NCBI RefSeq assembly: GCF_002795825.1
Contig: NZ_CP018800.1
Span: 1,240,001 to 1,304,000, forward strand
Reading direction: 5' to 3'
Origin: Mariprofundus ferrinatatus
GTDB taxonomy: Bacteria; Pseudomonadota; Zetaproteobacteria; Mariprofundales; Mariprofundaceae
DNA length: 64,000 bases
The position numbers and the translations under genes were made by a program. Below are positions 1-64,000 of the stretch, in pieces. The notes beneath the pieces are model-generated. The model ran no database searches and had not been told where the DNA came from. It saw only the letters and a list, made by a program, of their open reading frames with translations. Position 1 is the stretch's first letter, and the number at the start of each line of letters is the position of its first letter.

Positions 1-921
1 GAGATCAGCAACTCCGAAGGAGCGGATGCGAGCTTCGGCAACACCCATATCGCCTACGCATCCAGCGACGGTTTCTGTGATGATTACAGTAAGTCTTCGG
101 CTTCACTCAGCGTTTCAGTGATTGCAGGCCACGGTGATGGCATGCAGCGCGATTACGCCTGGCACCGTGCCTTCAACGCATCCGACCTGAGAACGCCGGA
201 TAGTATTGCTGAAGAGGCTGCAACTCGCGCAGTGGCAAGACTTAATCCCGGCACGATGGCAAGCGGTAAAGCGACAGTGGTTTTTGAGCCGCGCACGGCA
301 TCATCCATGCTCGGCCACTTCATCAGCGCCATCAACGGACGCGCAGTGCTACAGCAGCGCACCTTTCTGGCCGATGCGCTCGAACAGAATATCTTTCCTG
401 AATTTGTCACCATTGAGGATAACCCCAACCACACGGACGGCATGGGCAACCGTCTTTTCGATGGCGAAGGCACCCGCTGCGTCGGCCATAAACTGATTGA
501 AAACGGTAAACTGAACTTCTTTCTGACCGACCGCTACGCCGCCAAACGCCTGAAAATGGCTGAGACAGGAAGCGCCGTTCGCGGACTGACCGGTGATATC
601 GCTATCGGCTCATCAAACCTGATCTGGCACCCCGGCAATATGGATCAACAGGCAATTATCGGCGACATCGATCACGGCCTGCTGGTCACCGAGATGATCG
701 GGTTCGGCATCAATGGTGTTACCGGCGACTATTCGCGCGGCGCAGCCGGCTTTCTGATCGAGAATGGCAAGATCGTGCGCCCTGTTTCCGGTATTACCAT
801 CGCAGGCAACCTGAAGGAGATGTTTGCCAATATTGAAATGGTTGGCTCTGATCTCACATGGTTCGGCTCCAGCGCTGTGCCCACCATCGCCATCTCGGGC
901 ATGACCGTCGCCGGGAAATAG
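1..921 (+). CDS. pmbA: TldE/PmbA-family metalloprotease subunit, C-terminal part (5' end outside window)
   Basis: The reading frame is open from base 1 and gives about 306 residues of the C-terminal part of a TldD/PmbA (TldE) protein. Visible family features are the SNSEGA-like stretch at the very start, the segment around EDNPNHTDGMGN and the C-terminal VTGDYSRGAAGF block. In this family the TldD/TldE heterodimer degrades unfolded peptides and matures some modified peptides; the TldE partner usually lacks the metal-binding HExxxH motif, and none is seen here. No tldD is visible nearby, so it must lie elsewhere. The gene ends 35 bases before the next rightward gene. Family identity is secure; the missing start prevents a length check. 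Confidence 0.9.
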   Translation, partial: EISNSEGADASFGNTHIAYASSDGFCDDYSKSSASLSVSVIAGHGDGMQRDYAWHRAFNASDLRTPDSIAEEAATRAVARLNPGTMASGKATVVFEPRTASSMLGHFISAINGRAVLQQRTFLADALEQNIFPEFVTIEDNPNHTDGMGNRLFDGEGTRCVGHKLIENGKLNFFLTDRYAAKRLKMAETGSAVRGLTGDIAIGSSNLIWHPGNMDQQAIIGDIDHGLLVTEMIGFGINGVTGDYSRGAAGFLIENGKIVRPVSGITIAGNLKEMFANIEMVGSDLTWFGSSAVPTIAISGMTVAGK

Positions 922-956
922 AAATTTTAGTTTATTGCTGCTAAGGAGAACGTTTC

Positions 957-1334
957 GTGCCGCATTCAATAGTTTGGGAACCTGAAGGTATATTCAGGGC
1001 ATTCTCCGGCATAGTCAGCGGAGAGGAGATTCTGGAATCCAATCTTGTGTTGTACGATGATGTTCGTTTCGAAAGCGCCAGGTATATTATTAATAACTTC
1101 ACAGAAATATCAGGCCACGCAATTGAACCCGATCATTTGTCCGCCTTTGCATCAACAGATGAGATGATATCTCAGCTTAAGCACGAATTTAAAATTGCCC
1201 TGATTGTACCTCAGGATGCCTATGTTGGTCTCGCCAGGAGACTTTGCGCTATAACGAACAACAAGTTATTTGAATATCGGATTTTCAACACTGTTGATGA
1301 TGCTCGCAAATGGGTCAAGATATCATCCGAATAA
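957..1334 (+). CDS. Small hypothetical protein, possibly STAS/SpoIIAA-like
   Basis: This is a 125-residue soluble protein starting at GTG 957, chosen because AAGGAG lies about ten bases upstream. It has no signal peptide or membrane segment. The pattern of alternating strands and helices, with an early FSGIVSGEEI motif and a later block ending in FNTVDDARKWV, resembles small SpoIIAA/STAS-like proteins common in aquatic proteobacteria. That resemblance is by eye only, and no phospho-acceptor serine can be assigned. It lies 35 bases after pmbA on the same strand and converges on the kinase gene to the right. Its base composition looks more AT-rich than its neighbours, which could hint at a separate origin. 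Function unknown. Confidence 0.6.
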   Translation: MPHSIVWEPEGIFRAFSGIVSGEEILESNLVLYDDVRFESARYIINNFTEISGHAIEPDHLSAFASTDEMISQLKHEFKIALIVPQDAYVGLARRLCAITNNKLFEYRIFNTVDDARKWVKISSE

Positions 1335-1348
1335 ATTCTGAAAGTATA

Positions 1349-2260
1349 TTAGATCCGTTCGAATGAAGCCTCTGAAAGAAGCATATCGATCATTGAGGAT
1401 GCCTGTGAGGCGTAGCCGCCGCCGAAGAGATTGGCGTGGTTGAGGATGTGGTAAAGATTGTAGAGCGTTTTGCGCACTCTGTAGCCCTCATCTAGCGGCC
1501 AGGATTCGTTGTAGGCGTCATAGAAGTCAGAACCAAAGCCGCCGAAGAGTTCGGTCATGGCGATATCCGCCTCGCGATCACCATAATATACCGCAGGATC
1601 AAAGATCACCGGAGCACCATTTTCATCAAAAGCGTGATTGCCTCCCCACAGATCGCCGTGCAAAAGTGAGGGCTCAGGGGTGTAACTGGAAAAGAAGCGA
1701 TCCAGGTCGGACAGCAGCCGTTCACCATTGCGCAGCAAGGCGCCTCCAAAGCCGTTGTGACCAGCCAGTTCAAGCTGGAACCCAAGACGCTGATCACGAT
1801 AGAAATTGACCCAGTTCGATGTTTGCGCATTGGGCTGAGGCGTTGTGCCGATGGTGTTGTCTCGAAACCAGCCGAATCTGTCGGCTGTTTTCCGATGCAG
1901 CGCGGCCATCTGCCTTCCCATCTCTGCCGCTGAATCACCCCTGCCACGACCAATCCGGATATATTCGCTGACAAACCATGCCCGGCCTGCTCCGCTACCG
2001 GTTGCAATGGGCCTGGGAACACGAATGGCTTCGGCATCGGCCAGTTCATTGAGCCCGTCAAACTCGGCCTCAAACATTGCAAGGCCGTTTGCATGGTTGG
2101 TTTTTACAAAAAGATGGTCGCCCGATTCGGTTGTCGCCCGATACGCTGAATTAATACTGCCGCCGGAGATAGCATGGTAATCAACGATTTCACCACGCCC
2201 TTCATCAGCCAGGGATGCGGTGATCAGTTCCCATAGGCCGCCATTACTGTTTCCGAACAT
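1349..2260 (-). CDS. Fructosamine/ketosamine-3-kinase family protein
   Basis: A 303-residue protein of the fructosamine kinase branch of the aminoglycoside-phosphotransferase fold. Visible motifs are the N-terminal AISGGSINSAY strand, the catalytic HGDLWGGN loop at about residue 201 and the metal-binding FDPAVYYGDRE motif at about 220. Members phosphorylate ketosamines on glycated proteins so that they decay, a deglycation repair role. The length fits the family (about 290-310). It is the last gene of the leftward run that starts at tmk, and its start overlaps the end of the DUF2062 gene by 17 bases, which suggests translational coupling. The in vivo substrate cannot be read from sequence. 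Confidence 0.88.
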   Translation of the reverse strand: MFGNSNGGLWELITASLADEGRGEIVDYHAISGGSINSAYRATTESGDHLFVKTNHANGLAMFEAEFDGLNELADAEAIRVPRPIATGSGAGRAWFVSEYIRIGRGRGDSAAEMGRQMAALHRKTADRFGWFRDNTIGTTPQPNAQTSNWVNFYRDQRLGFQLELAGHNGFGGALLRNGERLLSDLDRFFSSYTPEPSLLHGDLWGGNHAFDENGAPVIFDPAVYYGDREADIAMTELFGGFGSDFYDAYNESWPLDEGYRVRKTLYNLYHILNHANLFGGGYASQASSMIDMLLSEASFERI

Positions 2261-2768
2261 GTTTATTCATACGCTTGCGCCAGCGCTTCATCACTATGCT
2301 GCGCCACGCAATCTGAATGCCGATATATCCGATGATGGAGCTCAGCACTCCGACAATCAGGCAGCCAAGCAGGAAAGGTTCCCAGATCAGCGACATCTCG
2401 TGCTCAAGCCACTCATAGGAGAGCTCCATCTCGAAATGCTGCATCTCCCTCCCGAGCACGAAAGCGCCGAGCTTGTATGCGCCATAAAACATCGGCGGCA
2501 TGGTGAGGGGATTGGTGAGCCAGACAAGTGCAACGGAGAGCGGCAGATTGGCATGAAAAATTATGGCACCACCGGCAGCCAACACCATCTGGAACGGTAC
2601 CGGCACCCAGGCAAAAAAGAGGCCGACGGCAAATGCCTTGGCTACGGAGTGGCGATTAAGATGCCACAGTGCAGGGTTATGCAGAAGTTTACCAAAAATC
2701 TGTAAATGCTTATGATCTCTAATCTTTCTGTGATCAGGCATTAACCGTTTCAGTAATTTTCTCGGCAC
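2244..2768 (-). CDS. DUF2062 membrane protein
   Basis: A 174-residue protein with a basic N-terminus and two or three hydrophobic segments, around residues 45-70, 80-100 and 132-155. The signature VGLFFAWVPVPFQM followed by NLPLSVALVWLTNPLT is typical of DUF2062 proteins, small inner-membrane proteins of unknown biochemical role. It sits between metG (33 bases upstream) and the fructosamine kinase gene (17-base overlap), so it is probably co-transcribed with both. Nothing in the sequence suggests catalysis. Family assignment is solid; function is unknown. Confidence 0.8.
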   Translation of the reverse strand: MPRKLLKRLMPDHRKIRDHKHLQIFGKLLHNPALWHLNRHSVAKAFAVGLFFAWVPVPFQMVLAAGGAIIFHANLPLSVALVWLTNPLTMPPMFYGAYKLGAFVLGREMQHFEMELSYEWLEHEMSLIWEPFLLGCLIVGVLSSIIGYIGIQIAWRSIVMKRWRKRMNKHVRKQ

Positions 2769-2801
2769 CCTTTCCTCCTGCCAGCACGCATCCTGCGTGC
2801 T

Positions 2802-4340
2802 CTATTCCATACGCGGAAAAATCGGACTCGGCTTGGCACACTTATGGCCAGCCCTGAGAACGCCCCAGCCGCCCTGTTTCGCATAGGAGATCGTATCGAC
2901 GGCAACTTCGCCACCATTAATCTGAACCAGCATCTGAGCCATCTTGCCAGGCATAAACGGGAGCAGCTGCAGGGCCACCAGCCGCAAGGTCTCTACGAGG
3001 TGATAGAGTACAGAGTTCAAGCGCACCTCATTGCCCTCTTTGGCCAGCGCCCATGGCGCATTCTCTTCAACATAGCGGTTGCCGTGGCGAACCACGACGC
3101 TGATCCGCTCCAGTGCCAGATGGAATGCCTGCCGATCCATTGCATCGCTAACATCGCGCTGCATCGCCTCGATATCAGCAATCAGGGCGCGGTCGGATTC
3201 CGTCTCCTCTCCCGCCTCGCCCAACACACCATCACTGTATTTATTCAGCATCGCCAGTGAGCGGTTGAGCAGGTTGCCGACATCGTTGGCCAGTTCAGTG
3301 TTATAACGCTGTTTCAGGGCTGCAAACGAGAAATCACCATCATGGCCGAACGGTACCTCGCGCAGCAGGAAATAACGCAGCACATCGGCATCGTAATCAG
3401 CCAGCAGTTCGGCAGGACTCAGTGCATTGCCCTTCGACTTACTCATCTTTTCACCTTCAACAGTCCACCAGCCATGTGCGTAAACACGTTTAGGCAACGG
3501 CAGTTCTGCCGCCATCAGCATCGCCGGCCAGTAAACAGCATGAAAACGGAGAATATCCTTGCCGATCAGGTGAACATCGGCTGGCCAGTGTGAAGGTGCC
3601 TCATTATCTGGAAATCCGAGTGCTGAAATATAGTTGGTCAGGGCATCGATCCAGACATAGATCACATGCTTCTCGTCGCCCGGTACAGGCACACCCCAGC
3701 TAAAGGTGGTACGGGAGACGGAGAGGTCACGAAGCCCTGATTCAACAAAGCTAAGTACCTCGTTACGGCGGGAAGCCGGCATTATGAAATCAGGGTTTTG
3801 CTTGATATGTTCGACAAGGCGATCCTGGAAGGCGGAGAGACGGAAGAAGTAAGACTCCTCCTGAATCTTCTCCACTTCTCGTTTGCAGTCGGGGCAGTGT
3901 TTTGAGTCCCAGCAGTCGGCATCCTTGAGCTGCGTCTCGGTCCAATAGGTTTCGCATGGAACGCAGTACCAGTCCTCGTAGTAGTCCTTGTAGATGGTTC
4001 CGGCATTCTCGAGTCTGCGCCACATCGCCTGTACGCCCTTCTTGTGTCGCTCGGAACTGGTACGGATAAAATCGTCATTGGTGATGGAGAGTTCCGGCCA
4101 CAGACTCTCGTAACGTGCCACGACCTGATTGGCCAGTTCGATCGGCTCGATGCCCCTCTTCTCAGCAGCCTGCTGCACCTTCTGTCCGTGCTCGTCCACA
4201 CCGGTCAGAAAAAAGACATCGTCACCGCAAAGCCTCTTGTAACGGGCCAGCACATCGGCAGCAATCGTGGTGTAGATATGGCCAAGGTGTGGTTCATCGT
4301 TCACATAGTAGATCGGGGTGGTGACGTAGTAGTTTGCCAT
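2802..4340 (-). CDS. metG: Methionyl-tRNA synthetase
   Basis: This enzyme charges tRNA-Met in the cytoplasm. The class I signature HLGH is at about residue 18 and the KMSKS loop (EKMSKSKGN) near residue 300. A zinc-type knuckle is visible as CVPC, then CPDC, at about residues 127-150. The 512-residue length lacks the C-terminal Trbp111-like dimerisation domain of the roughly 650-680 residue form, so this is the short form. It lies downstream of holB with a 58-base gap and upstream of the DUF2062 gene. The last 20 or so residues are basic and not typical of the family. The identification is certain. Confidence 0.97.
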   Translation of the reverse strand: MANYYVTTPIYYVNDEPHLGHIYTTIAADVLARYKRLCGDDVFFLTGVDEHGQKVQQAAEKRGIEPIELANQVVARYESLWPELSITNDDFIRTSSERHKKGVQAMWRRLENAGTIYKDYYEDWYCVPCETYWTETQLKDADCWDSKHCPDCKREVEKIQEESYFFRLSAFQDRLVEHIKQNPDFIMPASRRNEVLSFVESGLRDLSVSRTTFSWGVPVPGDEKHVIYVWIDALTNYISALGFPDNEAPSHWPADVHLIGKDILRFHAVYWPAMLMAAELPLPKRVYAHGWWTVEGEKMSKSKGNALSPAELLADYDADVLRYFLLREVPFGHDGDFSFAALKQRYNTELANDVGNLLNRSLAMLNKYSDGVLGEAGEETESDRALIADIEAMQRDVSDAMDRQAFHLALERISVVVRHGNRYVEENAPWALAKEGNEVRLNSVLYHLVETLRLVALQLLPFMPGKMAQMLVQINGGEVAVDTISYAKQGGWGVLRAGHKCAKPSPIFPRME

Positions 4341-4398
4341 GCTGTGGATAGCTCTCCTGAGTAGTTCCCGCGTAGTCTAACCTGCGCGGCGATGAATC

Positions 4399-5325
4399 CT
4401 AGCCCGCAGTTCTCAAGGCCGTTCTTAGTTCTAACACACAGCAGAGCAGCGTTGGCGATGCGCGCAAGCTCTGACGAATCACATCCCCCGGCCAGCGCAG
4501 ACAATCCCTGACTGACCTGTGCAGCGTCTCAACTGCCTCAAAGCTGCTCTGGCTATACGCCTGCAACCTGGGATAAACCGGCTGCAACAGTGCCCTGATA
4601 ATCAGCTCATGCGGAACCGAAACCACATGCTGCCTGCACCAGTTCTCAATTCTGCCAACATCGGCCTCCGTAACATTGGCAACCAACCCCTGCCACTCAC
4701 TCAAAGCATGTGCAACTTTATCATCCTCCAGGCAACTCACACTACCCGGGCATCCGTCGGCAAGCTTGACGGCCAGATCGATCATATCGGCATCGAGTTT
4801 CGCAGACAGAACCGTTCGCACATCATCGTCGCAGAGCGGTGAGCAGTGCTGCATCAGGCAGCGGGAACGCACCGTTGCAGGAAGCTTCATCGCATCGCTG
4901 CAGACCATGATCAGCACACTTCCGGCCGATGGCTCCTCAAGGCCTTTGAGCAGCGCATTGGCCGACTGGTTATTCAACCGCTCAGCCTCATCGAGGATGA
5001 CTACTCGCTGCTCGCCCTCAGCACCGCTCAGGGCAAGAAAGCCTAGCAGTTCACGTACCTGATCGATGCTGATATCCCGCTTTTTCTCCAACAGTCCCAC
5101 AGTAAAAAGGTCGGGATGCGAACCGGCCCGGAACATCTGGCAGGGGTGGCACTCCCCGCAAGCAGACTGATGCTCGCAGAGCAGCATTGCCGCCAGTTTC
5201 TCGGCTAGGGCAAATTTCCCGATACCGGAGACGCCGTGCAGCAGCCATGCATGATGCACCCGTCCTCGCGCCATCGCCTCACGAAAGCGCGACTCAATCG
5301 CCTGATGGCCGAGCACCTCTTTCAT
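4399..5325 (-). CDS. holB: DNA polymerase III delta' subunit
   Basis: A 308-residue AAA+ clamp-loader subunit that opens the beta clamp together with the delta and gamma/tau subunits. Seen in the sequence are a Walker-A-like loop GVSGIGKFALA at about 30-40, the four-cysteine zinc module CEHQSACGECHPC at about 50-62, LDEAERLNNQSANALLKGLEEP at about 110-130 and the sensor-1 region followed by TVRSRC. The start overlaps the end of tmk by four bases (ATGA), so translation is coupled. The tmk-holB order matches many proteobacteria, but here pabC-mltG, which usually precede them, are 6-7 kb away. Confidence 0.93.
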   Translation of the reverse strand: MKEVLGHQAIESRFREAMARGRVHHAWLLHGVSGIGKFALAEKLAAMLLCEHQSACGECHPCQMFRAGSHPDLFTVGLLEKKRDISIDQVRELLGFLALSGAEGEQRVVILDEAERLNNQSANALLKGLEEPSAGSVLIMVCSDAMKLPATVRSRCLMQHCSPLCDDDVRTVLSAKLDADMIDLAVKLADGCPGSVSCLEDDKVAHALSEWQGLVANVTEADVGRIENWCRQHVVSVPHELIIRALLQPVYPRLQAYSQSSFEAVETLHRSVRDCLRWPGDVIRQSLRASPTLLCCVLELRTALRTAG

Positions 5326-5963
5326 GAAAATATGGAAAACCTGCTGTTCAGGGCAGTTTCCACCTGAATGCGTACCGCTTCAATATCATGACTCGCATCG
5401 ATACGGACAATGCGGCTGGCATCGGCTTCGAACTGGCTGGCGAATGCTGCAGATACCCGCTGGTGGAAGGAGAGCGCCTCGTCATCCAGGCGTGTGCTCT
5501 TTTCACCCGCCGCCATGCGCTTCTTCATGCGCTCTGCAGCCACATCGACCGGAAGGTCGAACCAGAGCGTCATGGCAGGCGCCACCCTGCACTCGGCAAA
5601 GGTGAGCATCTCTCTGATATTGACTGTCCTGCTACCCAGCTTACGCGCCGCAAGTTGATAAGCCAGGGTGGAATCTGAATAGCGGTCGCATAGCACCCAG
5701 GCACCGGATGCAAGTGCCGGCTGGATCACTTCACAGACATGCTGAGCGCGATCAGCAAGAAACAGAAGCAACTCTGCTTCGGGAACCGGCACGTATTTAC
5801 CTGACAGCAGAAGTTTGCGGATCTTTTTACCCATTGGCGTATCGCCCGGTTCAAAAGTGGTCACCACCTTCTCACCTTGCGATTTCAGTGCTTTAGCAGC
5901 AAGGGCCAGCTGTGTGCTCTTACCGCAACCGTCAACGCCCTCGAATGTGATTAATCTGTTCAC
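5322..5963 (-). CDS. tmk: Thymidylate kinase
   Basis: A 213-residue dTMP kinase that makes dTDP for DNA synthesis. The P-loop FEGVDGCGKSTQ sits at residues 7-18, the DR(Y/H) substrate motif appears as LCDRYSDSTLAYQ at about 90-102, and a lid region with basic residues (KKRMAAGEKSTRLD) follows near 150. Length and motif order are standard. It is the first gene of the leftward run tmk-holB-metG-DUF2062-fructosamine kinase, and its promoter must lie in the 204-base divergent interval shared with the glycine-zipper gene at 6168. Confidence 0.96.
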   Translation of the reverse strand: MNRLITFEGVDGCGKSTQLALAAKALKSQGEKVVTTFEPGDTPMGKKIRKLLLSGKYVPVPEAELLLFLADRAQHVCEVIQPALASGAWVLCDRYSDSTLAYQLAARKLGSRTVNIREMLTFAECRVAPAMTLWFDLPVDVAAERMKKRMAAGEKSTRLDDEALSFHQRVSAAFASQFEADASRIVRIDASHDIEAVRIQVETALNSRFSIFS

Positions 5964-6054
5964 CGGTCTACTCCCCTGCTTCAGCTATTGGCCTGAAAGC
6001 TTAACGCTGCTCAATAGTGTCCATTTCGTAAACCCGCGAATTGGGCGCCACTGT

Positions 6055-6070
6055 TTTACAATTCCTTTAC
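6055..6070 (-). promoter_or_regulatory. CpxR-like direct repeat (TTTAC-N6-TTTAC)
   Basis: TTTAC at 6055-6059 and again at 6066-6070, separated by six bases, is the reverse complement of GTAAA-N6-GTAAA. The classical CpxR box is GTAAA-N5-GTAAA with some spacing tolerance. It lies about 100 bases before the glycine-zipper gene at 6168 and also upstream of tmk on the other strand. A second such repeat precedes the secreted protein at 8888, which raises the chance that it is functional. Binding by a CpxR/OmpR-type regulator is inferred; none is encoded in the window. Confidence 0.45.
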
Positions 6071-6167
6071 ATCTTTTTGCGGGCCATTTACGAAGCCTGT
6101 GCACACGTTTGCATTTGGACCGATAGCGTTCTCCACCAGAAGGGAGACATTCCCGAAGGAGTTCAAC

Positions 6168-6578
6168 ATGAAACGAATTATTACAGCAGCCCTGATTTCC
6201 ACAGCCATGCTTGCAGCCCCTATTGCGCAGGCTGCATCCTACCAGGACCGGGCCATGGCAACCGGTGCCGTCATCGGTGCAACCTCCGGAGCGGTCATCG
6301 GTTCAGGTCAGAATCAGGCGGTAGAGGGCGCCATCTTCGGCGCCGTACTCGGCACCATTGCAGGCGCAGTGATCTCCAGCCAGCACCAGCCGGTTTATGT
6401 GGTTCACCAGCCACGCACACACTACCGCCAACCTGTAACACACCGCTATGAGCATCGTTCGTATAAACACAATCGTCATGACCGCTACAATCGTCATGAC
6501 CGCTACAATCGTTATGACCGCTACAATCGTTATAACGATCATCACAGCCATGGCCATGAGCGTGGTGACAGGCACTAA
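6168..6578 (+). CDS. Glycine-zipper (2TM-like) envelope protein with His/Arg/Tyr-rich repeat tail
   Basis: A 136-residue exported protein. ATG 6168 is chosen because GAAGGA lies seven bases upstream and the product then begins with a clean signal peptide (KRIITAALISTAMLAA...AQA, cleaved near residue 23). Residues 30-65 form a glycine zipper (GAVIGATSGAVIGSG ... GAVLGTIAGAVI), as in SlyB/17 kDa-type envelope proteins. The C-terminal third is built from a repeated Asn-Arg-His/Tyr-Asp-Arg-Tyr hexapeptide and is strongly basic. A strong hairpin terminator follows at 6611, so the gene looks monocistronic. The paired TTTAC boxes upstream suggest envelope-stress control. The role is probably structural or in envelope integrity; nothing catalytic is visible. 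Confidence 0.75.
   Translation: MKRIITAALISTAMLAAPIAQAASYQDRAMATGAVIGATSGAVIGSGQNQAVEGAIFGAVLGTIAGAVISSQHQPVYVVHQPRTHYRQPVTHRYEHRSYKHNRHDRYNRHDRYNRYDRYNRYNDHHSHGHERGDRH
6471..6536 (+). repeat. 18-base in-frame tandem repeat
   Basis: The unit AATCGTCATGACCGCTAC occurs at 6471-6488, 6489-6506 (identical) and 6507-6524 (one change, C to T), with a decaying fourth copy from 6525. The period is a multiple of three, so each copy adds a hexapeptide of the form N-R-(H/Y)-D-R-Y to the tail of the glycine-zipper protein. Near identity between copies points to recent expansion or ongoing slippage. Confidence 0.9.
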
Positions 6579-6610
6579 GTTAATCAGATATAACGACTGA
6601 TTCTCCCCGG

Positions 6611-6643
6611 AAGACACCTCCCAAATTGGGAGGTGTCTTTTTT
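6611..6643 (+). terminator. Rho-independent terminator
   Basis: A 12-base-pair perfect stem (AAGACACCTCCC / GGGAGGTGTCTT) with a five-base AAATT loop is followed by a run of six T. It lies 33 bases after the stop of the glycine-zipper gene and should end that transcript. It also faces the remnant gene to the right. Confidence 0.9.
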
Positions 6644-6656
6644 GGTTTTGTGTTAT

Positions 6657-6875
6657 TTATAAAACTCTTTTGAAGAACGCCTGCATTTTCTGCCAGGAGT
6701 CCTCATCGGCGGCCTTGTCATACGCCACCGGCATACCGAAACGGACAGCAAACCCATCCGCATCGTCGAAGGCCATTTAACCTGTGTATTCGACCCCTTT
6801 GACCCGGTAGACAACCTCCTGCGCCCTGACTTCAGTGAAGGCAGTCAGCGGCATCAGGGACAGCAGAAGCAACAC
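6657..6875 (-). pseudogene. Dienelactone-hydrolase-like gene remnant with large internal deletion
   Basis: Reading leftward from GTG 6875, 18 bases after the mutarotase stop, the frame encodes a signal peptide (LLLLSLMPLTAF...A) and the start of a mature domain, EVVYRVKGVEYTG. An in-frame TAA at 6779-6777 follows. Immediately beyond it, in the same frame, is a 39-residue tail ending DKAADEDSWQKMQAFFKRVL. The first part resembles the N-terminus of secreted dienelactone hydrolase family proteins (strand, then G-x-Y-x-G). The second resembles their extreme C-terminus (SW..M..FF). The roughly 170-200 residues between, including the catalytic Cys/Asp/His, are missing. I read this as an internal deletion with a stop at the junction. 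Family assignment from such short ends is tentative; the broken nature is clear. Confidence 0.65.
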
Positions 6876-6893
6876 ATATACCTGGATATATCG

Positions 6894-7793
6894 CTACTCG
6901 ACGCTGTAGCGAACCCAGAGGCGGTGGGAGTCGCCTGGCGCCAACTTCACAACATCCTCGGCGGCATTGGCACTCTCCACGCAGACCATGCCGAGATAGC
7001 CGTCATCCGATCCGAAGTCGCCCATTTTGATGCACTTCTCGATCCAAGGGTTCCAGACAATTGTTGAATTGCTGCCGCGCTTCTCGATGCGGATAGCGCG
7101 TTTCAGCCCCGGATCCTCAATCACCACATCCTGCCCCTGGTCCAGATAGATGCGATCCACCTCTGAACCAATCGTGATGTCGCCCTGTTGAGTTCGTCTG
7201 GCGGCAGGCCCGACCTTGTCGAGATAGTCACATCCGTCGAGGCCGCGAATGGTGCTCTTGCTTACATCACTGACGCAAAAATAGGTATGCAGCGCATCGC
7301 CGACGGTAATTTCCCTGCTGCCCAGATTATCTGTTACGAGTTCCATCTCCAGGGTGGCACCGATCGTCATATACATTTCGGCAGGGGCATTATAGGGCCA
7401 CTGCTCTTTATTCACCTCCGCAATTCGGAATGCAACAAAGGTGGAACCATTATCAAGGGCGGCTGTATCGATCACATCCCACGCCACCGTGCGTGCGAAT
7501 CCGTGACCGGAATAAGAGGGTTCAGAAGCATGTGCGCCAAACCAGGGCCAACAGATCGGCACCCCGCCTCGGATGGACTTGCCAGGCGCAAGCTTGGCCA
7601 CAGGCGACATCCAGATCACCGGCTTCTGCCCTTTCGGGTTCCATGTCATCAGGTGCGCGCCCTGTACGGCAATAGTTGCGTTGCAAAAACTGTTTTTAAT
7701 ATCGATGACAATAAAGCCATCTCCGGCGTCCCGAAATAGAATCTGCCCGGCAATACCAAAGTTGTGATTAAGTTTAGAAATCTTTGCACTCAT
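6894..7793 (-). CDS. D-hexose-6-phosphate mutarotase (YeaD-like aldose 1-epimerase)
   Basis: A 299-residue galactose-mutarotase-fold protein of the YeaD type, expected to interconvert the anomers of glucose-6-phosphate and related sugars. Visible conserved blocks are GAHLMTWNP at about residue 46, the RGGVPICWPWFGAH segment near 75-88, SGHGFARTVAW with a likely catalytic His near 97, DALHTYF near 165 and a C-terminal WNPWIEKCIKMGDF region near 245. The full length is normal. It appears to have been followed in its operon by the now broken hydrolase gene at 6657-6875. No sugar-transport gene is adjacent. Confidence 0.88.
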   Translation of the reverse strand: MSAKISKLNHNFGIAGQILFRDAGDGFIVIDIKNSFCNATIAVQGAHLMTWNPKGQKPVIWMSPVAKLAPGKSIRGGVPICWPWFGAHASEPSYSGHGFARTVAWDVIDTAALDNGSTFVAFRIAEVNKEQWPYNAPAEMYMTIGATLEMELVTDNLGSREITVGDALHTYFCVSDVSKSTIRGLDGCDYLDKVGPAARRTQQGDITIGSEVDRIYLDQGQDVVIEDPGLKRAIRIEKRGSNSTIVWNPWIEKCIKMGDFGSDDGYLGMVCVESANAAEDVVKLAPGDSHRLWVRYSVE

Positions 7794-7958
7794 AGTCCCT
7801 CCCGAAAAGTAAACATACTGTGAGGCTTTCGCTGCATCCCAGCAAGATGAATATTGCCCTGTTTACGGGTTTCTCTCTGCATACGTTTTATTTTCCCCAT
7901 TCGGCATGCAGGGTTGCCGCCTTATCCGGCCCTATAAGTTGCTGGCGAGAGGAACACA

Positions 7959-8633
7959 ATGATCCCATATAAACTCATCGATACAGCCACCGAACACGGC
8001 ACCACGCTAAGGCTTTACCAGCGCGGGGATGAGTTCTCGATCCGTGTCGACAGGGCGGGCGAATTGATGAACAGTCGCCAGCATAACTCCGAGGATGCGC
8101 TTGCTGAGCTGGCCTGCGAGAAGATACATGGCAGGGAAAACTCCAGATTGCTGGTAGGAGGACTTGGTATCGGTTTCACGCTGGCTGCCGCCCTCACCCA
8201 CTCAGCGCCTACGGCTACTGTCATGGTTTCCGAACTTCTGCCGGCAGTGGTGCGCTGGAATCGCGATTATATCGGGACTGTTGCAGGCTTTCCGTTAAAC
8301 GATCCACGTGTCGTGGTTCTGGAACAGGATGTGGGCAGAGTGATGAAAGAGCATAGAAACAGCTTTGATGCGATCATGCTCGATGTTGATAACGGCCCTG
8401 ACGCCTTTACCCGTGATGACAACGATTCACTCTACGGCCTGCGCGGCGTAAATGACGCCTATGATGCACTCAAGCCCGGCGGCGTACTCAGTGTCTGGTC
8501 TGCCTTTGCCGACAGCAGCTTTACACAGCGCCTGATCAAGGTGGGTTTTGATGTAGAGGAGCACAGGGTGCGGGCGCACAAAAGTCAGAGCGGCAATCGC
8601 CACACGATATGGGTGGCTGTACGACCGGCCTGA
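7959..8633 (+). CDS. Spermidine-synthase-like SAM/dcSAM-binding protein
   Basis: A 224-residue Rossmann-fold protein with the spermidine-synthase pattern. It has the nucleotide-binding loop LLVGGLGIGFTLAAAL at about 64-79, an acidic strand end VSELLPAVVRWN at about 90-101, DPRVVVLEQDV near 113 and MLDVDNGPDAFT near 135, where the synthase family has its catalytic Asp region. It is shorter than SpeE (about 280) and lacks most of the N-terminal beta domain, so it may be a methyltransferase-like relative rather than a true aminopropyltransferase. It is preceded by GAGAGGAA as a ribosome site and stands alone. No speD is nearby. Confidence 0.75.
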   Translation: MIPYKLIDTATEHGTTLRLYQRGDEFSIRVDRAGELMNSRQHNSEDALAELACEKIHGRENSRLLVGGLGIGFTLAAALTHSAPTATVMVSELLPAVVRWNRDYIGTVAGFPLNDPRVVVLEQDVGRVMKEHRNSFDAIMLDVDNGPDAFTRDDNDSLYGLRGVNDAYDALKPGGVLSVWSAFADSSFTQRLIKVGFDVEEHRVRAHKSQSGNRHTIWVAVRPA

Positions 8634-8800
8634 TGGGAATTTCTCCTCTGGCCACACGCGTTCTCATCGCATGCGCGGCTCCAGGGGATCCGGTGGACCA
8701 AGCCTGCAAAACAGGCTCTTAAGCAGCCAGGCGCCTTTGCATACTTAAGGCCCGCCATTCAGCTACAGCATGCTGCAGCAATCAGTTCAACAAACTGGGA

Positions 8801-8837
8801 TTTACATATTTTTACACTGTCGAAACCCACCATTTAC
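8801..8837 (-). promoter_or_regulatory. CpxR-like direct repeat (TTTAC-N5-TTTAC) plus a third phased TTTAC
   Basis: TTTAC at 8801-8805 and 8811-8815 are exactly five bases apart, a perfect reverse complement of the classical CpxR box GTAAA-N5-GTAAA. A third TTTAC at 8833-8837 starts 22 bases after the second, about two helical turns. The group lies 50-87 bases upstream of the secreted protein at 8888. OmpR-family regulators bind such head-to-tail repeats on one helix face; occupancy here is inferred. Confidence 0.5.
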
Positions 8838-8887
8838 AGAAAAACGGTCAGCATAACCTCCAGGAAGCAACCTGATGGAGGTGCCCC

Positions 8888-9763
8888 ATGAACAGAGAGA
8901 GAACGATACCTGTCATCATTGCACTGCTTGCCGGATTGTTGGCAATGAATCCAATTCCGGCACATGCCGATCGAGATGGCCGTTCGCATGAGCGAGATAT
9001 CAGAGGTGAGCGGCAACACCAGCCAAGGCATGCTGAGCGGCCTGTAAGGCAGAGAGAAGCCCTGAACAGGAGCGCAAGAAGTGAAAGCCGGGAACGAGGC
9101 AACCGGAATATTAACGAGCAGCAAAAACAGCGCCGCAATATTCAGACGGGTCAGCGAACGGCTCGGGAACACGGGCCGGCAGTTCGCAAGCACGTGGAAC
9201 ATAATCCCCGCAACTCAGTAGCTCCCCGTAACCAGAAACTGTTATATCAACAGCGACAGGCGCACCGGGCCTCGGCAACACACAGCAGAGCAGACCGAAA
9301 CCTGCATGTTAAACGGACCATTCAGGTGCAGAAGCCATATTATGCCGGCCATTATATCGGCCATCATCCCCCCAGGAGTCGCTGGTATCGCGGTATCCAT
9401 GTACACCGTCCATTCGGCCACCTCTATCCAGGCTTCGGCTTCTACTACAGTGACTCCGACGCATTCCGCTGGCTGGCGTTTACTACAATCTCACTGGCCA
9501 TTGTTGACCATCTGGATCAGCACCAGCAGCGTTTACATGAACACGCGTTGATCACAGCAACAACGGCTCGCCCTGGTGAGCGCGTCTACTGGCGCCATGG
9601 ATCAGCCTATGGTTCGGTGACAGTAATCCATATCGGATATGACCGTCATGGCCACGAATTCCGCGAGTTCAAGCAGAGCATTACCCGCTATGGCAGAACA
9701 GAAACCAGTTATCACAGGGCAATCCTGCGTAGCGATCGCTCTTGGGATGTGGTGCACCTGTAA
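8888..9763 (+). CDS. Secreted Arg/His-rich protein of unknown function
   Basis: A 291-residue exported protein. The start ATG 8888 has GGAGG nine bases upstream, and the signal peptide (PVIIALLAGLLAMNPIPAHA) is cleaved near residue 27. Residues 28-150 are extremely rich in Arg, Gln, Glu and His and look disordered. After that comes a Tyr/His/Gly/Pro segment (YYAGHYIGHHPP), a short hydrophobic stretch near 200 and a folded-looking C-terminal domain of about 75 residues with many aromatic and His residues. I do not recognise the family. Like the glycine-zipper gene, it has CpxR-like boxes upstream and a strong terminator downstream, so both may belong to one envelope-stress regulon. Such a composition could bind polyanions or metal; that is speculation. 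Confidence 0.65.
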   Translation: MNRERTIPVIIALLAGLLAMNPIPAHADRDGRSHERDIRGERQHQPRHAERPVRQREALNRSARSESRERGNRNINEQQKQRRNIQTGQRTAREHGPAVRKHVEHNPRNSVAPRNQKLLYQQRQAHRASATHSRADRNLHVKRTIQVQKPYYAGHYIGHHPPRSRWYRGIHVHRPFGHLYPGFGFYYSDSDAFRWLAFTTISLAIVDHLDQHQQRLHEHALITATTARPGERVYWRHGSAYGSVTVIHIGYDRHGHEFREFKQSITRYGRTETSYHRAILRSDRSWDVVHL

Positions 9764-9795
9764 TCTCTCCCCCGCCTGGTGGCAGCATCCCGAAT

Positions 9796-9829
9796 AAAGC
9801 CCTGCAGCAAGATGCAGGGCTTTATTTTT
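9796..9829 (+). terminator. Rho-independent terminator
   Basis: An 11-base-pair stem (AAAGCCCTGCA / TGCAGGGCTTT) around a six-base loop is followed by TTTATTTTT. It lies 33 bases after the stop of the secreted Arg/His-rich gene and closes its transcript. Confidence 0.88.
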
Positions 9830-9858
9830 GTCAGGTGGCGTGCAGGGTTGAGCAATAG

Positions 9859-10122
9859 ATGGAGTATCTGCAAATGCATGAGCAACCCAACAATCCGCTG
9901 CACGGCATGACGCTTGAGAAAATCCTCAACGCACTGGTTGAGCATTACGGCTGGGGCGAATTGGGCATATACGTCAAAATACGCTGCTTTAACGACAATC
10001 CGTCGGTGAAGTCTAGCCTTAAATTCCTGCGCAAAACTCCGTGGGCACGAACAAAGGTCGAGAACCTCTATCTCGACATGCTCAGGGAGAAAGAGAAACA
10101 ATCTTGGCCCTACAGGAAATGA
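9859..10122 (+). CDS. VF530-family (DUF2132) small DNA-binding-like protein
   Basis: An 87-residue protein with the highly conserved VF530 pattern [10 protein letters not shown], then HYGW, then [20 protein letters not shown] and PWAR. Proteins of this family are small helical proteins described as DNA-binding-like; their cellular role is not settled. The true start may be ATG 9874 (giving 82 residues), which has GGAG ten bases upstream, whereas ATG 9859 has no clear ribosome site. It is followed after one base by the exonuclease gene, so the two are probably co-expressed. A DNA-related function would fit that pairing. Confidence 0.85.
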
Positions 10123-10123
10123 T

Positions 10124-11041
10124 ATGAACGATAAGGAAGCGATTCAGCAGCTGGAACAGTCCGGCAACTACAGGGTTATTGAGCGGTTAAACACGCCTGC
10201 GTTCTACAATCAGGGGGATCCCGCCACCCTTCGTACCGGCATTGTGATTGATGTCGAGGCCACAGGGCTTGATACGATCAATGATAAAATCATCGAGCTG
10301 GGTTTTGTCGCCTTTGAATATGATGCAGCAACCGGTCTGGTTTACCGTATTCTGCACAGCTATGCCGGTTTTGAAGACCCTCTTGAGCCGCTGAGCGAGT
10401 TGATCATCCAGATCACCGGCATTACGGATACGATGCTAAAGGGTCAGGAACTGGATGACGACCTCATCAACCTGTGGCTGGAAAAAGCGGACCTGATCAT
10501 TGCCCACAACGCCACATTTGACCGCCAGATGATCGAGCGACGTCTTCCGACCGCAAGCAGGGCCAACTGGGCTTGTACCTTTAGCGATATCGACTGGCAG
10601 GATGAAGATATCTCCAGCCTCAAACTCGATTACATCGCATATAAACTTGGCTTCTTCTTCGAAGGCCACCGTGCCGTCAACGATGCTCAGGCAACCCTTC
10701 ACCTGCTGACCAAAACGCTTCCCGTTTCCGGAAAGCTGGCCATGCACGCACTTCTCGCACGCGCACGCGAAAAGAGTCGTCGCTTTTTTGCAGTCGGCGC
10801 ACCGTTTGACAGAAAGGATGAGCTGAAATCCCGCGGCTACAGATGGATGGCCGATTTCATCTATAACGACCGCGGCAAACAGAAAAAAGGTGTCTGGAGC
10901 AAGTCGGTCGCAGAACCTGAAATAGAAACTGAACAACAGTGGCTTAGCGAAACGGTATATAGCGGCAAAACACCGCAATTCACTTTCAGGGATATCTCGG
11001 CAAAAGAGAGATTCTCCATCAGGGAATTTGACGCCGAATAA
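10124..11041 (+). CDS. DnaQ-like 3'-5' exonuclease
   Basis: A 305-residue protein with an N-terminal DEDDh exonuclease domain. Visible are ExoI (VIDVEATGL, near residue 42), ExoII (IAHNATFDRQM near 127) and ExoIII epsilon (HRAVNDAQAT near 187), so the metal ligands Asp, Glu, Asp, His and Asp are present. The remaining 95 residues (from about 210) contain GAPFDRKDELKSRGYRW and form a small C-terminal domain seen in stand-alone DnaQ homologues. It is too divergent to be the replicative epsilon subunit and may act in repair or RNA/DNA trimming. It starts one base after the VF530 gene and overlaps arfB by one base (TAATG). Confidence 0.85.
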   Translation: MNDKEAIQQLEQSGNYRVIERLNTPAFYNQGDPATLRTGIVIDVEATGLDTINDKIIELGFVAFEYDAATGLVYRILHSYAGFEDPLEPLSELIIQITGITDTMLKGQELDDDLINLWLEKADLIIAHNATFDRQMIERRLPTASRANWACTFSDIDWQDEDISSLKLDYIAYKLGFFFEGHRAVNDAQATLHLLTKTLPVSGKLAMHALLARAREKSRRFFAVGAPFDRKDELKSRGYRWMADFIYNDRGKQKKGVWSKSVAEPEIETEQQWLSETVYSGKTPQFTFRDISAKERFSIREFDAE

Positions 11042-11454
11042 TGCTGGAGATCTCGCCGCTGATTGCCATCCCTGATTGTGAAATCGAGATGCACGCCATT
11101 CGCGCCCAGGGTGCGGGTGGCCAGAACGTCAACAAGGTTTCAACTGCCATACATCTGCGTTTTGACATCATGGCCTCTTCCCTTCCCGATATATATAAGC
11201 AGCGGCTGCTTCAACTTAAAGACCATCGCATTACGGCCGATGGCGTGATTGTGATCAAGGCCCAGCAGTACAGGGGGCAGGAGAAGAACAGAACGGATGC
11301 GCTGAACCGGCTTAGAACGCTGATTCATGGAGCCATGGCTGTTCAGAAAAAGCGGAAGCCAACGCGCAGATCATTTAATTCAGTCAAGCGACGACTGAAC
11401 AGCAAGACCCGCCGCGGCGAGCTTAAATCATTACGCAAGAAGGTTGATGAATAG
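11041..11454 (+). CDS. arfB: Alternative ribosome-rescue factor ArfB (YaeJ)
   Basis: A 137-residue class I release-factor-like peptidyl-tRNA hydrolase. It frees ribosomes stalled at the ends of broken messages. The catalytic GGQ motif is present in AQGAGGQNVNKVSTAI at about 20-35, and the basic C-terminal tail (KKRKPTRRS ... KRRLNSKTRRGELKSLRKK), which enters the empty mRNA channel, is intact. Length matches E. coli ArfB (140). ATG 11041 overlaps the upstream stop by one base, so it is translationally coupled to the exonuclease gene. Confidence 0.95.
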   Translation: MLEISPLIAIPDCEIEMHAIRAQGAGGQNVNKVSTAIHLRFDIMASSLPDIYKQRLLQLKDHRITADGVIVIKAQQYRGQEKNRTDALNRLRTLIHGAMAVQKKRKPTRRSFNSVKRRLNSKTRRGELKSLRKKVDE

Positions 11455-11466
11455 CCGGACTCATTG

Positions 11467-11748
11467 TCATCTGTGCTTGTTGTCTGCACTCCCATCACTC
11501 CAGATCCACTCACCGCAAACCATAACCTCAAGTGATTCAGGCAGTGTAGCCAGCCAAGCAAGAAGGTCGTCGCGCTGAGATGGCGTTGTCCAGAGCTGCT
11601 GTTTTTTATGTTCGGGATCGAAACAACGGGCCACGGCCAGCCCGGCCTCTCCCTCCAGCAGCGTCTGAAATCTGAACGAGTTTCCGGGAGGAAGTTCAAC
11701 CTCAACGATAACAGTATCCTCACTTGCCACTGTTTTTCTTTCTCTCAA
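11467..11748 (-). CDS. Small DUF4911-like protein
   Basis: A 93-residue soluble protein. The pattern VEVELPPGNSFRFQTLLEGEAGLAVARC followed by WTTPSQRDDLLAWLATLP looks like DUF4911, a small alpha/beta domain of unknown role; this is recalled from the pattern and not searched. The listed start overlaps mltG by 29 bases; an internal GTG (codon 7) would shorten the overlap. Position and strand suggest it is the last gene of the pabC-mltG operon. It converges on arfB, and I see no clear terminator between them. Confidence 0.6.
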   Translation of the reverse strand: MRERKTVASEDTVIVEVELPPGNSFRFQTLLEGEAGLAVARCFDPEHKKQQLWTTPSQRDDLLAWLATLPESLEVMVCGEWIWSDGSADNKHR

Positions 11749-12706
11749 TTTTTATCCACTGTTCAACATTATCGAGATGCGCTTCATGGGTGGCTGCAAA
11801 CTTATGGCCGCCCGTACCATCAGCAACAAAATAGAGATAATCCACATCGGCAGGTGCTGCCGCAGCCTTCAAAGATGCTGCACCAGGGTTGCCGATTGGT
11901 GTAGGAGGCAACCCCTTGCGGGTATAACTATTCCACGGCGTATCGGCAGCGAGATCCTTTTTGCGGATATTTCCTGAAAAACTTCCCGTGGTTTTCCAGA
12001 TCCCGTAGATAACGGTCGGGTCCATCTGCAACGGCATGCCGATCTTCAACCGGTTGCGAATCACCGCGGAGACCAGCGGCCGTTCGTTCTCAAGCATGGT
12101 CTCCTTCTCGATGATCGAGGCAGCGATTCTAAGCTGCTGCTGCCTGACAGGGTCGGAAGTAAGAGCAGCCAGAACCTCCTGTTGAGCCCTGACCATTGCA
12201 TTCAGCAGTTCGGACGCATTCAGCGGCTTGGTATACTGATAGGTCTCAGGCAGCAGACGGCCTTCTGCGCCGTCCGGCAGAAGCTTGTTGATCTCGGACT
12301 GCCAGACCGTTGCCTTCACGCCTGTTTTTTCAACCAGCAGAGCTACGATCTCATCGTTTCTCAGACCTTCCGGTACTGTAACCTGGAACCGCATCACATC
12401 ACCACGCTCAAGCCGGTCGAGAACTGCATTGATGCTGGCAGGCTCCTCAAACCGGTAGAGGCCGCTCTTCAGCCCTGCCGAAACACCTTTCAATCGTGCC
12501 GCAAAGCGGAAGGCGAGTTTTGACGGAATCACGCCCTGCTCTTCAAGCAGTCGCCCGATTTTGATCGTTGAAGAACCTTTGGAGATCATCACCTCTACCG
12601 GCTCTGAAGGCTGATGTATGGCAGATGCCTGCCAGAGAAGCCAAACCAGCGGTGCAATCAGCAACACGGCTCCGATAATCGAAAATCCAACCAGCTTTTT
12701 AATCAC
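11720..12706 (-). CDS. mltG: Endolytic peptidoglycan transglycosylase MltG
   Basis: A 328-residue inner-membrane enzyme that cuts nascent glycan strands in the periplasm and so limits their length. One N-terminal membrane helix (FSIIGAVLLIAPLVWLLW, 8-25) anchors a LysM-like region and the YceG catalytic domain. The catalytic Glu lies in AASIIEKETMLENERPLVSAV near residue 200, and the conserved LQMDPTVIYG follows near 230. It overlaps pabC by four bases (ATGA), the pabC-yceG arrangement common in proteobacteria. Confidence 0.95.
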   Translation of the reverse strand: MIKKLVGFSIIGAVLLIAPLVWLLWQASAIHQPSEPVEVMISKGSSTIKIGRLLEEQGVIPSKLAFRFAARLKGVSAGLKSGLYRFEEPASINAVLDRLERGDVMRFQVTVPEGLRNDEIVALLVEKTGVKATVWQSEINKLLPDGAEGRLLPETYQYTKPLNASELLNAMVRAQQEVLAALTSDPVRQQQLRIAASIIEKETMLENERPLVSAVIRNRLKIGMPLQMDPTVIYGIWKTTGSFSGNIRKKDLAADTPWNSYTRKGLPPTPIGNPGAASLKAAAAPADVDYLYFVADGTGGHKFAATHEAHLDNVEQWIKIERKKNSGK

Positions 12707-13482
12707 ATCAATTCCTTTGGCACGCCCGCGTTACCGGCCAGTGCTCCTGTCAATTCTCCAAGTGCCGGATGATCGACAGCAATTTTTTTGATTTCTGAAA
12801 CTGCAGCCACCGGTCGAATAAATATACCGCTGTTGCAAAGCGCCATGGCTTCGCAGTCACTGACCCACGATACCGGACACTCCGCTTCATGCACCAGGCC
12901 AGCTTTGATCAGGTGACCGCGAATCACGCCCGGCAACACCCCCCTCTCAGCCAGGGGTGTCCACCAGTGACCACCCCTGTAGATCAGCAGGTTGGCCGTT
13001 GCAGTGGCGATCAGCTTCTGATCCTGCTCAAACAGAAGATCGAGATTTTTTGACCCCTTCAGCACCCGCAGCGTCTCGGCATAATCCGAGGTGAATTTGG
13101 CGGGTTTGGCTTTGAGCGGGAAAGGCCAGTTTCTCATCATCAGAATCGCCATTTTTTGTCTGACGGGAGCCGACACCACCTGAATATAGGCGACAGGTGC
13201 CTCACTGACGTTTGCCAGCCCCCACTCCGCACTGCCGCCACTTACCGTAACGCGTACCAGCACATCACTGCCGACCTGCTCTGCCTGTTTGAGGCTGGCA
13301 TCACGTAAACGTTCGGAATCTGCATCGGAGAGCGTGATGCCAAACTCGGCAAGCCCTGTTGCAAGCCGCTGGCAATGCGCATCCCAGGCAAATATTTCAC
13401 CGTGAATGACACGAAAGGTCTCGAAACAGGCCTCTCCGTAGGCCAGTCCCCTCTCCAATTTGTCTGCAGATACTATCTTCAA
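12703..13482 (-). CDS. pabC: Aminodeoxychorismate lyase (4-amino-4-deoxychorismate lyase)
   Basis: A 259-residue PLP enzyme of the class IV aminotransferase fold that splits aminodeoxychorismate into p-aminobenzoate and pyruvate for folate synthesis. Visible landmarks are the N-terminal ERGLAYGEACFETFRV block, a Lys in the KPAKFTSDYAETLRV segment near residue 135 as the likely PLP lysine, and TATANLLIYRGGHWWTP followed by GVLPGVIRG. The length is slightly under the usual 270. It is divergent from ilvA (22 bases between starts) and heads the pabC-mltG operon. Confidence 0.88.
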   Translation of the reverse strand: MKIVSADKLERGLAYGEACFETFRVIHGEIFAWDAHCQRLATGLAEFGITLSDADSERLRDASLKQAEQVGSDVLVRVTVSGGSAEWGLANVSEAPVAYIQVVSAPVRQKMAILMMRNWPFPLKAKPAKFTSDYAETLRVLKGSKNLDLLFEQDQKLIATATANLLIYRGGHWWTPLAERGVLPGVIRGHLIKAGLVHEAECPVSWVSDCEAMALCNSGIFIRPVAAVSEIKKIAVDHPALGELTGALAGNAGVPKELM

Positions 13483-13503
13483 ACTCGAATCCTCACCGCG
13501 TTC

Positions 13504-15030
13504 ATGGTAGCAAGCCGCCCCATGAGCGATTTATACCTTGAGGCCATCGAACAAGCACGCGTCTATGACGTAGCGATAGAGACACCGCTGGAGCTGGCGC
13601 CGAAACTTTCTTCCCGACTTCATAACGAGGTCCTGTTCAAACGTGAAGACATGCAGCCGGTATTCTCCTTCAAGATTCGCGGCGCTTACAACAAGATTGC
13701 CAACCTGAGCAGTGAGGAGCGTGAATGCGGTGTTATCTGCGCTTCTGCTGGCAACCATGCCCAGGGCGTGGCCCTTTCCAGCCACAGGCTCGGCATTAAA
13801 GCGACCATTGTTATGCCGCGCACCACGCCGGATATCAAGGTGAAAGCGGTCGCCCGCATGGGTGCGGAGGTGGTACTCTTCGGTGACAGCTATTCCGATG
13901 CCAGTGATCACGCCTACAGGCTCTGCAAAGAGAGCGGCAAAGTGTTCATTCACCCTTACGATGATCCCCTGGTGATTGCAGGACAAGGCACGATTGCCGA
14001 AGAGATGATGCGCCAGTACCCGGGCGATCTCGATGCTGTATTTATTCCGATTGGTGGCGGCGGCCTGGCTGCCGGCATGGCCGTGTATCTCAAAACCCAC
14101 TCCCCGAACACGAAAATCATCGGTGTGGAACCTTTCGATTCAGCGGCCATGTACGACTCGATCAAGGCTGGCGAACGCGTGACACTGAAACAGGTCGGCA
14201 TCTTTGCCGATGGCGTGGCTGTGAAACAGGTCGGTGAAATCACCTTCGATCTGGTCCGGCAATATGTCGATGAGATCATACTCGTCGATACCGACGAGAT
14301 CTGTGCAGCAATCAAGGATATCTACGAGGAGAACCGCTCCATCGTCGAGCCTGCCGGAGCACTCGGCGTGGCAGCGCTGAAAAAGTATGTACGCAACACC
14401 GGTGCGCGCGGCCAGCTGCTGACCGCGATCAACAGTGGTGCCAACATGAATTTCGACCGTATGCGCCATGTTGCAGAGCGCACCGAAATGGGTGAAGGAC
14501 GTGAGGCGCTGTTTGCCGTCACCATCCCTGAAACGCCGGGTTCATTCCTGAATTTCTGCCGAATTATCGGCGACCGCAACATTACCGAATTCAACTATCG
14601 CCTCTCCAGTCGGGAGGAGGCGCATGTCTTTGCAGGTATCAGTGTAGCCAACAATGAAGAAGTGGATAAGCTTGAGAAGGCGATGATCGATGCCGGCCTG
14701 CCAACCCTGAATTTGCAGGATAATGAGCTGGCCAAATTGCATATCCGCCACCTGGTCGGTGGCCGCAGCCCGCTGGTTAAGAACGAGGTATTGTATCGCT
14801 TCGAGTTTCCTGAACGTCCGGGAGCCTTGCTGGAGTTTCTTACCCGTGCCGCAGGGCGCTGGAATATATCGCTCTTCCACTATCGCAACCATGCCGCGGC
14901 TTATGGCCGGGTGCTTGCAGGTATCGAGGTGCCGCCTGCAGAGCGTAGTGCATTCGAGGCATACCTCGAAGAGCTGGGTTACCCCTGCGTCAACGAGAGC
15001 GACAACCCCGCGTACAAGCTTTTCCTCTAA
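13504..15030 (+). CDS. ilvA: Threonine ammonia-lyase, biosynthetic (threonine dehydratase)
   Basis: The first enzyme of isoleucine synthesis; it converts threonine to 2-oxobutanoate. The PLP lysine sits in SFKIRGAYN near residue 60, the phosphate-binding GGGGL loop near 187 and the SAGNHAQG motif near 85. Two C-terminal ACT-like regulatory domains follow (starting near ALFAVTIPETPGSF and LYRFEFPERPGALL), the arrangement of feedback-inhibited enzymes of about 510 residues. Frame alone would allow a start at 13375, but that overlaps pabC heavily. ATG 13504 (508 residues) or ATG 13522 are the plausible starts; neither has a strong ribosome site. Confidence 0.94.
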   Translation: MVASRPMSDLYLEAIEQARVYDVAIETPLELAPKLSSRLHNEVLFKREDMQPVFSFKIRGAYNKIANLSSEERECGVICASAGNHAQGVALSSHRLGIKATIVMPRTTPDIKVKAVARMGAEVVLFGDSYSDASDHAYRLCKESGKVFIHPYDDPLVIAGQGTIAEEMMRQYPGDLDAVFIPIGGGGLAAGMAVYLKTHSPNTKIIGVEPFDSAAMYDSIKAGERVTLKQVGIFADGVAVKQVGEITFDLVRQYVDEIILVDTDEICAAIKDIYEENRSIVEPAGALGVAALKKYVRNTGARGQLLTAINSGANMNFDRMRHVAERTEMGEGREALFAVTIPETPGSFLNFCRIIGDRNITEFNYRLSSREEAHVFAGISVANNEEVDKLEKAMIDAGLPTLNLQDNELAKLHIRHLVGGRSPLVKNEVLYRFEFPERPGALLEFLTRAAGRWNISLFHYRNHAAAYGRVLAGIEVPPAERSAFEAYLEELGYPCVNESDNPAYKLFL

Positions 15031-15164
15031 GCTGGCCCCCTCCCGCTGCTCAATCCCGGGGGCAAAAATACGCCGGGATTTCAACTATCTTACACACACC
15101 TATTGACGGCCAAACCGCACAGTTCCAGCCTGACGCCAATGGAAATATTTATTTCTTATAACAG

Positions 15165-16265
15165 ATGATTCGGCCCGCCCGGTTAGACGATGTTCCGGCC
15201 CTGGTAAGCCTGGAAAACAGCTGCTTTGAGATTGACCGTCTCTCCGAACGCAGCTTCCGCCACTTACTCACACGTGGCCATGCCTCTTTTTTCGTTTTTG
15301 AAGAAGATATGCGGCTACTGGGTTACTCGCTTGTGCTGTTTCATCAGAACACCTCGATGGCCCGCCTCTACTCACTGGCAGTGCTTCCAGAGTGCCGGGG
15401 CAAAGGTATAGCCGCAGCTCTGATCAATGCATCCGAGGCTGATGCATTGAAGCACGGTGTGGTTTCGATGCGGCTTGAGGTACATGTCAACAACTCCGGA
15501 GCCATTTCCCTCTACCATAAGCTGGGCTACAAAGAGTTCGCTGTATTCCCTGACTATTACGAGGATCATGCCGCCGCCCTGCGCATGGAGAAGCCTCTGG
15601 CCCCGCATTTGGCTCCGAAAAAGAGTCGGGTGCCCTTTTACGGCCAGACCCTAGAGTTCACCTGTGGTCCGGCCTGCCTGATGATGGCGATGAAATCACT
15701 AAAGCCAAAACTGGAACTGAGCCGCGAGCTGGAACTGCGCCTTTGGCGTGAGGCTACCAGCATCTATATGACAAGCGGCCACGGTGGCTGCAGCCCCTTC
15801 GGACTAGCGCTTTCCGCGTATCACAGAGGGCTGCAAGTCAAGCTCTATGTTCCTTGCGATGCCGAGATGTTCATCGACTCTGTGCGCAACGAAGAGAAGC
15901 GCGAAGTCATCCGAATCGTACAGAACGATTTCCTTAAGGAAATCCGCCGGCTGAAAATTCCACTGACCGAGCGGCACCTGTCTCTCGACATGCTTGAGAA
16001 GAAATTTAAAAAGGGTGCCATCCCTGTGTTGTTGATCAGTGCCTACCGGTTAACCGGAGACAAGTCACCGCACTGGGTTGTTGTCAGTGGTTTCGATAAA
16101 AACTTCGTCTATATCCACGAGCCCTACGTCGACGTTAAAGAGGGCAAGAGCGAAACAACATGTTTTGGTATTCCCGTCACCCGCAAAGAGTTTGAACGCA
16201 TGCGTTTCTACGGCAGCAAACGTCAGTACGCCACACTGCTAATATATAAAAAAGGGGACAAATAA
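15165..16265 (+). CDS. GNAT acetyltransferase fused to a C39-like cysteine peptidase domain
   Basis: A 366-residue two-domain protein. Residues 1-145 are a GNAT N-acetyltransferase with the acetyl-CoA loop ECRGKGIAAAL at about 76-86 and LYHKLGYKEF at about 116-125. Residues 155-362 resemble a papain-like C39 peptidase. The candidate catalytic Cys is C167 in FTCGPACLMM, the His is in PHWVVVSGF near 295 and the Asp region is in HEPYVD near 315. It lies two bases upstream of the RimK-like ligase gene, a pairing known from other proteobacteria. The inferred role is tailoring or cleaving a small peptide or amino-acid conjugate made by that ligase. The substrate is unknown, and no exporter is adjacent. 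Confidence 0.85.
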   Translation: MIRPARLDDVPALVSLENSCFEIDRLSERSFRHLLTRGHASFFVFEEDMRLLGYSLVLFHQNTSMARLYSLAVLPECRGKGIAAALINASEADALKHGVVSMRLEVHVNNSGAISLYHKLGYKEFAVFPDYYEDHAAALRMEKPLAPHLAPKKSRVPFYGQTLEFTCGPACLMMAMKSLKPKLELSRELELRLWREATSIYMTSGHGGCSPFGLALSAYHRGLQVKLYVPCDAEMFIDSVRNEEKREVIRIVQNDFLKEIRRLKIPLTERHLSLDMLEKKFKKGAIPVLLISAYRLTGDKSPHWVVVSGFDKNFVYIHEPYVDVKEGKSETTCFGIPVTRKEFERMRFYGSKRQYATLLIYKKGDK

Positions 16266-16266
16266 C

Positions 16267-17754
16267 ATGCCGGTACGTCATACCGTCATTGTGGATCGTC
16301 TGAAAGACTGGAAATGGGAGATTGAAGGACTGGAGGTAACACTGGCCAACGACTACCTGACCAGGCAGGCGGGTGCCCAGAAACGGCCGATCCGAATTAT
16401 CAACCTGTGCAGACACTACACCTACCTCAGTGGCGGCTACTACTGTTCTCTGCTGGCAGAAGCCCGTAATGACATTCCCATGCCGACAGTTGCGGATATC
16501 GTCGATCTCTCCCGCCAGAGCCTCTACGCCTTCTCCATACCCGACCTGGAGCGGATGCTTGCGAATACGCTCAATCGTCTTGCCTCGCCGCCTGAAGAGT
16601 CATTCGATCTCTATATCTTTTTTGGCAGCAGCGATGATCACCGCTTCCGCCGCCTCGCAGCTGAGGTCTTTGATATCTTCCGCTACCCTCTTCTGCGACT
16701 GCGCATCGAATATGGGAAAACCTGGAAAATCAGATCGATTCGACCGATTGGACTGCATCAGGTGACCACTGCCCTCTCCGACTTCTTCGAATCGGCGCTG
16801 CGCAGCTATACGCGCATGCCACGTAAGCGCAATGAGGGACGCAAACCGGCGCTTTATGACCTGGCTATTCTTTATGATCCGAACGAGAAACTTCCGCCAT
16901 CCAATAAGGCGGCGCTTGAGCGGTTTATTCGTGCAGGACAGAAGATGCGCGTCGATGTCGAGCTGATCCAGAAGAAGGATTACAACAGGCTCTCCGAGTT
17001 CGATGCCCTGCTACTGCGTGAAACAACATCAATTGACAACCATACTTTCCGTTTTGCCCGCAAAGCGGAAGCGGAAGGTATGCCGGTAATCGATGATCCG
17101 AAATCGATCATTCGTTGCACCAACAAGGTCTATATGTGGGAACGGTTGAGTGCACAGAAGCTGCCGACACCCAAAACCATACCCCTGAACCGCCATCGTT
17201 TCGATGACAGAGCCATGGAACATCTCGAAACGGAACTGGGTTATCCGATGGTGCTGAAAATTCCCGACGGCTCCTTTTCACGCGGTATGTTCAAGGTCGA
17301 CACTCGGGCCAGGCTCGCTGAGGCAGCCCGGGAACTCTTCTCTCGTTCGCGCATCATTCTGGCGCAGGAGTTCATGTACACCGCATACGACTGGCGTATC
17401 GGCATCCTCGCCGGCAAGCCGCTCTTTGCATGCCAGTACAAACAGGCGCGTGGTCACTGGCAGATCGTCAACCACAAGGCAGATGGCTCAACCGTTCCGG
17501 GCGGCTTTGCCACCATGCCTGTCGAAGATGCGCCGAAAGATGTGGTCGATACCGCACTCGCCGCCGCTGCCCTGATCGGCAATGGCCTGTACGGTGTGGA
17601 CCTGAAGCAGAATGATGACGGCATCTTTGTAATCGAGATCAACGACAATCCGAATATCGACTATGGTGTTGAGGATAAGATTCTGAAAAAAGGGCTTTAT
17701 GAGACGATTATGGCCGAATTTATTCAGCGCATCGAATCGATGCGTAATGAATAA
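16267..17754 (+). CDS. RimK-family ATP-grasp ligase with RLAN-type N-terminal domain
   Basis: A 495-residue protein with an N-terminal region of about 190 residues of the RimK-associated type (RLAN-like) and a C-terminal ATP-grasp fold from about residue 200. ATP-grasp landmarks are RCTNKVYMWERL near 280, KIPDGSFSRGMFKV near 335, QEFMYTAYDWRIGIL near 370 and the metal-binding FVIEINDNPN near 458. RimK-type enzymes join amino acids, usually glutamate, to a carboxylate on a peptide or cofactor. It is certainly co-transcribed with the GNAT/C39 gene (two-base spacing) and probably with the RMD1-like gene 23 bases downstream. It is much longer than ribosomal-S6 RimK (about 300), so S6 modification is unlikely. 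Confidence 0.88.
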   Translation: MPVRHTVIVDRLKDWKWEIEGLEVTLANDYLTRQAGAQKRPIRIINLCRHYTYLSGGYYCSLLAEARNDIPMPTVADIVDLSRQSLYAFSIPDLERMLANTLNRLASPPEESFDLYIFFGSSDDHRFRRLAAEVFDIFRYPLLRLRIEYGKTWKIRSIRPIGLHQVTTALSDFFESALRSYTRMPRKRNEGRKPALYDLAILYDPNEKLPPSNKAALERFIRAGQKMRVDVELIQKKDYNRLSEFDALLLRETTSIDNHTFRFARKAEAEGMPVIDDPKSIIRCTNKVYMWERLSAQKLPTPKTIPLNRHRFDDRAMEHLETELGYPMVLKIPDGSFSRGMFKVDTRARLAEAARELFSRSRIILAQEFMYTAYDWRIGILAGKPLFACQYKQARGHWQIVNHKADGSTVPGGFATMPVEDAPKDVVDTALAAAALIGNGLYGVDLKQNDDGIFVIEINDNPNIDYGVEDKILKKGLYETIMAEFIQRIESMRNE

Positions 17755-17777
17755 CACTACTGGCGAGGAGTTCGCAG

Positions 17778-18569
17778 ATGCAGCAAAGATGTAATGCCTA
17801 CGTGCTTGCGAAACATTTCCATTTCGAACCGCTTTGTGAGCAGTTATCAGGGTCGCACCGAGCCTGCACCTATCGCAATGCCATTCACCTCGATGAGAAC
17901 AGTGGCGATGTCTTCATGTTTGATTACGGAGTGGTCGTTTTCTGGGGCATGGATCACGACAGTGAACAGCGCCTACTCAGCCAGCTCACCCCTTTCCTGA
18001 ACGGAACACTGCAGGTGCCTATTTCCGACTTTTTCACCTACGAAATCGATCCCGAGGCAACTGCACGAATCCGCTCCGACCACATCACCCTCAATGATGA
18101 CGATGTGATGGTAAAGCTCGCCATTTCGCATGGCATTGCACAGTCACTGAAACTCTCCGAGCTTGAAGCGTATGCGGAAAAAACCATTGAGGATACCTCT
18201 TACATCCCGCGCAATATGGCAGAGTCGGGATCCAGCAGAATGGGCAGAAAAGAGATCGCCCGCATGCGCGGCCAGCTTTTTCTGGTTGAAAGCGATATCC
18301 TGCTTCACCATGCCCTGCTCGACACACCGGAATTTTTCTGGGAGTACCCTGAACTGGAAGAGCACTACAGACGCATGGCCAGCTATCTGGACACCACCCC
18401 CCGTGTCGAGGTGCTGAGCAAAAAACTGCAGATCATTCATGAGATGTTCGACATGCTTGCCGACGAACAGAAACATAAACATTCATCCATGCTTGAGTGG
18501 ATCATCATCTGGCTGATTGCCATCGAGATATTCATCTTCCTTGGCCACGACCTGCTGAAGGTTTTCTAA
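17778..18569 (+). CDS. RMD1/YagE-family (DUF155) membrane-anchored protein
   Basis: A 263-residue protein of the RMD1/DUF155 family. Seen are the conserved DVFMFDYGVVVFWGM block at about 45-60, an IDPEATARIRSDHI strand near 90, the helical AISHGIAQSLKLSELE segment near 120 and a single C-terminal membrane helix (WIIIWLIAIEIFIFLG, about 238-254). Eukaryotic relatives act in mitochondrial translation and sporulation; the bacterial function is undefined. It is 23 bases after the ATP-grasp gene and just before a cation antiporter gene on the same strand, so a four-gene operon is likely. The sequence shows no catalytic motif. Confidence 0.82.
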   Translation: MQQRCNAYVLAKHFHFEPLCEQLSGSHRACTYRNAIHLDENSGDVFMFDYGVVVFWGMDHDSEQRLLSQLTPFLNGTLQVPISDFFTYEIDPEATARIRSDHITLNDDDVMVKLAISHGIAQSLKLSELEAYAEKTIEDTSYIPRNMAESGSSRMGRKEIARMRGQLFLVESDILLHHALLDTPEFFWEYPELEEHYRRMASYLDTTPRVEVLSKKLQIIHEMFDMLADEQKHKHSSMLEWIIIWLIAIEIFIFLGHDLLKVF

Positions 18570-18586
18570 CTCCAGCCGGACCCATT

Positions 18587-19570
18587 TTGACACTCCCCAT
18601 ATTGGCTATTCTCTCCGGCTTTGCCCTGCTGGTGTGGAGCGCTGACCGTTTTGTCGAGGGTGCTGCTGCCACAGCACGCCTTTTCGGCATGCCATCGCTG
18701 CTGATCGGCATGGTGATCGTCGGCTTCGGTACTTCGGCGCCTGAAATGGTGGTATCGGCGATGGCTGCACTTGACGGCAACCCAAGCCTGGCTCTGGGCA
18801 ACGCCCTGGGGTCAAATATCGTTAACATTGGCCTTATTCTTGGCGTTACCGCCCTGATCGCGCCGATTGCCGTACACTCGAACATCGTACGCAAGGAACT
18901 GCCCCTGCTGCTTGCCATCGGAGCTCTGCTCGGACTGCTGCTGTGGGACAACAGCCTGACAGGTATCGAGGCCATGTTGCTGCTGGGCGGTTTTCTGTCC
19001 CTGCTCGGCTGGAGTGTTTTTTCAGCACTGCGGGGGCGCGGTGATACGCTGGAGAGCGAAATGGAGATGGAGCTGGAAGTGCACGCCATGCCGCTTGGCA
19101 AGGCGCTGTTCTGGCTGCTGGCCGGGCTTATTCTGCTGATTGTCAGTTCACGGGTTCTGGTATGGGGAGCCGTCGCCATTGCAGAAGCAATGGGTATCAG
19201 CGACCTGATTATCGGCCTGACGATCGTGGCACTGGGTACCTCGCTACCTGAGCTTGCCGCTTCCGTGATTGCCGCCCGCAAGGGAGAGCACGATATCGCC
19301 ATCGGCAATATCGTAGGCTCGAATATGTTCAATACTCTGGCCGTGGTAGGCATCGCCGGCGCCATCGCTCCGATGTCGGCTATTACGCCAGAGGTGTTGT
19401 TACGCGACTGGAGCACGATGATGGCACTTACCGTGGCGCTGATGTTTATGGCATACGGATTCAGAAATGGTGCGGGGCGGATCAATCGACTTGAGGGTAC
19501 CCTGCTTCTGCTGGCTTTCATCGCATACAACAGCTATCTGGTACTGAGTGAAACCGGCATGCTATCCTGA
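18587..19570 (+). CDS. Calcium/sodium antiporter, CaCA family (YrbG-like)
   Basis: An inner-membrane cation exchanger with about ten membrane helices and the two inverted alpha repeats of the family: GFGTSAPEMVVSAM ... GNALGSNIVNIGLILG in the first half and ALGTSLPELAASVI ... GNIVGSNMFNTLAVVG in the second. TTG 18587 is chosen as the start. It gives 327 residues, the usual length, and places the first helix at the N-terminus. A longer frame from 18497 would only add a tail overlapping the RMD1-like gene in another frame. An acidic cytoplasmic loop (ESEMEMELEVH) separates the halves. It normally exports Ca2+ or a similar ion. Confidence 0.92.
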   Translation: MTLPILAILSGFALLVWSADRFVEGAAATARLFGMPSLLIGMVIVGFGTSAPEMVVSAMAALDGNPSLALGNALGSNIVNIGLILGVTALIAPIAVHSNIVRKELPLLLAIGALLGLLLWDNSLTGIEAMLLLGGFLSLLGWSVFSALRGRGDTLESEMEMELEVHAMPLGKALFWLLAGLILLIVSSRVLVWGAVAIAEAMGISDLIIGLTIVALGTSLPELAASVIAARKGEHDIAIGNIVGSNMFNTLAVVGIAGAIAPMSAITPEVLLRDWSTMMALTVALMFMAYGFRNGAGRINRLEGTLLLLAFIAYNSYLVLSETGMLS

Positions 19571-19580
19571 ACCCATCCAC

Positions 19581-20666
19581 CTATCCGTGAGTGTTGCTCA
19601 GCCCCTCAATTGCCTGCCGGATACACTGCCGGGAGCGCTTCAGCACCATCTCCTGCCAGCCAGGCGTGGCCGGGTAGAAATGGTTGCGGATCGCCGACTT
19701 GATCCGCTGAGTCTGTTCAGCATGCCACTCCACATTGCCCTGCGCATGAAGCCAGTGGTCCGCGCGCAACACCTGCATCATGTTGTCGAACGGATATGTG
19801 CCGAACTCCAGTGCAATAAACACCAAGGGTCTTCCCACCAAATGCATCCAGCCGTAGTCGGATAGCCCGTGCTTGGCCACAGATACCGAGGTGCCGAGCG
19901 CCGGTTCCGTCACCGAATCACCATACCATTGACGTGCCAGACGAACCCCCGTGGAACCGGGAGGGTGATCGCAGATAGGTTCACCATACCCGAACGGGCC
20001 GATACCGGTGTGGAAATCGATCAGTGCTACACGCTTGCGGCCGGACAGCGCATAGGCCGCAATAATATTTTCACATGTCTTGCGTGACCATGTGGGTTCG
20101 AGACCACCATAAAACAGACCGTGCGGATAGTCATATTGGCCGCCTGTGAGTGCCCTTTCGTAAGATTCGCTGCCGTGAGAGGACAGATAACCGGCAAGCC
20201 TTGCGTCGCATAACTGCAAGGTTTCGGCATCGAGGGTGGCAGGAACCACTGCATCCGCCAGTTCATCGTAGCCTTCATTGATCGGCAGAAGGTGCGAAAA
20301 ATCGATGTAGTTTCGGTTGAGATCTACACCCTCTTCAGTTACCCGCCTGAGCCATGCAAACCCGTGCGGATTTACTGCATGAACAACGAGTATCGCAACC
20401 CCATCGGGAAGTTCCGGAACCCTGGAAAGAAAATCAACCTGTGCAGCGGAACCACAGAACCCCTCGACCCCGTGCGTGGCGGAGAGCAGAACAAGTACCG
20501 CTTCGGCATCTTCAGGGCCAAGCCATGCGACATCTGTGGCCAGCGCTTCCCCGTTAGGACCCTGCAACGGATGGCGATAACTATTCAGCGTCGCACCGGC
20601 AGCCCGGGCCGCAGCGACAAAGGCCTCGCGAGCCCGCTTATAATCGGCCGGGAAACAGACGCTCAT
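19581..20666 (-). CDS. DUF2817 (M14-like zinc carboxypeptidase) protein
   Basis: A 361-residue protein of the DUF2817 group, related to M14 metallopeptidases. The likely zinc site is HGVEG near residue 68 with the Glu two residues on, then VVHAVNPHGF near 105, VDLNRNYIDF near 124 and DFHTGIGPFGYGE near 220, with a second His. ATG 20666 is preferred because the only in-frame codon upstream in the longer reading is a TTG (20714), and homologues begin just before a FPADYKRAREAF-type motif. No signal peptide is visible, so it probably works in the cytoplasm on peptides. The 167 bases upstream hold a perfect 16-base palindrome. Confidence 0.85.
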   Translation of the reverse strand: MSVCFPADYKRAREAFVAAARAAGATLNSYRHPLQGPNGEALATDVAWLGPEDAEAVLVLLSATHGVEGFCGSAAQVDFLSRVPELPDGVAILVVHAVNPHGFAWLRRVTEEGVDLNRNYIDFSHLLPINEGYDELADAVVPATLDAETLQLCDARLAGYLSSHGSESYERALTGGQYDYPHGLFYGGLEPTWSRKTCENIIAAYALSGRKRVALIDFHTGIGPFGYGEPICDHPPGSTGVRLARQWYGDSVTEPALGTSVSVAKHGLSDYGWMHLVGRPLVFIALEFGTYPFDNMMQVLRADHWLHAQGNVEWHAEQTQRIKSAIRNHFYPATPGWQEMVLKRSRQCIRQAIEGLSNTHG

Positions 20667-20766
20667 GGCCTTGTCATGTTGTAGATCATGTTGCACGTTT
20701 GCATGCTGAAACAACTTTCAGCCGGGTGCAATCGGCAACACTAAAACCTCTTGTGAAAAGCTATGT

Positions 20767-20782
20767 TAAACATTAATGTTTA
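20767..20782. promoter_or_regulatory. Perfect 16-base palindrome, possible operator
   Basis: TAAACATTAATGTTTA reads the same on both strands. It lies in the 167-base leftward intergenic stretch between the THUMP methyltransferase gene and the DUF2817 gene, about 100 bases upstream of the latter start. A dimeric regulator site is possible, but AT-rich sequence makes chance palindromes more likely. Confidence 0.3.
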
Positions 20783-20810
20783 TTCGTAAATATTTGATAT
20801 TAATGATTAA

Positions 20811-20836
20811 AACAGCCATGCCATTTCTGGCTGTTA
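20811..20836 (-). terminator. Probable terminator of the THUMP methyltransferase gene
   Basis: Read leftward, an eight-base stem AACAGCCA / TGGCTGTT with a nine-base loop ends in TTTTAAT. The right arm overlaps the TAA stop of the methyltransferase gene at 20834-20836, so the hairpin starts at the end of the coding region. The T-run is short, so strength is uncertain. Confidence 0.55.
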
Positions 20837-21937
20837 CAGCCGTAGGATATAAACCCACTTGCCGCCGTGTTTGATTTTCAGGCGATCCCTGACCGGCATC
20901 GCCAGCGCATTCTCGCAACCCTGATCGGGCACAATCACAGCGATACGCCAACCGCCAAAACGCTCCCGTAACATTTCGCCAAGCTGGCGATAGAGACCAC
21001 GCACATCACCCTTGATACGATCCCCGTAGGGTGGATTGCAGAGTAGTACGCCGGGTGCCCCTTCGGGGGCAGCAGTTTTCGTGAAATCTTCAACAGAAAA
21101 ACGGATCTGTCCGGCAACGCCTGCGGCTTCTGCATTGCGTTCAGCCTGATGAATGATCTCCGGATCCAGATCACTGGCGCAGATATTCAGAGCCACATCA
21201 CGACGCATAGCCTCTGCTTTCGCATAGATACGCTGCCACCGCTTCTTCTTGAAACTCGGCCACTGCCTGAACGGAAACTCGTGATCCAGCCCCGCTGCGC
21301 GATGCAGTGCACTCCAGGCGGCTTCAATCGCAAAGGTGCCTGAGCCGCACATGGGTAAGACCAGAGACTCATCATGCTGCCAGTTCATCCACTGCAGCAT
21401 TGCTGCCGCGATGGTCTCTCGCAGCGGTGCACGGCCTGAGTGCATCCGGTAACCGCGTCGATCCAGCCGTTCACCCGAGCTGTCGATGCTGATCGTGCAG
21501 ATATCGTCATCCATTCGCACAAGAATCCGTTGCGCTTGACCGATCGGTCCGCCTTCAGCGGTGCCGGCACACCGCTGTGCAATGGCATCTGATACCGCCT
21601 TCTCCACCCGTCCGGTGTGCAGCAGTTTCGATCCGTGGCTGCTAGCATGCATTTCAAGCGCAGTAGCGGGTCCGATATAGCGCTCCCAGTGAATCCTGGC
21701 GGCCTTGTTGAAAAGTTCCGGGAACGAGTGCGCCCTGAACTCGGCCAGGCGAATCAATATGCGCGTAGCAACGCGCATTCGAAGATTAACCCGCATCACC
21801 CCGTCCATGGTTGACTGGAAGGAGACGCCCCCCTCCTCTGCAGAGATTTCATCGACCGAGAGTGATTCCAGTTCTCTGGCCGCGATATTTTCAAGGCCGG
21901 GCAACGTGACAGCGAAACAGTGGAGCTTTTCCATCAC
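20834..21937 (-). CDS. THUMP-domain class I SAM-dependent RNA guanine-N2 methyltransferase (RlmL N-terminal/YpsC type)
   Basis: A 367-residue rRNA methyltransferase. An N-terminal ferredoxin-like plus THUMP region (1-155) binds RNA. The Rossmann methyltransferase follows, with PMCGSGTFAIEAAW near 195, an acidic ASDLDPEIIHQAE near 255 and the catalytic NPPYGDRI near 307, the (D/N)PP(Y/F) motif of N2-guanine methylation. The length equals the N-terminal half of E. coli RlmL without the RlmK half, as in the YpsC type. It is probably monocistronic. The exact rRNA position is inferred from the family. Confidence 0.88.
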   Translation of the reverse strand: MMEKLHCFAVTLPGLENIAARELESLSVDEISAEEGGVSFQSTMDGVMRVNLRMRVATRILIRLAEFRAHSFPELFNKAARIHWERYIGPATALEMHASSHGSKLLHTGRVEKAVSDAIAQRCAGTAEGGPIGQAQRILVRMDDDICTISIDSSGERLDRRGYRMHSGRAPLRETIAAAMLQWMNWQHDESLVLPMCGSGTFAIEAAWSALHRAAGLDHEFPFRQWPSFKKKRWQRIYAKAEAMRRDVALNICASDLDPEIIHQAERNAEAAGVAGQIRFSVEDFTKTAAPEGAPGVLLCNPPYGDRIKGDVRGLYRQLGEMLRERFGGWRIAVIVPDQGCENALAMPVRDRLKIKHGGKWVYILRL

Positions 21938-22081
21938 GCAAGGCTATCAGCCGCAACAGTTCATGACATCGATAACTTTGCCACCCATCGCTGCCTTTGC
22001 TAGGTTCCTCGTTCTGAATGCATGGAGTGCAATTTATAAAATTTTCCCTCGCCATGAAGGAAGCCAATTAAGGAACCCCAC

Positions 22082-23482
22082 ATGTCTTTTGACCTACAAC
22101 CCATCATGATCTCCGGCAAGGAAGTCCTCCCGCTCATAGAGGGCGGCAAAGGTGTTGCAGTATCAACCGGAGAGAGCTCCGGTGCCTGGGCCGCCGCCGG
22201 CGGTGTCGGCACATTTTCAGCGGTAAATGCGGATCGGGTTGATGAGAACGGAAAAATTATCCGCACGGTTTACCATGGCAGAAGCCGAATGGAGCGTTTC
22301 GATGAGCTGGTGGCCCAGGGTATTGAGGGCGGTATCAAACAGGCTCAGATCGCCCACGAGGTCTCCGGTGGTGAAGGCCGCCTGCACATGAACGTATTGT
22401 GGGAAATGGGTGGTGCCGAGCGCGTTCTTGAAGGTGTCATGGAGGGTGCCAAGGGGATGGTTCACGGCATTACATGCGGTGCGGGCATGCCATTCCGTCT
22501 TGCACCATTGGCTGCAAAATACAATGTTCACTACTACCCGATCATCTCTTCGGCACGAGCTTTCCGCGCACTCTGGTTGCGCTCCTACCGCAAACTTCCC
22601 GATCTGCTTGGCGGTGTTGTATATGAGGATCCCTGGCTGGCCGGTGGCCACAACGGCCTCTCCAATTCGGAAAGCCCGGAAAGCCCGGAAGACCCCTACC
22701 CGCGTGTTGCCGAACTGCGCAAGACCATGAACGAGTTTGGCCTGAGCAGTGTACCGATCGTGATGGCTGGCGGCGTCTGGTGTCTGCGCGAATGGAGCAA
22801 CTGGCTGAACAACCCTGAAATCGGCCCGATCACGTTCCAGTTCGGTACCCGCCCACTGCTGACACAGGAGAGCCCCATCTCGGATGCCTGGAAACAGCGC
22901 CTGCTCAGGCTCAAAGAGGGGGATGTCCGCCTCAACCGTTTCTCACCGACCGGCTTCTACAGCTCGGCTGTTTACAACTCTTTCCTGCACGAACTTTATG
23001 ACCGCTCCGATCGCGAGACTGCATTTGTCGACCATCCGGCCGGCGATCACTCCGAGCTGTTCACCTTCGGTGTCCGCAATAAAGAGGTCTACCTGACCCG
23101 TCAGGACCTCAAGCGTGCCAAGCAGTTCATCGCCGAAGGTTTCAGCAAGGCGCTGCAGACACCTGACTCTACGCTTATCTTCGTTACACCTGAGAAGGCG
23201 AAGGAGATTCGTCAGGATCAGCTCGACTGCATGGGCTGCCTCTCACAGTGCAAGTTCAGCAACTGGGCCGCCAATGATAAAGGCACCACCGGCCATAAAG
23301 CCGATCCGCGCAGTTTCTGTATCCAGAAAACACTGCAGGATATCGGCCATGGCGATAACCCCGACAACAACCTGATGTTTGCAGGCCATGCCGCCTACCG
23401 CTTCGGCAGTGATCCATTTTATGCCAACGGGTTCATCCCCACAGTCAAACAACTGGTGGATCGAATCCGCACCGGGGATTGA
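22082..23482 (+). CDS. Nitronate-monooxygenase-like FMN enzyme with C-terminal Cys cluster
   Basis: A 466-residue TIM-barrel flavoprotein of the nitronate monooxygenase/YrpB group. The flavin-binding features are HGITCGAGMPFRLAPLA near 135, GGVVYEDPWLAGGHNGLSN near 180, VPIVMAGGVW near 226 and FQFGTRPLLT near 255. It is longer than standard family members (about 320-360). The extra C-terminal 110 residues include DCMGCLSQCKFSNW and a later SFCIQ, four cysteines that could hold an iron-sulfur cluster or zinc. The gene stands 66 bases before the PilZ-like gene on the same strand. The physiological substrate is unknown; an enoyl-ACP-reductase-like or nitronate role is possible. Confidence 0.82.
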   Translation: MSFDLQPIMISGKEVLPLIEGGKGVAVSTGESSGAWAAAGGVGTFSAVNADRVDENGKIIRTVYHGRSRMERFDELVAQGIEGGIKQAQIAHEVSGGEGRLHMNVLWEMGGAERVLEGVMEGAKGMVHGITCGAGMPFRLAPLAAKYNVHYYPIISSARAFRALWLRSYRKLPDLLGGVVYEDPWLAGGHNGLSNSESPESPEDPYPRVAELRKTMNEFGLSSVPIVMAGGVWCLREWSNWLNNPEIGPITFQFGTRPLLTQESPISDAWKQRLLRLKEGDVRLNRFSPTGFYSSAVYNSFLHELYDRSDRETAFVDHPAGDHSELFTFGVRNKEVYLTRQDLKRAKQFIAEGFSKALQTPDSTLIFVTPEKAKEIRQDQLDCMGCLSQCKFSNWAANDKGTTGHKADPRSFCIQKTLQDIGHGDNPDNNLMFAGHAAYRFGSDPFYANGFIPTVKQLVDRIRTGD

Positions 23483-23548
23483 TGCACTGCCTGCGAGCGA
23501 TCCTCAATCAGTTTACGCCCCTCGAGGCAATGAGAGTTCCGGCCCAAG

Positions 23549-25090
23549 ATGAATCAGCCTGACCGGCCTGAACTGAAGCTAACGCTTGATACCGACCTGC
23601 GCCTTCACCCTCAGCGTATCGATCTCGGTCGCGCTGAACTGTTAACGGATGCCATTACACTTCCTTTCGAGGACATTGAGAGCAGGCTGAACCAGTACTT
23701 CGTTCACAGTTCACAGACAGATCAGCAGAAACTGCGCAGCAGCATGAAGGGCTATCTTGGCCGTCTTAATGCCAATCCGCTGATCCCGATCAACTTTCGT
23801 TTGAAGGTGCTCAACCGGTTTGAAAAAGAGCTGAACCTGTTTGACGGTGAGATAACTTCCGCCGTACTTAATGCGCACAAAATCGGCATCGATCTGGTGC
23901 AGAAGGAGGCCAGAGAAGACAGCCAATACTACGGCCCCCTGGTGGAGATGGTAGCCAATGCCATCGAACTGGCCGCGAAGATACTTCAGCTTACGGTAAA
24001 GGATTACAAAACCACACTGGTCATCGTCACCCGCCACTTTTTCGACTTGGCACGCCTCGGCCTGAATGTCGCAGCAGCCCTGGATCCATTCTCGACGACT
24101 ACGCGGCAACGCCTGGTCAGCGCCATCTGCAGACATGAACTGCTGCGGGCATTGGACCTGTTCAGCAAGACCAGCGATCAGCAGCTTATGATCATTAACG
24201 AACTGGAGCATCACCTGTCGCTACTGGATGCCCAATTCTACAGCCGTGAAAAACCGGTCACGGAGTTTAGCGGAAGATCCTGCCTGGTCAGCAATATGAA
24301 TCGCCCCAATGATCCCCCGCAACTGATTGAACAGTTCGAGAACAACCTCGCCTACGATGCCATTGTCATACCGGTAGATAAGCTGATCCGGGAAGTTAGC
24401 GAAGCAGTTGAAGTTGTCGAAGCCGCAACAAAAGAGCATGAAAAACAGGGAAGTGAGCTCTACACCGAGGATACCATTTTGACCACGCTGGTCGGCGGAT
24501 CCGCTATTCTTAACAGGCTGTCACCCAGTCAGCATCGGGATCCGCGCATTCCCTGCTCTAAAACGCACCTTCATATTGAGTGGGACAGCCGAAAGGCCTT
24601 CTCCAGAACATCCGGCTCCACTGCAACGCCGGATCCCAGACATGCCTGGCGGGTTGTAGATATCAGCCAGGGAGGCGCCTGCATCGAGCGCCTGCATGAG
24701 GATGTCGATTCCACGGGCGTGGGCAGCATCGTCGAACTAACCTGGTCCTCAGGCGATCACCCCTCTTTGGCCCTGGTTCGCTGGACAAAACAGATCAAAA
24801 CCGGTGAAACAAGGCTAGGCCTGATGTTCCTGAGGCACGCCTTTAAACGGCTCCACGGCTACGCAAAAACCGGGGGAAGCGATGATATGGGGGTTATACG
24901 AAAATGGCCGTTGCTCATCATTCCCGACAACCAGCAGCTCTTTGCCTACTTCCCGGAAGCGACTATTTTTCCTGACATGCTTTTCATTATCAGCGGACGT
25001 GAAGAGGATATCCATTTCAAGGTGCTTGAAGTGGATGAGAGAGGCCCGAACTTCTGCAGATGCAGGATTGTTCGAGCCCACGCCAAATGA
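23549..25090 (+). CDS. Large helical protein with C-terminal PilZ-like domain
   Basis: A 513-residue cytoplasmic protein. Residues 1-330 are mostly helical with no domain I can name. Residues 340-430 contain a PilZ-like beta-barrel pattern, with HAWRVVDISQGGACIERL matching the (D/N)xSxxG motif of c-di-GMP binders, then IVELTW and LALVRWTKQIKTGETRLGLMFL. The Arg-rich RxxxR partner motif may be the basic stretch around RDPRIP, but spacing is unclear. It probably reads c-di-GMP and would fit with the HD-GYP and YajQ proteins in the window. It converges on the hybrid kinase gene at 25135. Confidence 0.6.
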   Translation: MNQPDRPELKLTLDTDLRLHPQRIDLGRAELLTDAITLPFEDIESRLNQYFVHSSQTDQQKLRSSMKGYLGRLNANPLIPINFRLKVLNRFEKELNLFDGEITSAVLNAHKIGIDLVQKEAREDSQYYGPLVEMVANAIELAAKILQLTVKDYKTTLVIVTRHFFDLARLGLNVAAALDPFSTTTRQRLVSAICRHELLRALDLFSKTSDQQLMIINELEHHLSLLDAQFYSREKPVTEFSGRSCLVSNMNRPNDPPQLIEQFENNLAYDAIVIPVDKLIREVSEAVEVVEAATKEHEKQGSELYTEDTILTTLVGGSAILNRLSPSQHRDPRIPCSKTHLHIEWDSRKAFSRTSGSTATPDPRHAWRVVDISQGGACIERLHEDVDSTGVGSIVELTWSSGDHPSLALVRWTKQIKTGETRLGLMFLRHAFKRLHGYAKTGGSDDMGVIRKWPLLIIPDNQQLFAYFPEATIFPDMLFIISGREEDIHFKVLEVDERGPNFCRCRIVRAHAK

Positions 25091-25134
25091 TTTTCAGCAT
25101 CAATCGGGCTGGAGCATACGCTCATTCCGAGAAG

Positions 25135-28128
25135 TCAGTTGCTGCTCTTCTCCAGCTGTTCGTGAATCATCTGGCTGAGCTTGCTGACAGCAAACGGCTT
25201 GGAGATGACAGCCTCACTCATGATCGCCTCTTTATCAGCCACGCTGCTTAGTTTGTCGTAACCGGTTGCAAACAGCACCCTGACATCGGGATTGATCCCT
25301 CGTATCTCCTTCATCGCTTCAATGCCACCCATACCCGGCATCACCACATCGAGAAGAACAAGCGCGATCTCTTCTGCATGTGACCTGTACTGCTCAACCG
25401 CCTGCAGGCCATCCTCCGCAGTCAGCACTTTGTAGCCCAGTCCCGCAAGCACATCTCTGCCGCTCTCCAGTACCGTGTCATTATCATCTGCAATCAGAAT
25501 GGTTTCGCCATGCCCTTCGAACACCTCCCCATTCTCACTGCTTATCTTGAACAGCGCTTCACCCTCCATCAGCGGCAGATAGATTTTGAACGACGTGCCC
25601 ACACCGGGTTCGGATTCAACATCTACCACGCCGCCATGGCTCTTTACTGTTCCATAAACCATGGACAACCCCAGTCCACTACCCTTGCCGACCGCCTTGG
25701 TTGTATAGAAGGGTTCGAAGATTTTAGCAAAATCCTCCCGCGGGATACCCATACCGTTATCCTCCACCTTGATACAGGCATACTCATTGGCAGTCAGTTT
25801 CGGATTGGCGTGGAGAAATAGCGGGTCCGGTGTATATCTGGCCAGTGAAATCGTGATAGATGGATTTTCTGCTTCGGCCACGGCGTCGTTGGCATTATTC
25901 ACAAGGTTCATCAGCATCTGCTGCAGCTGATTCACATCCCCCTTCACAAACAGGTCAGCATCTTCGACCTCAAGCAGCAGCAAGATATTTTCCGGAATGG
26001 ATACCCGCTGCAGCTTGACTATCTCTTTCATGAACGGAACCAGCGAAACCGGAACCATGTTCACAATTCCTTTGCGGGAGAAGGCCAGCAGCTGCTGAAT
26101 CGTGGCCGCGGCACGGAATGCGAGTTTCTCCACACTATTCAGCCGCGCCACCACTTCAGGCAGCTCTGCTGCCTTGCGCTTGGCGAGATAGAGGTTGCCG
26201 GTAATGCCGGCAAGTGCGTTGTTGAAATCATGCGCGATGCCTCCGACCAGCGTACCGATCGCCTCCATCTTCTGAGCCTGATGCAGCTGCGCCTCCAGCT
26301 CTTCGAACCTCTCAAGGTTCTGCTGCAGGCCGACGTAATGGGTGATCTCACCCGCCATATCCCTGATCGGTGAAATGGTCAGCATGGCGGGATAGAGATC
26401 GCCACTCTTCTTCCTGTTGACCACCTTGCCCTGCCATGCCCTGCCATCGCGCAAGCTCTGCCACATCTCCTTAAAGAACCGGGCATCCTGTTTGTCGCTC
26501 TTCAGAATACGCGGATTCTGCCCCAGCGCCTCTTCCTCCGAATAACCGGTGATCTCGGTAAACGCAGGATTGATATGTACGATCGTGCCTTCGGAATCGG
26601 TAATCATGATCGCTTCGCCCGACTGCTCCATCGCCTGAGAGAATCGCTGCACCCTCTCCTCTGCCTGTTTGCGATCCGAAACATCGCGTGCGTAGGCCAG
26701 AACCAAACGCTGGCCAAGCTGCTCGATCATAGCGATGCGAACTTCGACAGGGAAAATTGATCCATCCTTGCGTTGATGCTCACCAGTAATCGTTTTCATG
26801 TCACCCTGTTGCATCGAGGCAAACAACGCCATCAATTTCTCAATGCTCAGTGCAAGTTCGATATCGGGCACCTTCATGGTTAACAGCTCATCCCGGCTGT
26901 AGCCGAGCCTTTCACATGCCAGCCGGTTTACATCGACAAACCTGCCCTCCATGTCGATCAGGAAGAAGGCATTTGCAGCATTATCAACAAACGAGCGTAT
27001 CCGTTTTTCACTCTCAACCAACGCGTTTTCTGCCGCCTTCAAGGCTGAGATATCGGCATAGGAGACAATCACCGAGGCAATCTCTCCATGATCGCCACGC
27101 ACCGGTTCCGCATTGACCAGAAGCCAGACCGTTTCTCTCTTCTCCGGCTTGCGGATACCGACCATCAGGCTCCTGACCGCCACCCCGTTGCTGATAACCC
27201 TGTTTACGGGATGGTCGCTGATTCCCATCTCCTGGCCATCTTTGTCGACGAAGCACCAATCAATATCAGCAACGGTTTTCCCCACCATCTGGTCTCTTTT
27301 CAAACCGAACAGCAGTTGGGCAAGCGGGTTGCAGGTTGTCACCCTCATTTCACCATCGTGAACCACTACGGCCGTGTGGATGTTCTCGACCAGCGATCTG
27401 ATCCGGGCTTCGCTCTTGCGAACCGACAAGAGCGCCTCATCGCGCTCTGATTCCCGCTGCTGAATCTTAAACTTCATAATATTAATGCTTTTGGCCAGCT
27501 CTCCGATCTCATCTTCCCGACCCACTTTAATATCGGCGCTGTAATCACCGGCTGCAATCGCCATGGTGCTTTTCTGCATTCTCTCGATGGGAGCAATCAC
27601 CAGCTTATTCAGCATCTGCACCAGCAGAAGCAGCCCTGATATCCCCAGAAGCAGGGCTACGGAGAGTTCTATGATGGTCCCTTCATTGAGCTCAGCCAGC
27701 GCAAACTGCGGCGTCACATAGATTGTAACGCGGCCGATCACTTCATCTTCGTGGAGAACATCCCTGCTGATGGAGATGTAATCCCCTTCGATATCATCCA
27801 TGGCACTGACAGGGCGCCACTGCGCATCCCGTTTTTTCCCTTCGAAGAGTTCGCCATCTGCATAAACGATGATGGCATATACGACGCGATCAGTGATCTC
27901 ATTAGCGATCACCTCCGAGGTCCACCTGTTATCGATTTCCCAGAGAGGAAGCTCCAGTGTCTCGGAAAGGCGATGAACCTTTTTTTCAGCCAGATCACTG
28001 AGTTCACTGATCACCTGCATTTTTTCACGACTGTACTCGAAATACTCGAATGCAAAGACACCGCTCAGCACCACAACCAGCAGTGCAAGCGTGATTCTTA
28101 TCCGGATACTGTTAAACAGCCGCCCCAT
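25135..28128 (-). CDS. Membrane hybrid sensor histidine kinase: TM-sensor-TM-HAMP-3xPAS-HisKA-HATPase-REC
   Basis: About 997 residues. Helices near 11-30 and 157-180 flank a periplasmic sensor of about 125 residues. A HAMP linker, PAS domains near 245-360, 370-485 and 490-610, HisKA with HDFNN at about 635, an ATPase with NLVNNANDAV, DNGMGIP and GLGLSMVYG, and a C-terminal receiver with phospho-acceptor Asp in LLDVVMP near 928 follow. ATG 28128 is favoured over TTG 28131 because GGAG lies six bases upstream. It directly follows two periplasmic solute-binding genes, whose products likely deliver the signal. It is strikingly similar in the core to the kinase at 31266, so the two are paralogues. 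Confidence 0.92.
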   Translation of the reverse strand: MGRLFNSIRIRITLALLVVVLSGVFAFEYFEYSREKMQVISELSDLAEKKVHRLSETLELPLWEIDNRWTSEVIANEITDRVVYAIIVYADGELFEGKKRDAQWRPVSAMDDIEGDYISISRDVLHEDEVIGRVTIYVTPQFALAELNEGTIIELSVALLLGISGLLLLVQMLNKLVIAPIERMQKSTMAIAAGDYSADIKVGREDEIGELAKSINIMKFKIQQRESERDEALLSVRKSEARIRSLVENIHTAVVVHDGEMRVTTCNPLAQLLFGLKRDQMVGKTVADIDWCFVDKDGQEMGISDHPVNRVISNGVAVRSLMVGIRKPEKRETVWLLVNAEPVRGDHGEIASVIVSYADISALKAAENALVESEKRIRSFVDNAANAFFLIDMEGRFVDVNRLACERLGYSRDELLTMKVPDIELALSIEKLMALFASMQQGDMKTITGEHQRKDGSIFPVEVRIAMIEQLGQRLVLAYARDVSDRKQAEERVQRFSQAMEQSGEAIMITDSEGTIVHINPAFTEITGYSEEEALGQNPRILKSDKQDARFFKEMWQSLRDGRAWQGKVVNRKKSGDLYPAMLTISPIRDMAGEITHYVGLQQNLERFEELEAQLHQAQKMEAIGTLVGGIAHDFNNALAGITGNLYLAKRKAAELPEVVARLNSVEKLAFRAAATIQQLLAFSRKGIVNMVPVSLVPFMKEIVKLQRVSIPENILLLLEVEDADLFVKGDVNQLQQMLMNLVNNANDAVAEAENPSITISLARYTPDPLFLHANPKLTANEYACIKVEDNGMGIPREDFAKIFEPFYTTKAVGKGSGLGLSMVYGTVKSHGGVVDVESEPGVGTSFKIYLPLMEGEALFKISSENGEVFEGHGETILIADDNDTVLESGRDVLAGLGYKVLTAEDGLQAVEQYRSHAEEIALVLLDVVMPGMGGIEAMKEIRGINPDVRVLFATGYDKLSSVADKEAIMSEAVISKPFAVSKLSQMIHEQLEKSSN

Positions 28129-28131
28129 CAA

Positions 28132-28971
28132 CTACTCCTGATCTTCAACAAGACTATAGATATACTCGAACCGCTTCATCTCTTCATCCATCTGATCCGG
28201 AACCTTCCCCTTGCCATAATAGGTCTCCAGGATCTCCCGGTAGCGGCCACTCTGCTTAATGCGCGCCATCCCGAGTCTGTAGAGAGCGCCAACCCTCTCT
28301 GCATCAGGGTAATCGGCCGAGATCAGCACGGCGATCGGCATGGCTGAACCGGGTATTGTGGTGGCAACAAAGTTGTCATGCTCGGCCGGGAAGAGACGGT
28401 CAATAATCTTCTTCCCCACCAGATCGATCTCAATCACCAGGTCTACTCGGCCACGTATGAGTTTCTTGAACAGGGACTCCTGCGAATAGCTCTCCTCGAA
28501 GGTTACGCCGGCTGTGGTGAAAAGACTATCATCTACCATTGTCCCCTTCAGGATACCGACTTTGTACCCTTTCAGATCCTCGATCCTGCTGACCTCTACC
28601 TTCTCAGCATGGTTCGGCGCATAGTAGAAGAGGCCGACATGATAGATGCAGACAGGGACAACCGCGGCAAAATCCTGGTTGCCCATATAGAACTCCGGAT
28701 TGCCCAGGTCGTTGTTGGAGTCATCTTCGATCATCCGCTTCAGTGGTTTGTAGTTAATTTGCGACACAAGACCGACAGCCTCTGATGCTGCATGCACGAT
28801 CTCACCGCAAAGGCCATCGTTCGGCATACTTTCAGACCAGAATGGCGGACTTTCGTTGGCATCAAGGCTGATGCTTGACCCCCTGTCACCGGCCAAGCCA
28901 TTGCCTGCTCCCAGGGCAAGGAGCATCGCAAGGCCGCAGATCAGCCTGCCGAATAGTGGTTGCAGCTTCAT
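28132..28971 (-). CDS. Periplasmic solute-binding protein, SBP_bac_3 type
   Basis: A 279-residue exported protein from ATG 28971. This start is preferred because it opens a clean signal peptide (LICGLAMLLALGAGNGLA), while the longer frame from 29004 adds an unlikely head overlapping the upstream gene. The mature protein shows the type 3 pattern: SISLDANESPPFWSE, then DLKGYKVGILKGTMVDDSLF near 130-150, and a C-terminal RYREILETYYGKG. There is no ABC permease or ATPase gene nearby; the next gene, three bases on, is a sensor kinase. I infer a ligand-capture role for signalling rather than uptake. Confidence 0.85.
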   Translation of the reverse strand: MKLQPLFGRLICGLAMLLALGAGNGLAGDRGSSISLDANESPPFWSESMPNDGLCGEIVHAASEAVGLVSQINYKPLKRMIEDDSNNDLGNPEFYMGNQDFAAVVPVCIYHVGLFYYAPNHAEKVEVSRIEDLKGYKVGILKGTMVDDSLFTTAGVTFEESYSQESLFKKLIRGRVDLVIEIDLVGKKIIDRLFPAEHDNFVATTIPGSAMPIAVLISADYPDAERVGALYRLGMARIKQSGRYREILETYYGKGKVPDQMDEEMKRFEYIYSLVEDQE

Positions 28972-28975
28972 CCCC

Positions 28976-29834
28976 TTATCTGGCCAACAGGCCCTTGATA
29001 TCACCCATATAGAGTTTCAGCACATCGCCATTGCCAAGATGCTTCTTCATAATCTCGGCATAGCGGCCATCATCCACCATTCTGCTCAGCGCCTTTCTGA
29101 AGCTTGCTGCCCGGGCCACACCCTGCTCATCTTTTTTGTTGAAGATGATGTAGAAGACATCGCTTCCGGCAACCCTCTCCATGGTGGCAAAGTTATCCTT
29201 CTGCTCGGACATGTATTTCTTCAACAGCCAGTTTCCGGTCAACACCGGCATGGCCGCAAAATCGATCTGACCTGCCGCAATCTGCTTCAGCAGCCCTATG
29301 CTTCTTCCCTCTTTCACCGACACGCCTGCCTTGGTGAACAGGGCAGTGTTTTCACCTTTATGCGCACCGTAGGTTTTCCCTTTCAGGGCATCGAGACTGC
29401 CGCTCCAGTTCAGGCCATCCGGATAGGTTGGTTTGTAGTAAAAGAACTTCTCAACCAATACTGCCACCGGGATGTAGATCAGCTCTTTTTTCTCCTCACT
29501 GCTGAAATTGAGATGTCTCCCCATCACGGCCATAGCCTGCTCCTGCAGCAGATAGTATCTCACCATGCGCTGGATCGGATGGGTGGCGATAACAGCATCG
29601 ATACCGGCATCGCTCAGAGCGGTGCGCACGATCTCGCTGAAGGGGCCGCCATCAGCCACCTCGCTGGAGATAAAGGGGGGGAAAATCGACCGTATGAATC
29701 TCATCCTTATCGACTGTAAACAGGGTGGTTGTCACTCTGGGCCCTGTTGCCGAGGCCGTCACCGGGAAGGTCAGGGATGCCAGAAACAGCAGTGTCAAGG
29801 TGAACAGGCTCAGTCTAGTAGTCATCCGTTTCAT
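28976..29834 (-). pseudogene. Periplasmic solute-binding protein gene with a frameshift in a G7 run
   Basis: ATG 29834, preceded by AAAGGAG, opens a frame with a signal peptide (SLFTLTLLFLASLTF...SA) and mature residues reading to HTVDFPP. There, at 29675-29681 (+ strand GGGGGGG), the frame runs off and stops at 29652. The rest of a normal type 3 binding protein, from PFISSEVADGGPFSEIVRTAL to the stop at 28976, is intact in the next frame. Removing one base from the run joins the two into DFPPFISSE, the family's expected motif. The downstream ORF alone has no signal peptide. This is either a true inactivating or phase-variable slip, or an assembly error. It overlaps no other gene and stops four bases before the next start. 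Confidence 0.8.
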
Positions 29835-29883
29835 AATATTCTCCTTTTACCTCAGGGCATAACCTCTTCGCAGGCGAATTCAC

Positions 29884-31215
29884 CTAATCTGCAACGGCCG
29901 AAGCCGAGATCACCAGCACCTTGTCCCAAAGTTCAAAGTGATGCCCGAACGGATTGGTCTGGCTCATGAAGATGGTAATCTTTTCATCCTTAGGATCAAC
30001 ACTGAAGCGGGTCGAGTAGATACCGGCCCACTCATAAGCACCGACTGCCCCGCTATCCACCGGATGTTCACGATCTGCCTGAATGGCAAAACCGAGACCG
30101 AACTTCCAGCCCTTGCTGTGCAGGAATTCTGCCTCATGCTCGCCGATATGGTTGGTGGCCGCCATCAGCGCAACCGTTTTTCGGCTCAGCAAGCGGACAC
30201 CATCGAGTTCACCACCATTGAGAAACATCTGGGCAAAGCGGAAATAGTCATAAGGGGTGGAGAGCACATTGGCACCACCGGCGAGATACTTGCCGTAAAG
30301 CGCCTCGGCATCACCCGGATTAAGGCAGAGATCGCCGCTGATGATCGGCTCAGGCTTCGCACGCTCAAGGTGCCCCTTCCAGTCACTCTTCCAGACGGCA
30401 GCCAGCCGTGGCAGTTTCTCTTTTGGAATATAGAAGTGGCTGTCGTTCATCTTCAGAGGCTTGAAGATGCGCTCGACGACAAACTTGTCGAAACGCATGC
30501 CGGAAACCACTTCGACGAGATATCCCAGGATATCGGAATTCAGTCCGTAGTCCCACACCTCGCCCGGATGGGCATAGAGCGGCAGTCTTGCCAGCCGCTT
30601 GACCATATCGCCGATTGTCTCATTCGGTCGGCAGAAGCCATCGGTAATGCCTGCCTCCTTGTAGAGATCGACCACCATATTGCGGGCAGGATTGGGATAG
30701 ACGTCATTCAAAAAGAGATAAAGGATGCCGGATGTGTGGGCCAGCAGGTCACGGATCTGCACCTCACGCTTGACCGGCTCCAGCCGGTAAGGGAAATCGG
30801 CACCCGCCGGATTGGGCACAAGCACCTTCTGGTTGCGGAACTCGGGGATATATTTGGCGACAGGATCCGAGAGCAGAAGCTTGCCCTCTTCGTAAAGCAT
30901 CATGATCGCAGCACTGGTAATCGGCTTGGTCATCGAAACAATACGGAAGATCGTATCCGTCCGCATCGGCTTGCCGACATCGGCCAGCCCCGACTCATGC
31001 AGGTAGGCGATCTTGCCCTTGCGTGCGACCAGCACTACCGCACCGCCGATCTTCTTTTCAGCCACGTAGCCGTCAATCAGCCGATCCATATTTTTCAACC
31101 GTTCGGAGGAGAGCCCCACCTTCTCAGGTTTGACAATTTTATAATCAGCGGCGGAAGCATGTGAGAGAATCCCGAATGAGCATAACAGGCACAGCGCTAC
31201 TAACAGTTTATTCAT
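29884..31215 (-). CDS. Exported serine hydrolase, beta-lactamase class C/esterase type
   Basis: A 443-residue periplasmic enzyme with a signal peptide (VALCLLCSFGILSHASA, cut near residue 22). The catalytic SxxK is SMTKPITSA near residue 95, and the YxN motif is WDYGLNSDIL near 220. A third motif is less clear; an HxG- or KTG-like element cannot be placed with certainty. Members are EstB-like esterases or penicillin-recognising enzymes, often of unknown substrate. It lies between the hybrid kinase at 31266 and the binding-protein genes, all leftward, with gaps of about 50 bases on either side. Confidence 0.88.
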   Translation of the reverse strand: MNKLLVALCLLCSFGILSHASAADYKIVKPEKVGLSSERLKNMDRLIDGYVAEKKIGGAVVLVARKGKIAYLHESGLADVGKPMRTDTIFRIVSMTKPITSAAIMMLYEEGKLLLSDPVAKYIPEFRNQKVLVPNPAGADFPYRLEPVKREVQIRDLLAHTSGILYLFLNDVYPNPARNMVVDLYKEAGITDGFCRPNETIGDMVKRLARLPLYAHPGEVWDYGLNSDILGYLVEVVSGMRFDKFVVERIFKPLKMNDSHFYIPKEKLPRLAAVWKSDWKGHLERAKPEPIISGDLCLNPGDAEALYGKYLAGGANVLSTPYDYFRFAQMFLNGGELDGVRLLSRKTVALMAATNHIGEHEAEFLHSKGWKFGLGFAIQADREHPVDSGAVGAYEWAGIYSTRFSVDPKDEKITIFMSQTNPFGHHFELWDKVLVISASAVAD

Positions 31216-31265
31216 GGCAATCTCCTTCTAAACTTATTGTAGTAAACAATTAAGCGCTCTGGTGA

Positions 31266-34046
31266 CTAACCCTCCAGCACCTGACGTATAACCTGACTTA
31301 TTTCACATACGGCATAGGGCTTGGAGATCACCCGCTCATCAATCTTTTCCCTCTCTTTACCAAGCGCACTCAACTTGTCGTAACCGGTGGCATAGATCGC
31401 CTTGGCATCGGGGTTGATCATCCGCATCTGCCGAAGAGCCTCAGGACCTCCGAGATGCGGCATCACCACATCGAGAATGACCAGATCAATCTCCTGGAAA
31501 TGACGCCGGTATTCTGCCACTGCAAGCTGCCCGTCCAGGGCTGTGATCACGTGATAATTCAGCCCCTCGAGAATATCCCTGCCGATCTCCAGCACACTCT
31601 CGTTGTCATCGACCAGCAGGATCGTTTCGCCCTCTCCCATCACCACCTCATCGGTTTCAGCCTGGAGATGGATAGCCTCTTCAGCACTTACAAGCGGCAG
31701 ATAGAGTGAGAACACCGCACCTGAGCCGGGCTTTGACTCGACATCGATCACACCGCCATGGCTGCATATTGTGCCATACACCATCGAGAGGCCAAGTCCG
31801 CTCCCCTTGTCTACACTCTTGGTGGTAAAGAAAGGTTCGAAGATATGATCGAGGTGCTCTTCGCTGATCCCCATGCCGTTATCCCTCACCCTGATCAGAG
31901 CGAAATCTTTACCATCGACAACGTTATGGTGCTGCATGAAATAGTCATCGGCATGGAATCGCTCCAGCACCACCTCAATGGAAGGGGATGCCGCCTCTGC
32001 AACCGCATCGAAGGCGTTGTTCACCAGATTCATCAGCACCTGCTGCAGCTGGTTGATATCGCCCCTGACCAGCATATCCTTCTCTTTAATATCGAGATTG
32101 AATGCGATGTTCTCCGGCAGGGATACCCTCTGCAGCTTGATCGCCTCCTTGAGAAAGGATGAGATCGACAGGGTTTGCATCTGGACAACATCCTTGCGGG
32201 AGAAGGCGAGCAGCTTCCGAATCGTTGCTGCGGCACTGAATGACAGTTTCTCGACAACGTCGAGGTGCTTGATCACCTCCGGCATGGCGGCGACCTTTCT
32301 TTTGGCGAGATAGAGGTTGCCGGTGATGCCTGCCAGCGTGTTGTTGAAATCGTGGGCAATGCCGCCCACCAGCGTGCCGATCGCCTCCATCTTCTGGGCC
32401 TGATGGAACTGCTCCTCCAACGCCTCGTACTCCTTCAATCCCTGCTGGATACCGATGTAATTGGTGATGTTGCCATCCTCATCCCTGATCGGTGAGATAG
32501 TGAGCATCGCAGGGTAGAGCTCCCCGGACTTCGCCCTGTTGATCACCTTGCCCTGCCACATCCGACCAGCCGAAATCGTCTCCCACATGCTCCTGTAGGC
32601 CTGGTTGTGCTGGCCACCACCCTTGAGCAGGCGATGATTTTTCCCGATGGCCTCCTCTTCGCTGTATCCGGTCAGCGTGGTAAAGGCCGGATTGATATAT
32701 TCGATGGTACCCTCAAGGTCGGTGATCGCTACCGCCTCACCGGACTGCTCAATCGCCTGCGAGAGCCTGCGCACCTGAGCCTCGGCCTGCTTGCGTTCGC
32801 TGATATCTCTGACAAATCCCTGCCACTGGCCATCTGGAAGGATGTTGGCACTCACCTCAACCGGAACGTATGTGCCATCTTTTCTCTTAAGCCTCCATTC
32901 CGAGGTATTGGTGCCGCCATCAAGCATCTCATCCTTTGATTTCTGAAGGCGTTGAAGATCTTCCGGAGGAAACAGATCAACAATCGTTTTACCGATGATT
33001 TCATCGCGCTCGAAACCGAGCATCTGACAACCGGCACTATTCACATCGACATATTGTCCATTGATGTCCGCTATGAAAATTCCGTCGGAAGCCTGCTCAA
33101 CCACCTGCCTGAATCGCTCTTTGGTCTGCAACAGTTCAGCTTCAGCCCGCTTGCGCTCGGTTACATCGTAACCGATCGAGAGCAGGCCGATCACCTCCCC
33201 TTGCGTATTCCTGTGGGTATGATCATACCACTCAACAATAATCTCATGGCCATCTTTGGCGATGATCGGATTGATGTTGCCGCGCGTCTTTATATCACTG
33301 ATCGCCGCGGAAAAAAGCTCGCGGATTTCGCTGTGATCGGCGGGCGGCAGGAAGGTATCGAACCAGTCCTTCCCCTTCACCTCTTCCAGCGTATAGCCGC
33401 TCAACTGCTCCATGAACGGATTGATATATTCAATGCTTCCATCCCTGTTCAAAAGCAGCATGATCGTCTGGGCAGTCTCAAGAAGTCCCGCAGAAAAATC
33501 GCGCTCTGCTCTCAAGGTGCTGTTTTTATCCTGAAGCTCCTGCCGCTGCTCTTTCACCCTGCGCATCAGGTTCCACTTCTGGACCAGTGCCGCGGCGATC
33601 TGCTGAATCTCGACACTCTCAAAGGGCTTTTTCAGCACCAGCAGCTGATCGGTAGCGCCCAGCTCCTTCTGAATACGTTCCCAGCTGTAGTCGGAGTAGG
33701 CTGTCACAATGATGACCTGGATATCCGGATCGACCTGCCATATATGTTTGATTGTTTCGACACCATCCCAGCCCGGCGGCATGCGCACATCGACAAAAGC
33801 CACGGCATAGGGGCGACCCTCTTCCCCCGCTTTCTGCACAAGTTCCACGCCCTGGCTGCCCTGAGAAGCGCAGTCGACTTCATAGACCGGCATTGCAACC
33901 TCATTTTCAGCTTCATGGCCAAGAATGTCGGCAGCCAGGGAATCGGCTGCACTGGAAGCAACAGGAGAGCTCAGAACACGCCTGAAATCAGCCTGAATCT
34001 CGGCCATGTCATCAATGACAAGGATTCTTCTGTTTATCTCATCCAT
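31266..34046 (-). CDS. Soluble hybrid kinase: REC-3xPAS-HisKA-HATPase-REC
   Basis: A 926-residue cytoplasmic protein with no membrane helix. An N-terminal receiver (ILVIDDMAEIQ; Asp in FVDVRMPPGWDG near 103) carries an unusual acidic insertion between its first helix and second strand. PAS domains lie near 190-300, 310-425 and 430-545. The phospho-acceptor His is in HDFNNTLAG near 570, the ATPase shows NLVNNAFDAV, DNGMGIS and GLGLSMVYG, and a C-terminal receiver has LVILDVVMPHLGG near 860. It starts ten bases after the DUF1638-like kinase gene, so its N-terminal receiver is a plausible acceptor for that kinase's phosphate, which would make this a multi-step relay. Confidence 0.92.
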   Translation of the reverse strand: MDEINRRILVIDDMAEIQADFRRVLSSPVASSAADSLAADILGHEAENEVAMPVYEVDCASQGSQGVELVQKAGEEGRPYAVAFVDVRMPPGWDGVETIKHIWQVDPDIQVIIVTAYSDYSWERIQKELGATDQLLVLKKPFESVEIQQIAAALVQKWNLMRRVKEQRQELQDKNSTLRAERDFSAGLLETAQTIMLLLNRDGSIEYINPFMEQLSGYTLEEVKGKDWFDTFLPPADHSEIRELFSAAISDIKTRGNINPIIAKDGHEIIVEWYDHTHRNTQGEVIGLLSIGYDVTERKRAEAELLQTKERFRQVVEQASDGIFIADINGQYVDVNSAGCQMLGFERDEIIGKTIVDLFPPEDLQRLQKSKDEMLDGGTNTSEWRLKRKDGTYVPVEVSANILPDGQWQGFVRDISERKQAEAQVRRLSQAIEQSGEAVAITDLEGTIEYINPAFTTLTGYSEEEAIGKNHRLLKGGGQHNQAYRSMWETISAGRMWQGKVINRAKSGELYPAMLTISPIRDEDGNITNYIGIQQGLKEYEALEEQFHQAQKMEAIGTLVGGIAHDFNNTLAGITGNLYLAKRKVAAMPEVIKHLDVVEKLSFSAAATIRKLLAFSRKDVVQMQTLSISSFLKEAIKLQRVSLPENIAFNLDIKEKDMLVRGDINQLQQVLMNLVNNAFDAVAEAASPSIEVVLERFHADDYFMQHHNVVDGKDFALIRVRDNGMGISEEHLDHIFEPFFTTKSVDKGSGLGLSMVYGTICSHGGVIDVESKPGSGAVFSLYLPLVSAEEAIHLQAETDEVVMGEGETILLVDDNESVLEIGRDILEGLNYHVITALDGQLAVAEYRRHFQEIDLVILDVVMPHLGGPEALRQMRMINPDAKAIYATGYDKLSALGKEREKIDERVISKPYAVCEISQVIRQVLEG

Positions 34047-34055
34047 CGTTGTACC

Positions 34056-35891
34056 TTAACCATGTTTCACCGTAAGCGGCAATTCAAGCCTGAAACAGGC
34101 GCCCATGTCTGTGTCACCATGTGCCAGTGATAATCTGCCGCCCATCTCGAAGGCAAGATTGGCAGCATTGTGCAGCCCAAAACCGGAGTGACCCACTTTG
34201 GTAGTGAACCCATGCAAGAACGCCTTCTCTCTTAATTCATCACTGATCCCGGGGCCATTATCAGCAACTTCGAAGTAGAAGTGGTCATAACCAGCCATCT
34301 GCACACTCAGTTTGAGCAACCTCTTCCGGCCATCGACCTGAGAAAGCGCTTCTGTCGCATTCATTAACAGGTTCCCAAGCACCTGTAACACCTTGTGCTT
34401 CTGCAGCGCGCAGGTGGGAACAGGGCCAATTTCCTGATCCAGTTCGATATCCAATTCATGAATACGCTGGGCATTCTGATTCAGGACAATCTTCAACAGC
34501 TTCGCCGGGCTAACCGGCTCCAGAGGCTCATCGTTTGCCAGCGCTCCGCTTTGTGACTGCACGATAGCCCTGACATGTTCAACATACTCGGCCAGCCACC
34601 CGAGTTCATCACGCCACTGCATCTGCTCAGTATCCAATGCGCTGGCAAGTTGATCGAAATAGGCTGGAATCTTTTGACCCTTGGGGTCAGAGGCGATGAA
34701 CTCGCCTAGCCTGTCCCCTTGCTCATGCATCAGCGCCACGATGGCAGGAAGGCTTCTGATCGAAGATCTCTCAAGTAGTGACTGCAGCTGCTGCACGGAT
34801 ATATTGATGCTGTTAAGCGTATTGCCGGCATTGTGGATCACTTCGCGGGCTACTTCCCCCTTGCCGGAATCGTGAGAAAGGTCGGCAATCATCTGGAAAT
34901 CGCGGGCATGACTGATGGCAAGACTCGCCACGTTACGGATCAGGAGCGCCATATTCAGGTAACGACTGCGATACTGGGGAAAGGCGATCTTCTCAACTGC
35001 GATAAATCCGAATGTTTCATCGGAACTGCTGATTCTTACCCAGAAACCAGTGTCATCAATCCAGCCATAATCGCCGCCGGCAGGGTCAATCGATGCCCGT
35101 GCGGCAGTGGCGTGATCCGGCTCCGAACAGAGAGGTTGGCCAAAATCGCCCTCCTCCCATGGGGTATAGGAGCACTGCTTTGGTGCCAGCAGCATCTGGA
35201 AGGTGTCGATCAATGTATGGATGATGTCGAATTCACTTTTCTGGTCGGTAAGCCTGCCGAGCAGGTCAGCCACCATCGCATACTCCGCCTGCTGCCGGAG
35301 TGCCTCATCAAGCCTCTCCTGAATCTCCCCTGACGACATTTCATGGTATAAGCACTTGAGAAGCTGGCTGTAATAGCCCAGCCCCACCTCCATCCGGTCC
35401 GATGGAATATCAAGATAATTTGCCAACCCGGCAAGCCTCTGAACACTCTCTGCATCGGTTCCGGTATCAACAAGCAGCAGCAGCTTTGCCGTCTCCTGAA
35501 AAAAGGCTCTGGCATTATTCTGGTCAAAGCCCATCACACGCTCAATCTGGTTCTTCCATCCGGATAGCCATCCCGGTGTAATCAGGTAATAACCTTTCGC
35601 CATGTAGTGATTGACCAGTTGCGGTTGCATGAAAAGGTGGAAACACTGTTCGACATGGTGAACCTTGATCCTTCGATCCGGCCACTGGGCAGGATCAAGG
35701 TTACTTGTGCAGCAGCCTCCCAGTACCAGAACAGCGTCATCGCCCTCTTCATCAGCCTCAATCACCTTTTGCCAGTCGGTCGGTGGATGCCCACAGCTGG
35801 TGGGGAAATTCACAACCTTGCCTTCAAGCCCTGCTAGCTTGAGTGCTTGTTCAGTCTCGGCCCTGAAGTTATTGCAGACGACGACTATTAT
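34056..35891 (-). CDS. Histidine kinase with DUF1638-like N-terminal domain, apparently starting at ATA
   Basis: From ATA 35891 the product is about 611 residues; from the first canonical start, GTG 35813, it is 585. Residues 1-190 resemble DUF1638, a domain found beside corrinoid methyltransferases: VVVCNNF, LVLGGCCTSNL, HVEQCFHLF and YYLITPGW. A GAF-like region follows to about 320, then a HisKA-like helix with VIHNAGNTLNSI, and an ATPase with NLLMNATEAL, DNGPGIS and GFGLHNAANLA. There is no receiver or membrane helix. The first 26 residues encoded before GTG 35813 form a convincing beta-alpha-beta start, and AGGAGG lies five bases before the ATA. It follows the URO-D gene by 12 bases. The DUF1638 call is by eye. 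Confidence 0.8.
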   Translation of the reverse strand: MIVVVCNNFRAETEQALKLAGLEGKVVNFPTSCGHPPTDWQKVIEADEEGDDAVLVLGGCCTSNLDPAQWPDRRIKVHHVEQCFHLFMQPQLVNHYMAKGYYLITPGWLSGWKNQIERVMGFDQNNARAFFQETAKLLLLVDTGTDAESVQRLAGLANYLDIPSDRMEVGLGYYSQLLKCLYHEMSSGEIQERLDEALRQQAEYAMVADLLGRLTDQKSEFDIIHTLIDTFQMLLAPKQCSYTPWEEGDFGQPLCSEPDHATAARASIDPAGGDYGWIDDTGFWVRISSSDETFGFIAVEKIAFPQYRSRYLNMALLIRNVASLAISHARDFQMIADLSHDSGKGEVAREVIHNAGNTLNSINISVQQLQSLLERSSIRSLPAIVALMHEQGDRLGEFIASDPKGQKIPAYFDQLASALDTEQMQWRDELGWLAEYVEHVRAIVQSQSGALANDEPLEPVSPAKLLKIVLNQNAQRIHELDIELDQEIGPVPTCALQKHKVLQVLGNLLMNATEALSQVDGRKRLLKLSVQMAGYDHFYFEVADNGPGISDELREKAFLHGFTTKVGHSGFGLHNAANLAFEMGGRLSLAHGDTDMGACFRLELPLTVKHG

Positions 35892-35896
35892 GGCGA

Positions 35897-35902
35897 CCTC
35901 CT
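35897..35902 (-). promoter_or_regulatory. Shine-Dalgarno AGGAGG before a non-canonical ATA start
   Basis: Read leftward, a perfect AGGAGG is followed by five bases (TCGCC) and then ATA ATA GTC GTC, in frame with the kinase. The stop of the upstream URO-D gene (TGA 35906-35904) is in the same frame just before it, so the start must lie between 35903 and 35813. The only canonical start in that interval is GTG 35813, inside sequence that looks like coding protein. Confidence 0.6.
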
Positions 35903-35903
35903 G

Positions 35904-36947
35904 TCATATCTTTAGTGGATATCTGCCCCATTCATGCACCGCCTGGGAGATATTGAGCAGCACCTCATCGGGCACCTGCCAGGGAATTTCACCGTGATTA
36001 TCGGAGAGGATGAACCCTCCGCCTGGACCCGCCTTACTGATTGCATCTTTCACCGCCGATTCGGCCTGTTCGGGTGTCCAGTTACGCATCTCGATCGCAT
36101 TCATGTTTCCGAGTATCGTAAGCTTGCCTCTGCAGGCACTCTTCATGGTGGCAAGATCCTCCATCACGCTGGTGCCGACCACGGCAGTGCCGGTCTGTGC
36201 GATATCATCAACAATCGGCAGGCAGCATCCGGAAGCCATATGGGTGGCCGTTGGTCCGTTGATGCGGGAGATCGTGCTTTGAGCCACCTTGTATCCGGTC
36301 TTCAGATACATATCTCGGCTGGTAACAGTTGTCGATGCGACCGGGTCGAAGTAGCAGATCGCAGTTGCTCCTGCCTCGAGCTGGGCATTGGCCCATGCCA
36401 CACAGAACGCCTCGTTAACCTGCATCAGCTTCTCAAACAGTGGCCTGTTCTCATACATCAGCCGGATATAAGCGGGGAACCCCATCTGCATCACCGGCAG
36501 CGAGAAGGGCGACATCACCACGCCGATAATCGGGGCCTCATCCCTGATTTCAGCCTTGAGCATCTCGGTGGCCCTCAACACCTTGGCCAGACAGGCGGTA
36601 TCATGAATATCCGGCACCCAAAGATCACTGATCTGTTTCGGATCGTGGATAAACGGACGACCTGAGTTGGGTGGTCCATCTTCAAAATAGATCACCTCGC
36701 CGCCCCATGCCTCCACCTCGATCGGGGCATAGAAGAAGCTGTAGATGCAGTCGTCACGGTATTTTGCCCGAAGTTTCAATTGTCCTTCGACGACATGCTC
36801 CGCCCTTGAGAAATATTGCTCGATGGAGAGCCCCATCTCTCTGGCGCCATGCATGGTCAGCAGCAGGAAGAATGGCACCCGATCAGCCTCCTGATGGCCG
36901 AGGGTGGTCAGCACGCGCTGTAGTGACGTCATCGATTCGCCGTTCAT
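35904..36947 (-). CDS. URO-D-fold methyltransferase (MtaA/MtbA-like, uroporphyrinogen decarboxylase family)
   Basis: A 347-residue TIM-barrel protein of the uroporphyrinogen-decarboxylase superfamily. Landmarks are ADRVPFFLLLTMHGA at the N-terminus, FFYAPIEVEAWGG near 70, GVVMSPFSLPVMQMG near 140 and a C-terminal GGFILSDNHGEIPWQVP. In MtaA/MtbA enzymes this fold moves methyl groups between a corrinoid protein and a thiol using a Zn site. Here HMASGCC near 234 could give two ligands, but the usual third Cys near the C-terminus is replaced by SDNHG. It overlaps the corrinoid protein gene by four bases (ATGA). The thiol acceptor is unknown; coenzyme M use is not implied. Confidence 0.85.
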   Translation of the reverse strand: MNGESMTSLQRVLTTLGHQEADRVPFFLLLTMHGAREMGLSIEQYFSRAEHVVEGQLKLRAKYRDDCIYSFFYAPIEVEAWGGEVIYFEDGPPNSGRPFIHDPKQISDLWVPDIHDTACLAKVLRATEMLKAEIRDEAPIIGVVMSPFSLPVMQMGFPAYIRLMYENRPLFEKLMQVNEAFCVAWANAQLEAGATAICYFDPVASTTVTSRDMYLKTGYKVAQSTISRINGPTATHMASGCCLPIVDDIAQTGTAVVGTSVMEDLATMKSACRGKLTILGNMNAIEMRNWTPEQAESAVKDAISKAGPGGGFILSDNHGEIPWQVPDEVLLNISQAVHEWGRYPLKI

Positions 36948-37579
36948 GACATACCCCCTAACATACCGGAAATAATATCACGGGCCTCCATGCCATCCTT
37001 GCCTGAGGCATCGGCCCCGACCTCTTTCCAGAGGTTGTGATCAAAGCGGAACGGCGCGCCGCCTACGACCACCTTCACATCCAGCCCCTCCTGCTTCAGC
37101 CGCTTCACCAGTTCGCCGACCAGCAGGGCTGATCGCAACATCAAAACGGAGACCAGCAGGATCTTCGTGCCGTGCTGTTTGACCTTTTCAATTACCGCAT
37201 CGACATGCATGCCGTGTCCGAACTCCTGCAGTTCATAACCGCTGGCGCGCAGCGTCGAATAGACGATTCTCTCACCAAGCACGTGGAAATCCTCAAGAAC
37301 CACAATAGCCATCTCAGGTTGTTTGATACGATTGGGATCGGCGGGGGGAAGAATCTCGTCCACAAGCTCTTCGCAGATGGTGCCGCTCATATAGATCTGA
37401 GCCAGGGCATACCTTCCCGATTCCCAGCCGAGGCCGATCTTTTCAAGTGCCGGAACAACGATATTGGAGACACATGCCAGTGCCCCCTGCTCATTCGCAC
37501 TGGCCATCATGATCTCCCGGGCCGCAACCCTGTCCATATCCGCCAGCGCTTGTTCAAACCTGAGGCTCACTTCCATCAC
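36944..37579 (-). CDS. Cobalamin (corrinoid)-binding protein with B12 cap
   Basis: A 211-residue protein of the MtaC/MtmC corrinoid type. Residues 1-85 form the helical cap and 88-205 the Rossmann B12 domain. The cobalt-ligand motif DxHxxG is D97-F-H99-V-L-G102, followed by SVL at 144-146 and VVGG at about 171-174, with the expected spacing. The protein should bind base-off/His-on corrinoid and carry a methyl group. It is the first gene of the leftward operon, with AAGGAGG upstream of GTG 37579 (ATG 37576 is possible). No MtaB/MttB-like primary methyltransferase is adjacent, so the methyl donor is unknown. Confidence 0.92.
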   Translation of the reverse strand: MMEVSLRFEQALADMDRVAAREIMMASANEQGALACVSNIVVPALEKIGLGWESGRYALAQIYMSGTICEELVDEILPPADPNRIKQPEMAIVVLEDFHVLGERIVYSTLRASGYELQEFGHGMHVDAVIEKVKQHGTKILLVSVLMLRSALLVGELVKRLKQEGLDVKVVVGGAPFRFDHNLWKEVGADASGKDGMEARDIISGMLGGMS

Positions 37580-37604
37580 ACCGGGACCTCCTTAATGCGG
37601 GGTA

Positions 37605-37630
37605 TTCAGAGTGTATCTGAAATGATTATA
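37605..37630 (-). promoter_or_regulatory. Putative -10 element with an overlapping dyad operator for the corrinoid operon
   Basis: Leftward, a perfect TATAAT lies at 37630-37625, and its expected start site falls near 37618. A dyad TTCAGA-N5-TCTGAA (37605-37621) covers that point. No good -35 hexamer is seen 16-18 bases upstream, which suggests activator dependence. The arrangement is what a repressor site would look like. This is a sequence-only prediction. Confidence 0.45.
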
Positions 37631-37686
37631 GCCTAAACAGAGGAATTTTGCGTGATTTTTTCCTGGCCCACAAACGGACCTGATTG

Positions 37687-38826
37687 TTATGCATGAGGCT
37701 GAACTGAGATACGATCCCAAAGCAGTTCGAAACGGCTCAGATCAGAATAGAAGTGCGGAGATAAACGGATGCCGCCAGCGCGGTTGGCGCAGATCAGGCC
37801 ACCTGCCATCAGGCTACGGTAGAGGGCCGTGTGACCGGCGCTATCAAGACCTTGAAGACGGAAGGTGACAATGCCGGCATGGCGATCGGGGTTTGCCGGA
37901 GTTATCAGTTCTAGGTCGCTTCTGCGTTGAACCCATTCAATCAGGCTGGAGGCATTGGCAAGAACCGCATTCTCAACGGCCTCATAACCGACCTCTTCAA
38001 GCAGCGAAAGAGAAGCATTGAGCGCATAGATACCGACCATGTTGGGGCTACCCGGTTCAAAGCGGCGGGCCGATTTCGCAGCAGACCACTCAAGGGCATC
38101 GAAATCCCCTGCCCGCTCAACCATATGCCAGCCATACTGCAACAGCTGCAGTTGATCACGTGCAGCCGCTCTTGAATAGAAAAGTGCGACCCCTTCCGGC
38201 CCCAGCATCCACTTATGGCCGTCAGCCACGACAAAATCGGCATGGCACGCCTGTGCATCGAAGCGCAGAGCGCCGAGGCTCTGGATCGCATCGACACAGA
38301 AGAGGATGTTATTGTCGTGGCAGAATGATCCCAGACGATTCAGATCCATACGAATACCGGTGGCGTACTGCACCGAACTGACAGAAATCAGGCGGGTATT
38401 CTCATCGCAAAGCGCAATCATTGCGGCTTCAGGATCATCAACAGAGATATCTGCAGGACGCAGTTCGACGCCCTGCCCCTGCAGCGATTCCCAAACGATA
38501 CGATTTGAGGGGAACTCCTGGCTGGTTGAGACGATATTGTCGCCCGCCTGCCAATCCAGACCGTAGGCGATCAGAGAGAGCGCCTCGGAGGTGTTTTTGC
38601 AGAGTGCGATATCATCCGCAGAGGCGGCATTCACCAGCCGCCTCAGCCTGCCGCGCAGTTCGCGTTCTGTTTTCAACCACTGCGGGTAGTCGGCCGCTCC
38701 ACGCACCATGTTCTGCTCTGCAAAGGCCTTGATAGCATCCGCCGTTCGCCTCGGCCATACACCGACAGCGGCATGGTTGAGATAGACAAGTTCCGGATCG
38801 AGCGGAAACTCCGCATCGATATACAA
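37687..38826 (-). CDS. Class V aminotransferase/cysteine-desulfurase-like PLP enzyme
   Basis: A 379-residue fold-type I PLP protein. The lysine that binds PLP is in FVVADGHKWMLGPEG near residue 205. A substrate-binding NHAAVGVWP lies at 18-26, KNTSEALSLIAYGL near 78 and FCVDAIQSLGALRFDA near 180. The group includes cysteine desulfurases, selenocysteine lyases and isopenicillin-epimerase-like enzymes. No conserved Cys loop of the IscS/SufS type is evident near the C-terminus, so desulfurase activity is doubtful. The gene begins three bases after yajQ and is probably co-transcribed with it. Confidence 0.8.
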   Translation of the reverse strand: MYIDAEFPLDPELVYLNHAAVGVWPRRTADAIKAFAEQNMVRGAADYPQWLKTERELRGRLRRLVNAASADDIALCKNTSEALSLIAYGLDWQAGDNIVSTSQEFPSNRIVWESLQGQGVELRPADISVDDPEAAMIALCDENTRLISVSSVQYATGIRMDLNRLGSFCHDNNILFCVDAIQSLGALRFDAQACHADFVVADGHKWMLGPEGVALFYSRAAARDQLQLLQYGWHMVERAGDFDALEWSAAKSARRFEPGSPNMVGIYALNASLSLLEEVGYEAVENAVLANASSLIEWVQRRSDLELITPANPDRHAGIVTFRLQGLDSAGHTALYRSLMAGGLICANRAGGIRLSPHFYSDLSRFELLWDRISVQPHA

Positions 38827-38829
38827 CCT

Positions 38830-39315
38830 CTAATCCCTGAAGTTGGTAAACGAGAGCGGGCGATCCGTATCCATGCCGCGCACCAGTGCCATCACGGCCT
38901 GCAGATCATCGCGTTTCTTGCCGGTGACGCGCACCTGATCGCCCTGAATCGCGGCCTGTACCTTCATCTTCTCATCCTTGATCTTCTTGACGATCTTTTT
39001 GGCCAACTCGGTGCTCACCCCCTGTTTGATGGTGATCACCTGCCGTTTTGTACTGCCGCTGGCATCCTGTGGATCGCCATACTCGAGGCATTTGGGCTCG
39101 AGGTTCCGGCGTACCAGTTTGGCGCGGAGGATCTCGGTTACGGTGTTGAGCTTGTTGATGTCATCCCCGATCGCAGTGATGCTCTGATCCCCCAACTCGA
39201 TACTGGCCTTACTGCCCTTAAAATCGTAACGGGTTGTAATCTCCTTGATCACCTGATTCACCGCATTGCTCATCTCCTGCATATCGGTTTCACTGACAAT
39301 ATCGAAACTTGGCAT
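38830..39315 (-). CDS. yajQ: YajQ-family nucleotide-binding protein
   Basis: A 161-residue UPF0234/YajQ protein. ATG 39315 is chosen because GGGAG lies upstream and the product then starts with the conserved PSFDIVSETDMQEMSNAV. Two RNP-like ferredoxin folds are expected; seen are TTRYDFKGSKASIEL near 27-41, KLVRRNLEPKCLEYG near 69 and a C-terminal QVRVTGKKRDDLQAVM. Some relatives bind cyclic di-GMP, others RNA or nucleotides. The length is exactly typical. It is divergent from the M23 peptidase gene at 39416. Confidence 0.93.
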   Translation of the reverse strand: MPSFDIVSETDMQEMSNAVNQVIKEITTRYDFKGSKASIELGDQSITAIGDDINKLNTVTEILRAKLVRRNLEPKCLEYGDPQDASGSTKRQVITIKQGVSTELAKKIVKKIKDEKMKVQAAIQGDQVRVTGKKRDDLQAVMALVRGMDTDRPLSFTNFRD

Positions 39316-39415
39316 GTTCACTCCCTGAAAATGGCTGAAAAAAACAAAATAATGCCCTCTGAAGCTTTGACAAGCAATGCGCCACACTTAAGCTTGCAGC
39401 AATCAGGAGGAGCTG

Positions 39416-40861
39416 TTGCCGAACACGTTCAAACAGGACTTTTCAGACCGGGTTTCATCCGACGCCAAGGTCGGCTCGAATCGCCGTCGCAAAAAAAGGA
39501 AAAAAGCGAACTTCAAGCTCCCTTCTCTACCGAGATTTTCCTTGCCAGTGCTGCGAATCAAGGATGCTCATGCAGAAAAATCGCCTGCCACCTCCAGACT
39601 GCCCCGCATCCCGGCCCCCGGCTGGTTCCCGCTGATCGGAACCGCTATCGGTTTTGCAGCTATCATGCTCTTCGTCGTCGGGGGTGGACGAAATGTTGAT
39701 GCCAGCGTTTCCATTCCGCAGGAGGAGTGGATCACCCCGCAGTTGGATCAGAATGAACATTTGAACCGCACAACAACTACAACCGTGGTGAGTGGCGATA
39801 ATGCCATCTCCGCGCTTGAGCGGCTTGGCTTCGACTACGCCACCAGCCATGCCATGATCAGTACGGCAAACGGAATCTACAAACTCAGAAACATCCGTGT
39901 GGGCCAGAGCTTTACCCGTATAGACAACGAAAACGGCACCTCCACCTACTACAATATCGATGGCTCAAAACGACTGCATCTCCAGAAGGAGAAAGGTGCC
40001 GAAAACTGGCAGGCCACACTGGATGAGCGCAGGGTGTTAACCCGCCATCGCACTGCGTCCGGCGTAATTGTTGACAGTCTCTTCGCTGCTGCTGACAAGG
40101 CGGGCATGGACTCGCGTACAACCATGAACCTTGTCGACATCTTTGCCTGGGACATCGATTTTGCTCGTGATATGCGAACCGGAGACAGCTTCCAGCTTGT
40201 TTACGAAGAGCGCTATAATGATGAAGGCAAAATGCTTGAGAGCACCATACTGGCTGCAGAATTCATCAATCAGGGTGAAAAGTTTCGCGCCGTTCGTTAT
40301 GAGCAGGCCGATGGAAAAACCGACTACTTCACACCGGAAGGCAAGAGCATGCGCAAGGCCTACCTGAAAGCACCGGTGAAGTTCTCACGCATCTCCTCAA
40401 CATTCAAAACCAAACGCAAACACCCTGTGCTCGGTTATACACGTGCCCATCGTGGTGTTGATTATGCTGCCCCGAGCGGTACCCCGATCCATGCTATCGG
40501 TGATGGCTATATCACCTTTGTCGGGTGGAAAGGCGGCTACGGGCGCTACGTCTCAATCCGCCACAACAACCGCAACCACACCACCGCCTACGCACATCTG
40601 CGCAGTTATGCCAAAGGGTTAAAGAGTGGCATGAAGGTGCGTCAGGGCAAAATTATCGGCTATGTCGGCATGTCGGGACTTGCAACCGGCCCCCACCTCC
40701 ATTTCGAATTCCGCTCCCGTGGCATGGCAGTGAATCCGCTAACGGTCAAACATCCGCCGGCACAACCGGTGGCAACGACTGAGAAGGAAAGGTTTGAGGC
40801 ACAGAGCGCACCGCTCCTCGCCCAACTGAAAGTAAATCCAGTCCAGCTTGCCTGGGACTAG
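39416..40861 (+). CDS. M23-family peptidoglycan DD-metalloendopeptidase (MepM-like)
   Basis: A 481-residue inner-membrane-anchored, periplasmic murein hydrolase that cuts cross-links for wall growth. The start is TTG 39416, supported by AGGAGG five bases upstream. A basic N-terminus precedes one membrane helix near residues 70-90 (IGTAIGFAAIMLFVVGG). An OapA/LysM-like part and a strand-rich region lead to the M23 lysostaphin domain from about 325. The zinc ligands appear as HRGVDYAAP near 345 and the terminal HLHFEF near 430. It opens the rightward run into kdsD-kdsC-lptCAB, nine bases before kdsD. Confidence 0.92.
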   Translation: MPNTFKQDFSDRVSSDAKVGSNRRRKKRKKANFKLPSLPRFSLPVLRIKDAHAEKSPATSRLPRIPAPGWFPLIGTAIGFAAIMLFVVGGGRNVDASVSIPQEEWITPQLDQNEHLNRTTTTTVVSGDNAISALERLGFDYATSHAMISTANGIYKLRNIRVGQSFTRIDNENGTSTYYNIDGSKRLHLQKEKGAENWQATLDERRVLTRHRTASGVIVDSLFAAADKAGMDSRTTMNLVDIFAWDIDFARDMRTGDSFQLVYEERYNDEGKMLESTILAAEFINQGEKFRAVRYEQADGKTDYFTPEGKSMRKAYLKAPVKFSRISSTFKTKRKHPVLGYTRAHRGVDYAAPSGTPIHAIGDGYITFVGWKGGYGRYVSIRHNNRNHTTAYAHLRSYAKGLKSGMKVRQGKIIGYVGMSGLATGPHLHFEFRSRGMAVNPLTVKHPPAQPVATTEKERFEAQSAPLLAQLKVNPVQLAWD

Positions 40862-40869
40862 GCCTAAAT

Positions 40870-41847
40870 ATGACCACAACCGAAAAGAAACAGCAGTGGC
40901 TTGCAAAAGCCGGCGATGTGCTAGATATCGAAATCGACGCACTGAAAACCCAGCGTGAATCTCTGGATGAGAGCTTTGTGCAGGCGATTGAAACCATCCT
41001 CCATATCAAAGGCAGGCTGGTGGTCGTTGGCATGGGGAAATCAGGTATTATCGCGAAAAAAATTGCCGCCACCTTCGCCTCAACCGGCACTCCGGCATTC
41101 TTCGTGCATGCCGCCGAAGCACAGCATGGCGACCTCGGCATGATTACCGGAGCTGATGCCGTGCTGGCGCTCTCTCATAGCGGTGAAACAAGAGAGGTAT
41201 GCGGACTTCTGCCGGAGATCAAACGGCGTGGTGCCCGCGTTATTGCCATCACCGGCAACAGAAGTTCAACACTGGCCCAGCATGCCGACACTGTGCTGCA
41301 CATACCGGTAACACGTGAGGCATGCCCGCTTAACCTTGCCCCGACCGCCTCCACGACTGCCACTCTGGCGCTTGGCGATGCGTTGGCGGTAGTCATCCTG
41401 AATCAGCGCGGTTTCCGGGAGGAGGACTTTGCCCGCGTGCATCCCGCCGGAAGCCTTGGTAAAAAACTGCTGCGTATTGCCGATGTCATGCATCAGGGTA
41501 GCGAACTGCCGATGGTTGCCCATGATGCGAAATTGCGTGATGCAATTATGGAGATGAGCAGGCACCGCCTCGGCATCACCGGTATCAGCGAAAATGACAA
41601 ACTCACCGGCTGTCTGAGCGATGGCGACCTGCGCAGAATTCTCGAGTCCGGCCATATGGATCTCGATGCTCCGGTTCGAGAGCTGATGCATATAAACCCG
41701 ACGAAAATTGAAGCCGGAAAACTTGCCAGCGAGGGATTAAGGCTGATGGAGGATCTGAAGATCATGGTGCTTTTCGTCCATGAGGGAAGTGAAGATAACA
41801 TTGTCGGTATTGTGCATATGCATGACATTCTTCAGGGAGGCATCTGA
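40870..41847 (+). CDS. kdsD: Arabinose-5-phosphate isomerase (KdsD/KpsF/GutQ)
   Basis: A 325-residue enzyme converting ribulose-5-phosphate to arabinose-5-phosphate, the first step to KDO for lipopolysaccharide. The N-terminal SIS domain shows VGMGKSGIIAKKIAATFASTG near 53-73 and LSHSGETREV near 100. Two CBS domains follow from about 205 (ADVMHQGSELPMV and the second ending in VGIVHMHDILQGG). It overlaps kdsC by one base (TGATG) inside the LPS operon. Length and motif order are as in E. coli KdsD. Confidence 0.96.
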   Translation: MTTTEKKQQWLAKAGDVLDIEIDALKTQRESLDESFVQAIETILHIKGRLVVVGMGKSGIIAKKIAATFASTGTPAFFVHAAEAQHGDLGMITGADAVLALSHSGETREVCGLLPEIKRRGARVIAITGNRSSTLAQHADTVLHIPVTREACPLNLAPTASTTATLALGDALAVVILNQRGFREEDFARVHPAGSLGKKLLRIADVMHQGSELPMVAHDAKLRDAIMEMSRHRLGITGISENDKLTGCLSDGDLRRILESGHMDLDAPVRELMHINPTKIEAGKLASEGLRLMEDLKIMVLFVHEGSEDNIVGIVHMHDILQGGI

Positions 41848-42422
41848 TGACACAGAAAAAAGGTTTTGATTTCCCATTCAGGAAAGCCTCAGCTATCCGA
41901 ATGCTGATTCTCGATGTCGACGGGGTGATGACCGACGGATCTATCATCATGGACAGAAACGGTGACGAGCTTAAAGCCTTTAATGTGCGCGATGGCCATG
42001 GCATCAAACTTATCCAGCGTGCCGGCATACAGGTCGCTATTATCACCGGTCGCACCTCCCCTGTTGTTGAGGCACGGGCAGCAGATCTCGGCATCGGGTA
42101 TGTTATCCAGAAGTGTCTTAATAAAGCCGAGGGACTGGCGCAACTGGTCAAGGAATCGGGTATTCCTGCTTCCCAGTGCGCCATGATGGGCGATGACGTT
42201 CTCGACCTGCCGCCAATGTACGAGTGCGGACTGAGTCTTGCACCCAGTGATGCACATATCTCAGTGCTGGGCCATGTCGACTGGGTGTCCGATTGCCCGG
42301 GTGGTCGTGGAGCCATCCGTCAGGCGGCTGAAGGACTGCTGCTGGCAAAAGATGCATGGCAGGAGGTTGTTCACTCGCGTTACGGTGTCTCGCCTGAAGA
42401 TTGTGGTTGGGCAACCTCCTGA
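41847..42422 (+). CDS. kdsC: KDO-8-phosphate phosphatase
   Basis: A 191-residue HAD phosphatase that releases phosphate from KDO-8-phosphate. The nucleophile motif is LDVDGVMTDG at about 27-36, motif II is ITGRTSP near 65 and motif IV is MGDDVLDLPPM near 120. It lacks a cap domain, as usual for this tetrameric class C0 family. The start ATG overlaps the kdsD stop. With kdsD upstream and lptCAB downstream, this is the conserved LPS core operon. Confidence 0.96.
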   Translation: MTQKKGFDFPFRKASAIRMLILDVDGVMTDGSIIMDRNGDELKAFNVRDGHGIKLIQRAGIQVAIITGRTSPVVEARAADLGIGYVIQKCLNKAEGLAQLVKESGIPASQCAMMGDDVLDLPPMYECGLSLAPSDAHISVLGHVDWVSDCPGGRGAIRQAAEGLLLAKDAWQEVVHSRYGVSPEDCGWATS

Positions 42423-42433
42423 CCTGCGCCTGA

Positions 42434-43006
42434 ATGCAGCGATCTCTCTGGCGATGGGCAAAGTGGATCAGTCTTGCTGTTTCAGCAGGAAGTATTGTCG
42501 TGGCAATTTTAATGATGTGGCTGGCAGGACCTGCAGAAGTTGAGAAGGTAGAAGATAATACGGAGCGCCCAAAAACCGAGGTGGAGAGCCCGGTGATTGT
42601 CGAGCGTAAGGATGGAAAAATCATCTGGCAGCTGCGTGCCAGCGAAGCGAAACAGCAACTGGATGGCAGGATGCATCTGCTCATCCCCACCCTGACGCTG
42701 TTTACTGATTCCGGTGTCGAGATCAACATCAGCAGCCAGCAGGCATGGTTTGAGCCGCTGCAGAGAAACATCCATTTTCAGGATCAGGTGAATGTTGATT
42801 ATCAAACCTGGAAGATGACTACCGAGACCCTGATCTATGACAGCACAAAGGATGAGATTCAGGTGCCTGACGACTTCGCAGTCGTCGGGGAAACTATTTC
42901 GGCAAAAGGGAATAATATGCGCTTGCAGCGAAGCAGCGATCAGATCAAGGTGGATGGTGGCATCTGGATTCAGGACAGCAACCCACAATGGCAGGGAGTA
43001 AAATAG
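42434..43006 (+). CDS. lptC: LPS export protein LptC
   Basis: A 190-residue bitopic protein. An N-terminal helix (ISLAVSAGSIVVAILMMWLAG, about 11-31) anchors a periplasmic beta-jellyroll that passes LPS from LptBFG to LptA. Visible family strands include IVERKDGKIIWQLRASEAKQ and a later TETLIYDSTKDEIQVPDDF. Homology by sequence alone is weak for this family, but length, topology and position between kdsC and lptA settle it. Its TAG stop overlaps the lptA start by one base. Confidence 0.92.
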   Translation: MQRSLWRWAKWISLAVSAGSIVVAILMMWLAGPAEVEKVEDNTERPKTEVESPVIVERKDGKIIWQLRASEAKQQLDGRMHLLIPTLTLFTDSGVEINISSQQAWFEPLQRNIHFQDQVNVDYQTWKMTTETLIYDSTKDEIQVPDDFAVVGETISAKGNNMRLQRSSDQIKVDGGIWIQDSNPQWQGVK

Positions 43007-43479
43007 TGGTCAGATTTGCGATAATAGTAGCGATCTTTATGATGCCGTCCCTCCTGTGGGCCGGAGCAATGGAGATTGAGTCTGACAGGATGGTTTTTCA
43101 GCACAAAAGCGAGCGGGCTGAATTCATCAGCAATGTTCATCTGAAACGCGATGATTTCGAGCTCTGGTGTGACAAACTTCTCGCCTATTACAAAAACAGC
43201 CAGCTGGATCATACTGAGGCTTTCGGTCATGTGCGCCTTGCCCAGAAAGGTATTACCGGAAGTTCTGACAAGGCGATCTTCGACCAGAAAAACAACAGAC
43301 TTACCCTGATTGGCAATGCCGTACTGGAACAGGATGGCAGCAGGATAACGGGCGAAACAATCATCCATGACATGCGCAATGAAAAAACCGTTGTCCAGCC
43401 CCGTAAAGGAGGCAGAACGCATATGACCATCGAATCGGACAAGGCTGCTGGCACCCCTCTTCCCAAGGCGGCCAAATAA
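43006..43479 (+). CDS. lptA: LPS periplasmic bridge protein LptA
   Basis: A periplasmic OstA-type protein of 157 residues that forms the beta-jellyroll bridge carrying LPS across the periplasm. GTG 43006 is preferred over the in-frame ATG 42988. It overlaps the lptC stop as TAGTG, has GGGAG seven bases upstream, and starts a neat signal peptide (RFAIIVAIFMMPSLLWAGA). Conserved strands are MEIESDRMVFQHKSERAEFISNV-like near the start and KNNRLTLIGNAVLEQDG further on. Two bases separate it from lptB. Confidence 0.92.
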   Translation: MVRFAIIVAIFMMPSLLWAGAMEIESDRMVFQHKSERAEFISNVHLKRDDFELWCDKLLAYYKNSQLDHTEAFGHVRLAQKGITGSSDKAIFDQKNNRLTLIGNAVLEQDGSRITGETIIHDMRNEKTVVQPRKGGRTHMTIESDKAAGTPLPKAAK

Positions 43480-43480
43480 C

Positions 43481-44212
43481 ATGAGCAGCGTTCACCACCT
43501 GTCAGCAAAAGGATTATGCAAAAGCTACCGCAACAAGCAGGTGGTTTCCGGTGTCGATATCGACCTTTTCTCCGGGGAGTGTATCGGCCTGCTGGGACCA
43601 AACGGTGCCGGTAAAACCACAAGCTTTTACATGGTATGCGGACTAATCAGCGCCGATAGTGGGCAGGTATCACTGGATGACCATGACATTACAGCTCAGC
43701 CGATGTATCAGAGGGCAAGAAGTGGAATCGGATATCTTCCGCAGGAAGCGAGCATCTTCCGTAAACTGACTGTTCGTGAAAACCTGCTGGCAATCTTTGA
43801 AACCCTGAATCTTCCTGATGTGCAGGTTGAAGAAGAGCTTGAGAATCTGCTTGTCGAACTGGGTATTGAGGCGGTACGGGACCAGAAGGCCTATACACTT
43901 TCAGGTGGTCAGAGGCGACGCACCGAGATTGCGCGCGCGCTGGTAAGCAAGCCACGGTTCCTGCTTCTGGATGAGCCTTTTGCCGGTGTCGACCCGATTG
44001 CCGTTGAAGATATCCAGGCCATTATCGCCGAGCTGAAGAGCAAGGGTATCGGCATCCTGATTACCGACCACAATGTCCGCGATACGTTGTCGATCTGTGA
44101 CCGGGCCTACCTGATGAGCGCCGGCGAGATTATTGTTCACGGCACCTCTGATGAGGTCATTGCCCATCCCGATGCCCGTCGCCTCTATCTGGGCGAAAGT
44201 TTTTCGATGTGA
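43481..44212 (+). CDS. lptB: LPS export ABC transporter ATPase LptB
   Basis: A 243-residue cytoplasmic ATPase that powers LPS extraction with LptFG. Walker A is GPNGAGKTT near 38-46, the Q-loop is LPQEASIF near 90, the signature is LSGGQRRRTEIARAL near 140 and Walker B is LLLDEPFAGVDP near 163, followed by the switch His in ITDHNVRDTL. In many proteobacteria rpoN follows lptB; here a 130-base gap and ubiX follow. lptF/lptG are not in the window. Confidence 0.97.
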   Translation: MSSVHHLSAKGLCKSYRNKQVVSGVDIDLFSGECIGLLGPNGAGKTTSFYMVCGLISADSGQVSLDDHDITAQPMYQRARSGIGYLPQEASIFRKLTVRENLLAIFETLNLPDVQVEEELENLLVELGIEAVRDQKAYTLSGGQRRRTEIARALVSKPRFLLLDEPFAGVDPIAVEDIQAIIAELKSKGIGILITDHNVRDTLSICDRAYLMSAGEIIVHGTSDEVIAHPDARRLYLGESFSM

Positions 44213-44342
44213 CGATGGACCGTGGAGGCCAGGAAGGCTTTCCGCCACTTTGGCTGATGATGGGGACGAACCGGGCATTGCCCTTATCTCCATATCTTTT
44301 ACAGTATCACTTCAATGCAACTTGAGGAGACAGCGGCCGACC

Positions 44343-44963
44343 ATGAGTAACGCTCCACAACAGGAACCGATCATCGTAGCCATGACAGGCGCATCGGGAG
44401 CGGCGTATGGCCTGCGACTGATTCAACGACTGGCCGATGCCGGCATCACCCAACACCTTATCCTCTCCGATGCCGCACGCGTGGTGCTTAAACAGGAGGC
44501 GGATCTGGAACTGCCAGCTGATACGGATGCCACAACTGCAGCCCTTGCCGAGCACCTAACCATCCCCTCTTCCAGGCTTTGCTGTTATAGCCTCTCTGAC
44601 TGGTTCTCACCCGCTGCATCCGGTTCTGCCAGCATCAGGCGAATGGTCGTGATTCCCTGCTCAATGGGCACGCTGGCAAGGATTGCATCAGGTTTGTCCG
44701 GCAACCTGATAGAGCGTGCAGCTGATGTGGTATTGAAGGAGAAACGGCAGCTGATTCTCGTACCCCGGGAAACGCCCCTTTCCACCATTCATCTGGAAAA
44801 TATGCTGAAGCTTTCTCGTATGGGTGTTGATATTATCCCTGCCATGCCTGCATTCTATCATCGTCCGACCTCACTTGATGAGATAGTCGACTATCTTGTT
44901 GACCGGGTCCTTGATCACCTGAAAGTAGTGAATCCTGAAGCAAAACAGTGGGGTTCATCTTGA
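44343..44963 (+). CDS. ubiX: Flavin prenyltransferase UbiX
   Basis: A 206-residue flavoprotein that makes prenylated FMN, the cofactor of the UbiD decarboxylase in ubiquinone synthesis. ATG 44343 is chosen; it has GAGGAG upstream and gives the normal length, while the frame extends back into non-coding sequence. Motifs are MTGASGAAYGLRL near 14-26, VVIPCSMGTLARIASG near 98-113 and LVPRETPLSTIHLENM near 135-150. Its TGA stop overlaps the next ATG. ubiD is not in the window. Confidence 0.95.
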   Translation: MSNAPQQEPIIVAMTGASGAAYGLRLIQRLADAGITQHLILSDAARVVLKQEADLELPADTDATTAALAEHLTIPSSRLCCYSLSDWFSPAASGSASIRRMVVIPCSMGTLARIASGLSGNLIERAADVVLKEKRQLILVPRETPLSTIHLENMLKLSRMGVDIIPAMPAFYHRPTSLDEIVDYLVDRVLDHLKVVNPEAKQWGSS

Positions 44964-45589
44964 TGTTTCGGGCTTTTTCCTTACTCCTGCTGATGATGCT
45001 TCCAGGCTGCGTTGCATTAACCGCCGTCTCTGCCATTCCTGGGGCACTGTTTGAAGTGGCAGCCAATCAGTTTATTGGTAAAGAGAAGAGTTATCCTGCC
45101 AACATGCGGAAAACGCTGACAGGTGTTCAGCAGAGCCTGCAATCATTGAAACTGGATGTCGATGTACTGGAGATTCAGCAAGATGGCGGTTATGGCATCG
45201 GCTTTGGCAATGAGCGTCTGGATGGTGAAATCACCTTACGCACTCAGACACCGGAACTCACCACAGTTTATATAAAGGTGAAAGGTAGCTCGCGAGAGGA
45301 GTCGGTTGAGCACGCTATTATCGAGGTCATCGACGAAAAATTGAAGCGCCTCCCTGCATCAGCCCATATGGACACATCCAAGTACAACAATCTCAGACAA
45401 GACCCCAGTGTCAAATCGCCCCGTGTCGGCTGGTTCCGCCCCGGAGCAAGTCTTGAGGTCACACAAAGCGGGGCTAGGGAGTGGCTGAAAATCAAGCTGC
45501 CTTCCGGCGATTACGCCTACCTGAAAGGGGCAATCAAAGAGGGCGATCCTGCACAAAAAAGAAAAACTATCCTGAGCAAATCGGAGTAA
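44963..45589 (+). CDS. Lipoprotein with DUF3568-like domain and C-terminal SH3-like segment
   Basis: A 208-residue protein. ATG 44963 overlaps the ubiX stop (ATGA) and opens a lipoprotein signal with lipobox LPGC at about 15-18, so it should be anchored in the envelope. The following VALTAVSAIPGALFEVAANQ region and the strand-rich middle resemble DUF3568 lipoproteins. The last 60 residues (VGWFRPGASLEVTQSG ... YAYLKG) look like a bacterial SH3 domain, which often contacts peptidoglycan. Its link to ubiX and ubiK may be only transcriptional. Function unknown. Confidence 0.7.
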   Translation: MFRAFSLLLLMMLPGCVALTAVSAIPGALFEVAANQFIGKEKSYPANMRKTLTGVQQSLQSLKLDVDVLEIQQDGGYGIGFGNERLDGEITLRTQTPELTTVYIKVKGSSREESVEHAIIEVIDEKLKRLPASAHMDTSKYNNLRQDPSVKSPRVGWFRPGASLEVTQSGAREWLKIKLPSGDYAYLKGAIKEGDPAQKRKTILSKSE

Positions 45590-45592
45590 CAG

Positions 45593-45850
45593 ATGACCCA
45601 TCAACAGCAACCTCTGGATGACATTGCAGAAAAAATTGCCGGCGGCATTCGCATGCTTGGCGGCCTGAAACAGGGTGCCGAAGCGCAGGTGCGCGGTATC
45701 GTAGAGAATGCCCTGTCGCAGTTCGATGTGGTAACCCATGAACGCATGCAGGTACAGGAAGTGATGTTGAAAAAGGCGAAAGAGGAGTTGCATGCGCTTG
45801 AGGCACGCGTCGCCGAGCTGGAAGCGGCGCTCAAAAAACTCTCGCAGTAA
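45593..45850 (+). CDS. ubiK: UbiK/BMFP-family accessory factor
   Basis: An 85-residue protein with the BMFP pattern: a short N-terminal helix (PLDDIAEKIAGGI) and a C-terminal coiled coil from about residue 52 (QEVMLKKAKEELHALEARVAELEAAL, given here only as 52-77). UbiK assists aerobic ubiquinone synthesis as part of the Ubi metabolon, and relatives cause membrane fusion in vitro. It starts three bases after the lipoprotein gene, so ubiX, the lipoprotein gene and this gene form one operon. The ubiquinone context strengthens the assignment. Confidence 0.82.
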   Translation: MTHQQQPLDDIAEKIAGGIRMLGGLKQGAEAQVRGIVENALSQFDVVTHERMQVQEVMLKKAKEELHALEARVAELEAALKKLSQ

Positions 45851-46086
45851 GCGCCGGACAGCTCCGCACCTGTTAAAGCAATGCTGCGTATTGCAATGAA
45901 GTTGCAGCCGCATCGCTTCTCTGACCGAACCAACAGTGAAAATGGATTCGTCTTGGTCTAAACTGAACATATGTCAGGCTGGTTCCTCCAACCCATGTTT
46001 AAGTTCTCCTGCCGTTGCCGGCAGCTGCAGCTTACATTCCTGAGTGTGTCAGCCACAGCTGATCCTGGAACAACTGGCAACCGACG

Positions 46087-48276
46087 GTGAATGAAAGCTC
46101 CTCTGCCCGGGAGAAGCAGGGTGCCGCTAGCACGCCCAGGTTACTGTTGTTATGTACACTGTTCACATCCCTGTTATCCATTTTTTATCTGGTTGATGCG
46201 TTTGAATCTGCCCATGACGCCATTTCCGACCAGTTACAGATCCACATCTCATCCCCCCCAGACGAGAAACCTGTTGTCTATCTTCTGATCACTGATGCCA
46301 GCCTCATCGAGGCTGACGAAGTAGACGGGATCAGTTGGCCATGGCCACGCTCCGCCTATGCAGAAGCCGTTCGTTTCCTTAATAACGCAGGCGCAAAAGA
46401 GATCATCTTCGATATGATTTTTAGTGAGCGCTCCGTGCATGGATATGAGGATGATGTCGGCTTTGCTTCGGCAGTTGAGGAGGCTGGCGTGATCCTGGCC
46501 AACCTCTCCAGCAGCCATCGCAGTGCCATGTCGGAACAGAGAGCCCTGGAGAACCTGCGAATAACAGATCGTTTTGCCCTGCCGGTGGAAGGAACTGATG
46601 CAACCATGTTTAAGGATTACCCTTATATCAGGGCGCCTGTTGCTGAACTCACTGAGCGTGTAAAAGCAGTTGGTGATGTGAAGTTTGTACAGGACAGGGA
46701 TGGCATTGGCCGGCGAATTCCCATGCTGATCAGAAGTGGTAATCGCTACCACCCATCACTATCCCTCTCAGCTTCAGCATCTGCTCTCGGCATCACCGCG
46801 TACCGTATCGAAGAAAACGAGCTTGTGCTTACCGGCCCGGGCATTGAGCGGTCGATTCCACTGGATGCCGAAGGCATGGCACGAAGCCATTACTACGGCG
46901 ACTCCGGCATCTACGACAAATACCTTCTGTTAAGAGTCATCAAATCGCAGATCAGCATAGATGAGGGCAGCCCCCCCTACTACGACCCTGCGCTGTTCAA
47001 AGACAAGATCGTCATCATTGGTGCCGATGCTACAGAGTTGAAAGATTTCAGGCCCAATCCATTCAACAAGTCTAATGATCCGGGTGCCCACTACCACGGT
47101 ACCGCCATCCATAATATTCTTGCAGGAGACTTTTTGCAGAGCCGTTATGAAGCAATCTATGTGCTCCCCGTACTCTTCCTAACCTCTCTGCTGCTGGCGC
47201 TTGTCACGGCGAGGTTCCGTGCCACCACAGGTTTTGCCTTCACCTTCCTGCTGCTGGCGTTGAACGCTGTAACTGCAATCTACATGTTCAAACATCATGG
47301 CCTGCTGATCGATGTAACAGCCACCTCCATCAACCTGATTGGCTGCTTTATCCTCGCCACCGGATTTAACTACGTGACCGAGGCCAGGCAGCGACACTTT
47401 GTTACCAGTGCATTTGGCCAGTACCTCTCCCCCGATGTGGTCAAAGCCCTGGTCGATGACCCCAATCGACTACTGCTTGGCGGCGACGTACGAACCATGA
47501 CTGCATTTTTCTCAGATATTGCCGGTTTTTCCACGATATCTGAAAGGCTGTCGCCGCAAGCGCTGGTTGCCCTGCTCAACGAGTATCTCAGCGAGATGTG
47601 CGACATCATCGGCAAATATCATGGTACCGTCGATAAGTTTGAAGGTGATGCGATCATGGCTTTCTGGGGTGCGCCGATCTACCGGCACGACCATGCCCGT
47701 CTGGCGCTGCTGGCAGCACTCGAGATGCAGGAGAGGTTGCGGGTGCTGCGCACAAAATGGGCCGCCGAAGGCAGGGATCAACTGTTCGTGAGAATGGGCA
47801 TCAACAGTGGTCCGATGCTGGTCGGCAACATGGGTTCACGTACCCGAATGAATTACACAGTCATGGGTGATGCGGTGAATCTTGCCTCACGGCTAGAAGC
47901 TGCAAATAAATTCTATGGCACCAACCTGATGATTTCGAAAAAAACCAGGGCGCTTGCAGGCGATGGCTTCGTCACCAGGGAGCTTGATGCCATTCAGGTC
48001 GTCGGCAAGAAAAAGCCGGTGTTTGTGTATGAACTGCTTGGTAAAGAGGGCGAGGTTGGAAAATCGCTGCAACATGGCGCTCAACTGTTCGAACAGGCAT
48101 TAATATGCTATCGTAAAGGTGAGCTGTTTGCTGCGAAGGAGCAATTCGCGCAAGTATATGATCACATACCTGAGGATCCGGCTACAGCCGAGTTTCTGCG
48201 CAGAATAGAAGCAGCAGATAAGAATATGGTTCAAGGAGGATGGGATGGCGTTTTTAAGCCCGATTCCAAGATGTAG
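46087..48276 (+). CDS. CHASE2-domain adenylate cyclase, class III
   Basis: A 729-residue membrane protein. One helix near 20-38 leads to an extracytoplasmic CHASE2 sensor (about 40-360; SWPWPRSAYAEAVRFL and FDMIFSE are typical). Three helices follow near 358-435 and then a class III cyclase domain from about 465. Metal-binding Asps are in FFSDIAGFSTI near 480 and FEGDAIMAFWGAP near 520, and GINSGPMLVGNMGS with MGDAVNLASRLE follow. A short TPR-like tail ends the protein. It probably makes cAMP in response to a periplasmic signal. GTG 46087 has no strong ribosome site but is the only start that retains the first helix. Confidence 0.92.
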   Translation: MNESSSAREKQGAASTPRLLLLCTLFTSLLSIFYLVDAFESAHDAISDQLQIHISSPPDEKPVVYLLITDASLIEADEVDGISWPWPRSAYAEAVRFLNNAGAKEIIFDMIFSERSVHGYEDDVGFASAVEEAGVILANLSSSHRSAMSEQRALENLRITDRFALPVEGTDATMFKDYPYIRAPVAELTERVKAVGDVKFVQDRDGIGRRIPMLIRSGNRYHPSLSLSASASALGITAYRIEENELVLTGPGIERSIPLDAEGMARSHYYGDSGIYDKYLLLRVIKSQISIDEGSPPYYDPALFKDKIVIIGADATELKDFRPNPFNKSNDPGAHYHGTAIHNILAGDFLQSRYEAIYVLPVLFLTSLLLALVTARFRATTGFAFTFLLLALNAVTAIYMFKHHGLLIDVTATSINLIGCFILATGFNYVTEARQRHFVTSAFGQYLSPDVVKALVDDPNRLLLGGDVRTMTAFFSDIAGFSTISERLSPQALVALLNEYLSEMCDIIGKYHGTVDKFEGDAIMAFWGAPIYRHDHARLALLAALEMQERLRVLRTKWAAEGRDQLFVRMGINSGPMLVGNMGSRTRMNYTVMGDAVNLASRLEAANKFYGTNLMISKKTRALAGDGFVTRELDAIQVVGKKKPVFVYELLGKEGEVGKSLQHGAQLFEQALICYRKGELFAAKEQFAQVYDHIPEDPATAEFLRRIEAADKNMVQGGWDGVFKPDSKM

Positions 48277-48757
48277 CCTGATAACTGCACTCCTGCTGTT
48301 ACTGCCTGCATCCCCGGCGCTTGCCGCAGATGTGCCGGACAAAGGCAGCATACTGCGTATCTCTCTCTCCAAAGCGGTTATGAAGAGTGCACCCCGTGCC
48401 TTTGGAAGCAGCGTGATAAGAACACTGCCCAAGGGTGCATCTGTCACCTATCTCGGCAGTACAGGGATTTTCTACCACGTCAGCGACGGGCGCCAGAGTG
48501 GATATATCAGTTCGAAGGCTGTGGCGGAAGAACGAACGTTTACAAGCTTCTCCCGTTCCGGAGAGGTGACGCAGTCGGACATGGCAGCTGCCACCAAAGG
48601 TTTTTCCCCTGAGGTTGAGAGAGAAAACCGCAAGAACAGGCAGTTGCGTTACGACCTGATGGATCGGGCCGAACAGGTCTCCACTGTGAGCAACCCCGAC
48701 ACCTATCTGAGGAAGTTCCGTGAGCAGGGCAAGCTCGGGGAGTATGCAGATGAATAA
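48245..48757 (+). CDS. Exported SH3-domain protein
   Basis: A 170-residue exported protein with AAGGAGG upstream of ATG 48245, so the 32-base overlap with the cyclase gene is real. A signal peptide (LITALLLLLPASPALA) is cut near residue 27. Residues 35-100 are a bacterial SH3 domain (GSSVIRTLPKGASVTYLG ... GYISSKAV). A charged helical tail with ENRKNRQLRYDLMDRAEQV completes it. SH3b domains often bind wall peptides. It overlaps the M48 protease gene by eight bases, and the pair may act together at the envelope. Confidence 0.75.
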   Translation: MAFLSPIPRCSLITALLLLLPASPALAADVPDKGSILRISLSKAVMKSAPRAFGSSVIRTLPKGASVTYLGSTGIFYHVSDGRQSGYISSKAVAEERTFTSFSRSGEVTQSDMAAATKGFSPEVERENRKNRQLRYDLMDRAEQVSTVSNPDTYLRKFREQGKLGEYADE

Positions 48758-49625
48758 GAGAACATTTGTACTGCTGACAATGCTCCTGCTCCCGGCATCG
48801 ATCTCCCATGCTTTTGATTTCAGTTTTGAAGATCTTCAGAATATTGATGTCGGTAAGGTCATAGAGTTTGGTCAGACAGCCTCCAAGGCGGTGCGCTCGT
48901 TCTCTGATGAGGAGCGCTACTATATTGGACGAGCCAGTGGTGCACGTCTGTTGTCCAACCATCGCCTGCTTGGCAGGGCAGCACTGCAGGAGTACGTCTC
49001 TGCCATCGGGCAGACACTGGCTATGGCCTCGGGCAGACCGGAAGTTTATGCCGGCTACCACTTCATTGTGCTGGATGAGCCGCAGCGGGTGAATGCCTAT
49101 GCAGTACCTGGCGGGTTTATCTTTATTACCACCGGCCTGATCGCCAAGACCAGAAACGAGGATGAGCTTGCAGCAGTGCTTGCCCATGAGATATCCCATA
49201 TTGTCCTCGACCACCCTGTCGGCTCGATCAAAAAACAGTACAGGGACAAACTGATGAGAGACATTCTCAGTGAGGCAAGTGAGAGATATGCCTCTGAGAA
49301 GGTAAAAAAACTGGCTGAGCTTGCCGGCGGTCTGAACAACCTTTCTGGCTTGCTGGTCGATTTTGCAGCCAAAGGTTACAGCCGCGCCAAGGAGCAGGAT
49401 GCGGACATGGTAGCTCTCACCATCCTTCGCACGGCAGGCTACGACCCCACCCGCTTCCCGCATGTACTCTCAAGGCTCAGTGCTATTGGAAGCGGCATTT
49501 CCGGAACCCATGGTAATCCCCGGGAGCGGGCCGGAGCTGTTACACAACGCCTTTCAAGGGATGTGCCTGTTGTGGTAAGAGAAAGGAACAGTCGGTATCT
49601 GACTGTCATGACCCAAACCCGATAA
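48750..49625 (+). CDS. Periplasmic M48-family zinc metalloprotease
   Basis: A 291-residue exported protease. ATG 48750 has GGGGAG seven bases upstream and begins a signal peptide (FVLLTMLLLPASISHA). The zinc motif HExxH is AHEISHIVLDHP near residue 148-152, and the third ligand region is SRAKEQDADMVAL near 215, the ExxxD pattern of the BepA/LoiP type. These proteases degrade or help assemble outer-membrane proteins. It lies between an SH3 protein and an HD-GYP protein on the same strand, the first overlapping. Confidence 0.9.
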   Translation: MNKRTFVLLTMLLLPASISHAFDFSFEDLQNIDVGKVIEFGQTASKAVRSFSDEERYYIGRASGARLLSNHRLLGRAALQEYVSAIGQTLAMASGRPEVYAGYHFIVLDEPQRVNAYAVPGGFIFITTGLIAKTRNEDELAAVLAHEISHIVLDHPVGSIKKQYRDKLMRDILSEASERYASEKVKKLAELAGGLNNLSGLLVDFAAKGYSRAKEQDADMVALTILRTAGYDPTRFPHVLSRLSAIGSGISGTHGNPRERAGAVTQRLSRDVPVVVRERNSRYLTVMTQTR

Positions 49626-49661
49626 CATGATATATCCAGCCGCTGCCATAGGAGCTTACGC

Positions 49662-51845
49662 ATGAAAGGAAAGCTGCTGAGCAGATTCTCGGAAGTACAG
49701 AATATCGCGCACACACTCGCCACGAAGCAGAGCACCGGCGATGTGCTCTCCTCATTATTGACAGGTGCCAGAAGGGTATCCGGGGCTGACGGCGGAACCA
49801 TTTACCTGCTGGGAAGCGATAATCAGCTCCACTTCACTGTCATGCAGAATGAGACGTTGAAAATCTCACATGTCGAACCTTCCGAAAAAAGCACCTCTTT
49901 TATTCCCATTCCCCTGTATGACAAAGAGGGAAACCCGAATCAGGAAAATCTCGCTGCCCGCGCAGCCATAGAGAACAACAGCTCCAATATTCCGGATGTC
50001 TACGCAGCAGAAGGCATTCATACATCGGGTATCAGGGCTTTTGACGAGCAGATGAATTACAGGACACAGTCACTGCTGACAATTCCCATTCACAATCAGA
50101 CATGGGGGGTTATCGGCGTCCTTCAGCTGATCAATTCGGTTAATAAAGATAGCGGACAGGCTGAACCCTTTTCAGAAGCCGACCTGCTTCTGGCTGAGGC
50201 CCTGGCATTTCAGGCAGGCACAAATATCACCAATGCCCGTATAAATGCAGAGTCTGAGAAGTTGCTTGACCGCGTAACACGGCTCAACCAGATCGGCATC
50301 TCCCTCTCCTCTCAGGAGAGCACCGAGCAGTTGCTCAAAGAGATTGTCATCAGTGCCAAAGCGCTTACCTTTGCCGATGCTGGCACACTGTATCTGCACA
50401 AGGACAACAAGCTCCATTTTGAGGTGATGCAGACCGACTCCCTTGATATTCATTTGAGCAGTGCGGATGGCAACCTGAGCAATATCGAGCCGATCCCGCT
50501 ATACGATATGCGTGGCAATCCCAATGACCGACTTGTGGCTGCCAGTGCCGCACTGCATGGATCTACAATCAATATTCCGGATGTTTATCAGGCTGACGGC
50601 TATAATTTCACAGGCACCCGGGCCTTTGACCGTAAAAACGGCTATCGATCCCAATCCTTCCTGACTGTACCGATGCATAATCAGAAAAAAGAGCTGATCG
50701 GTGTCCTGCAGCTGATCAATGCGATCTCTCCGGACAGTGGTAAGATCACCAGTTTCTCAGAAGAGGATCAGCAGCTGGCGGAATCATTTGCCTCCCAGGC
50801 CGCCGTTGCACTGACCAATAAACGGCTAAATGAAGAGCTGCAACTGTTACTGGAATCTTTTATCGATGTGATCTCGAAATCGATTGATGAAAAATCCCCC
50901 TACACGGGTGGCCACTGCCGCCGTGTTACGGAACTTGCCATGATGACCGCCAGGGCGGCAAGTGAAACAGATAGCGGTCCACTTGCCGGCTTCAGACTCT
51001 CGAAAGAAGAGATGTATGAGATGAAAATTGCCGCCATGCTTCACGATTGCGGAAAAATCACGACACCGGTCCATATTGTCGACAAATCCACTAAACTGGA
51101 GACTATCCACGACCGAATCGACCTGCTGGATCTGCGTCATGAACTGATAAGGCGTGATATGATGATCGAAAAGCTTCAGCAACAGGTTGCAGAACCGGAT
51201 TCGGTACTGGAATCACTTCAGGAACCGCTATCAAAACTGCAGGAGGATATGGCGTTCATTCACCAGAGTAATATGGGGGGCGAATTTATGGCGCCCGAAA
51301 GGCAGCAGCGCATCCATAACATTGCGGCCGAATACTCCTGGCAGGATGCCTCCGGAAAGATACACCCGTTCATTACCGATGATGAGGCTTACAACCTGAA
51401 TGTGGCCAAAGGCACGCTGACCGATGAAGAGCGGGAAATCATCAATTTCCACATCGTCTCAACCATTCGTATGCTTGAAGCGCTCCCCTTCCCGCAACAC
51501 CTTCAACATGTTCCTGAAATCGCCGGCGGCCACCATGAGCGCATGGACGGCAAAGGCTACCCCAATGGTCTCACCCGCGATCAGATGTCCGTTCAGGCCC
51601 GTATTCTCGGTGTCGCAGATATCTTCGAGGCGCTGACGGCGTCGGATCGCCCCTATAAACCCGGCATGCCGCTCTCCAGAGCCCTCTCCATTCTCGAAAC
51701 CATGAAGGGTGAAGGGCATATCGATCCCGACCTCTTCGACCTGTTTATCGATAAAAAAATCTATCTCAGCTATGGGCACCGTTTTCTCGATAAACAGCAG
51801 GTCGATATCGATGCCTATCACCCGAAGGGAGACGGTAACCAGTAA
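49662..51845 (+). CDS. GAF-GAF-HD-GYP phosphodiesterase-like protein
   Basis: A 727-residue cytoplasmic protein. Two similar GAF domains lie near 10-180 and 205-375; both contain the repeated pattern IPLYD(M/K)xGNPN and a SLLTIP/SFLTVP strand. An HD-GYP domain follows from about 405, with GGHCRRVTELAM, the metal-binding HDCGKI near 465, HHERMDGKGYPNGL near 625 (GYP) and DIFEALTASDRPYK. Such proteins usually hydrolyse cyclic di-GMP, with the GAF domains sensing small ligands. A long insertion of about 100 residues sits between HD and the HHE motif. AGGAG precedes ATG 49662. Confidence 0.9.
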   Translation: MKGKLLSRFSEVQNIAHTLATKQSTGDVLSSLLTGARRVSGADGGTIYLLGSDNQLHFTVMQNETLKISHVEPSEKSTSFIPIPLYDKEGNPNQENLAARAAIENNSSNIPDVYAAEGIHTSGIRAFDEQMNYRTQSLLTIPIHNQTWGVIGVLQLINSVNKDSGQAEPFSEADLLLAEALAFQAGTNITNARINAESEKLLDRVTRLNQIGISLSSQESTEQLLKEIVISAKALTFADAGTLYLHKDNKLHFEVMQTDSLDIHLSSADGNLSNIEPIPLYDMRGNPNDRLVAASAALHGSTINIPDVYQADGYNFTGTRAFDRKNGYRSQSFLTVPMHNQKKELIGVLQLINAISPDSGKITSFSEEDQQLAESFASQAAVALTNKRLNEELQLLLESFIDVISKSIDEKSPYTGGHCRRVTELAMMTARAASETDSGPLAGFRLSKEEMYEMKIAAMLHDCGKITTPVHIVDKSTKLETIHDRIDLLDLRHELIRRDMMIEKLQQQVAEPDSVLESLQEPLSKLQEDMAFIHQSNMGGEFMAPERQQRIHNIAAEYSWQDASGKIHPFITDDEAYNLNVAKGTLTDEEREIINFHIVSTIRMLEALPFPQHLQHVPEIAGGHHERMDGKGYPNGLTRDQMSVQARILGVADIFEALTASDRPYKPGMPLSRALSILETMKGEGHIDPDLFDLFIDKKIYLSYGHRFLDKQQVDIDAYHPKGDGNQ

Positions 51846-51945
51846 ATATCCGCGGCTCAGGAACAGATCCGAACAATCGGATCCGAGCAATAACCGTTCA
51901 TATCCAGTAACATGAAAAATACAAATTATAGTCTACAATCTGAAT

Positions 51946-53505
51946 ATGCTGGCCAGATTATATAGTGCATCCCTGCGGGGACTCGATGCCGAACACGTCG
52001 ATGTCGAGGTGGATCTGTCAAAAGGGCTTCCGTGCTGGAGCTTAGTCGGACTTCCTGAGGGGGCAGTTCGCGAAGCGCGCGACCGTATCCGTTCTGCAGT
52101 CGTTAATTCCGGTTTTGAGTTCCCGCTGCGCCGCATCACGGTCAACCTCTCTCCTGCAGATCGGCGTAAAGATGGCTCACATTTCGATCTGCCAATCGCT
52201 ATCGCCCTGCTCAAGGCGTCCGGACAGCTTTCAGAACAACCCAGGCTGCCGCTGTTGAATGGCAGCAGCGCACCAGCAAAAGATGCTGAAACCCCGTTTC
52301 TGATCGGCGAACTCGCACTGGATGGACGCCTCAATCCGGTTAACGGTGTACTTTCACTGGCCCTTTTCGCACGCCAACAGGGGTTCAGCAGCATCATCCT
52401 GCCAAAAGATAACCTTCGCGAGGCCGTAGCCGTTACAGGGTTGACTGCATACCCGGCAGAACACCTGCTTGCAGTGGCTGAGCACCTGTCAGGCAAATCG
52501 CTTCTACAGAGCGCTGCACGACCCGAAGAGGGTTCTCATGATCGAGAAATTGATATCGATATGGCCGATGTTCGTGGCCAGCAGCAGGCGCGAAGAGCAC
52601 TTGAGATCGCCGCTGCCGGAGGTCATCACCTCCTGATGAGCGGTCCTCCCGGTGTCGGCAAAAGCATGCTGGCAAAATGCCTGCCCGGCATTCTGCCTCC
52701 GTTAACGATGGAACAGGCGCTGGAGGTGACCCGTATCTACAGTGTTTCCGGTGACAACTCCCGCTTTCCAATGAGCAGGTGTCCTCCACTTCGGCAACCG
52801 CATCACTCTGCATCCGATGTCGCAATCATTGGTGGCGGCAGCAATCCGAGACCGGGAGAAGTATCCAAGGCCGACCATGGCATCCTGTTTCTCGATGAGC
52901 TCCCCGAACATAAGCGGATTGTTCTGGAAACACTCAGGCAGCCCCTGGAAGATGGTCGCGTCACCGTGGCGCGTGCCGCTGATACCGTTGAGTTCCCTGC
53001 CCGCTTCCAGCTTATCGCAGCCATGAATCCATGTCCGTGCGGTTACCTCGGACACCCCGTGAAACCGTGTCGCTGTTCACAGGCAGAGATCAGACGTTAC
53101 ATGGGTCGCATCTCAGGTCCGTTGCTCGATCGTTTCGACCTGCGTATCCATGTGCCGCCAGTAGAGCATCACGAGTTGAGTCGCATGCAGCCTGGAGAGC
53201 CTTCGAAAAAGGTGGCCGAACGCATAAAACTGGCGCGTGCCAGGCAGTATGGGCGACTGGGCAGCGGAAACGTCAATGCACGCATGAGTTCCAGCGATAT
53301 CGAACGTGACGCCAAACCGGATGAGGAGGGTGCAAAGCTGATCGATCGAGCCATGAACCATTTTGCCCTGTCTGCCCGCAGTTACCACCGTATTCTGAAA
53401 GTCGCCCGCACCATTGCCGATCTTGATGCCTCTGAAAGCGTCACTGCATCGCATATCGCCGAAGCGCTGCAGTATCGTGGAGAAGACTTCATTGATACAG
53501 CCTGA
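51946..53505 (+). CDS. comM: ComM/YifB-family Mg-chelatase-like AAA+ ATPase
   Basis: A 519-residue helicase-type protein. The N-terminal 180 residues form a Lon-protease-like domain (GLPCWSLVGLPEGAVREARDR-type start). Walker A GPPGVGKSMLAK lies near 228, Walker B FLDELPEH near 315, and the conserved NPCPCGYLGHP with CRCSQAEI near 362-380, which carries zinc-type cysteines, follows. The C-terminal arginine-finger-like LLDRFDLRIHVPP is clear. ComM speeds branch migration during integration of transforming DNA. It may imply natural competence, but no com gene is seen. A bidirectional terminator follows. Confidence 0.93.
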   Translation: MLARLYSASLRGLDAEHVDVEVDLSKGLPCWSLVGLPEGAVREARDRIRSAVVNSGFEFPLRRITVNLSPADRRKDGSHFDLPIAIALLKASGQLSEQPRLPLLNGSSAPAKDAETPFLIGELALDGRLNPVNGVLSLALFARQQGFSSIILPKDNLREAVAVTGLTAYPAEHLLAVAEHLSGKSLLQSAARPEEGSHDREIDIDMADVRGQQQARRALEIAAAGGHHLLMSGPPGVGKSMLAKCLPGILPPLTMEQALEVTRIYSVSGDNSRFPMSRCPPLRQPHHSASDVAIIGGGSNPRPGEVSKADHGILFLDELPEHKRIVLETLRQPLEDGRVTVARAADTVEFPARFQLIAAMNPCPCGYLGHPVKPCRCSQAEIRRYMGRISGPLLDRFDLRIHVPPVEHHELSRMQPGEPSKKVAERIKLARARQYGRLGSGNVNARMSSSDIERDAKPDEEGAKLIDRAMNHFALSARSYHRILKVARTIADLDASESVTASHIAEALQYRGEDFIDTA

Positions 53506-53522
53506 GTTGTATCAAACAGCAT

Positions 53523-53552
53523 AAACAAGGGCCTCCGAAGAGGCCCTTGTTT
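53523..53552. terminator. Bidirectional rho-independent terminator
   Basis: A 13-base-pair perfect stem (AAACAAGGGCCTC / GAGGCCCTTGTTT) with a CGAA tetraloop sits between the convergent comM and peroxidase genes. A-rich and T-rich flanks on both sides let it serve transcripts from either direction. Confidence 0.9.
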
Positions 53553-53573
53553 ATATCTTACAGCTGAAAGCCC

Positions 53574-54641
53574 TTAATCACTCCAGCTAAGTGCATGCCC
53601 TTCTGGTCGTGGCAGCACCGGGAATGTCACCTGTGGCTGCGTGCCGGTCAGGGTTTTCAGGAACTCGACGATATCCGCAGTATCCCCATCAGAGAGTTCG
53701 GTATCGAGCTGGGTCTTGGCCATCACGCGAACGGCCTCATCCAGCGTTTTAACGCCACCATCGTGGAAATACGGGGCAGTGAGTGCCACATTGCGCCAGG
53801 ACTGTACGCGGAAGAGATGATCATCTTCATCCTTGCCGGATACGGATTTCACACCCTCATCGGTGCCATAGGCGAACTTCTGGAAGGTGTTGTTGGTGAA
53901 CAGGGCACCGGAGTGGCATGAGGTACAACCGACCTCGACCACCTTCTGCATGCCGCGCTTGGCAGCCTCGCTGATATCAGCTTTACCCTGGGCATAGAGA
54001 TCGAACGGAGCATCCGGCGTGATCAGTGTGCGTTCAAAAGCGGCAATGGCTTTGGCCATGTTATCGTAGTTCAACGCATTGGCACCAAACACCTTTTCAA
54101 ACAGCGGTCCGTAACCTGCCTCAGTCAGGCGGGCAACCACTTCAGTCTCATCCATGCTGGCCATCTCGACCGGGTTCAGTGGCGGGCCCTTGGCCTGATC
54201 TTCAAGCTGTGGTGCACGACCATCCCAGAACTGGGCGCTCCAGAAAGCGGAGTTCAGCACGGTTGGTGCATTGCGCCCACCGCGCTGCCATTTGTGACCG
54301 ATAGAGAACTGCTGATTGTCCACACCGCCAGTGCCGAGGTTGTGGCAGGAGTTGCAGGAAAAGTTGCCGCTCTTGGAGAGTGCCGGTTCAAAGTAGAGTA
54401 TCTTACCCAGCTCAACCTTCTCTTCTGTCTGAGGATTGTCGGCCGGAACAGGCACTTCGGTTGGCAGCGGGCCCATGCCCTCGGGAAGATCGGCTGGTGG
54501 TGCTGGTGCAGGTTCCGGCTGTGCTGCCGGTTGTGCTGCCTGCTGGACGGCAGGTGTATCCTTGGATGAGTCCGAACAGCCAACTGCTGCTACAGAGAAC
54601 ATCGCCAGTATAGTTATGGTAATCATGGACTTGTTTTTCAC
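53574..54641 (-). CDS. Di-heme cytochrome c peroxidase lipoprotein
   Basis: A 355-residue protein with a lipoprotein signal (lipobox AAVGC, Cys22) followed by a long Ala/Pro/Gln linker (30-70). Two heme-binding motifs are present, CNSCH at 96-100 and CTSCH at 239-243, the MauG/CcpA arrangement that reduces hydrogen peroxide with electrons from a small cytochrome. GTG 54641 is favoured because AAGGAG lies six bases upstream; ATG 54668 would add a charged head. The lipid anchor and linker suggest it faces the periplasm from a membrane. Confidence 0.93.
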   Translation of the reverse strand: MKNKSMITITILAMFSVAAVGCSDSSKDTPAVQQAAQPAAQPEPAPAPPADLPEGMGPLPTEVPVPADNPQTEEKVELGKILYFEPALSKSGNFSCNSCHNLGTGGVDNQQFSIGHKWQRGGRNAPTVLNSAFWSAQFWDGRAPQLEDQAKGPPLNPVEMASMDETEVVARLTEAGYGPLFEKVFGANALNYDNMAKAIAAFERTLITPDAPFDLYAQGKADISEAAKRGMQKVVEVGCTSCHSGALFTNNTFQKFAYGTDEGVKSVSGKDEDDHLFRVQSWRNVALTAPYFHDGGVKTLDEAVRVMAKTQLDTELSDGDTADIVEFLKTLTGTQPQVTFPVLPRPEGHALSWSD

Positions 54642-54774
54642 GGCAAACTCCTTTGAAATTCGATCCATTGAAGACTAAATCGCTGTAATTTGTAGTCAAT
54701 GTTACTTAATTGTATATATTTCTAACCATGCCAATCGAGCCTTTCCTTATCCAGAAAGAGATGATGCAGAGCAG

Positions 54775-55188
54775 ATGATCTCTCCTACCTCTTTGACCAT
54801 CGTCTCCTATGCCGTGCCGGCAACACTGGTTGGTGGCCTCACATTATGGGTAGGACGTGAGCGCAATATTGACTGGAAAATCTGGGAGCCGGTCGTGATG
54901 GCAGTCCCCTTTCTGATGGTGCTGATCTATATCGTGCTGACCTTTGGAAGTATTCACCAGGGGGTAATAGAGATGGGGTTCCATCCCGTTGCCGTGGCGA
55001 TGATTGCAGGCATAGGCGGTTTTCTCGGAGGCCTCACACTGCTGCCACGGATCCTGTTTCCCAACACGGATGTTCCAGATGGAACAGTGTCAGCAGCATC
55101 CGCATTCCTGGTCGGGCTGTTCTGCCTGAAAATGTTTTTCCTGATGGCAGCCTTTGCCAATCCCAAAGCGCTGATTGCACCTGATTAA
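54775..55188 (+). CDS. Small integral membrane protein, unknown
   Basis: A 137-residue protein with four likely membrane helices, near 8-25, 38-58, 70-90 and 103-125. A WVGRERNIDWKIWEP loop lies between the first two. I recognise no family and see no catalytic residues. It is divergent from the peroxidase gene (133 bases apart) and upstream of the seven-PAS kinase gene. It shares a general look with the small membrane proteins at 59129 and 59565, but no clear sequence identity. Confidence 0.55.
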   Translation: MISPTSLTIVSYAVPATLVGGLTLWVGRERNIDWKIWEPVVMAVPFLMVLIYIVLTFGSIHQGVIEMGFHPVAVAMIAGIGGFLGGLTLLPRILFPNTDVPDGTVSAASAFLVGLFCLKMFFLMAAFANPKALIAPD

Positions 55189-55192
55189 GCCG

Positions 55193-55214
55193 ATGAACCT
55201 CTCCGGAGGTTCAT
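55193..55214 (+). terminator. Hairpin after the membrane protein gene, weak terminator at best
   Basis: ATGAACCTC-TCCG-GAGGTTCAT forms a nine-base-pair stem with a tetraloop five bases after the stop codon. It has no T-run, so intrinsic termination is uncertain. It abuts the sigma-54-like promoter that begins at 55216. Confidence 0.4.
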
Positions 55215-55215
55215 G

Positions 55216-55232
55216 TTGGCACGAAAATTGGT
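55216..55232 (+). promoter_or_regulatory. Sigma-54-like -24/-12 promoter
   Basis: TTGGCACGAAAATTGGT matches the RpoN consensus (TGGCAC-N5-TTGCW) at the whole -24 block and the spacing. The only departure is G for C in the -12 GC. A start near 55244 would leave a 75-base leader before the seven-PAS kinase gene at 55320. An enhancer-binding protein would be needed; none is in the window. Confidence 0.5.
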
Positions 55233-55319
55233 TGTATGCTTAAGGATGTTGATGGAAATTGATTAAACCGGGCATGGAGCCCTTCAGACCTGACAGAAAA
55301 TGTCACTAAGGATGGCCTC

Positions 55320-58300
55320 ATGAAAGAAATTATAGACCAGCTCGCCTCACATGACCTGCTGCAGGATATTATTGAGGGCGTCCCTATCCGTATCTTCTGG
55401 AAGGATCGTGACTGCCGCTACCTGGGCTGCAACACCATCTTTGCCTGGGATGCAGGTGTATCCCGCCCGGAGGGACTGGTCGGCAAAACCGATTTCGATT
55501 TGATGTGGAAGGATCAGGCGGAACGCTATCACGCAGATGATTTCAGCATCATGGAGTCCGGCAACTCCCGACTGGCGTATGAGGAGCAACGAACAACACC
55601 GGAAGGCGAGACAATCTGGCTGCGCACCTCGAAGGTGCCGCTGCGCGGCAAAAACGATGAAGTCATTGGCATTCTTGGCATCTATGAAGATATCACCGCA
55701 GAAAAAAACAAGCAGATAGCCCTGCAAAACTCTGAAAAGACACTTAACCATATTTTCAACAGCCTTCAGGAGGCCTATTACCGCACCGACATTGAGGGGC
55801 GGATAATCAAGGTTTCTCCTTCCGCAGGTGCAATGATGGCCTGCGAGGCGGAAGAGCTTTTAGGTCAGGAAATTGCTCAATTCTATCTCCATGAAAGCGG
55901 CCGCGAGCAATTCCTCAAAGAGCTGCATGAAAATAACGGCACTGTTTACAACTTTGAAGCTCAGATCAGAAGAGTGGATGGTGAAATCATCTGGGTATCG
56001 ACCAACGCCCACTATTTCCGCAACATGCAAGGAGATGTTACCGGGGTAGAAGGCACCATCAGGGATGTAACAAAGCAGAAGCAGGTAGAAATGGACCTTA
56101 GGGATATTCGCCACAGGTATCAGCAGGCGCAGCGCATTGCCCACCTCGGCCATTGGCAACTCGACCTGACCAACAATGCACTGACCTGGTCCGAAGAGGT
56201 ATTCCTCATCTTTGAGATCACTCCGGAGCAGTTCGGCGCCTCCTACGAAGCGTTTCTGGATGCTGTCCATCCCGAGGATCGCGATTATGTCAACACGGCT
56301 TATTCCGACTCTCTTAACAACAGAACCGGCTTCGACATCGAACACCGGCTGCTGCTGCAGGATGGCCGTATCAAATGGGTAAACGGGCGCTGTGAAACCA
56401 GTTATGCCGAGGATGGAACAGCGCTCTATTCGACCGGTACCGTTCTCGATATCACTGATCGTAAACTGGCTGAACAGGAACTGCATCAGGAGGCAGCCTT
56501 CCGCAACCAGCTTATGGATCGTGCTTCGGAGGGCATTGCTGTGTGGTGCTCCGAAGGTGATGAGGGCTCTGCAAAATTTATTACCTGGAACCGGCGTATG
56601 CAGGAGATCACCGGTTACACACGGGATGAGATCAACAGACACGGCTGGCTTGAAACCATTTACGACAACGAAACCGAACGAAACCGAGCCAGAGATACCA
56701 TGCAGAGCGTCATCGCTGGTAACCCCAACTTTGGAAAGGACTTCGAAATCGTTACCAAGAGCGGAGAAAGACGAACCGTGCACATCTCCTCCTCTGCCAT
56801 CTACCAGGAGGAATGCACACCCTGTGTGCTCGCACTGATTCAGGATGTCACCGAGCACAGAGTGCAGCAGCGCCTGCTGAGTGATGAGCGCAAGCGCTTT
56901 AAAATGCTGTTTGAATCCTCCAGCGACGGCATCTTCATTCTCGATATGCATGGCCATTTCATCGACATCAACCGCACTGCACATGAACGGCTGGGCTACA
57001 GCAAGGATGAGATGATGGCGATGAGCATCAGGGAGCTCGATCCGCCCGAATTCGCCGCAAGGGTTCCCGAACGTATCGCCATGATCAAAAAACATGGTGC
57101 CGCCACCTTTGAAACCGCCCACTACAGAAAAGATGGCTCCATCATGCCGGTAGAAATCAACTCGAGGATTATCGAGCTCGACGGCGAACCGGTGTTTTAC
57201 AGTGTGCTTCGTGATATCAGCGATCGAAAAAAAGCTGAAGAGGAGTTGCAGCTCGCCAAATTCGTGATGGATCATGCTCCGGTCAATATCACCTTCATCG
57301 ACTCCGATGCCCGCATTCGCTACCTGAACGGGACGGGCTGTGAAACACTGGGGTATTCACAGGAGGAGGCGCTGAATCTTTGCATCCCCGATATCGACCC
57401 CCTCTTTCCTATCGAGATATGGGGGGAACACTGGGCCGACCTGAAGGCCAGAAAATCACTCATTGTCGAAACCCAGCATCAGCGAAAGAGTGGAGAAATA
57501 TTTCCGATCGAGGTCATGGCCAACTACATGGAGTTCGGCGACAAGGCCTATAATGTTGCCTTTGACAGGGACATTAGCGATCGCAAACTGGCTGAAGCAG
57601 CCATGCAGCGCTTCCGTGTTGCCCTTGATAACAGTGCAGACGCGATTTTCATCATAGATCGCAGCTCCATGATGTTTATCGATATGAATGAAGCCGCATG
57701 CAACAGAATGGGCTATACCCGGCAGGAACTGCTCGCCATGGGCCCCGGTGACATCACGCCATACCTGAGTCGCGAACAGCTTGAGGCCTCCTTTGACCAG
57801 ATGTTCAGGGATGGAAGTGATAGCAGCACCATCGACACGGTTCACGCCTGCAAGGATGGCTCGGAATTCCCGGTGGAGGTTCGCCTGAGATCCTTTAAGG
57901 AAGATGGCAGGGAGCTGCTTGTTGCGATTGCACGAGATGTTTCCGATCGCAAGGATCTCGAAGAGCAGCTGCGTCATTCACAAAAAATGGAGGCGGTAGG
58001 CACGCTGGTCGGAGGCATCGCCCATGACTTCAACAATATGCTGGCAGCCATTCAGGGGAATGTTTATCTGGCAAAAATGCAGTTAAGGGACCATCCTCAG
58101 TTGGGTGACAGGTTGCGCAACATCGAGAAACTGGGCAACCGTGCAGCCGAAATGGTACAGCAGCTTCTCACCTTTGCCCGAAAGGACAGCGTGACGAAGC
58201 GCGTATTCAGCCTCAACCCCTTCATGAAAGAGGGCTTCAAGCTGGCTAAAACCCTCATCCCGGAGAACATCGACCACCAGACCAGCATCTGCAGTGAACC

Positions 58301-59117
58301 ACTGAGAATCGAAGGAGATGCCACGCAGCTGCAGCAGGTGTTGATGAACCTGCTGACCAATGCGGTTGATGCAGTTGCCGAGGTTCCGAACCCTGCGATT
58401 CAATGCTCGCTTACACCTTTCTGCGCTGATCCTGCCTTCCTTAAAAAACATCCCACATTAACCGGCAACAGGTTCGCCTGTATAAGCGTTGCCGATAACG
58501 GCCATGGCATTCCTGAGGATCAGCTGTCGAATATTTTCGAGCCTTTCTATACCACCAAGGAGGTCGGCAAAGGTACGGGACTTGGTCTTGCCATGCTCTA
58601 CGGTGCGGTGCAGACGCACGATGGCGCGATCGAGGTCGAAAGCAAGGTGAACGGTGGATCTCTGTTCCGCATTTTCCTGCCATTGAGCAAGCAGAAAAGT
58701 GAGCCTTCCGCAGTGAGCAAGGCCGATGTCATGGATGGAGCAGGCAGAACCATCCTGATTGCGGATGATGATAAAGATGTCCGTCAGACAACCTGCGAGG
58801 TATTGCGCAGTCTGGGTTATCGGATCATTGAAGCGGAAGACGGAGAATCAGCACTGAACCTGTTCAGGAAACACCGCAGTGAAATCGATCTCATTATCTC
58901 GGATGTTGTAATGCCTAAAATTGGAGGTGCCGTGCTGTTAGAGGCAGTGCGCCAGATTAATGCAGAGCTTCCGGTAATCCTGGTAACCGGTTACGACAGG
59001 GACCATGTTCTGAATGAGGATGCGCAGATGGATTTCTGCCGCGTGGTTAACAAGCCATTTGATATTGATCTGTTATCGCACACGGTTCAGGAGCTTCTCG
59101 CCGCAGACCGGAACTGA
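55320..59117 (+). CDS. Soluble hybrid histidine kinase with seven PAS domains: 7xPAS-HisKA-HATPase-REC
   Basis: A 1265-residue cytoplasmic kinase without membrane helices. PAS domains start near residues 10, 140, 262, 395, 522, 645 and 762; several end in the usual DITDRK/DISDRK linker. The His box is HDFNNMLAAIQGN near 901, the ATPase has NLLTNAVDAV, DNGHGIP and GTGLGLAMLYG, and the receiver carries IISDVVMPKIGG near 1200. It belongs to the same paralogous group as the kinases at 25135 and 31266. A sigma-54-like promoter lies 88 bases upstream. So many PAS domains suggest integration of several redox or ligand inputs. The output partner is not encoded nearby. Confidence 0.92.
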   Translation: MKEIIDQLASHDLLQDIIEGVPIRIFWKDRDCRYLGCNTIFAWDAGVSRPEGLVGKTDFDLMWKDQAERYHADDFSIMESGNSRLAYEEQRTTPEGETIWLRTSKVPLRGKNDEVIGILGIYEDITAEKNKQIALQNSEKTLNHIFNSLQEAYYRTDIEGRIIKVSPSAGAMMACEAEELLGQEIAQFYLHESGREQFLKELHENNGTVYNFEAQIRRVDGEIIWVSTNAHYFRNMQGDVTGVEGTIRDVTKQKQVEMDLRDIRHRYQQAQRIAHLGHWQLDLTNNALTWSEEVFLIFEITPEQFGASYEAFLDAVHPEDRDYVNTAYSDSLNNRTGFDIEHRLLLQDGRIKWVNGRCETSYAEDGTALYSTGTVLDITDRKLAEQELHQEAAFRNQLMDRASEGIAVWCSEGDEGSAKFITWNRRMQEITGYTRDEINRHGWLETIYDNETERNRARDTMQSVIAGNPNFGKDFEIVTKSGERRTVHISSSAIYQEECTPCVLALIQDVTEHRVQQRLLSDERKRFKMLFESSSDGIFILDMHGHFIDINRTAHERLGYSKDEMMAMSIRELDPPEFAARVPERIAMIKKHGAATFETAHYRKDGSIMPVEINSRIIELDGEPVFYSVLRDISDRKKAEEELQLAKFVMDHAPVNITFIDSDARIRYLNGTGCETLGYSQEEALNLCIPDIDPLFPIEIWGEHWADLKARKSLIVETQHQRKSGEIFPIEVMANYMEFGDKAYNVAFDRDISDRKLAEAAMQRFRVALDNSADAIFIIDRSSMMFIDMNEAACNRMGYTRQELLAMGPGDITPYLSREQLEASFDQMFRDGSDSSTIDTVHACKDGSEFPVEVRLRSFKEDGRELLVAIARDVSDRKDLEEQLRHSQKMEAVGTLVGGIAHDFNNMLAAIQGNVYLAKMQLRDHPQLGDRLRNIEKLGNRAAEMVQQLLTFARKDSVTKRVFSLNPFMKEGFKLAKTLIPENIDHQTSICSEPLRIEGDATQLQQVLMNLLTNAVDAVAEVPNPAIQCSLTPFCADPAFLKKHPTLTGNRFACISVADNGHGIPEDQLSNIFEPFYTTKEVGKGTGLGLAMLYGAVQTHDGAIEVESKVNGGSLFRIFLPLSKQKSEPSAVSKADVMDGAGRTILIADDDKDVRQTTCEVLRSLGYRIIEAEDGESALNLFRKHRSEIDLIISDVVMPKIGGAVLLEAVRQINAELPVILVTGYDRDHVLNEDAQMDFCRVVNKPFDIDLLSHTVQELLAADRN

Positions 59118-59128
59118 CAGTATAAGCT

Positions 59129-59545
59129 TTACTCGGTCGGCCAGCCATTGAAATAGGCGTCGCCGGAGAGGGCAAAAAGAAATACGCGACTCATGGCAAA
59201 GATGCCCGAGATACTCAGGCTGGCGATCACATTGACCAACAGCTTGGCAGCCACTGTATCCGCCTTGACAAGATAACGCGGCGTGAGCACAAAACTTCCA
59301 ACCACCGCTGCCCCGATCACCTGCATCACCCAGAAGAATGTCCAGATACCGGTGCCCTGATAGAGCGCATCTACCGAGCCGAAAAAGATGTATGCCATGC
59401 CGACCACAGTAATCCACGGCATGAACAGAAAGGCGGCTTCAAAGGGGTGTATCGCGTTGAAGTGGCGTCCTTTGGAGTGGACCATGGTGGCAAATACAAC
59501 GAGAACCAGTGCATAGATCAACAATGACTGAAGTAGCGGACTCAC
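59129..59545 (-). CDS. Small integral membrane protein, unknown
   Basis: A 138-residue protein with four predicted helices, near 5-22, 38-58, 68-90 and 103-125. Conserved-looking features are HPFEAAFLFMPWITVVGMAY and LTPRYLVKAD. The family is not recognised. It is the last gene of a leftward group of four (61041 to 59129) and starts 19 bases after the larger membrane protein gene. It converges on the seven-PAS kinase gene with only 11 bases between stops. Confidence 0.6.
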   Translation of the reverse strand: MSPLLQSLLIYALVLVVFATMVHSKGRHFNAIHPFEAAFLFMPWITVVGMAYIFFGSVDALYQGTGIWTFFWVMQVIGAAVVGSFVLTPRYLVKADTVAAKLLVNVIASLSISGIFAMSRVFLFALSGDAYFNGWPTE

Positions 59546-59564
59546 TTATATCCCTGCTTCCGAA

Positions 59565-60218
59565 TCATAACCAACCTCGCTGATGCATAAGAAATTCGAA
59601 TGTTTCGAGCAGCATATTTACATTTTCCGGCAGAAACAAAAAGAGCACAAAGGCTATGGCTACCATGATCAGGAAAAGCAGCAGGATGCCTGATATCATG
59701 GCAAAAAAGACTTTCCAGCCACCGAGTCCACAATGGAAACGCAAGCCCTTCCAGTTCAGAACCAGATTCCAGAGTGCCATCACCGGCCCCAGATAAGGAC
59801 CCCAGGCAATCACGAATGGTGGTCCGCTATAAGCGCATACCTGAAATACCGAGGCCATAGAAACAGGTTTTCCGGAGAGTTTGCTTAACGACCAGCTCAA
59901 CCATCTGCTCCACAGCAACGAAGTGGAGAGACCAATGGCAAGTGACACAGGCAGAATCGAGATAAAGATCAGTGCCCCCACTACCATGTTCGGAGCCAGA
60001 CTCGATGCAATCGCACCGAATGTTGTGGTCATAAGGATTGATGGAATGGAGAGGTACATGGCGAGCAGAATCGCACTATCCTTCAGGTTCTTTGCCTCAG
60101 GCATGCCCTTGAACATCCGTTTCGGGAAAAACAGGGCCACCAGAAAGATCGAAAAAAACACCTCCGCCAGCTTGTCGCGACGGTAGTAGGTATACTGGGG
60201 GTTAAAACGGCCGCTCAT
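59565..60218 (-). CDS. Yip1-like integral membrane protein
   Basis: A 217-residue protein with about five helices, the first near 50 and the last near 175-198. The pattern ALFFPKRMFKGMPEA at the N-terminal cytoplasmic edge and YSGPPFVIAWGPYLGPVMALW in the third or fourth helix resembles bacterial Yip1-domain proteins, whose function is not known. It is co-oriented with the gene upstream at 60288 (69 bases apart) and the one downstream at 59129, and may form a membrane complex with the latter. The identification is by pattern only. Confidence 0.6.
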   Translation of the reverse strand: MSGRFNPQYTYYRRDKLAEVFFSIFLVALFFPKRMFKGMPEAKNLKDSAILLAMYLSIPSILMTTTFGAIASSLAPNMVVGALIFISILPVSLAIGLSTSLLWSRWLSWSLSKLSGKPVSMASVFQVCAYSGPPFVIAWGPYLGPVMALWNLVLNWKGLRFHCGLGGWKVFFAMISGILLLFLIMVAIAFVLFLFLPENVNMLLETFEFLMHQRGWL

Positions 60219-60287
60219 AATGCGCAGGCGTGCTCAGATTGATGCTGTGAACCAATCCACATTACCCGCAATGCGCCTGACATCGGC

Positions 60288-60692
60288 TTAATCACGTTTG
60301 CAGATCGGACGATAGTCGGGCTCTTCCACCGCACGGGTGATGGAGTCAACAAAACTTGCCAGTTCATCGAAACTGAGAACGGATAGCAGTTTGGCAAGAA
60401 TCTTCGCATCGACACTGGCCATGACCGAATCACCGTTGGCAAGTTTTACCTCAACGCCGGTAGCATTGAAGCTCTTCACCCCTTCCGCCTCAGCCATCAA
60501 TGCCTCGGACATATCCAGTGTAGCCATGAAGAGTGCTTCAATTCTGTCATTGGTCACCTCATCCAGATCATCCGGAAGCAGCACCAGCAGCTCATCACCC
60601 TTCTCTTTCAACAGGGTTGCAACTCCGAGTTCATTGACCTGCGCTATAAAAAGATCCCGCGGCCGCGGATCAAAAAAGACATACTCAAGCAT
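60288..60692 (-). CDS. Soluble hypothetical protein
   Basis: A 134-residue acidic protein with no signal peptide or membrane segment. It begins LEYVFFDPRPRDLFIAQVNE and includes LLVLLPDDLDEVTNDRIEAL and a C-terminal helical block, LSFDELASFVDSI. I do not recognise the family. Its start overlaps the end of the upstream membrane protein gene by eight bases, so it is translationally coupled. It could be a cytoplasmic partner of the surrounding membrane proteins; that is inference from position only. Confidence 0.6.
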   Translation of the reverse strand: MLEYVFFDPRPRDLFIAQVNELGVATLLKEKGDELLVLLPDDLDEVTNDRIEALFMATLDMSEALMAEAEGVKSFNATGVEVKLANGDSVMASVDAKILAKLLSVLSFDELASFVDSITRAVEEPDYRPICKRD

Positions 60693-61041
60693 TCTTATTC
60701 AATTCAGCATCCGGCTCGCCTGTTGTTGCATCACCTGACTTTGCAAGTTTCAGAACCGCCGTCGCTGTCTCCACAGCAAGTCTCAGCTCTACAGTTCTGG
60801 CCGAAAACAGAGCCGCCGCAATGACATTACTGACACCCAATGAAACCATCAGCCAAACGATCACAACTGGTGCATAACTTGTTTCAAAGACGCTGCCGGA
60901 TGCAAGTTTATAAAACAGGACGATCGGCACAAAAAAGATGACTAGCGTTATAACTGCCCAGGCGATCAACCTTCTCGGTTCGCGCTTATCAAGTTCAGAT
61001 TTTGTCTCTTCAATCGCGTTCTCTAATGATTCAGTTCCCAT
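60685..61041 (-). CDS. Small two-helix membrane protein, unknown
   Basis: A 118-residue protein. ATG 61041 is chosen because GGAGGAG lies nine bases upstream; the longer frame from TTG 61059 runs through that ribosome site. A charged N-terminal helix (ENAIEETKSELDKREPRR) precedes two hydrophobic segments, near residues 29-50 and 60-85, and a polar tail. It looks like a small membrane-associated protein of unknown role. It heads the leftward four-gene group ending at 59129 and lies 97 bases after the OsmC gene. Confidence 0.55.
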   Translation of the reverse strand: MGTESLENAIEETKSELDKREPRRLIAWAVITLVIFFVPIVLFYKLASGSVFETSYAPVVIVWLMVSLGVSNVIAAALFSARTVELRLAVETATAVLKLAKSGDATTGEPDAELNKNA

Positions 61042-61138
61042 TAGAATAAACTCCTCCAAGCTTAACCTGTTTCGACAATCACAATGGCCCGATGCAATAC
61101 CTCGCTACAGCTGCAAGGTGATGGTGCGCATCGGTTGC

Positions 61139-61537
61139 TCAGTCAGTCGACAGGTTGATATTGATTTCAGGCGTGTGGTGCAGGGTTGCGTGAATCAGGC
61201 ATGATGAAGCGACACGCTCCACGGCCTTTCTGCGTTTCTCGGGAAGTCCCGGCAGATGCACAGCAATGGTGAACGCACCAATTCTGCGCGGCGCATCCTC
61301 ACTGACAGACCAGTCACAATCGACACGCAAGCCATCCGTGTCGATACCGGCCTGCTGGCAGTAACGGGCAACATAAAAGCCGATACAACCGGCCAAAGAG
61401 CCGGCAAAGAATTCCGGCGGCGTCATGCCGGAATCTTCGCCACCATTGTCCGTTGGCTGGTCAGTCATCACCGAGTGGCCGCGGCACTCAATATTGAATG
61501 CCGCCCCACTCTTAAACGTGGCAGTAAGCCTTGCCAT
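61139..61537 (-). CDS. OsmC/Ohr-family protein
   Basis: A 132-residue redox protein. Two cysteines typical of the family are visible, one in FFAGSLAGCIGFYVARYC near 50-65 and one in ASSCLIHATL near 110-120. OsmC/Ohr proteins reduce organic hydroperoxides and related oxidants; some process persulfides. Its start is two bases after the sqr stop, so the two are co-expressed, which favours a role with sulfane sulfur or thiol oxidation here. It is the last gene of the sulfide module. Confidence 0.88.
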   Translation of the reverse strand: MARLTATFKSGAAFNIECRGHSVMTDQPTDNGGEDSGMTPPEFFAGSLAGCIGFYVARYCQQAGIDTDGLRVDCDWSVSEDAPRRIGAFTIAVHLPGLPEKRRKAVERVASSCLIHATLHHTPEININLSTD

Positions 61538-61539
61538 TT

Positions 61540-62823
61540 CTACTCGCCATCCAGGCGTGTAATACCCAGAGTCTTCAGGAACGCCTTCTCGTAGAACGGT
61601 TCGGAAACACCGGTCTTCATCTTGCGCATGAAATACTTCTCAAACATCACCTTGGCAGTGTGCACCCACTTACCCTTCTTCATCCACTGAACATTGCGCG
61701 GTGGAATCTGAGGCAGCGCCACGAACGCCGCGCCGGTATCTCCCATGTCAGCCAGGCAGATCGCATTCCAGGTTCCGCATTTCTCGGGCTCTTCACCGAG
61801 AATGTCGTGGCAGATATTGTGAATTGCAGCTGTCACCATCGATTCTATCAGGTAACCGGTCTTCGGGGTTCCGCATGGTACAGGTGTGGCCTCTACCGGC
61901 GGAATAGCCACGCATACACCTGCCGAGTAGATATTCTTATAGGTCGGGTTCTGTTGCTGATCATTGATCATGACAAAGCCCATCGGGTTGCACATCTCCT
62001 CCACCTGTGCCACGGCGGGAATACCGCGGAACGGCGGCAGCATCATGGCGTACTTGAATGCCACCTCATGCGTATCCTCGGTTTCACCCTTACTGTTGAC
62101 GGTTTCAACGTGCATCAGGCCATCTTCGATCTTGGTGGTCTTGGCATTGGTAAGCCACTTGATGTGACGCTGTCGCATCTCGGACTCGAGCATACCCTTT
62201 GAATCACCGACACCACCGAGACCCAGGTGGCCGATATATGGCTCACTGGTCACAAAAGTCATCGGAACCTTATCGCGAATCTTGCGGCGACGAAGTTCGG
62301 TATCAAGAATCATGGCGAATTCATAGGCAGGACCGAAGCAGGAAGCCCCCTGTACGGCACCAACAACGATCGGGCCGGGGTTCTTGCAGAACTCTTCAAA
62401 TGCGTGGTAGGCCTCAACTGCATGATCGACATGGCAGACCGAATGGGTATGGCCGTCAGGCCCCAGTCCATCCACCAGTTCAAATGCAAGTCGCGGACCG
62501 GTGGTGATCAGCAGATAGTCATACTCGAGATCGTGACCATTGTGCAGGGTCAGCTTGTTCTCTTTCGGATGGATCTCTTTCACGCCACTGGCAACAAAGT
62601 TAATCCCCTTCTTGTTCAGGTACGGACCAACCTTAAAGCTGATATCCTCTTTGGTGCGCCAGCCGACTGCCACCCACGGATTTGAGGGCACAAAGTGGAA
62701 GTAGTCCACATTTGATACCACTGTTACTTCGTGATCCTTGCCGATTTTGTTGAGGGCCTCTTTCATCTCATAAGCAGCCGGCATGCCCCCGATACCTGCT
62801 CCCACGACTACAATATGCGCCAT
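61540..62823 (-). CDS. sqr: Sulfide:quinone oxidoreductase, type I
   Basis: A 427-residue peripheral membrane flavoprotein that oxidises sulfide to polysulfide and passes electrons to quinone. The FAD loop is VVVGAGIGGMPAAYEM at residues 4-19. The redox cysteines of the acidithiobacillus-type enzyme are all visible: HSVCHVDHAV near 127-136, QGASCFGPAYEF near 155-165 and NAICLADMGDTGAAF near 350. SEPYIGHLGLGGVGDS and the C-terminal KVMFEKYFMRKMKTGVSEPFYEK amphipathic part match too. The neighbours DUF2892, DUF302, two rhodaneses and OsmC form a sulfide-detoxification or energy module. Confidence 0.95.
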   Translation of the reverse strand: MAHIVVVGAGIGGMPAAYEMKEALNKIGKDHEVTVVSNVDYFHFVPSNPWVAVGWRTKEDISFKVGPYLNKKGINFVASGVKEIHPKENKLTLHNGHDLEYDYLLITTGPRLAFELVDGLGPDGHTHSVCHVDHAVEAYHAFEEFCKNPGPIVVGAVQGASCFGPAYEFAMILDTELRRRKIRDKVPMTFVTSEPYIGHLGLGGVGDSKGMLESEMRQRHIKWLTNAKTTKIEDGLMHVETVNSKGETEDTHEVAFKYAMMLPPFRGIPAVAQVEEMCNPMGFVMINDQQQNPTYKNIYSAGVCVAIPPVEATPVPCGTPKTGYLIESMVTAAIHNICHDILGEEPEKCGTWNAICLADMGDTGAAFVALPQIPPRNVQWMKKGKWVHTAKVMFEKYFMRKMKTGVSEPFYEKAFLKTLGITRLDGE

Positions 62824-62887
62824 ATTTCTCTCCTCATTAGCAAAGGGCTCTGCCCCAGTTATTACTCTGTTTTGTCTGTAATTCTGA

Positions 62888-63094
62888 TCAACCCTTGTTG
62901 CCGCAGGTGTTGATACCCAGCAGCGGATAAAGCGGGCAGAACTTAATCAGCACTGTCAGTACAAATACGCTGCCGGCACCGATTGCCACAGCATTCCAAG
63001 GGGAAGCCAGGCCACCCATATAACCGAATGCGATCAATGCCGCACCGGCAACCAGACGAATTACGCGATCCACTGTTCCTACATTTGCTTTCAT
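62888..63094 (-). CDS. DUF2892 (YgaP-like) two-helix membrane protein
   Basis: A 68-residue protein with the DUF2892 hallmark VDRVIRLVAGAALIAFGY followed by a second helix and KFCPLYPLLGINTC at the end. The same pair of helices forms the membrane part of YgaP-type rhodaneses. The terminal Cys residues (KFCP and NTC) are conserved in the family and could carry sulfane sulfur. It is 64 bases upstream of sqr and co-oriented. It may hold a rhodanese at the membrane; that is inference. Confidence 0.88.
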   Translation of the reverse strand: MKANVGTVDRVIRLVAGAALIAFGYMGGLASPWNAVAIGAGSVFVLTVLIKFCPLYPLLGINTCGNKG

Positions 63095-63125
63095 ATCATC
63101 TCTCCATTGTCTAATTTATATTTTT

Positions 63126-63518
63126 TTATTTGATGCTTTCGAGCGCCTGCTCAAGCAGTGGCCTCGCATCGTCGGCCAGTTGATTCAATTCACTGTTATC
63201 GAGCATGCCGACCATGGCCAACGGATCAATCACCGACACCACAGTCTCATCACTCTCATTCTGATAGACGATCACATTGCAGGGCAAAAACAGCCCAAGC
63301 TCTGCCTCGGCATTCAGCCCTCTATTGGCAAGATTCGGATTGCATGCACCCAGAATCACATAGGGCCTGCGATCCACATTGATCTTGTTTTTCAGTGTTG
63401 CAGCCACATCAATACGGGTAAGAATTCCGAAACCCACCTCTTTCAAGGCTGCTGTAATGGCTGCTTCCGCCTCGTCGAGGCTGCCGTCATACACGGCTCT
63501 TATGCCATAGCTGTTCAA
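63126..63518 (-). CDS. DUF302-domain protein
   Basis: A 130-residue soluble protein. TTG 63518 is chosen because it overlaps the rhodanese stop (TTGA) and has AAGGAGG six bases upstream; the longer frame back to 63557 overlaps the rhodanese. The DUF302 pattern includes GFGILTRIDVAATLKNKI, PYVILGACNPNLANRGL with a Cys, LGLFLPCNVIVYQ with another Cys, and VVSVIDPLAM. These domains are frequent beside sqr and thiosulfate genes, where a sulfur-carrier role is suspected but unproven. Confidence 0.85.
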   Translation of the reverse strand: MNSYGIRAVYDGSLDEAEAAITAALKEVGFGILTRIDVAATLKNKINVDRRPYVILGACNPNLANRGLNAEAELGLFLPCNVIVYQNESDETVVSVIDPLAMVGMLDNSELNQLADDARPLLEQALESIK

Positions 63519-63853
63519 TTCACACCTCCTTCGACCGGATAACCACTGTTGCTCCATGCCATGGTTCCCCCATCGACATTGATCAGGTTATTAAATCCAA
63601 GCTGCTGTTTAAGGTAAACAGCAGCCTGTGCAGAACGTGCTCCGGAGTGGCAGATAAGGAAAACATCACCCTCTTTCGGTACCTCATTGGCACGAGACAT
63701 CAAAGTATTGAGCGAGATCAGTCTGGCGCCAGGAACATGGCAGGCGCGATACTCTTCCGGTGAACGCACATCGATCAGTGTAAATGGGCGATTGTTTTCG
63801 CGCGCCACCAGCCAACGTGGATAGAGCTGATCTACTGTTACTGCATCCAACAT
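63515..63853 (-). CDS. Single-domain rhodanese
   Basis: A 112-residue sulfurtransferase. The active-site loop is ICHSGARSA near residue 69, with the persulfide-forming Cys and the CxxGxRS motif intact. LIDVRSPEEYRACHVPGA near 28-45 is the CH2A-type start. It starts at ATG 63853 overlapping the stop of the upstream rhodanese (TAATG), and its own end overlaps the DUF302 start, so the three are translationally coupled. It likely moves sulfane sulfur from Sqr products to acceptors. Confidence 0.92.
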   Translation of the reverse strand: MLDAVTVDQLYPRWLVARENNRPFTLIDVRSPEEYRACHVPGARLISLNTLMSRANEVPKEGDVFLICHSGARSAQAAVYLKQQLGFNNLINVDGGTMAWSNSGYPVEGGVN

Positions 63854-64000
63854 TATTTCACCACCTGATATTCTGCATCTTTCCAGGCAGTGATCCCGCC
63901 CAGCACATTCTCAATATTACTGTAGCCTGCTCTGGCCAGAATGCCAGCCGCCTGAGCTGAGCGCTTGCCTGAACGGCAGTAGACATATACCTGCTTATCT
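63853..64000 (-). CDS. Second rhodanese domain protein, C-terminal part (5' end outside window)
   Basis: The last 148 bases, read leftward, encode about 48 residues containing YVYCRSGKRSAQAAGIL, the rhodanese active-site loop with its Cys, then NVLGGITAWKDAEY and a TAA at 63855-63853. The frame is open to the window edge, so the gene continues to the right. It overlaps the next rhodanese start by one base. Two tandem rhodaneses with different loops (CRSGKRS and CHSGARS) may differ in partner. Confidence 0.85.
   Translation of the reverse strand, partial: DKQVYVYCRSGKRSAQAAGILARAGYSNIENVLGGITAWKDAEYQVVK

Follow-up and report, generated by a model that had tools for sequence, protein, structure and literature searches.

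What is a corrinoid protein with a methyltransferase-like partner doing in a gene set shared with histidine kinases? The known corrinoid methyltransferases serve catabolism or biosynthesis. The question is raised by four leftward ORFs, with spacings of −4, 12 and 9–10 bases, at 31266–37579 of a Mariprofundus ferrinatatus window (the whole 64,000-nucleotide stretch analysed, positions 1,240,001 to 1,304,000 of contig NZ_CP018800.1; G+C content ca. 53%). By Pfam and ORF analysis, they encode a corrinoid protein, a URO-D/MtaA-like barrel, a DUF1638-(GAF)-histidine kinase and a REC-PAS3-kinase-REC protein. A first-pass annotation, made from the letters of the sequence, located the four genes correctly (spacings −4, 12 and 10) and suggested that the corrinoid/URO-D pair acts as a sensor, read by the DUF1638 part of the first kinase and relayed to the second. 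The features of the region are as follows.

37625–37630, minus strand: TATAAT hexamer, possible −10, by sequence; the −35 is weak and the promoter scan did not select it
36944–37579, minus strand: corrinoid protein (B12-binding_2 and B12-binding), by Pfam, DxHxxG/SxL/GG motif and alignment
35904–36947, minus strand: URO-D/MtaA-like barrel with H236-x-A238, E263 and H318, by Pfam, AF2 and conserved residues
35897–35902, minus strand: AGGAGG Shine-Dalgarno-like site, by sequence, just past the URO-D TGA and 5 nt before ATA
34056–35891, minus strand: DUF1638, GAF-like domain, signalling helix and HNxGN histidine kinase (HATPase), by Pfam and AF2/Foldseek
31266–34046, minus strand: REC, three PAS, histidine kinase and REC, by Pfam; a gene with an N-terminal REC is also found in relatives
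29884–31215, minus strand: serine beta-lactamase-family protein with a signal peptide-like N-terminus, by Pfam and gene order in G011
28976–29704, minus strand: periplasmic solute-binding-like (SBP_bac_3-like) protein, weak Pfam match, conserved in G011
28132–29004, minus strand: second periplasmic solute-binding-like protein, weak Pfam match, conserved in G011
25135–28131, minus strand: HAMP, three PAS, histidine kinase and REC hybrid kinase at the cluster end, by Pfam, conserved in G011

The 107-base gap 5' of the corrinoid gene holds the TATAAT hexamer, which is a possible −10 element of that gene. The cluster probably extends beyond the four genes to 25135, because the serine-hydrolase-like, two solute-binding-like and hybrid-kinase genes have the identical order in the related genome G011. 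A terminator and promoter scan of the window gave no more sites than shuffled sequence, an Rfam search of the window gave no match, and neither did a search of viral contigs.

The corrinoid protein matches the Pfam families B12-binding_2 (E = 1e-8) and B12-binding (E = 1e-15), and its cobalamin motif, DFHVLG, is the DxHxxG that the annotation had seen. This motif is present in all 97 of the corrinoid set members examined. A helical cap together with DxHxxG/SxL/GG places the protein in the family of cognate corrinoid proteins of methyltransferases, and it matches TIGR02370 with E = 8e-20, a score under the curated cut-off of that model. From the ligand motif, the protein would be expected to bind cobalamin.

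CarH and other cobalamin photoreceptors also use a B12-binding domain as a sensor, and B12 proteins with signalling domains have been proposed as light sensors (PMC11796333). The cassette might accordingly be a photoreceptor, in which light breaks the Co–C bond of the corrinoid and DUF1638-GAF reads the change; the shared B12-binding architecture and a weak match to the CarH model (E = 1e-5) point in this direction. However, the NCBIfam models that score best are those of methyltransferase corrinoid proteins, and the names of many hosts of the cassette point to an origin in sediment, groundwater or a symbiosis. CarH works without a URO-D: photoreceptors of this type have no methyltransferase partner, use adenosylcobalamin, and act alone on DNA or an output domain (PMC11796333). 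A role in light sensing is thus improbable.

The URO-D protein (Pfam E = 1e-48) is the MtaA/MtbA-like barrel that had been proposed. Its AF2 model (pLDDT 92) is nearest in Foldseek to the methylcobamide:CoM methyltransferase MtaA (4ay7; TM 0.86/0.89, 2.4 Å), with HemE at ca. 0.81. The zinc His of MtaA and a Glu are kept, but both zinc cysteines are replaced. The annotation had noted the loss of the C-terminal Cys ligand, which is His318 here; the loss is not limited to that residue – alignment to MtaA shows that HxC has also become HxA (A238). At the C-terminal position HemE likewise has His. These residues are nearly invariant in relatives: among 92 URO-Ds, H236 is found in 89, A238 in 88, E263 in 88 and H318 in 90, so that H-x-A...H stands in 88–90 of the 92 in place of the MtaA/MtbA-type His-x-Cys...Cys. 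The TIGR01463 score is 92 bits, against a cut-off of 235. His-Cys-Cys is the mark of S-methyltransferases, and O-demethylases of the superfamily show Cys loss (PMC10418091). The URO-D is much better conserved than any other member of the cassette, with 60–74% identity between phyla and an invariant polar pocket.

The third protein carries DUF1638 at its N-terminus, as the annotation had suspected: residues 41–177 match PF07796 with E = 3.5e-11 and 43.7 bits, over the gathering cut-off of 27. Residues ca. 186–340, for which the annotation had named no domain, form a divergent GAF domain, recognized from the fold of the AF2 model with Foldseek in a region to which Pfam is blind, and solved structures gave no sequence match to a DUF1638-GAF profile. 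The protein also matches HATPase_c (E = 2e-14). The window kinase has no Pfam match to HisKA; inspection points to an HNAGN motif at H353 as its counterpart, and relatives match HisKA or HisKA_2. The second kinase has receivers at both ends, as first described, with three PAS domains and a HATPase between them, and is the probable phosphorelay partner of the DUF1638 kinase.

The DUF1638 kinase frame has no ATG, GTG or TTG before its first strand. The frame is open from the URO-D TGA onwards, and ATA at 35891, 5 nt past AGGAGG, is its first plausible initiation codon. In G011, whose orthologous kinase is 73% identical, ATT is found at the equivalent point, 5 nt past GGAGG, and relatives that start with ATG do so within a few residues of the window's ATA position. 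A start at ATA 35891 (ATT in G011) therefore seems the better fit. Since the URO-D and the kinase share one reading frame in both the window species and G011, read-through of the TGA to give one URO-D-DUF1638-kinase chain was considered; it was rejected because a GGAGG kept 5 nt ahead of ATA/ATT points rather to initiation.

Four cysteines of DUF1638 (6, 33, 61 and 83) lie at or just after the modelled strands 2–6, 25–29, 54–58 and 75–79, and are thus all on one sheet edge. Of 75 sequences, 60 have the full set and none has lost two (a gap in L022 is an ORF-start artefact and was not counted as a loss). A metal or cluster site is plausible. Stand-alone DUF1638 proteins have this Cys pattern in common, except for C33.

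A second set of similar genes (type 2) is found in the same genome, distant from the first (type 1), at contig positions ca. 2,049,900–2,061,500. It encodes, in order, RACo, a corrinoid protein, a URO-D, a stand-alone DUF1638 (E = 9e-27), a PAS-GAF protein, an NMT1-like solute-binding protein, a kinase-receiver and a REC-PAS-kinase-REC. This order is also found in G001, G015 and G011, and the set with its kinases is thus present in four genomes of the genus. Only three B12-binding_2 proteins are encoded in the M. ferrinatatus genome, a MetH-sized frame of 1237 residues and the two that are kinase-linked, and only three URO-Ds, a strong HemE-like one and the two that are kinase-linked. With one of each three being a housekeeping protein, both other corrinoid/URO-D pairs sit among kinases.

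To avoid selecting on the kinase, relatives of the type 1 cassette were collected by scanning genome contigs with the URO-D alignment alone. Of the 327 relatives found, the 80 with the best scores were analysed; these are 62–74% identical to the window URO-D and are not a random sample, as they include near-copies (seven from Desulfotignum; L055 and L104 with identical URO-Ds) and MAG contigs. Most locus labels were assigned by similarity to reference domains, with Pfam checks on a subset, and phylum labels are those given in MAG records. At least 11 phyla are found among the best 80: Thermodesulfobacteriota (30), Pseudomonadota (14), Chloroflexota (9), Nitrospirota (7), Bacteroidota (6), Bacillota (3), Myxococcota (2), Ignavibacteriota (2), Verrucomicrobiota (1), Planctomycetota (1) and Riflebacteria (1), with 4 unassigned. 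In a URO-D tree, 89 type 1 sequences fall on one side and type 2 on the other (100*, long branch). Phylum labels change 23 times on the tree, where 10 changes would be the minimum and shuffled labels need 42, which suggests that inheritance has been partly vertical, with transfer or paralogy likely.

In these best 80 of 327 the linkage that the annotation had proposed to survey is found across phyla. A corrinoid gene adjoins the URO-D gene at all 80 loci, and at 77 there is a third gene with a DUF1638 and/or GAF-like domain. The third gene encodes DUF1638-GAF-kinase at 34 loci, DUF1638-GAF-kinase-receiver at 9 and DUF1638-GAF-GGDEF at 9 (10 with L114; Pfam confirmed GGDEF in seven). Ten other forms have DUF1638, several of them cut by contig ends, and L100 among them is a kinase of the HisKA_2 type. 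Fourteen of the 77 lack DUF1638, comprising 3 GAF-kinases and 11 GAF proteins with a CxxC...CxxC tail, which ends all 11 of these and two DUF1638-GAF forms as well. A GAF-like domain is found in nearly all complete third genes. For 14 of 43 kinase-type third genes, as in the window, the next gene encodes a protein with an N-terminal receiver; for 18 of the 43, there is no close same-strand follower or the contig ends. Additional HK, REC or GGDEF genes are found at 72 of the 80 loci. With kinase residues 1–175 as query, the DUF1638 fusion was detected in several further families of the phylum, in neighbourhoods with corrinoid, URO-D, DUF1638-kinase and receiver or hybrid kinase genes. Domain coordinates show two real corrinoid-URO-D fusions (L061 and L137). 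Apparent UROD-DUF1638 fusions in L120 (973 aa) and L141 were rejected – the URO-D match lies in a different frame, and the ORF owes its length to upstream extension.

Elsewhere, corrinoid and MtaA/CmuA-like proteins serve catabolism, and the mec dichloromethane cassette combines corrinoid and MtaA/CmuA-family proteins with a sensor kinase and a receiver in one operon (PMC9768040). The genes could by analogy serve ordinary methyl-compound catabolism, with its own regulators encoded alongside. However, the mec kinase senses via PocR, and that catabolic operon has several methyltransferases, including MTII (PMC9768040), while here the kinase or cyclase itself carries DUF1638 as a fused domain. 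No primary methyltransferase was found in the window gene set, in agreement with the annotation, and a genome-wide profile search for MTTB found none in 12 cassette genomes. No catabolic family recurs beside the cassette among the first 25 of 104 neighbour families; in these, Response_reg accounts for 7 of 54 unlabelled same-strand neighbours, PAS_3 and Fic occur twice each, and each of the others occurs once. RACo was not found in 8 of the 12 cassette genomes, and six of those that lack it (G051, G064, G069, G072, G098 and G123) are 93–100% complete. A catabolic role is therefore very unlikely.

A constant input joined to exchangeable outputs typically identifies a sensory module. Here the corrinoid/URO-D input is constant while the outputs are swapped (HK, HK-REC, HisKA_2, GGDEF, Cys tail), and the pair has the look of an input to a signalling protein, as the annotation had proposed. 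The best explanation, with a probability of ca. 0.6, is a sensory cassette in which the state of the corrinoid/URO-D pair is read by DUF1638-GAF and drives the output. The parts of this reading differ in strength: a signalling role is very likely, DUF1638-GAF is quite probably the reader, the chemical state of the corrinoid is a likely signal, and the odds that the signal is specifically methylation are even.

In such a cassette, the corrinoid protein would carry the cobalamin and the URO-D would cap it, as MtaA caps its own. The URO-D would bind a ligand at its altered metal site and most likely move a methyl group from a non-thiol donor onto the cobalt, or otherwise set the state of the corrinoid. 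Linkage and domain swapping suggest that DUF1638-GAF on the third protein then reads the pair and switches the attached output – a histidine kinase here, a kinase-receiver or diguanylate cyclase elsewhere. The kinase may phosphorylate the receiver encoded by the next gene. The relay to a second kinase suggested earlier fits the receiver-bearing gene that often follows, but the outputs also include diguanylate cyclases. DUF1638 as reader fits its fusion to outputs; that it is the sole reader is unlikely, as it is missing in 14 of 77 third genes. Because the GAF-like domain is kept more widely than DUF1638, the reader role may be shared or may lie in the GAF. Both the missing DUF1638 and a GAF too divergent for Pfam count against the sensory-cassette reading.

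Catalytic Co(I) chemistry usually needs RACo. Its absence is odd for such chemistry and, with the loss of the thiol-type zinc site, counts against sensing by methyl transfer. The lack of RACo in most cassette genomes tested makes a redox or cobalamin-availability sensor the main rival: the corrinoid would report Co(II)/Co(I) or B12 loading, with the URO-D as a non-catalytic cap and no methyl transfer. The lost zinc cysteines, the four-Cys site of DUF1638 and the many hosts from redox gradients (sulfate reducers, cable bacteria, Beggiatoa-like bacteria and iron oxidizers) are consistent with this. Nevertheless, the conservation of the URO-D and its invariant polar pocket argue for binding or turnover of a specific small molecule, and this alternative is unlikely, though less so than light sensing or catabolism. 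The fullest form of the sensory cassette – a chemosensor in at least 11 phyla, in which the enzyme demethylates a ligand onto the corrinoid, and DUF1638-GAF reads the methyl-corrinoid and drives kinases or diguanylate cyclases – is tentative, at a little below even odds.

Among described systems, the mlp gene clusters of Kountz and Balskus (PMC10418091) are similar in combining a corrinoid protein with an MtaA-like URO-D within an operon, in being widespread in bacteria, and in lacking a tetrahydrofolate methylase alongside. They differ in encoding at least two Mlps with His-Cys-Cys zinc sites, a RACE activase and sulfur/selenium genes, and in having no signalling: the terms 'histidine kinase', 'signal' and 'DUF1638' are absent from the text (PMC10418091). 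The type 1 cassette has a single His-Ala-His URO-D, no RACo or RACE activase beside it, and DUF1638-GAF joined to an output. In Phaeobacter, B12-dependent methionine synthase requires DUF1638 as well as a RamA-like protein, and DUF1638 tracks RamA (Price 2018, PMC5764234). As proposed here, DUF1638 works there with a corrinoid protein, but it is stand-alone and metabolic; such a role in corrinoid upkeep fits a part that touches corrinoid proteins.

No description of DUF1638 in signalling was found in the parts of the open-access literature covered. Like the annotation, which knew of no bacterial system of this form, a search of open-access papers found no corrinoid- or cobalamin-binding protein and kinase system of this kind; other literature may hold one. 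Three findings that would speak against the annotation – a missing DUF1638, missing linkage, or catabolic homologous operons – were looked for and none was seen, and its interpretation is, overall, partly supported. Two-component and cyclic-di-GMP proteins, which form the output halves, are commonplace; no precedent was found for the input module. A corrinoid/methyltransferase pair wired to exchangeable outputs would be a categorically new input, though a stricter reader might call it a variant of two-component signalling.

If true, this would be a new way of sensing methylated compounds or the state of cobalamin, and, if the chemosensor reading holds, signal reception by catalytic methyl transfer to cobalt. 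It also offers a handle on DUF1638, as the GGDEF fusions should convert the corrinoid state into measurable cyclic-di-GMP. In an iron-oxidizing bacterium, methyl-compound chemistry has apparently been turned into a sense organ.

The stop codon of the URO-D gene directly precedes the start of the DUF1638 kinase gene, and the two frames are identical. The initiation codon of the kinase is ATA in the window and ATT in G011, a genome with an orthologous cassette, each downstream of GGAGG.

Window 35889-35906, minus strand: DUF1638 kinase start region, GGAGG then the ATA start
L022 8329-8346, plus strand: corresponding DUF1638 kinase start region (ATT in G011)

Either this is a conserved non-standard start, as in infC, or the URO-D stop is rarely read through.

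Third genes without DUF1638 have a conserved C-terminal tail, CxxCKxIRDDxGYW...CxxC, to which Pfam assigns no name (the two loci below and nine more). Small proteins nearby in L081, L089, L092 and L126 terminate in the same tail.

L079 10068-10799: DUF1638-less third gene with Cys tail
L092 10091-10828: DUF1638-less third gene with Cys tail

The type 2 set of the host genome, only distantly related to that of the window, also includes RACo and a solute-binding protein resembling NMT1, together with hybrid kinases. In its URO-D protein a Tyr stands where the zinc His is expected, and the C-terminal Cys is absent. Fusions of the corrinoid protein and URO-D into a single chain occur in both set types, one in each.

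L021 946-12472 (host genome about 2,049,900-2,061,500): type 2 corrinoid/URO-D/DUF1638 set
L061 2550-4355: corrinoid-URO-D fusion
L137 1285-2985: corrinoid-URO-D fusion

In the cable bacteria (Electrothrix; L103, L132, L136) the gene order is reversed, with URO-D (two copies in L103) ahead of the corrinoid gene; the kinase and receiver closely resemble those of the window.

The genes following the cassette have a nearly identical order in two Mariprofundus-like genomes, and are possibly a periplasmic branch of the pathway to which the cassette belongs.

Window 25135-31215, minus strand: serine-hydrolase-like protein, two solute-binding-like proteins, HAMP-PAS-kinase-REC

NMT1/THI5-like periplasmic binding proteins repeatedly adjoin sets of both types (L021, L030-L032, L053, L065, L070, L125), and are perhaps a ligand-presenting subunit.
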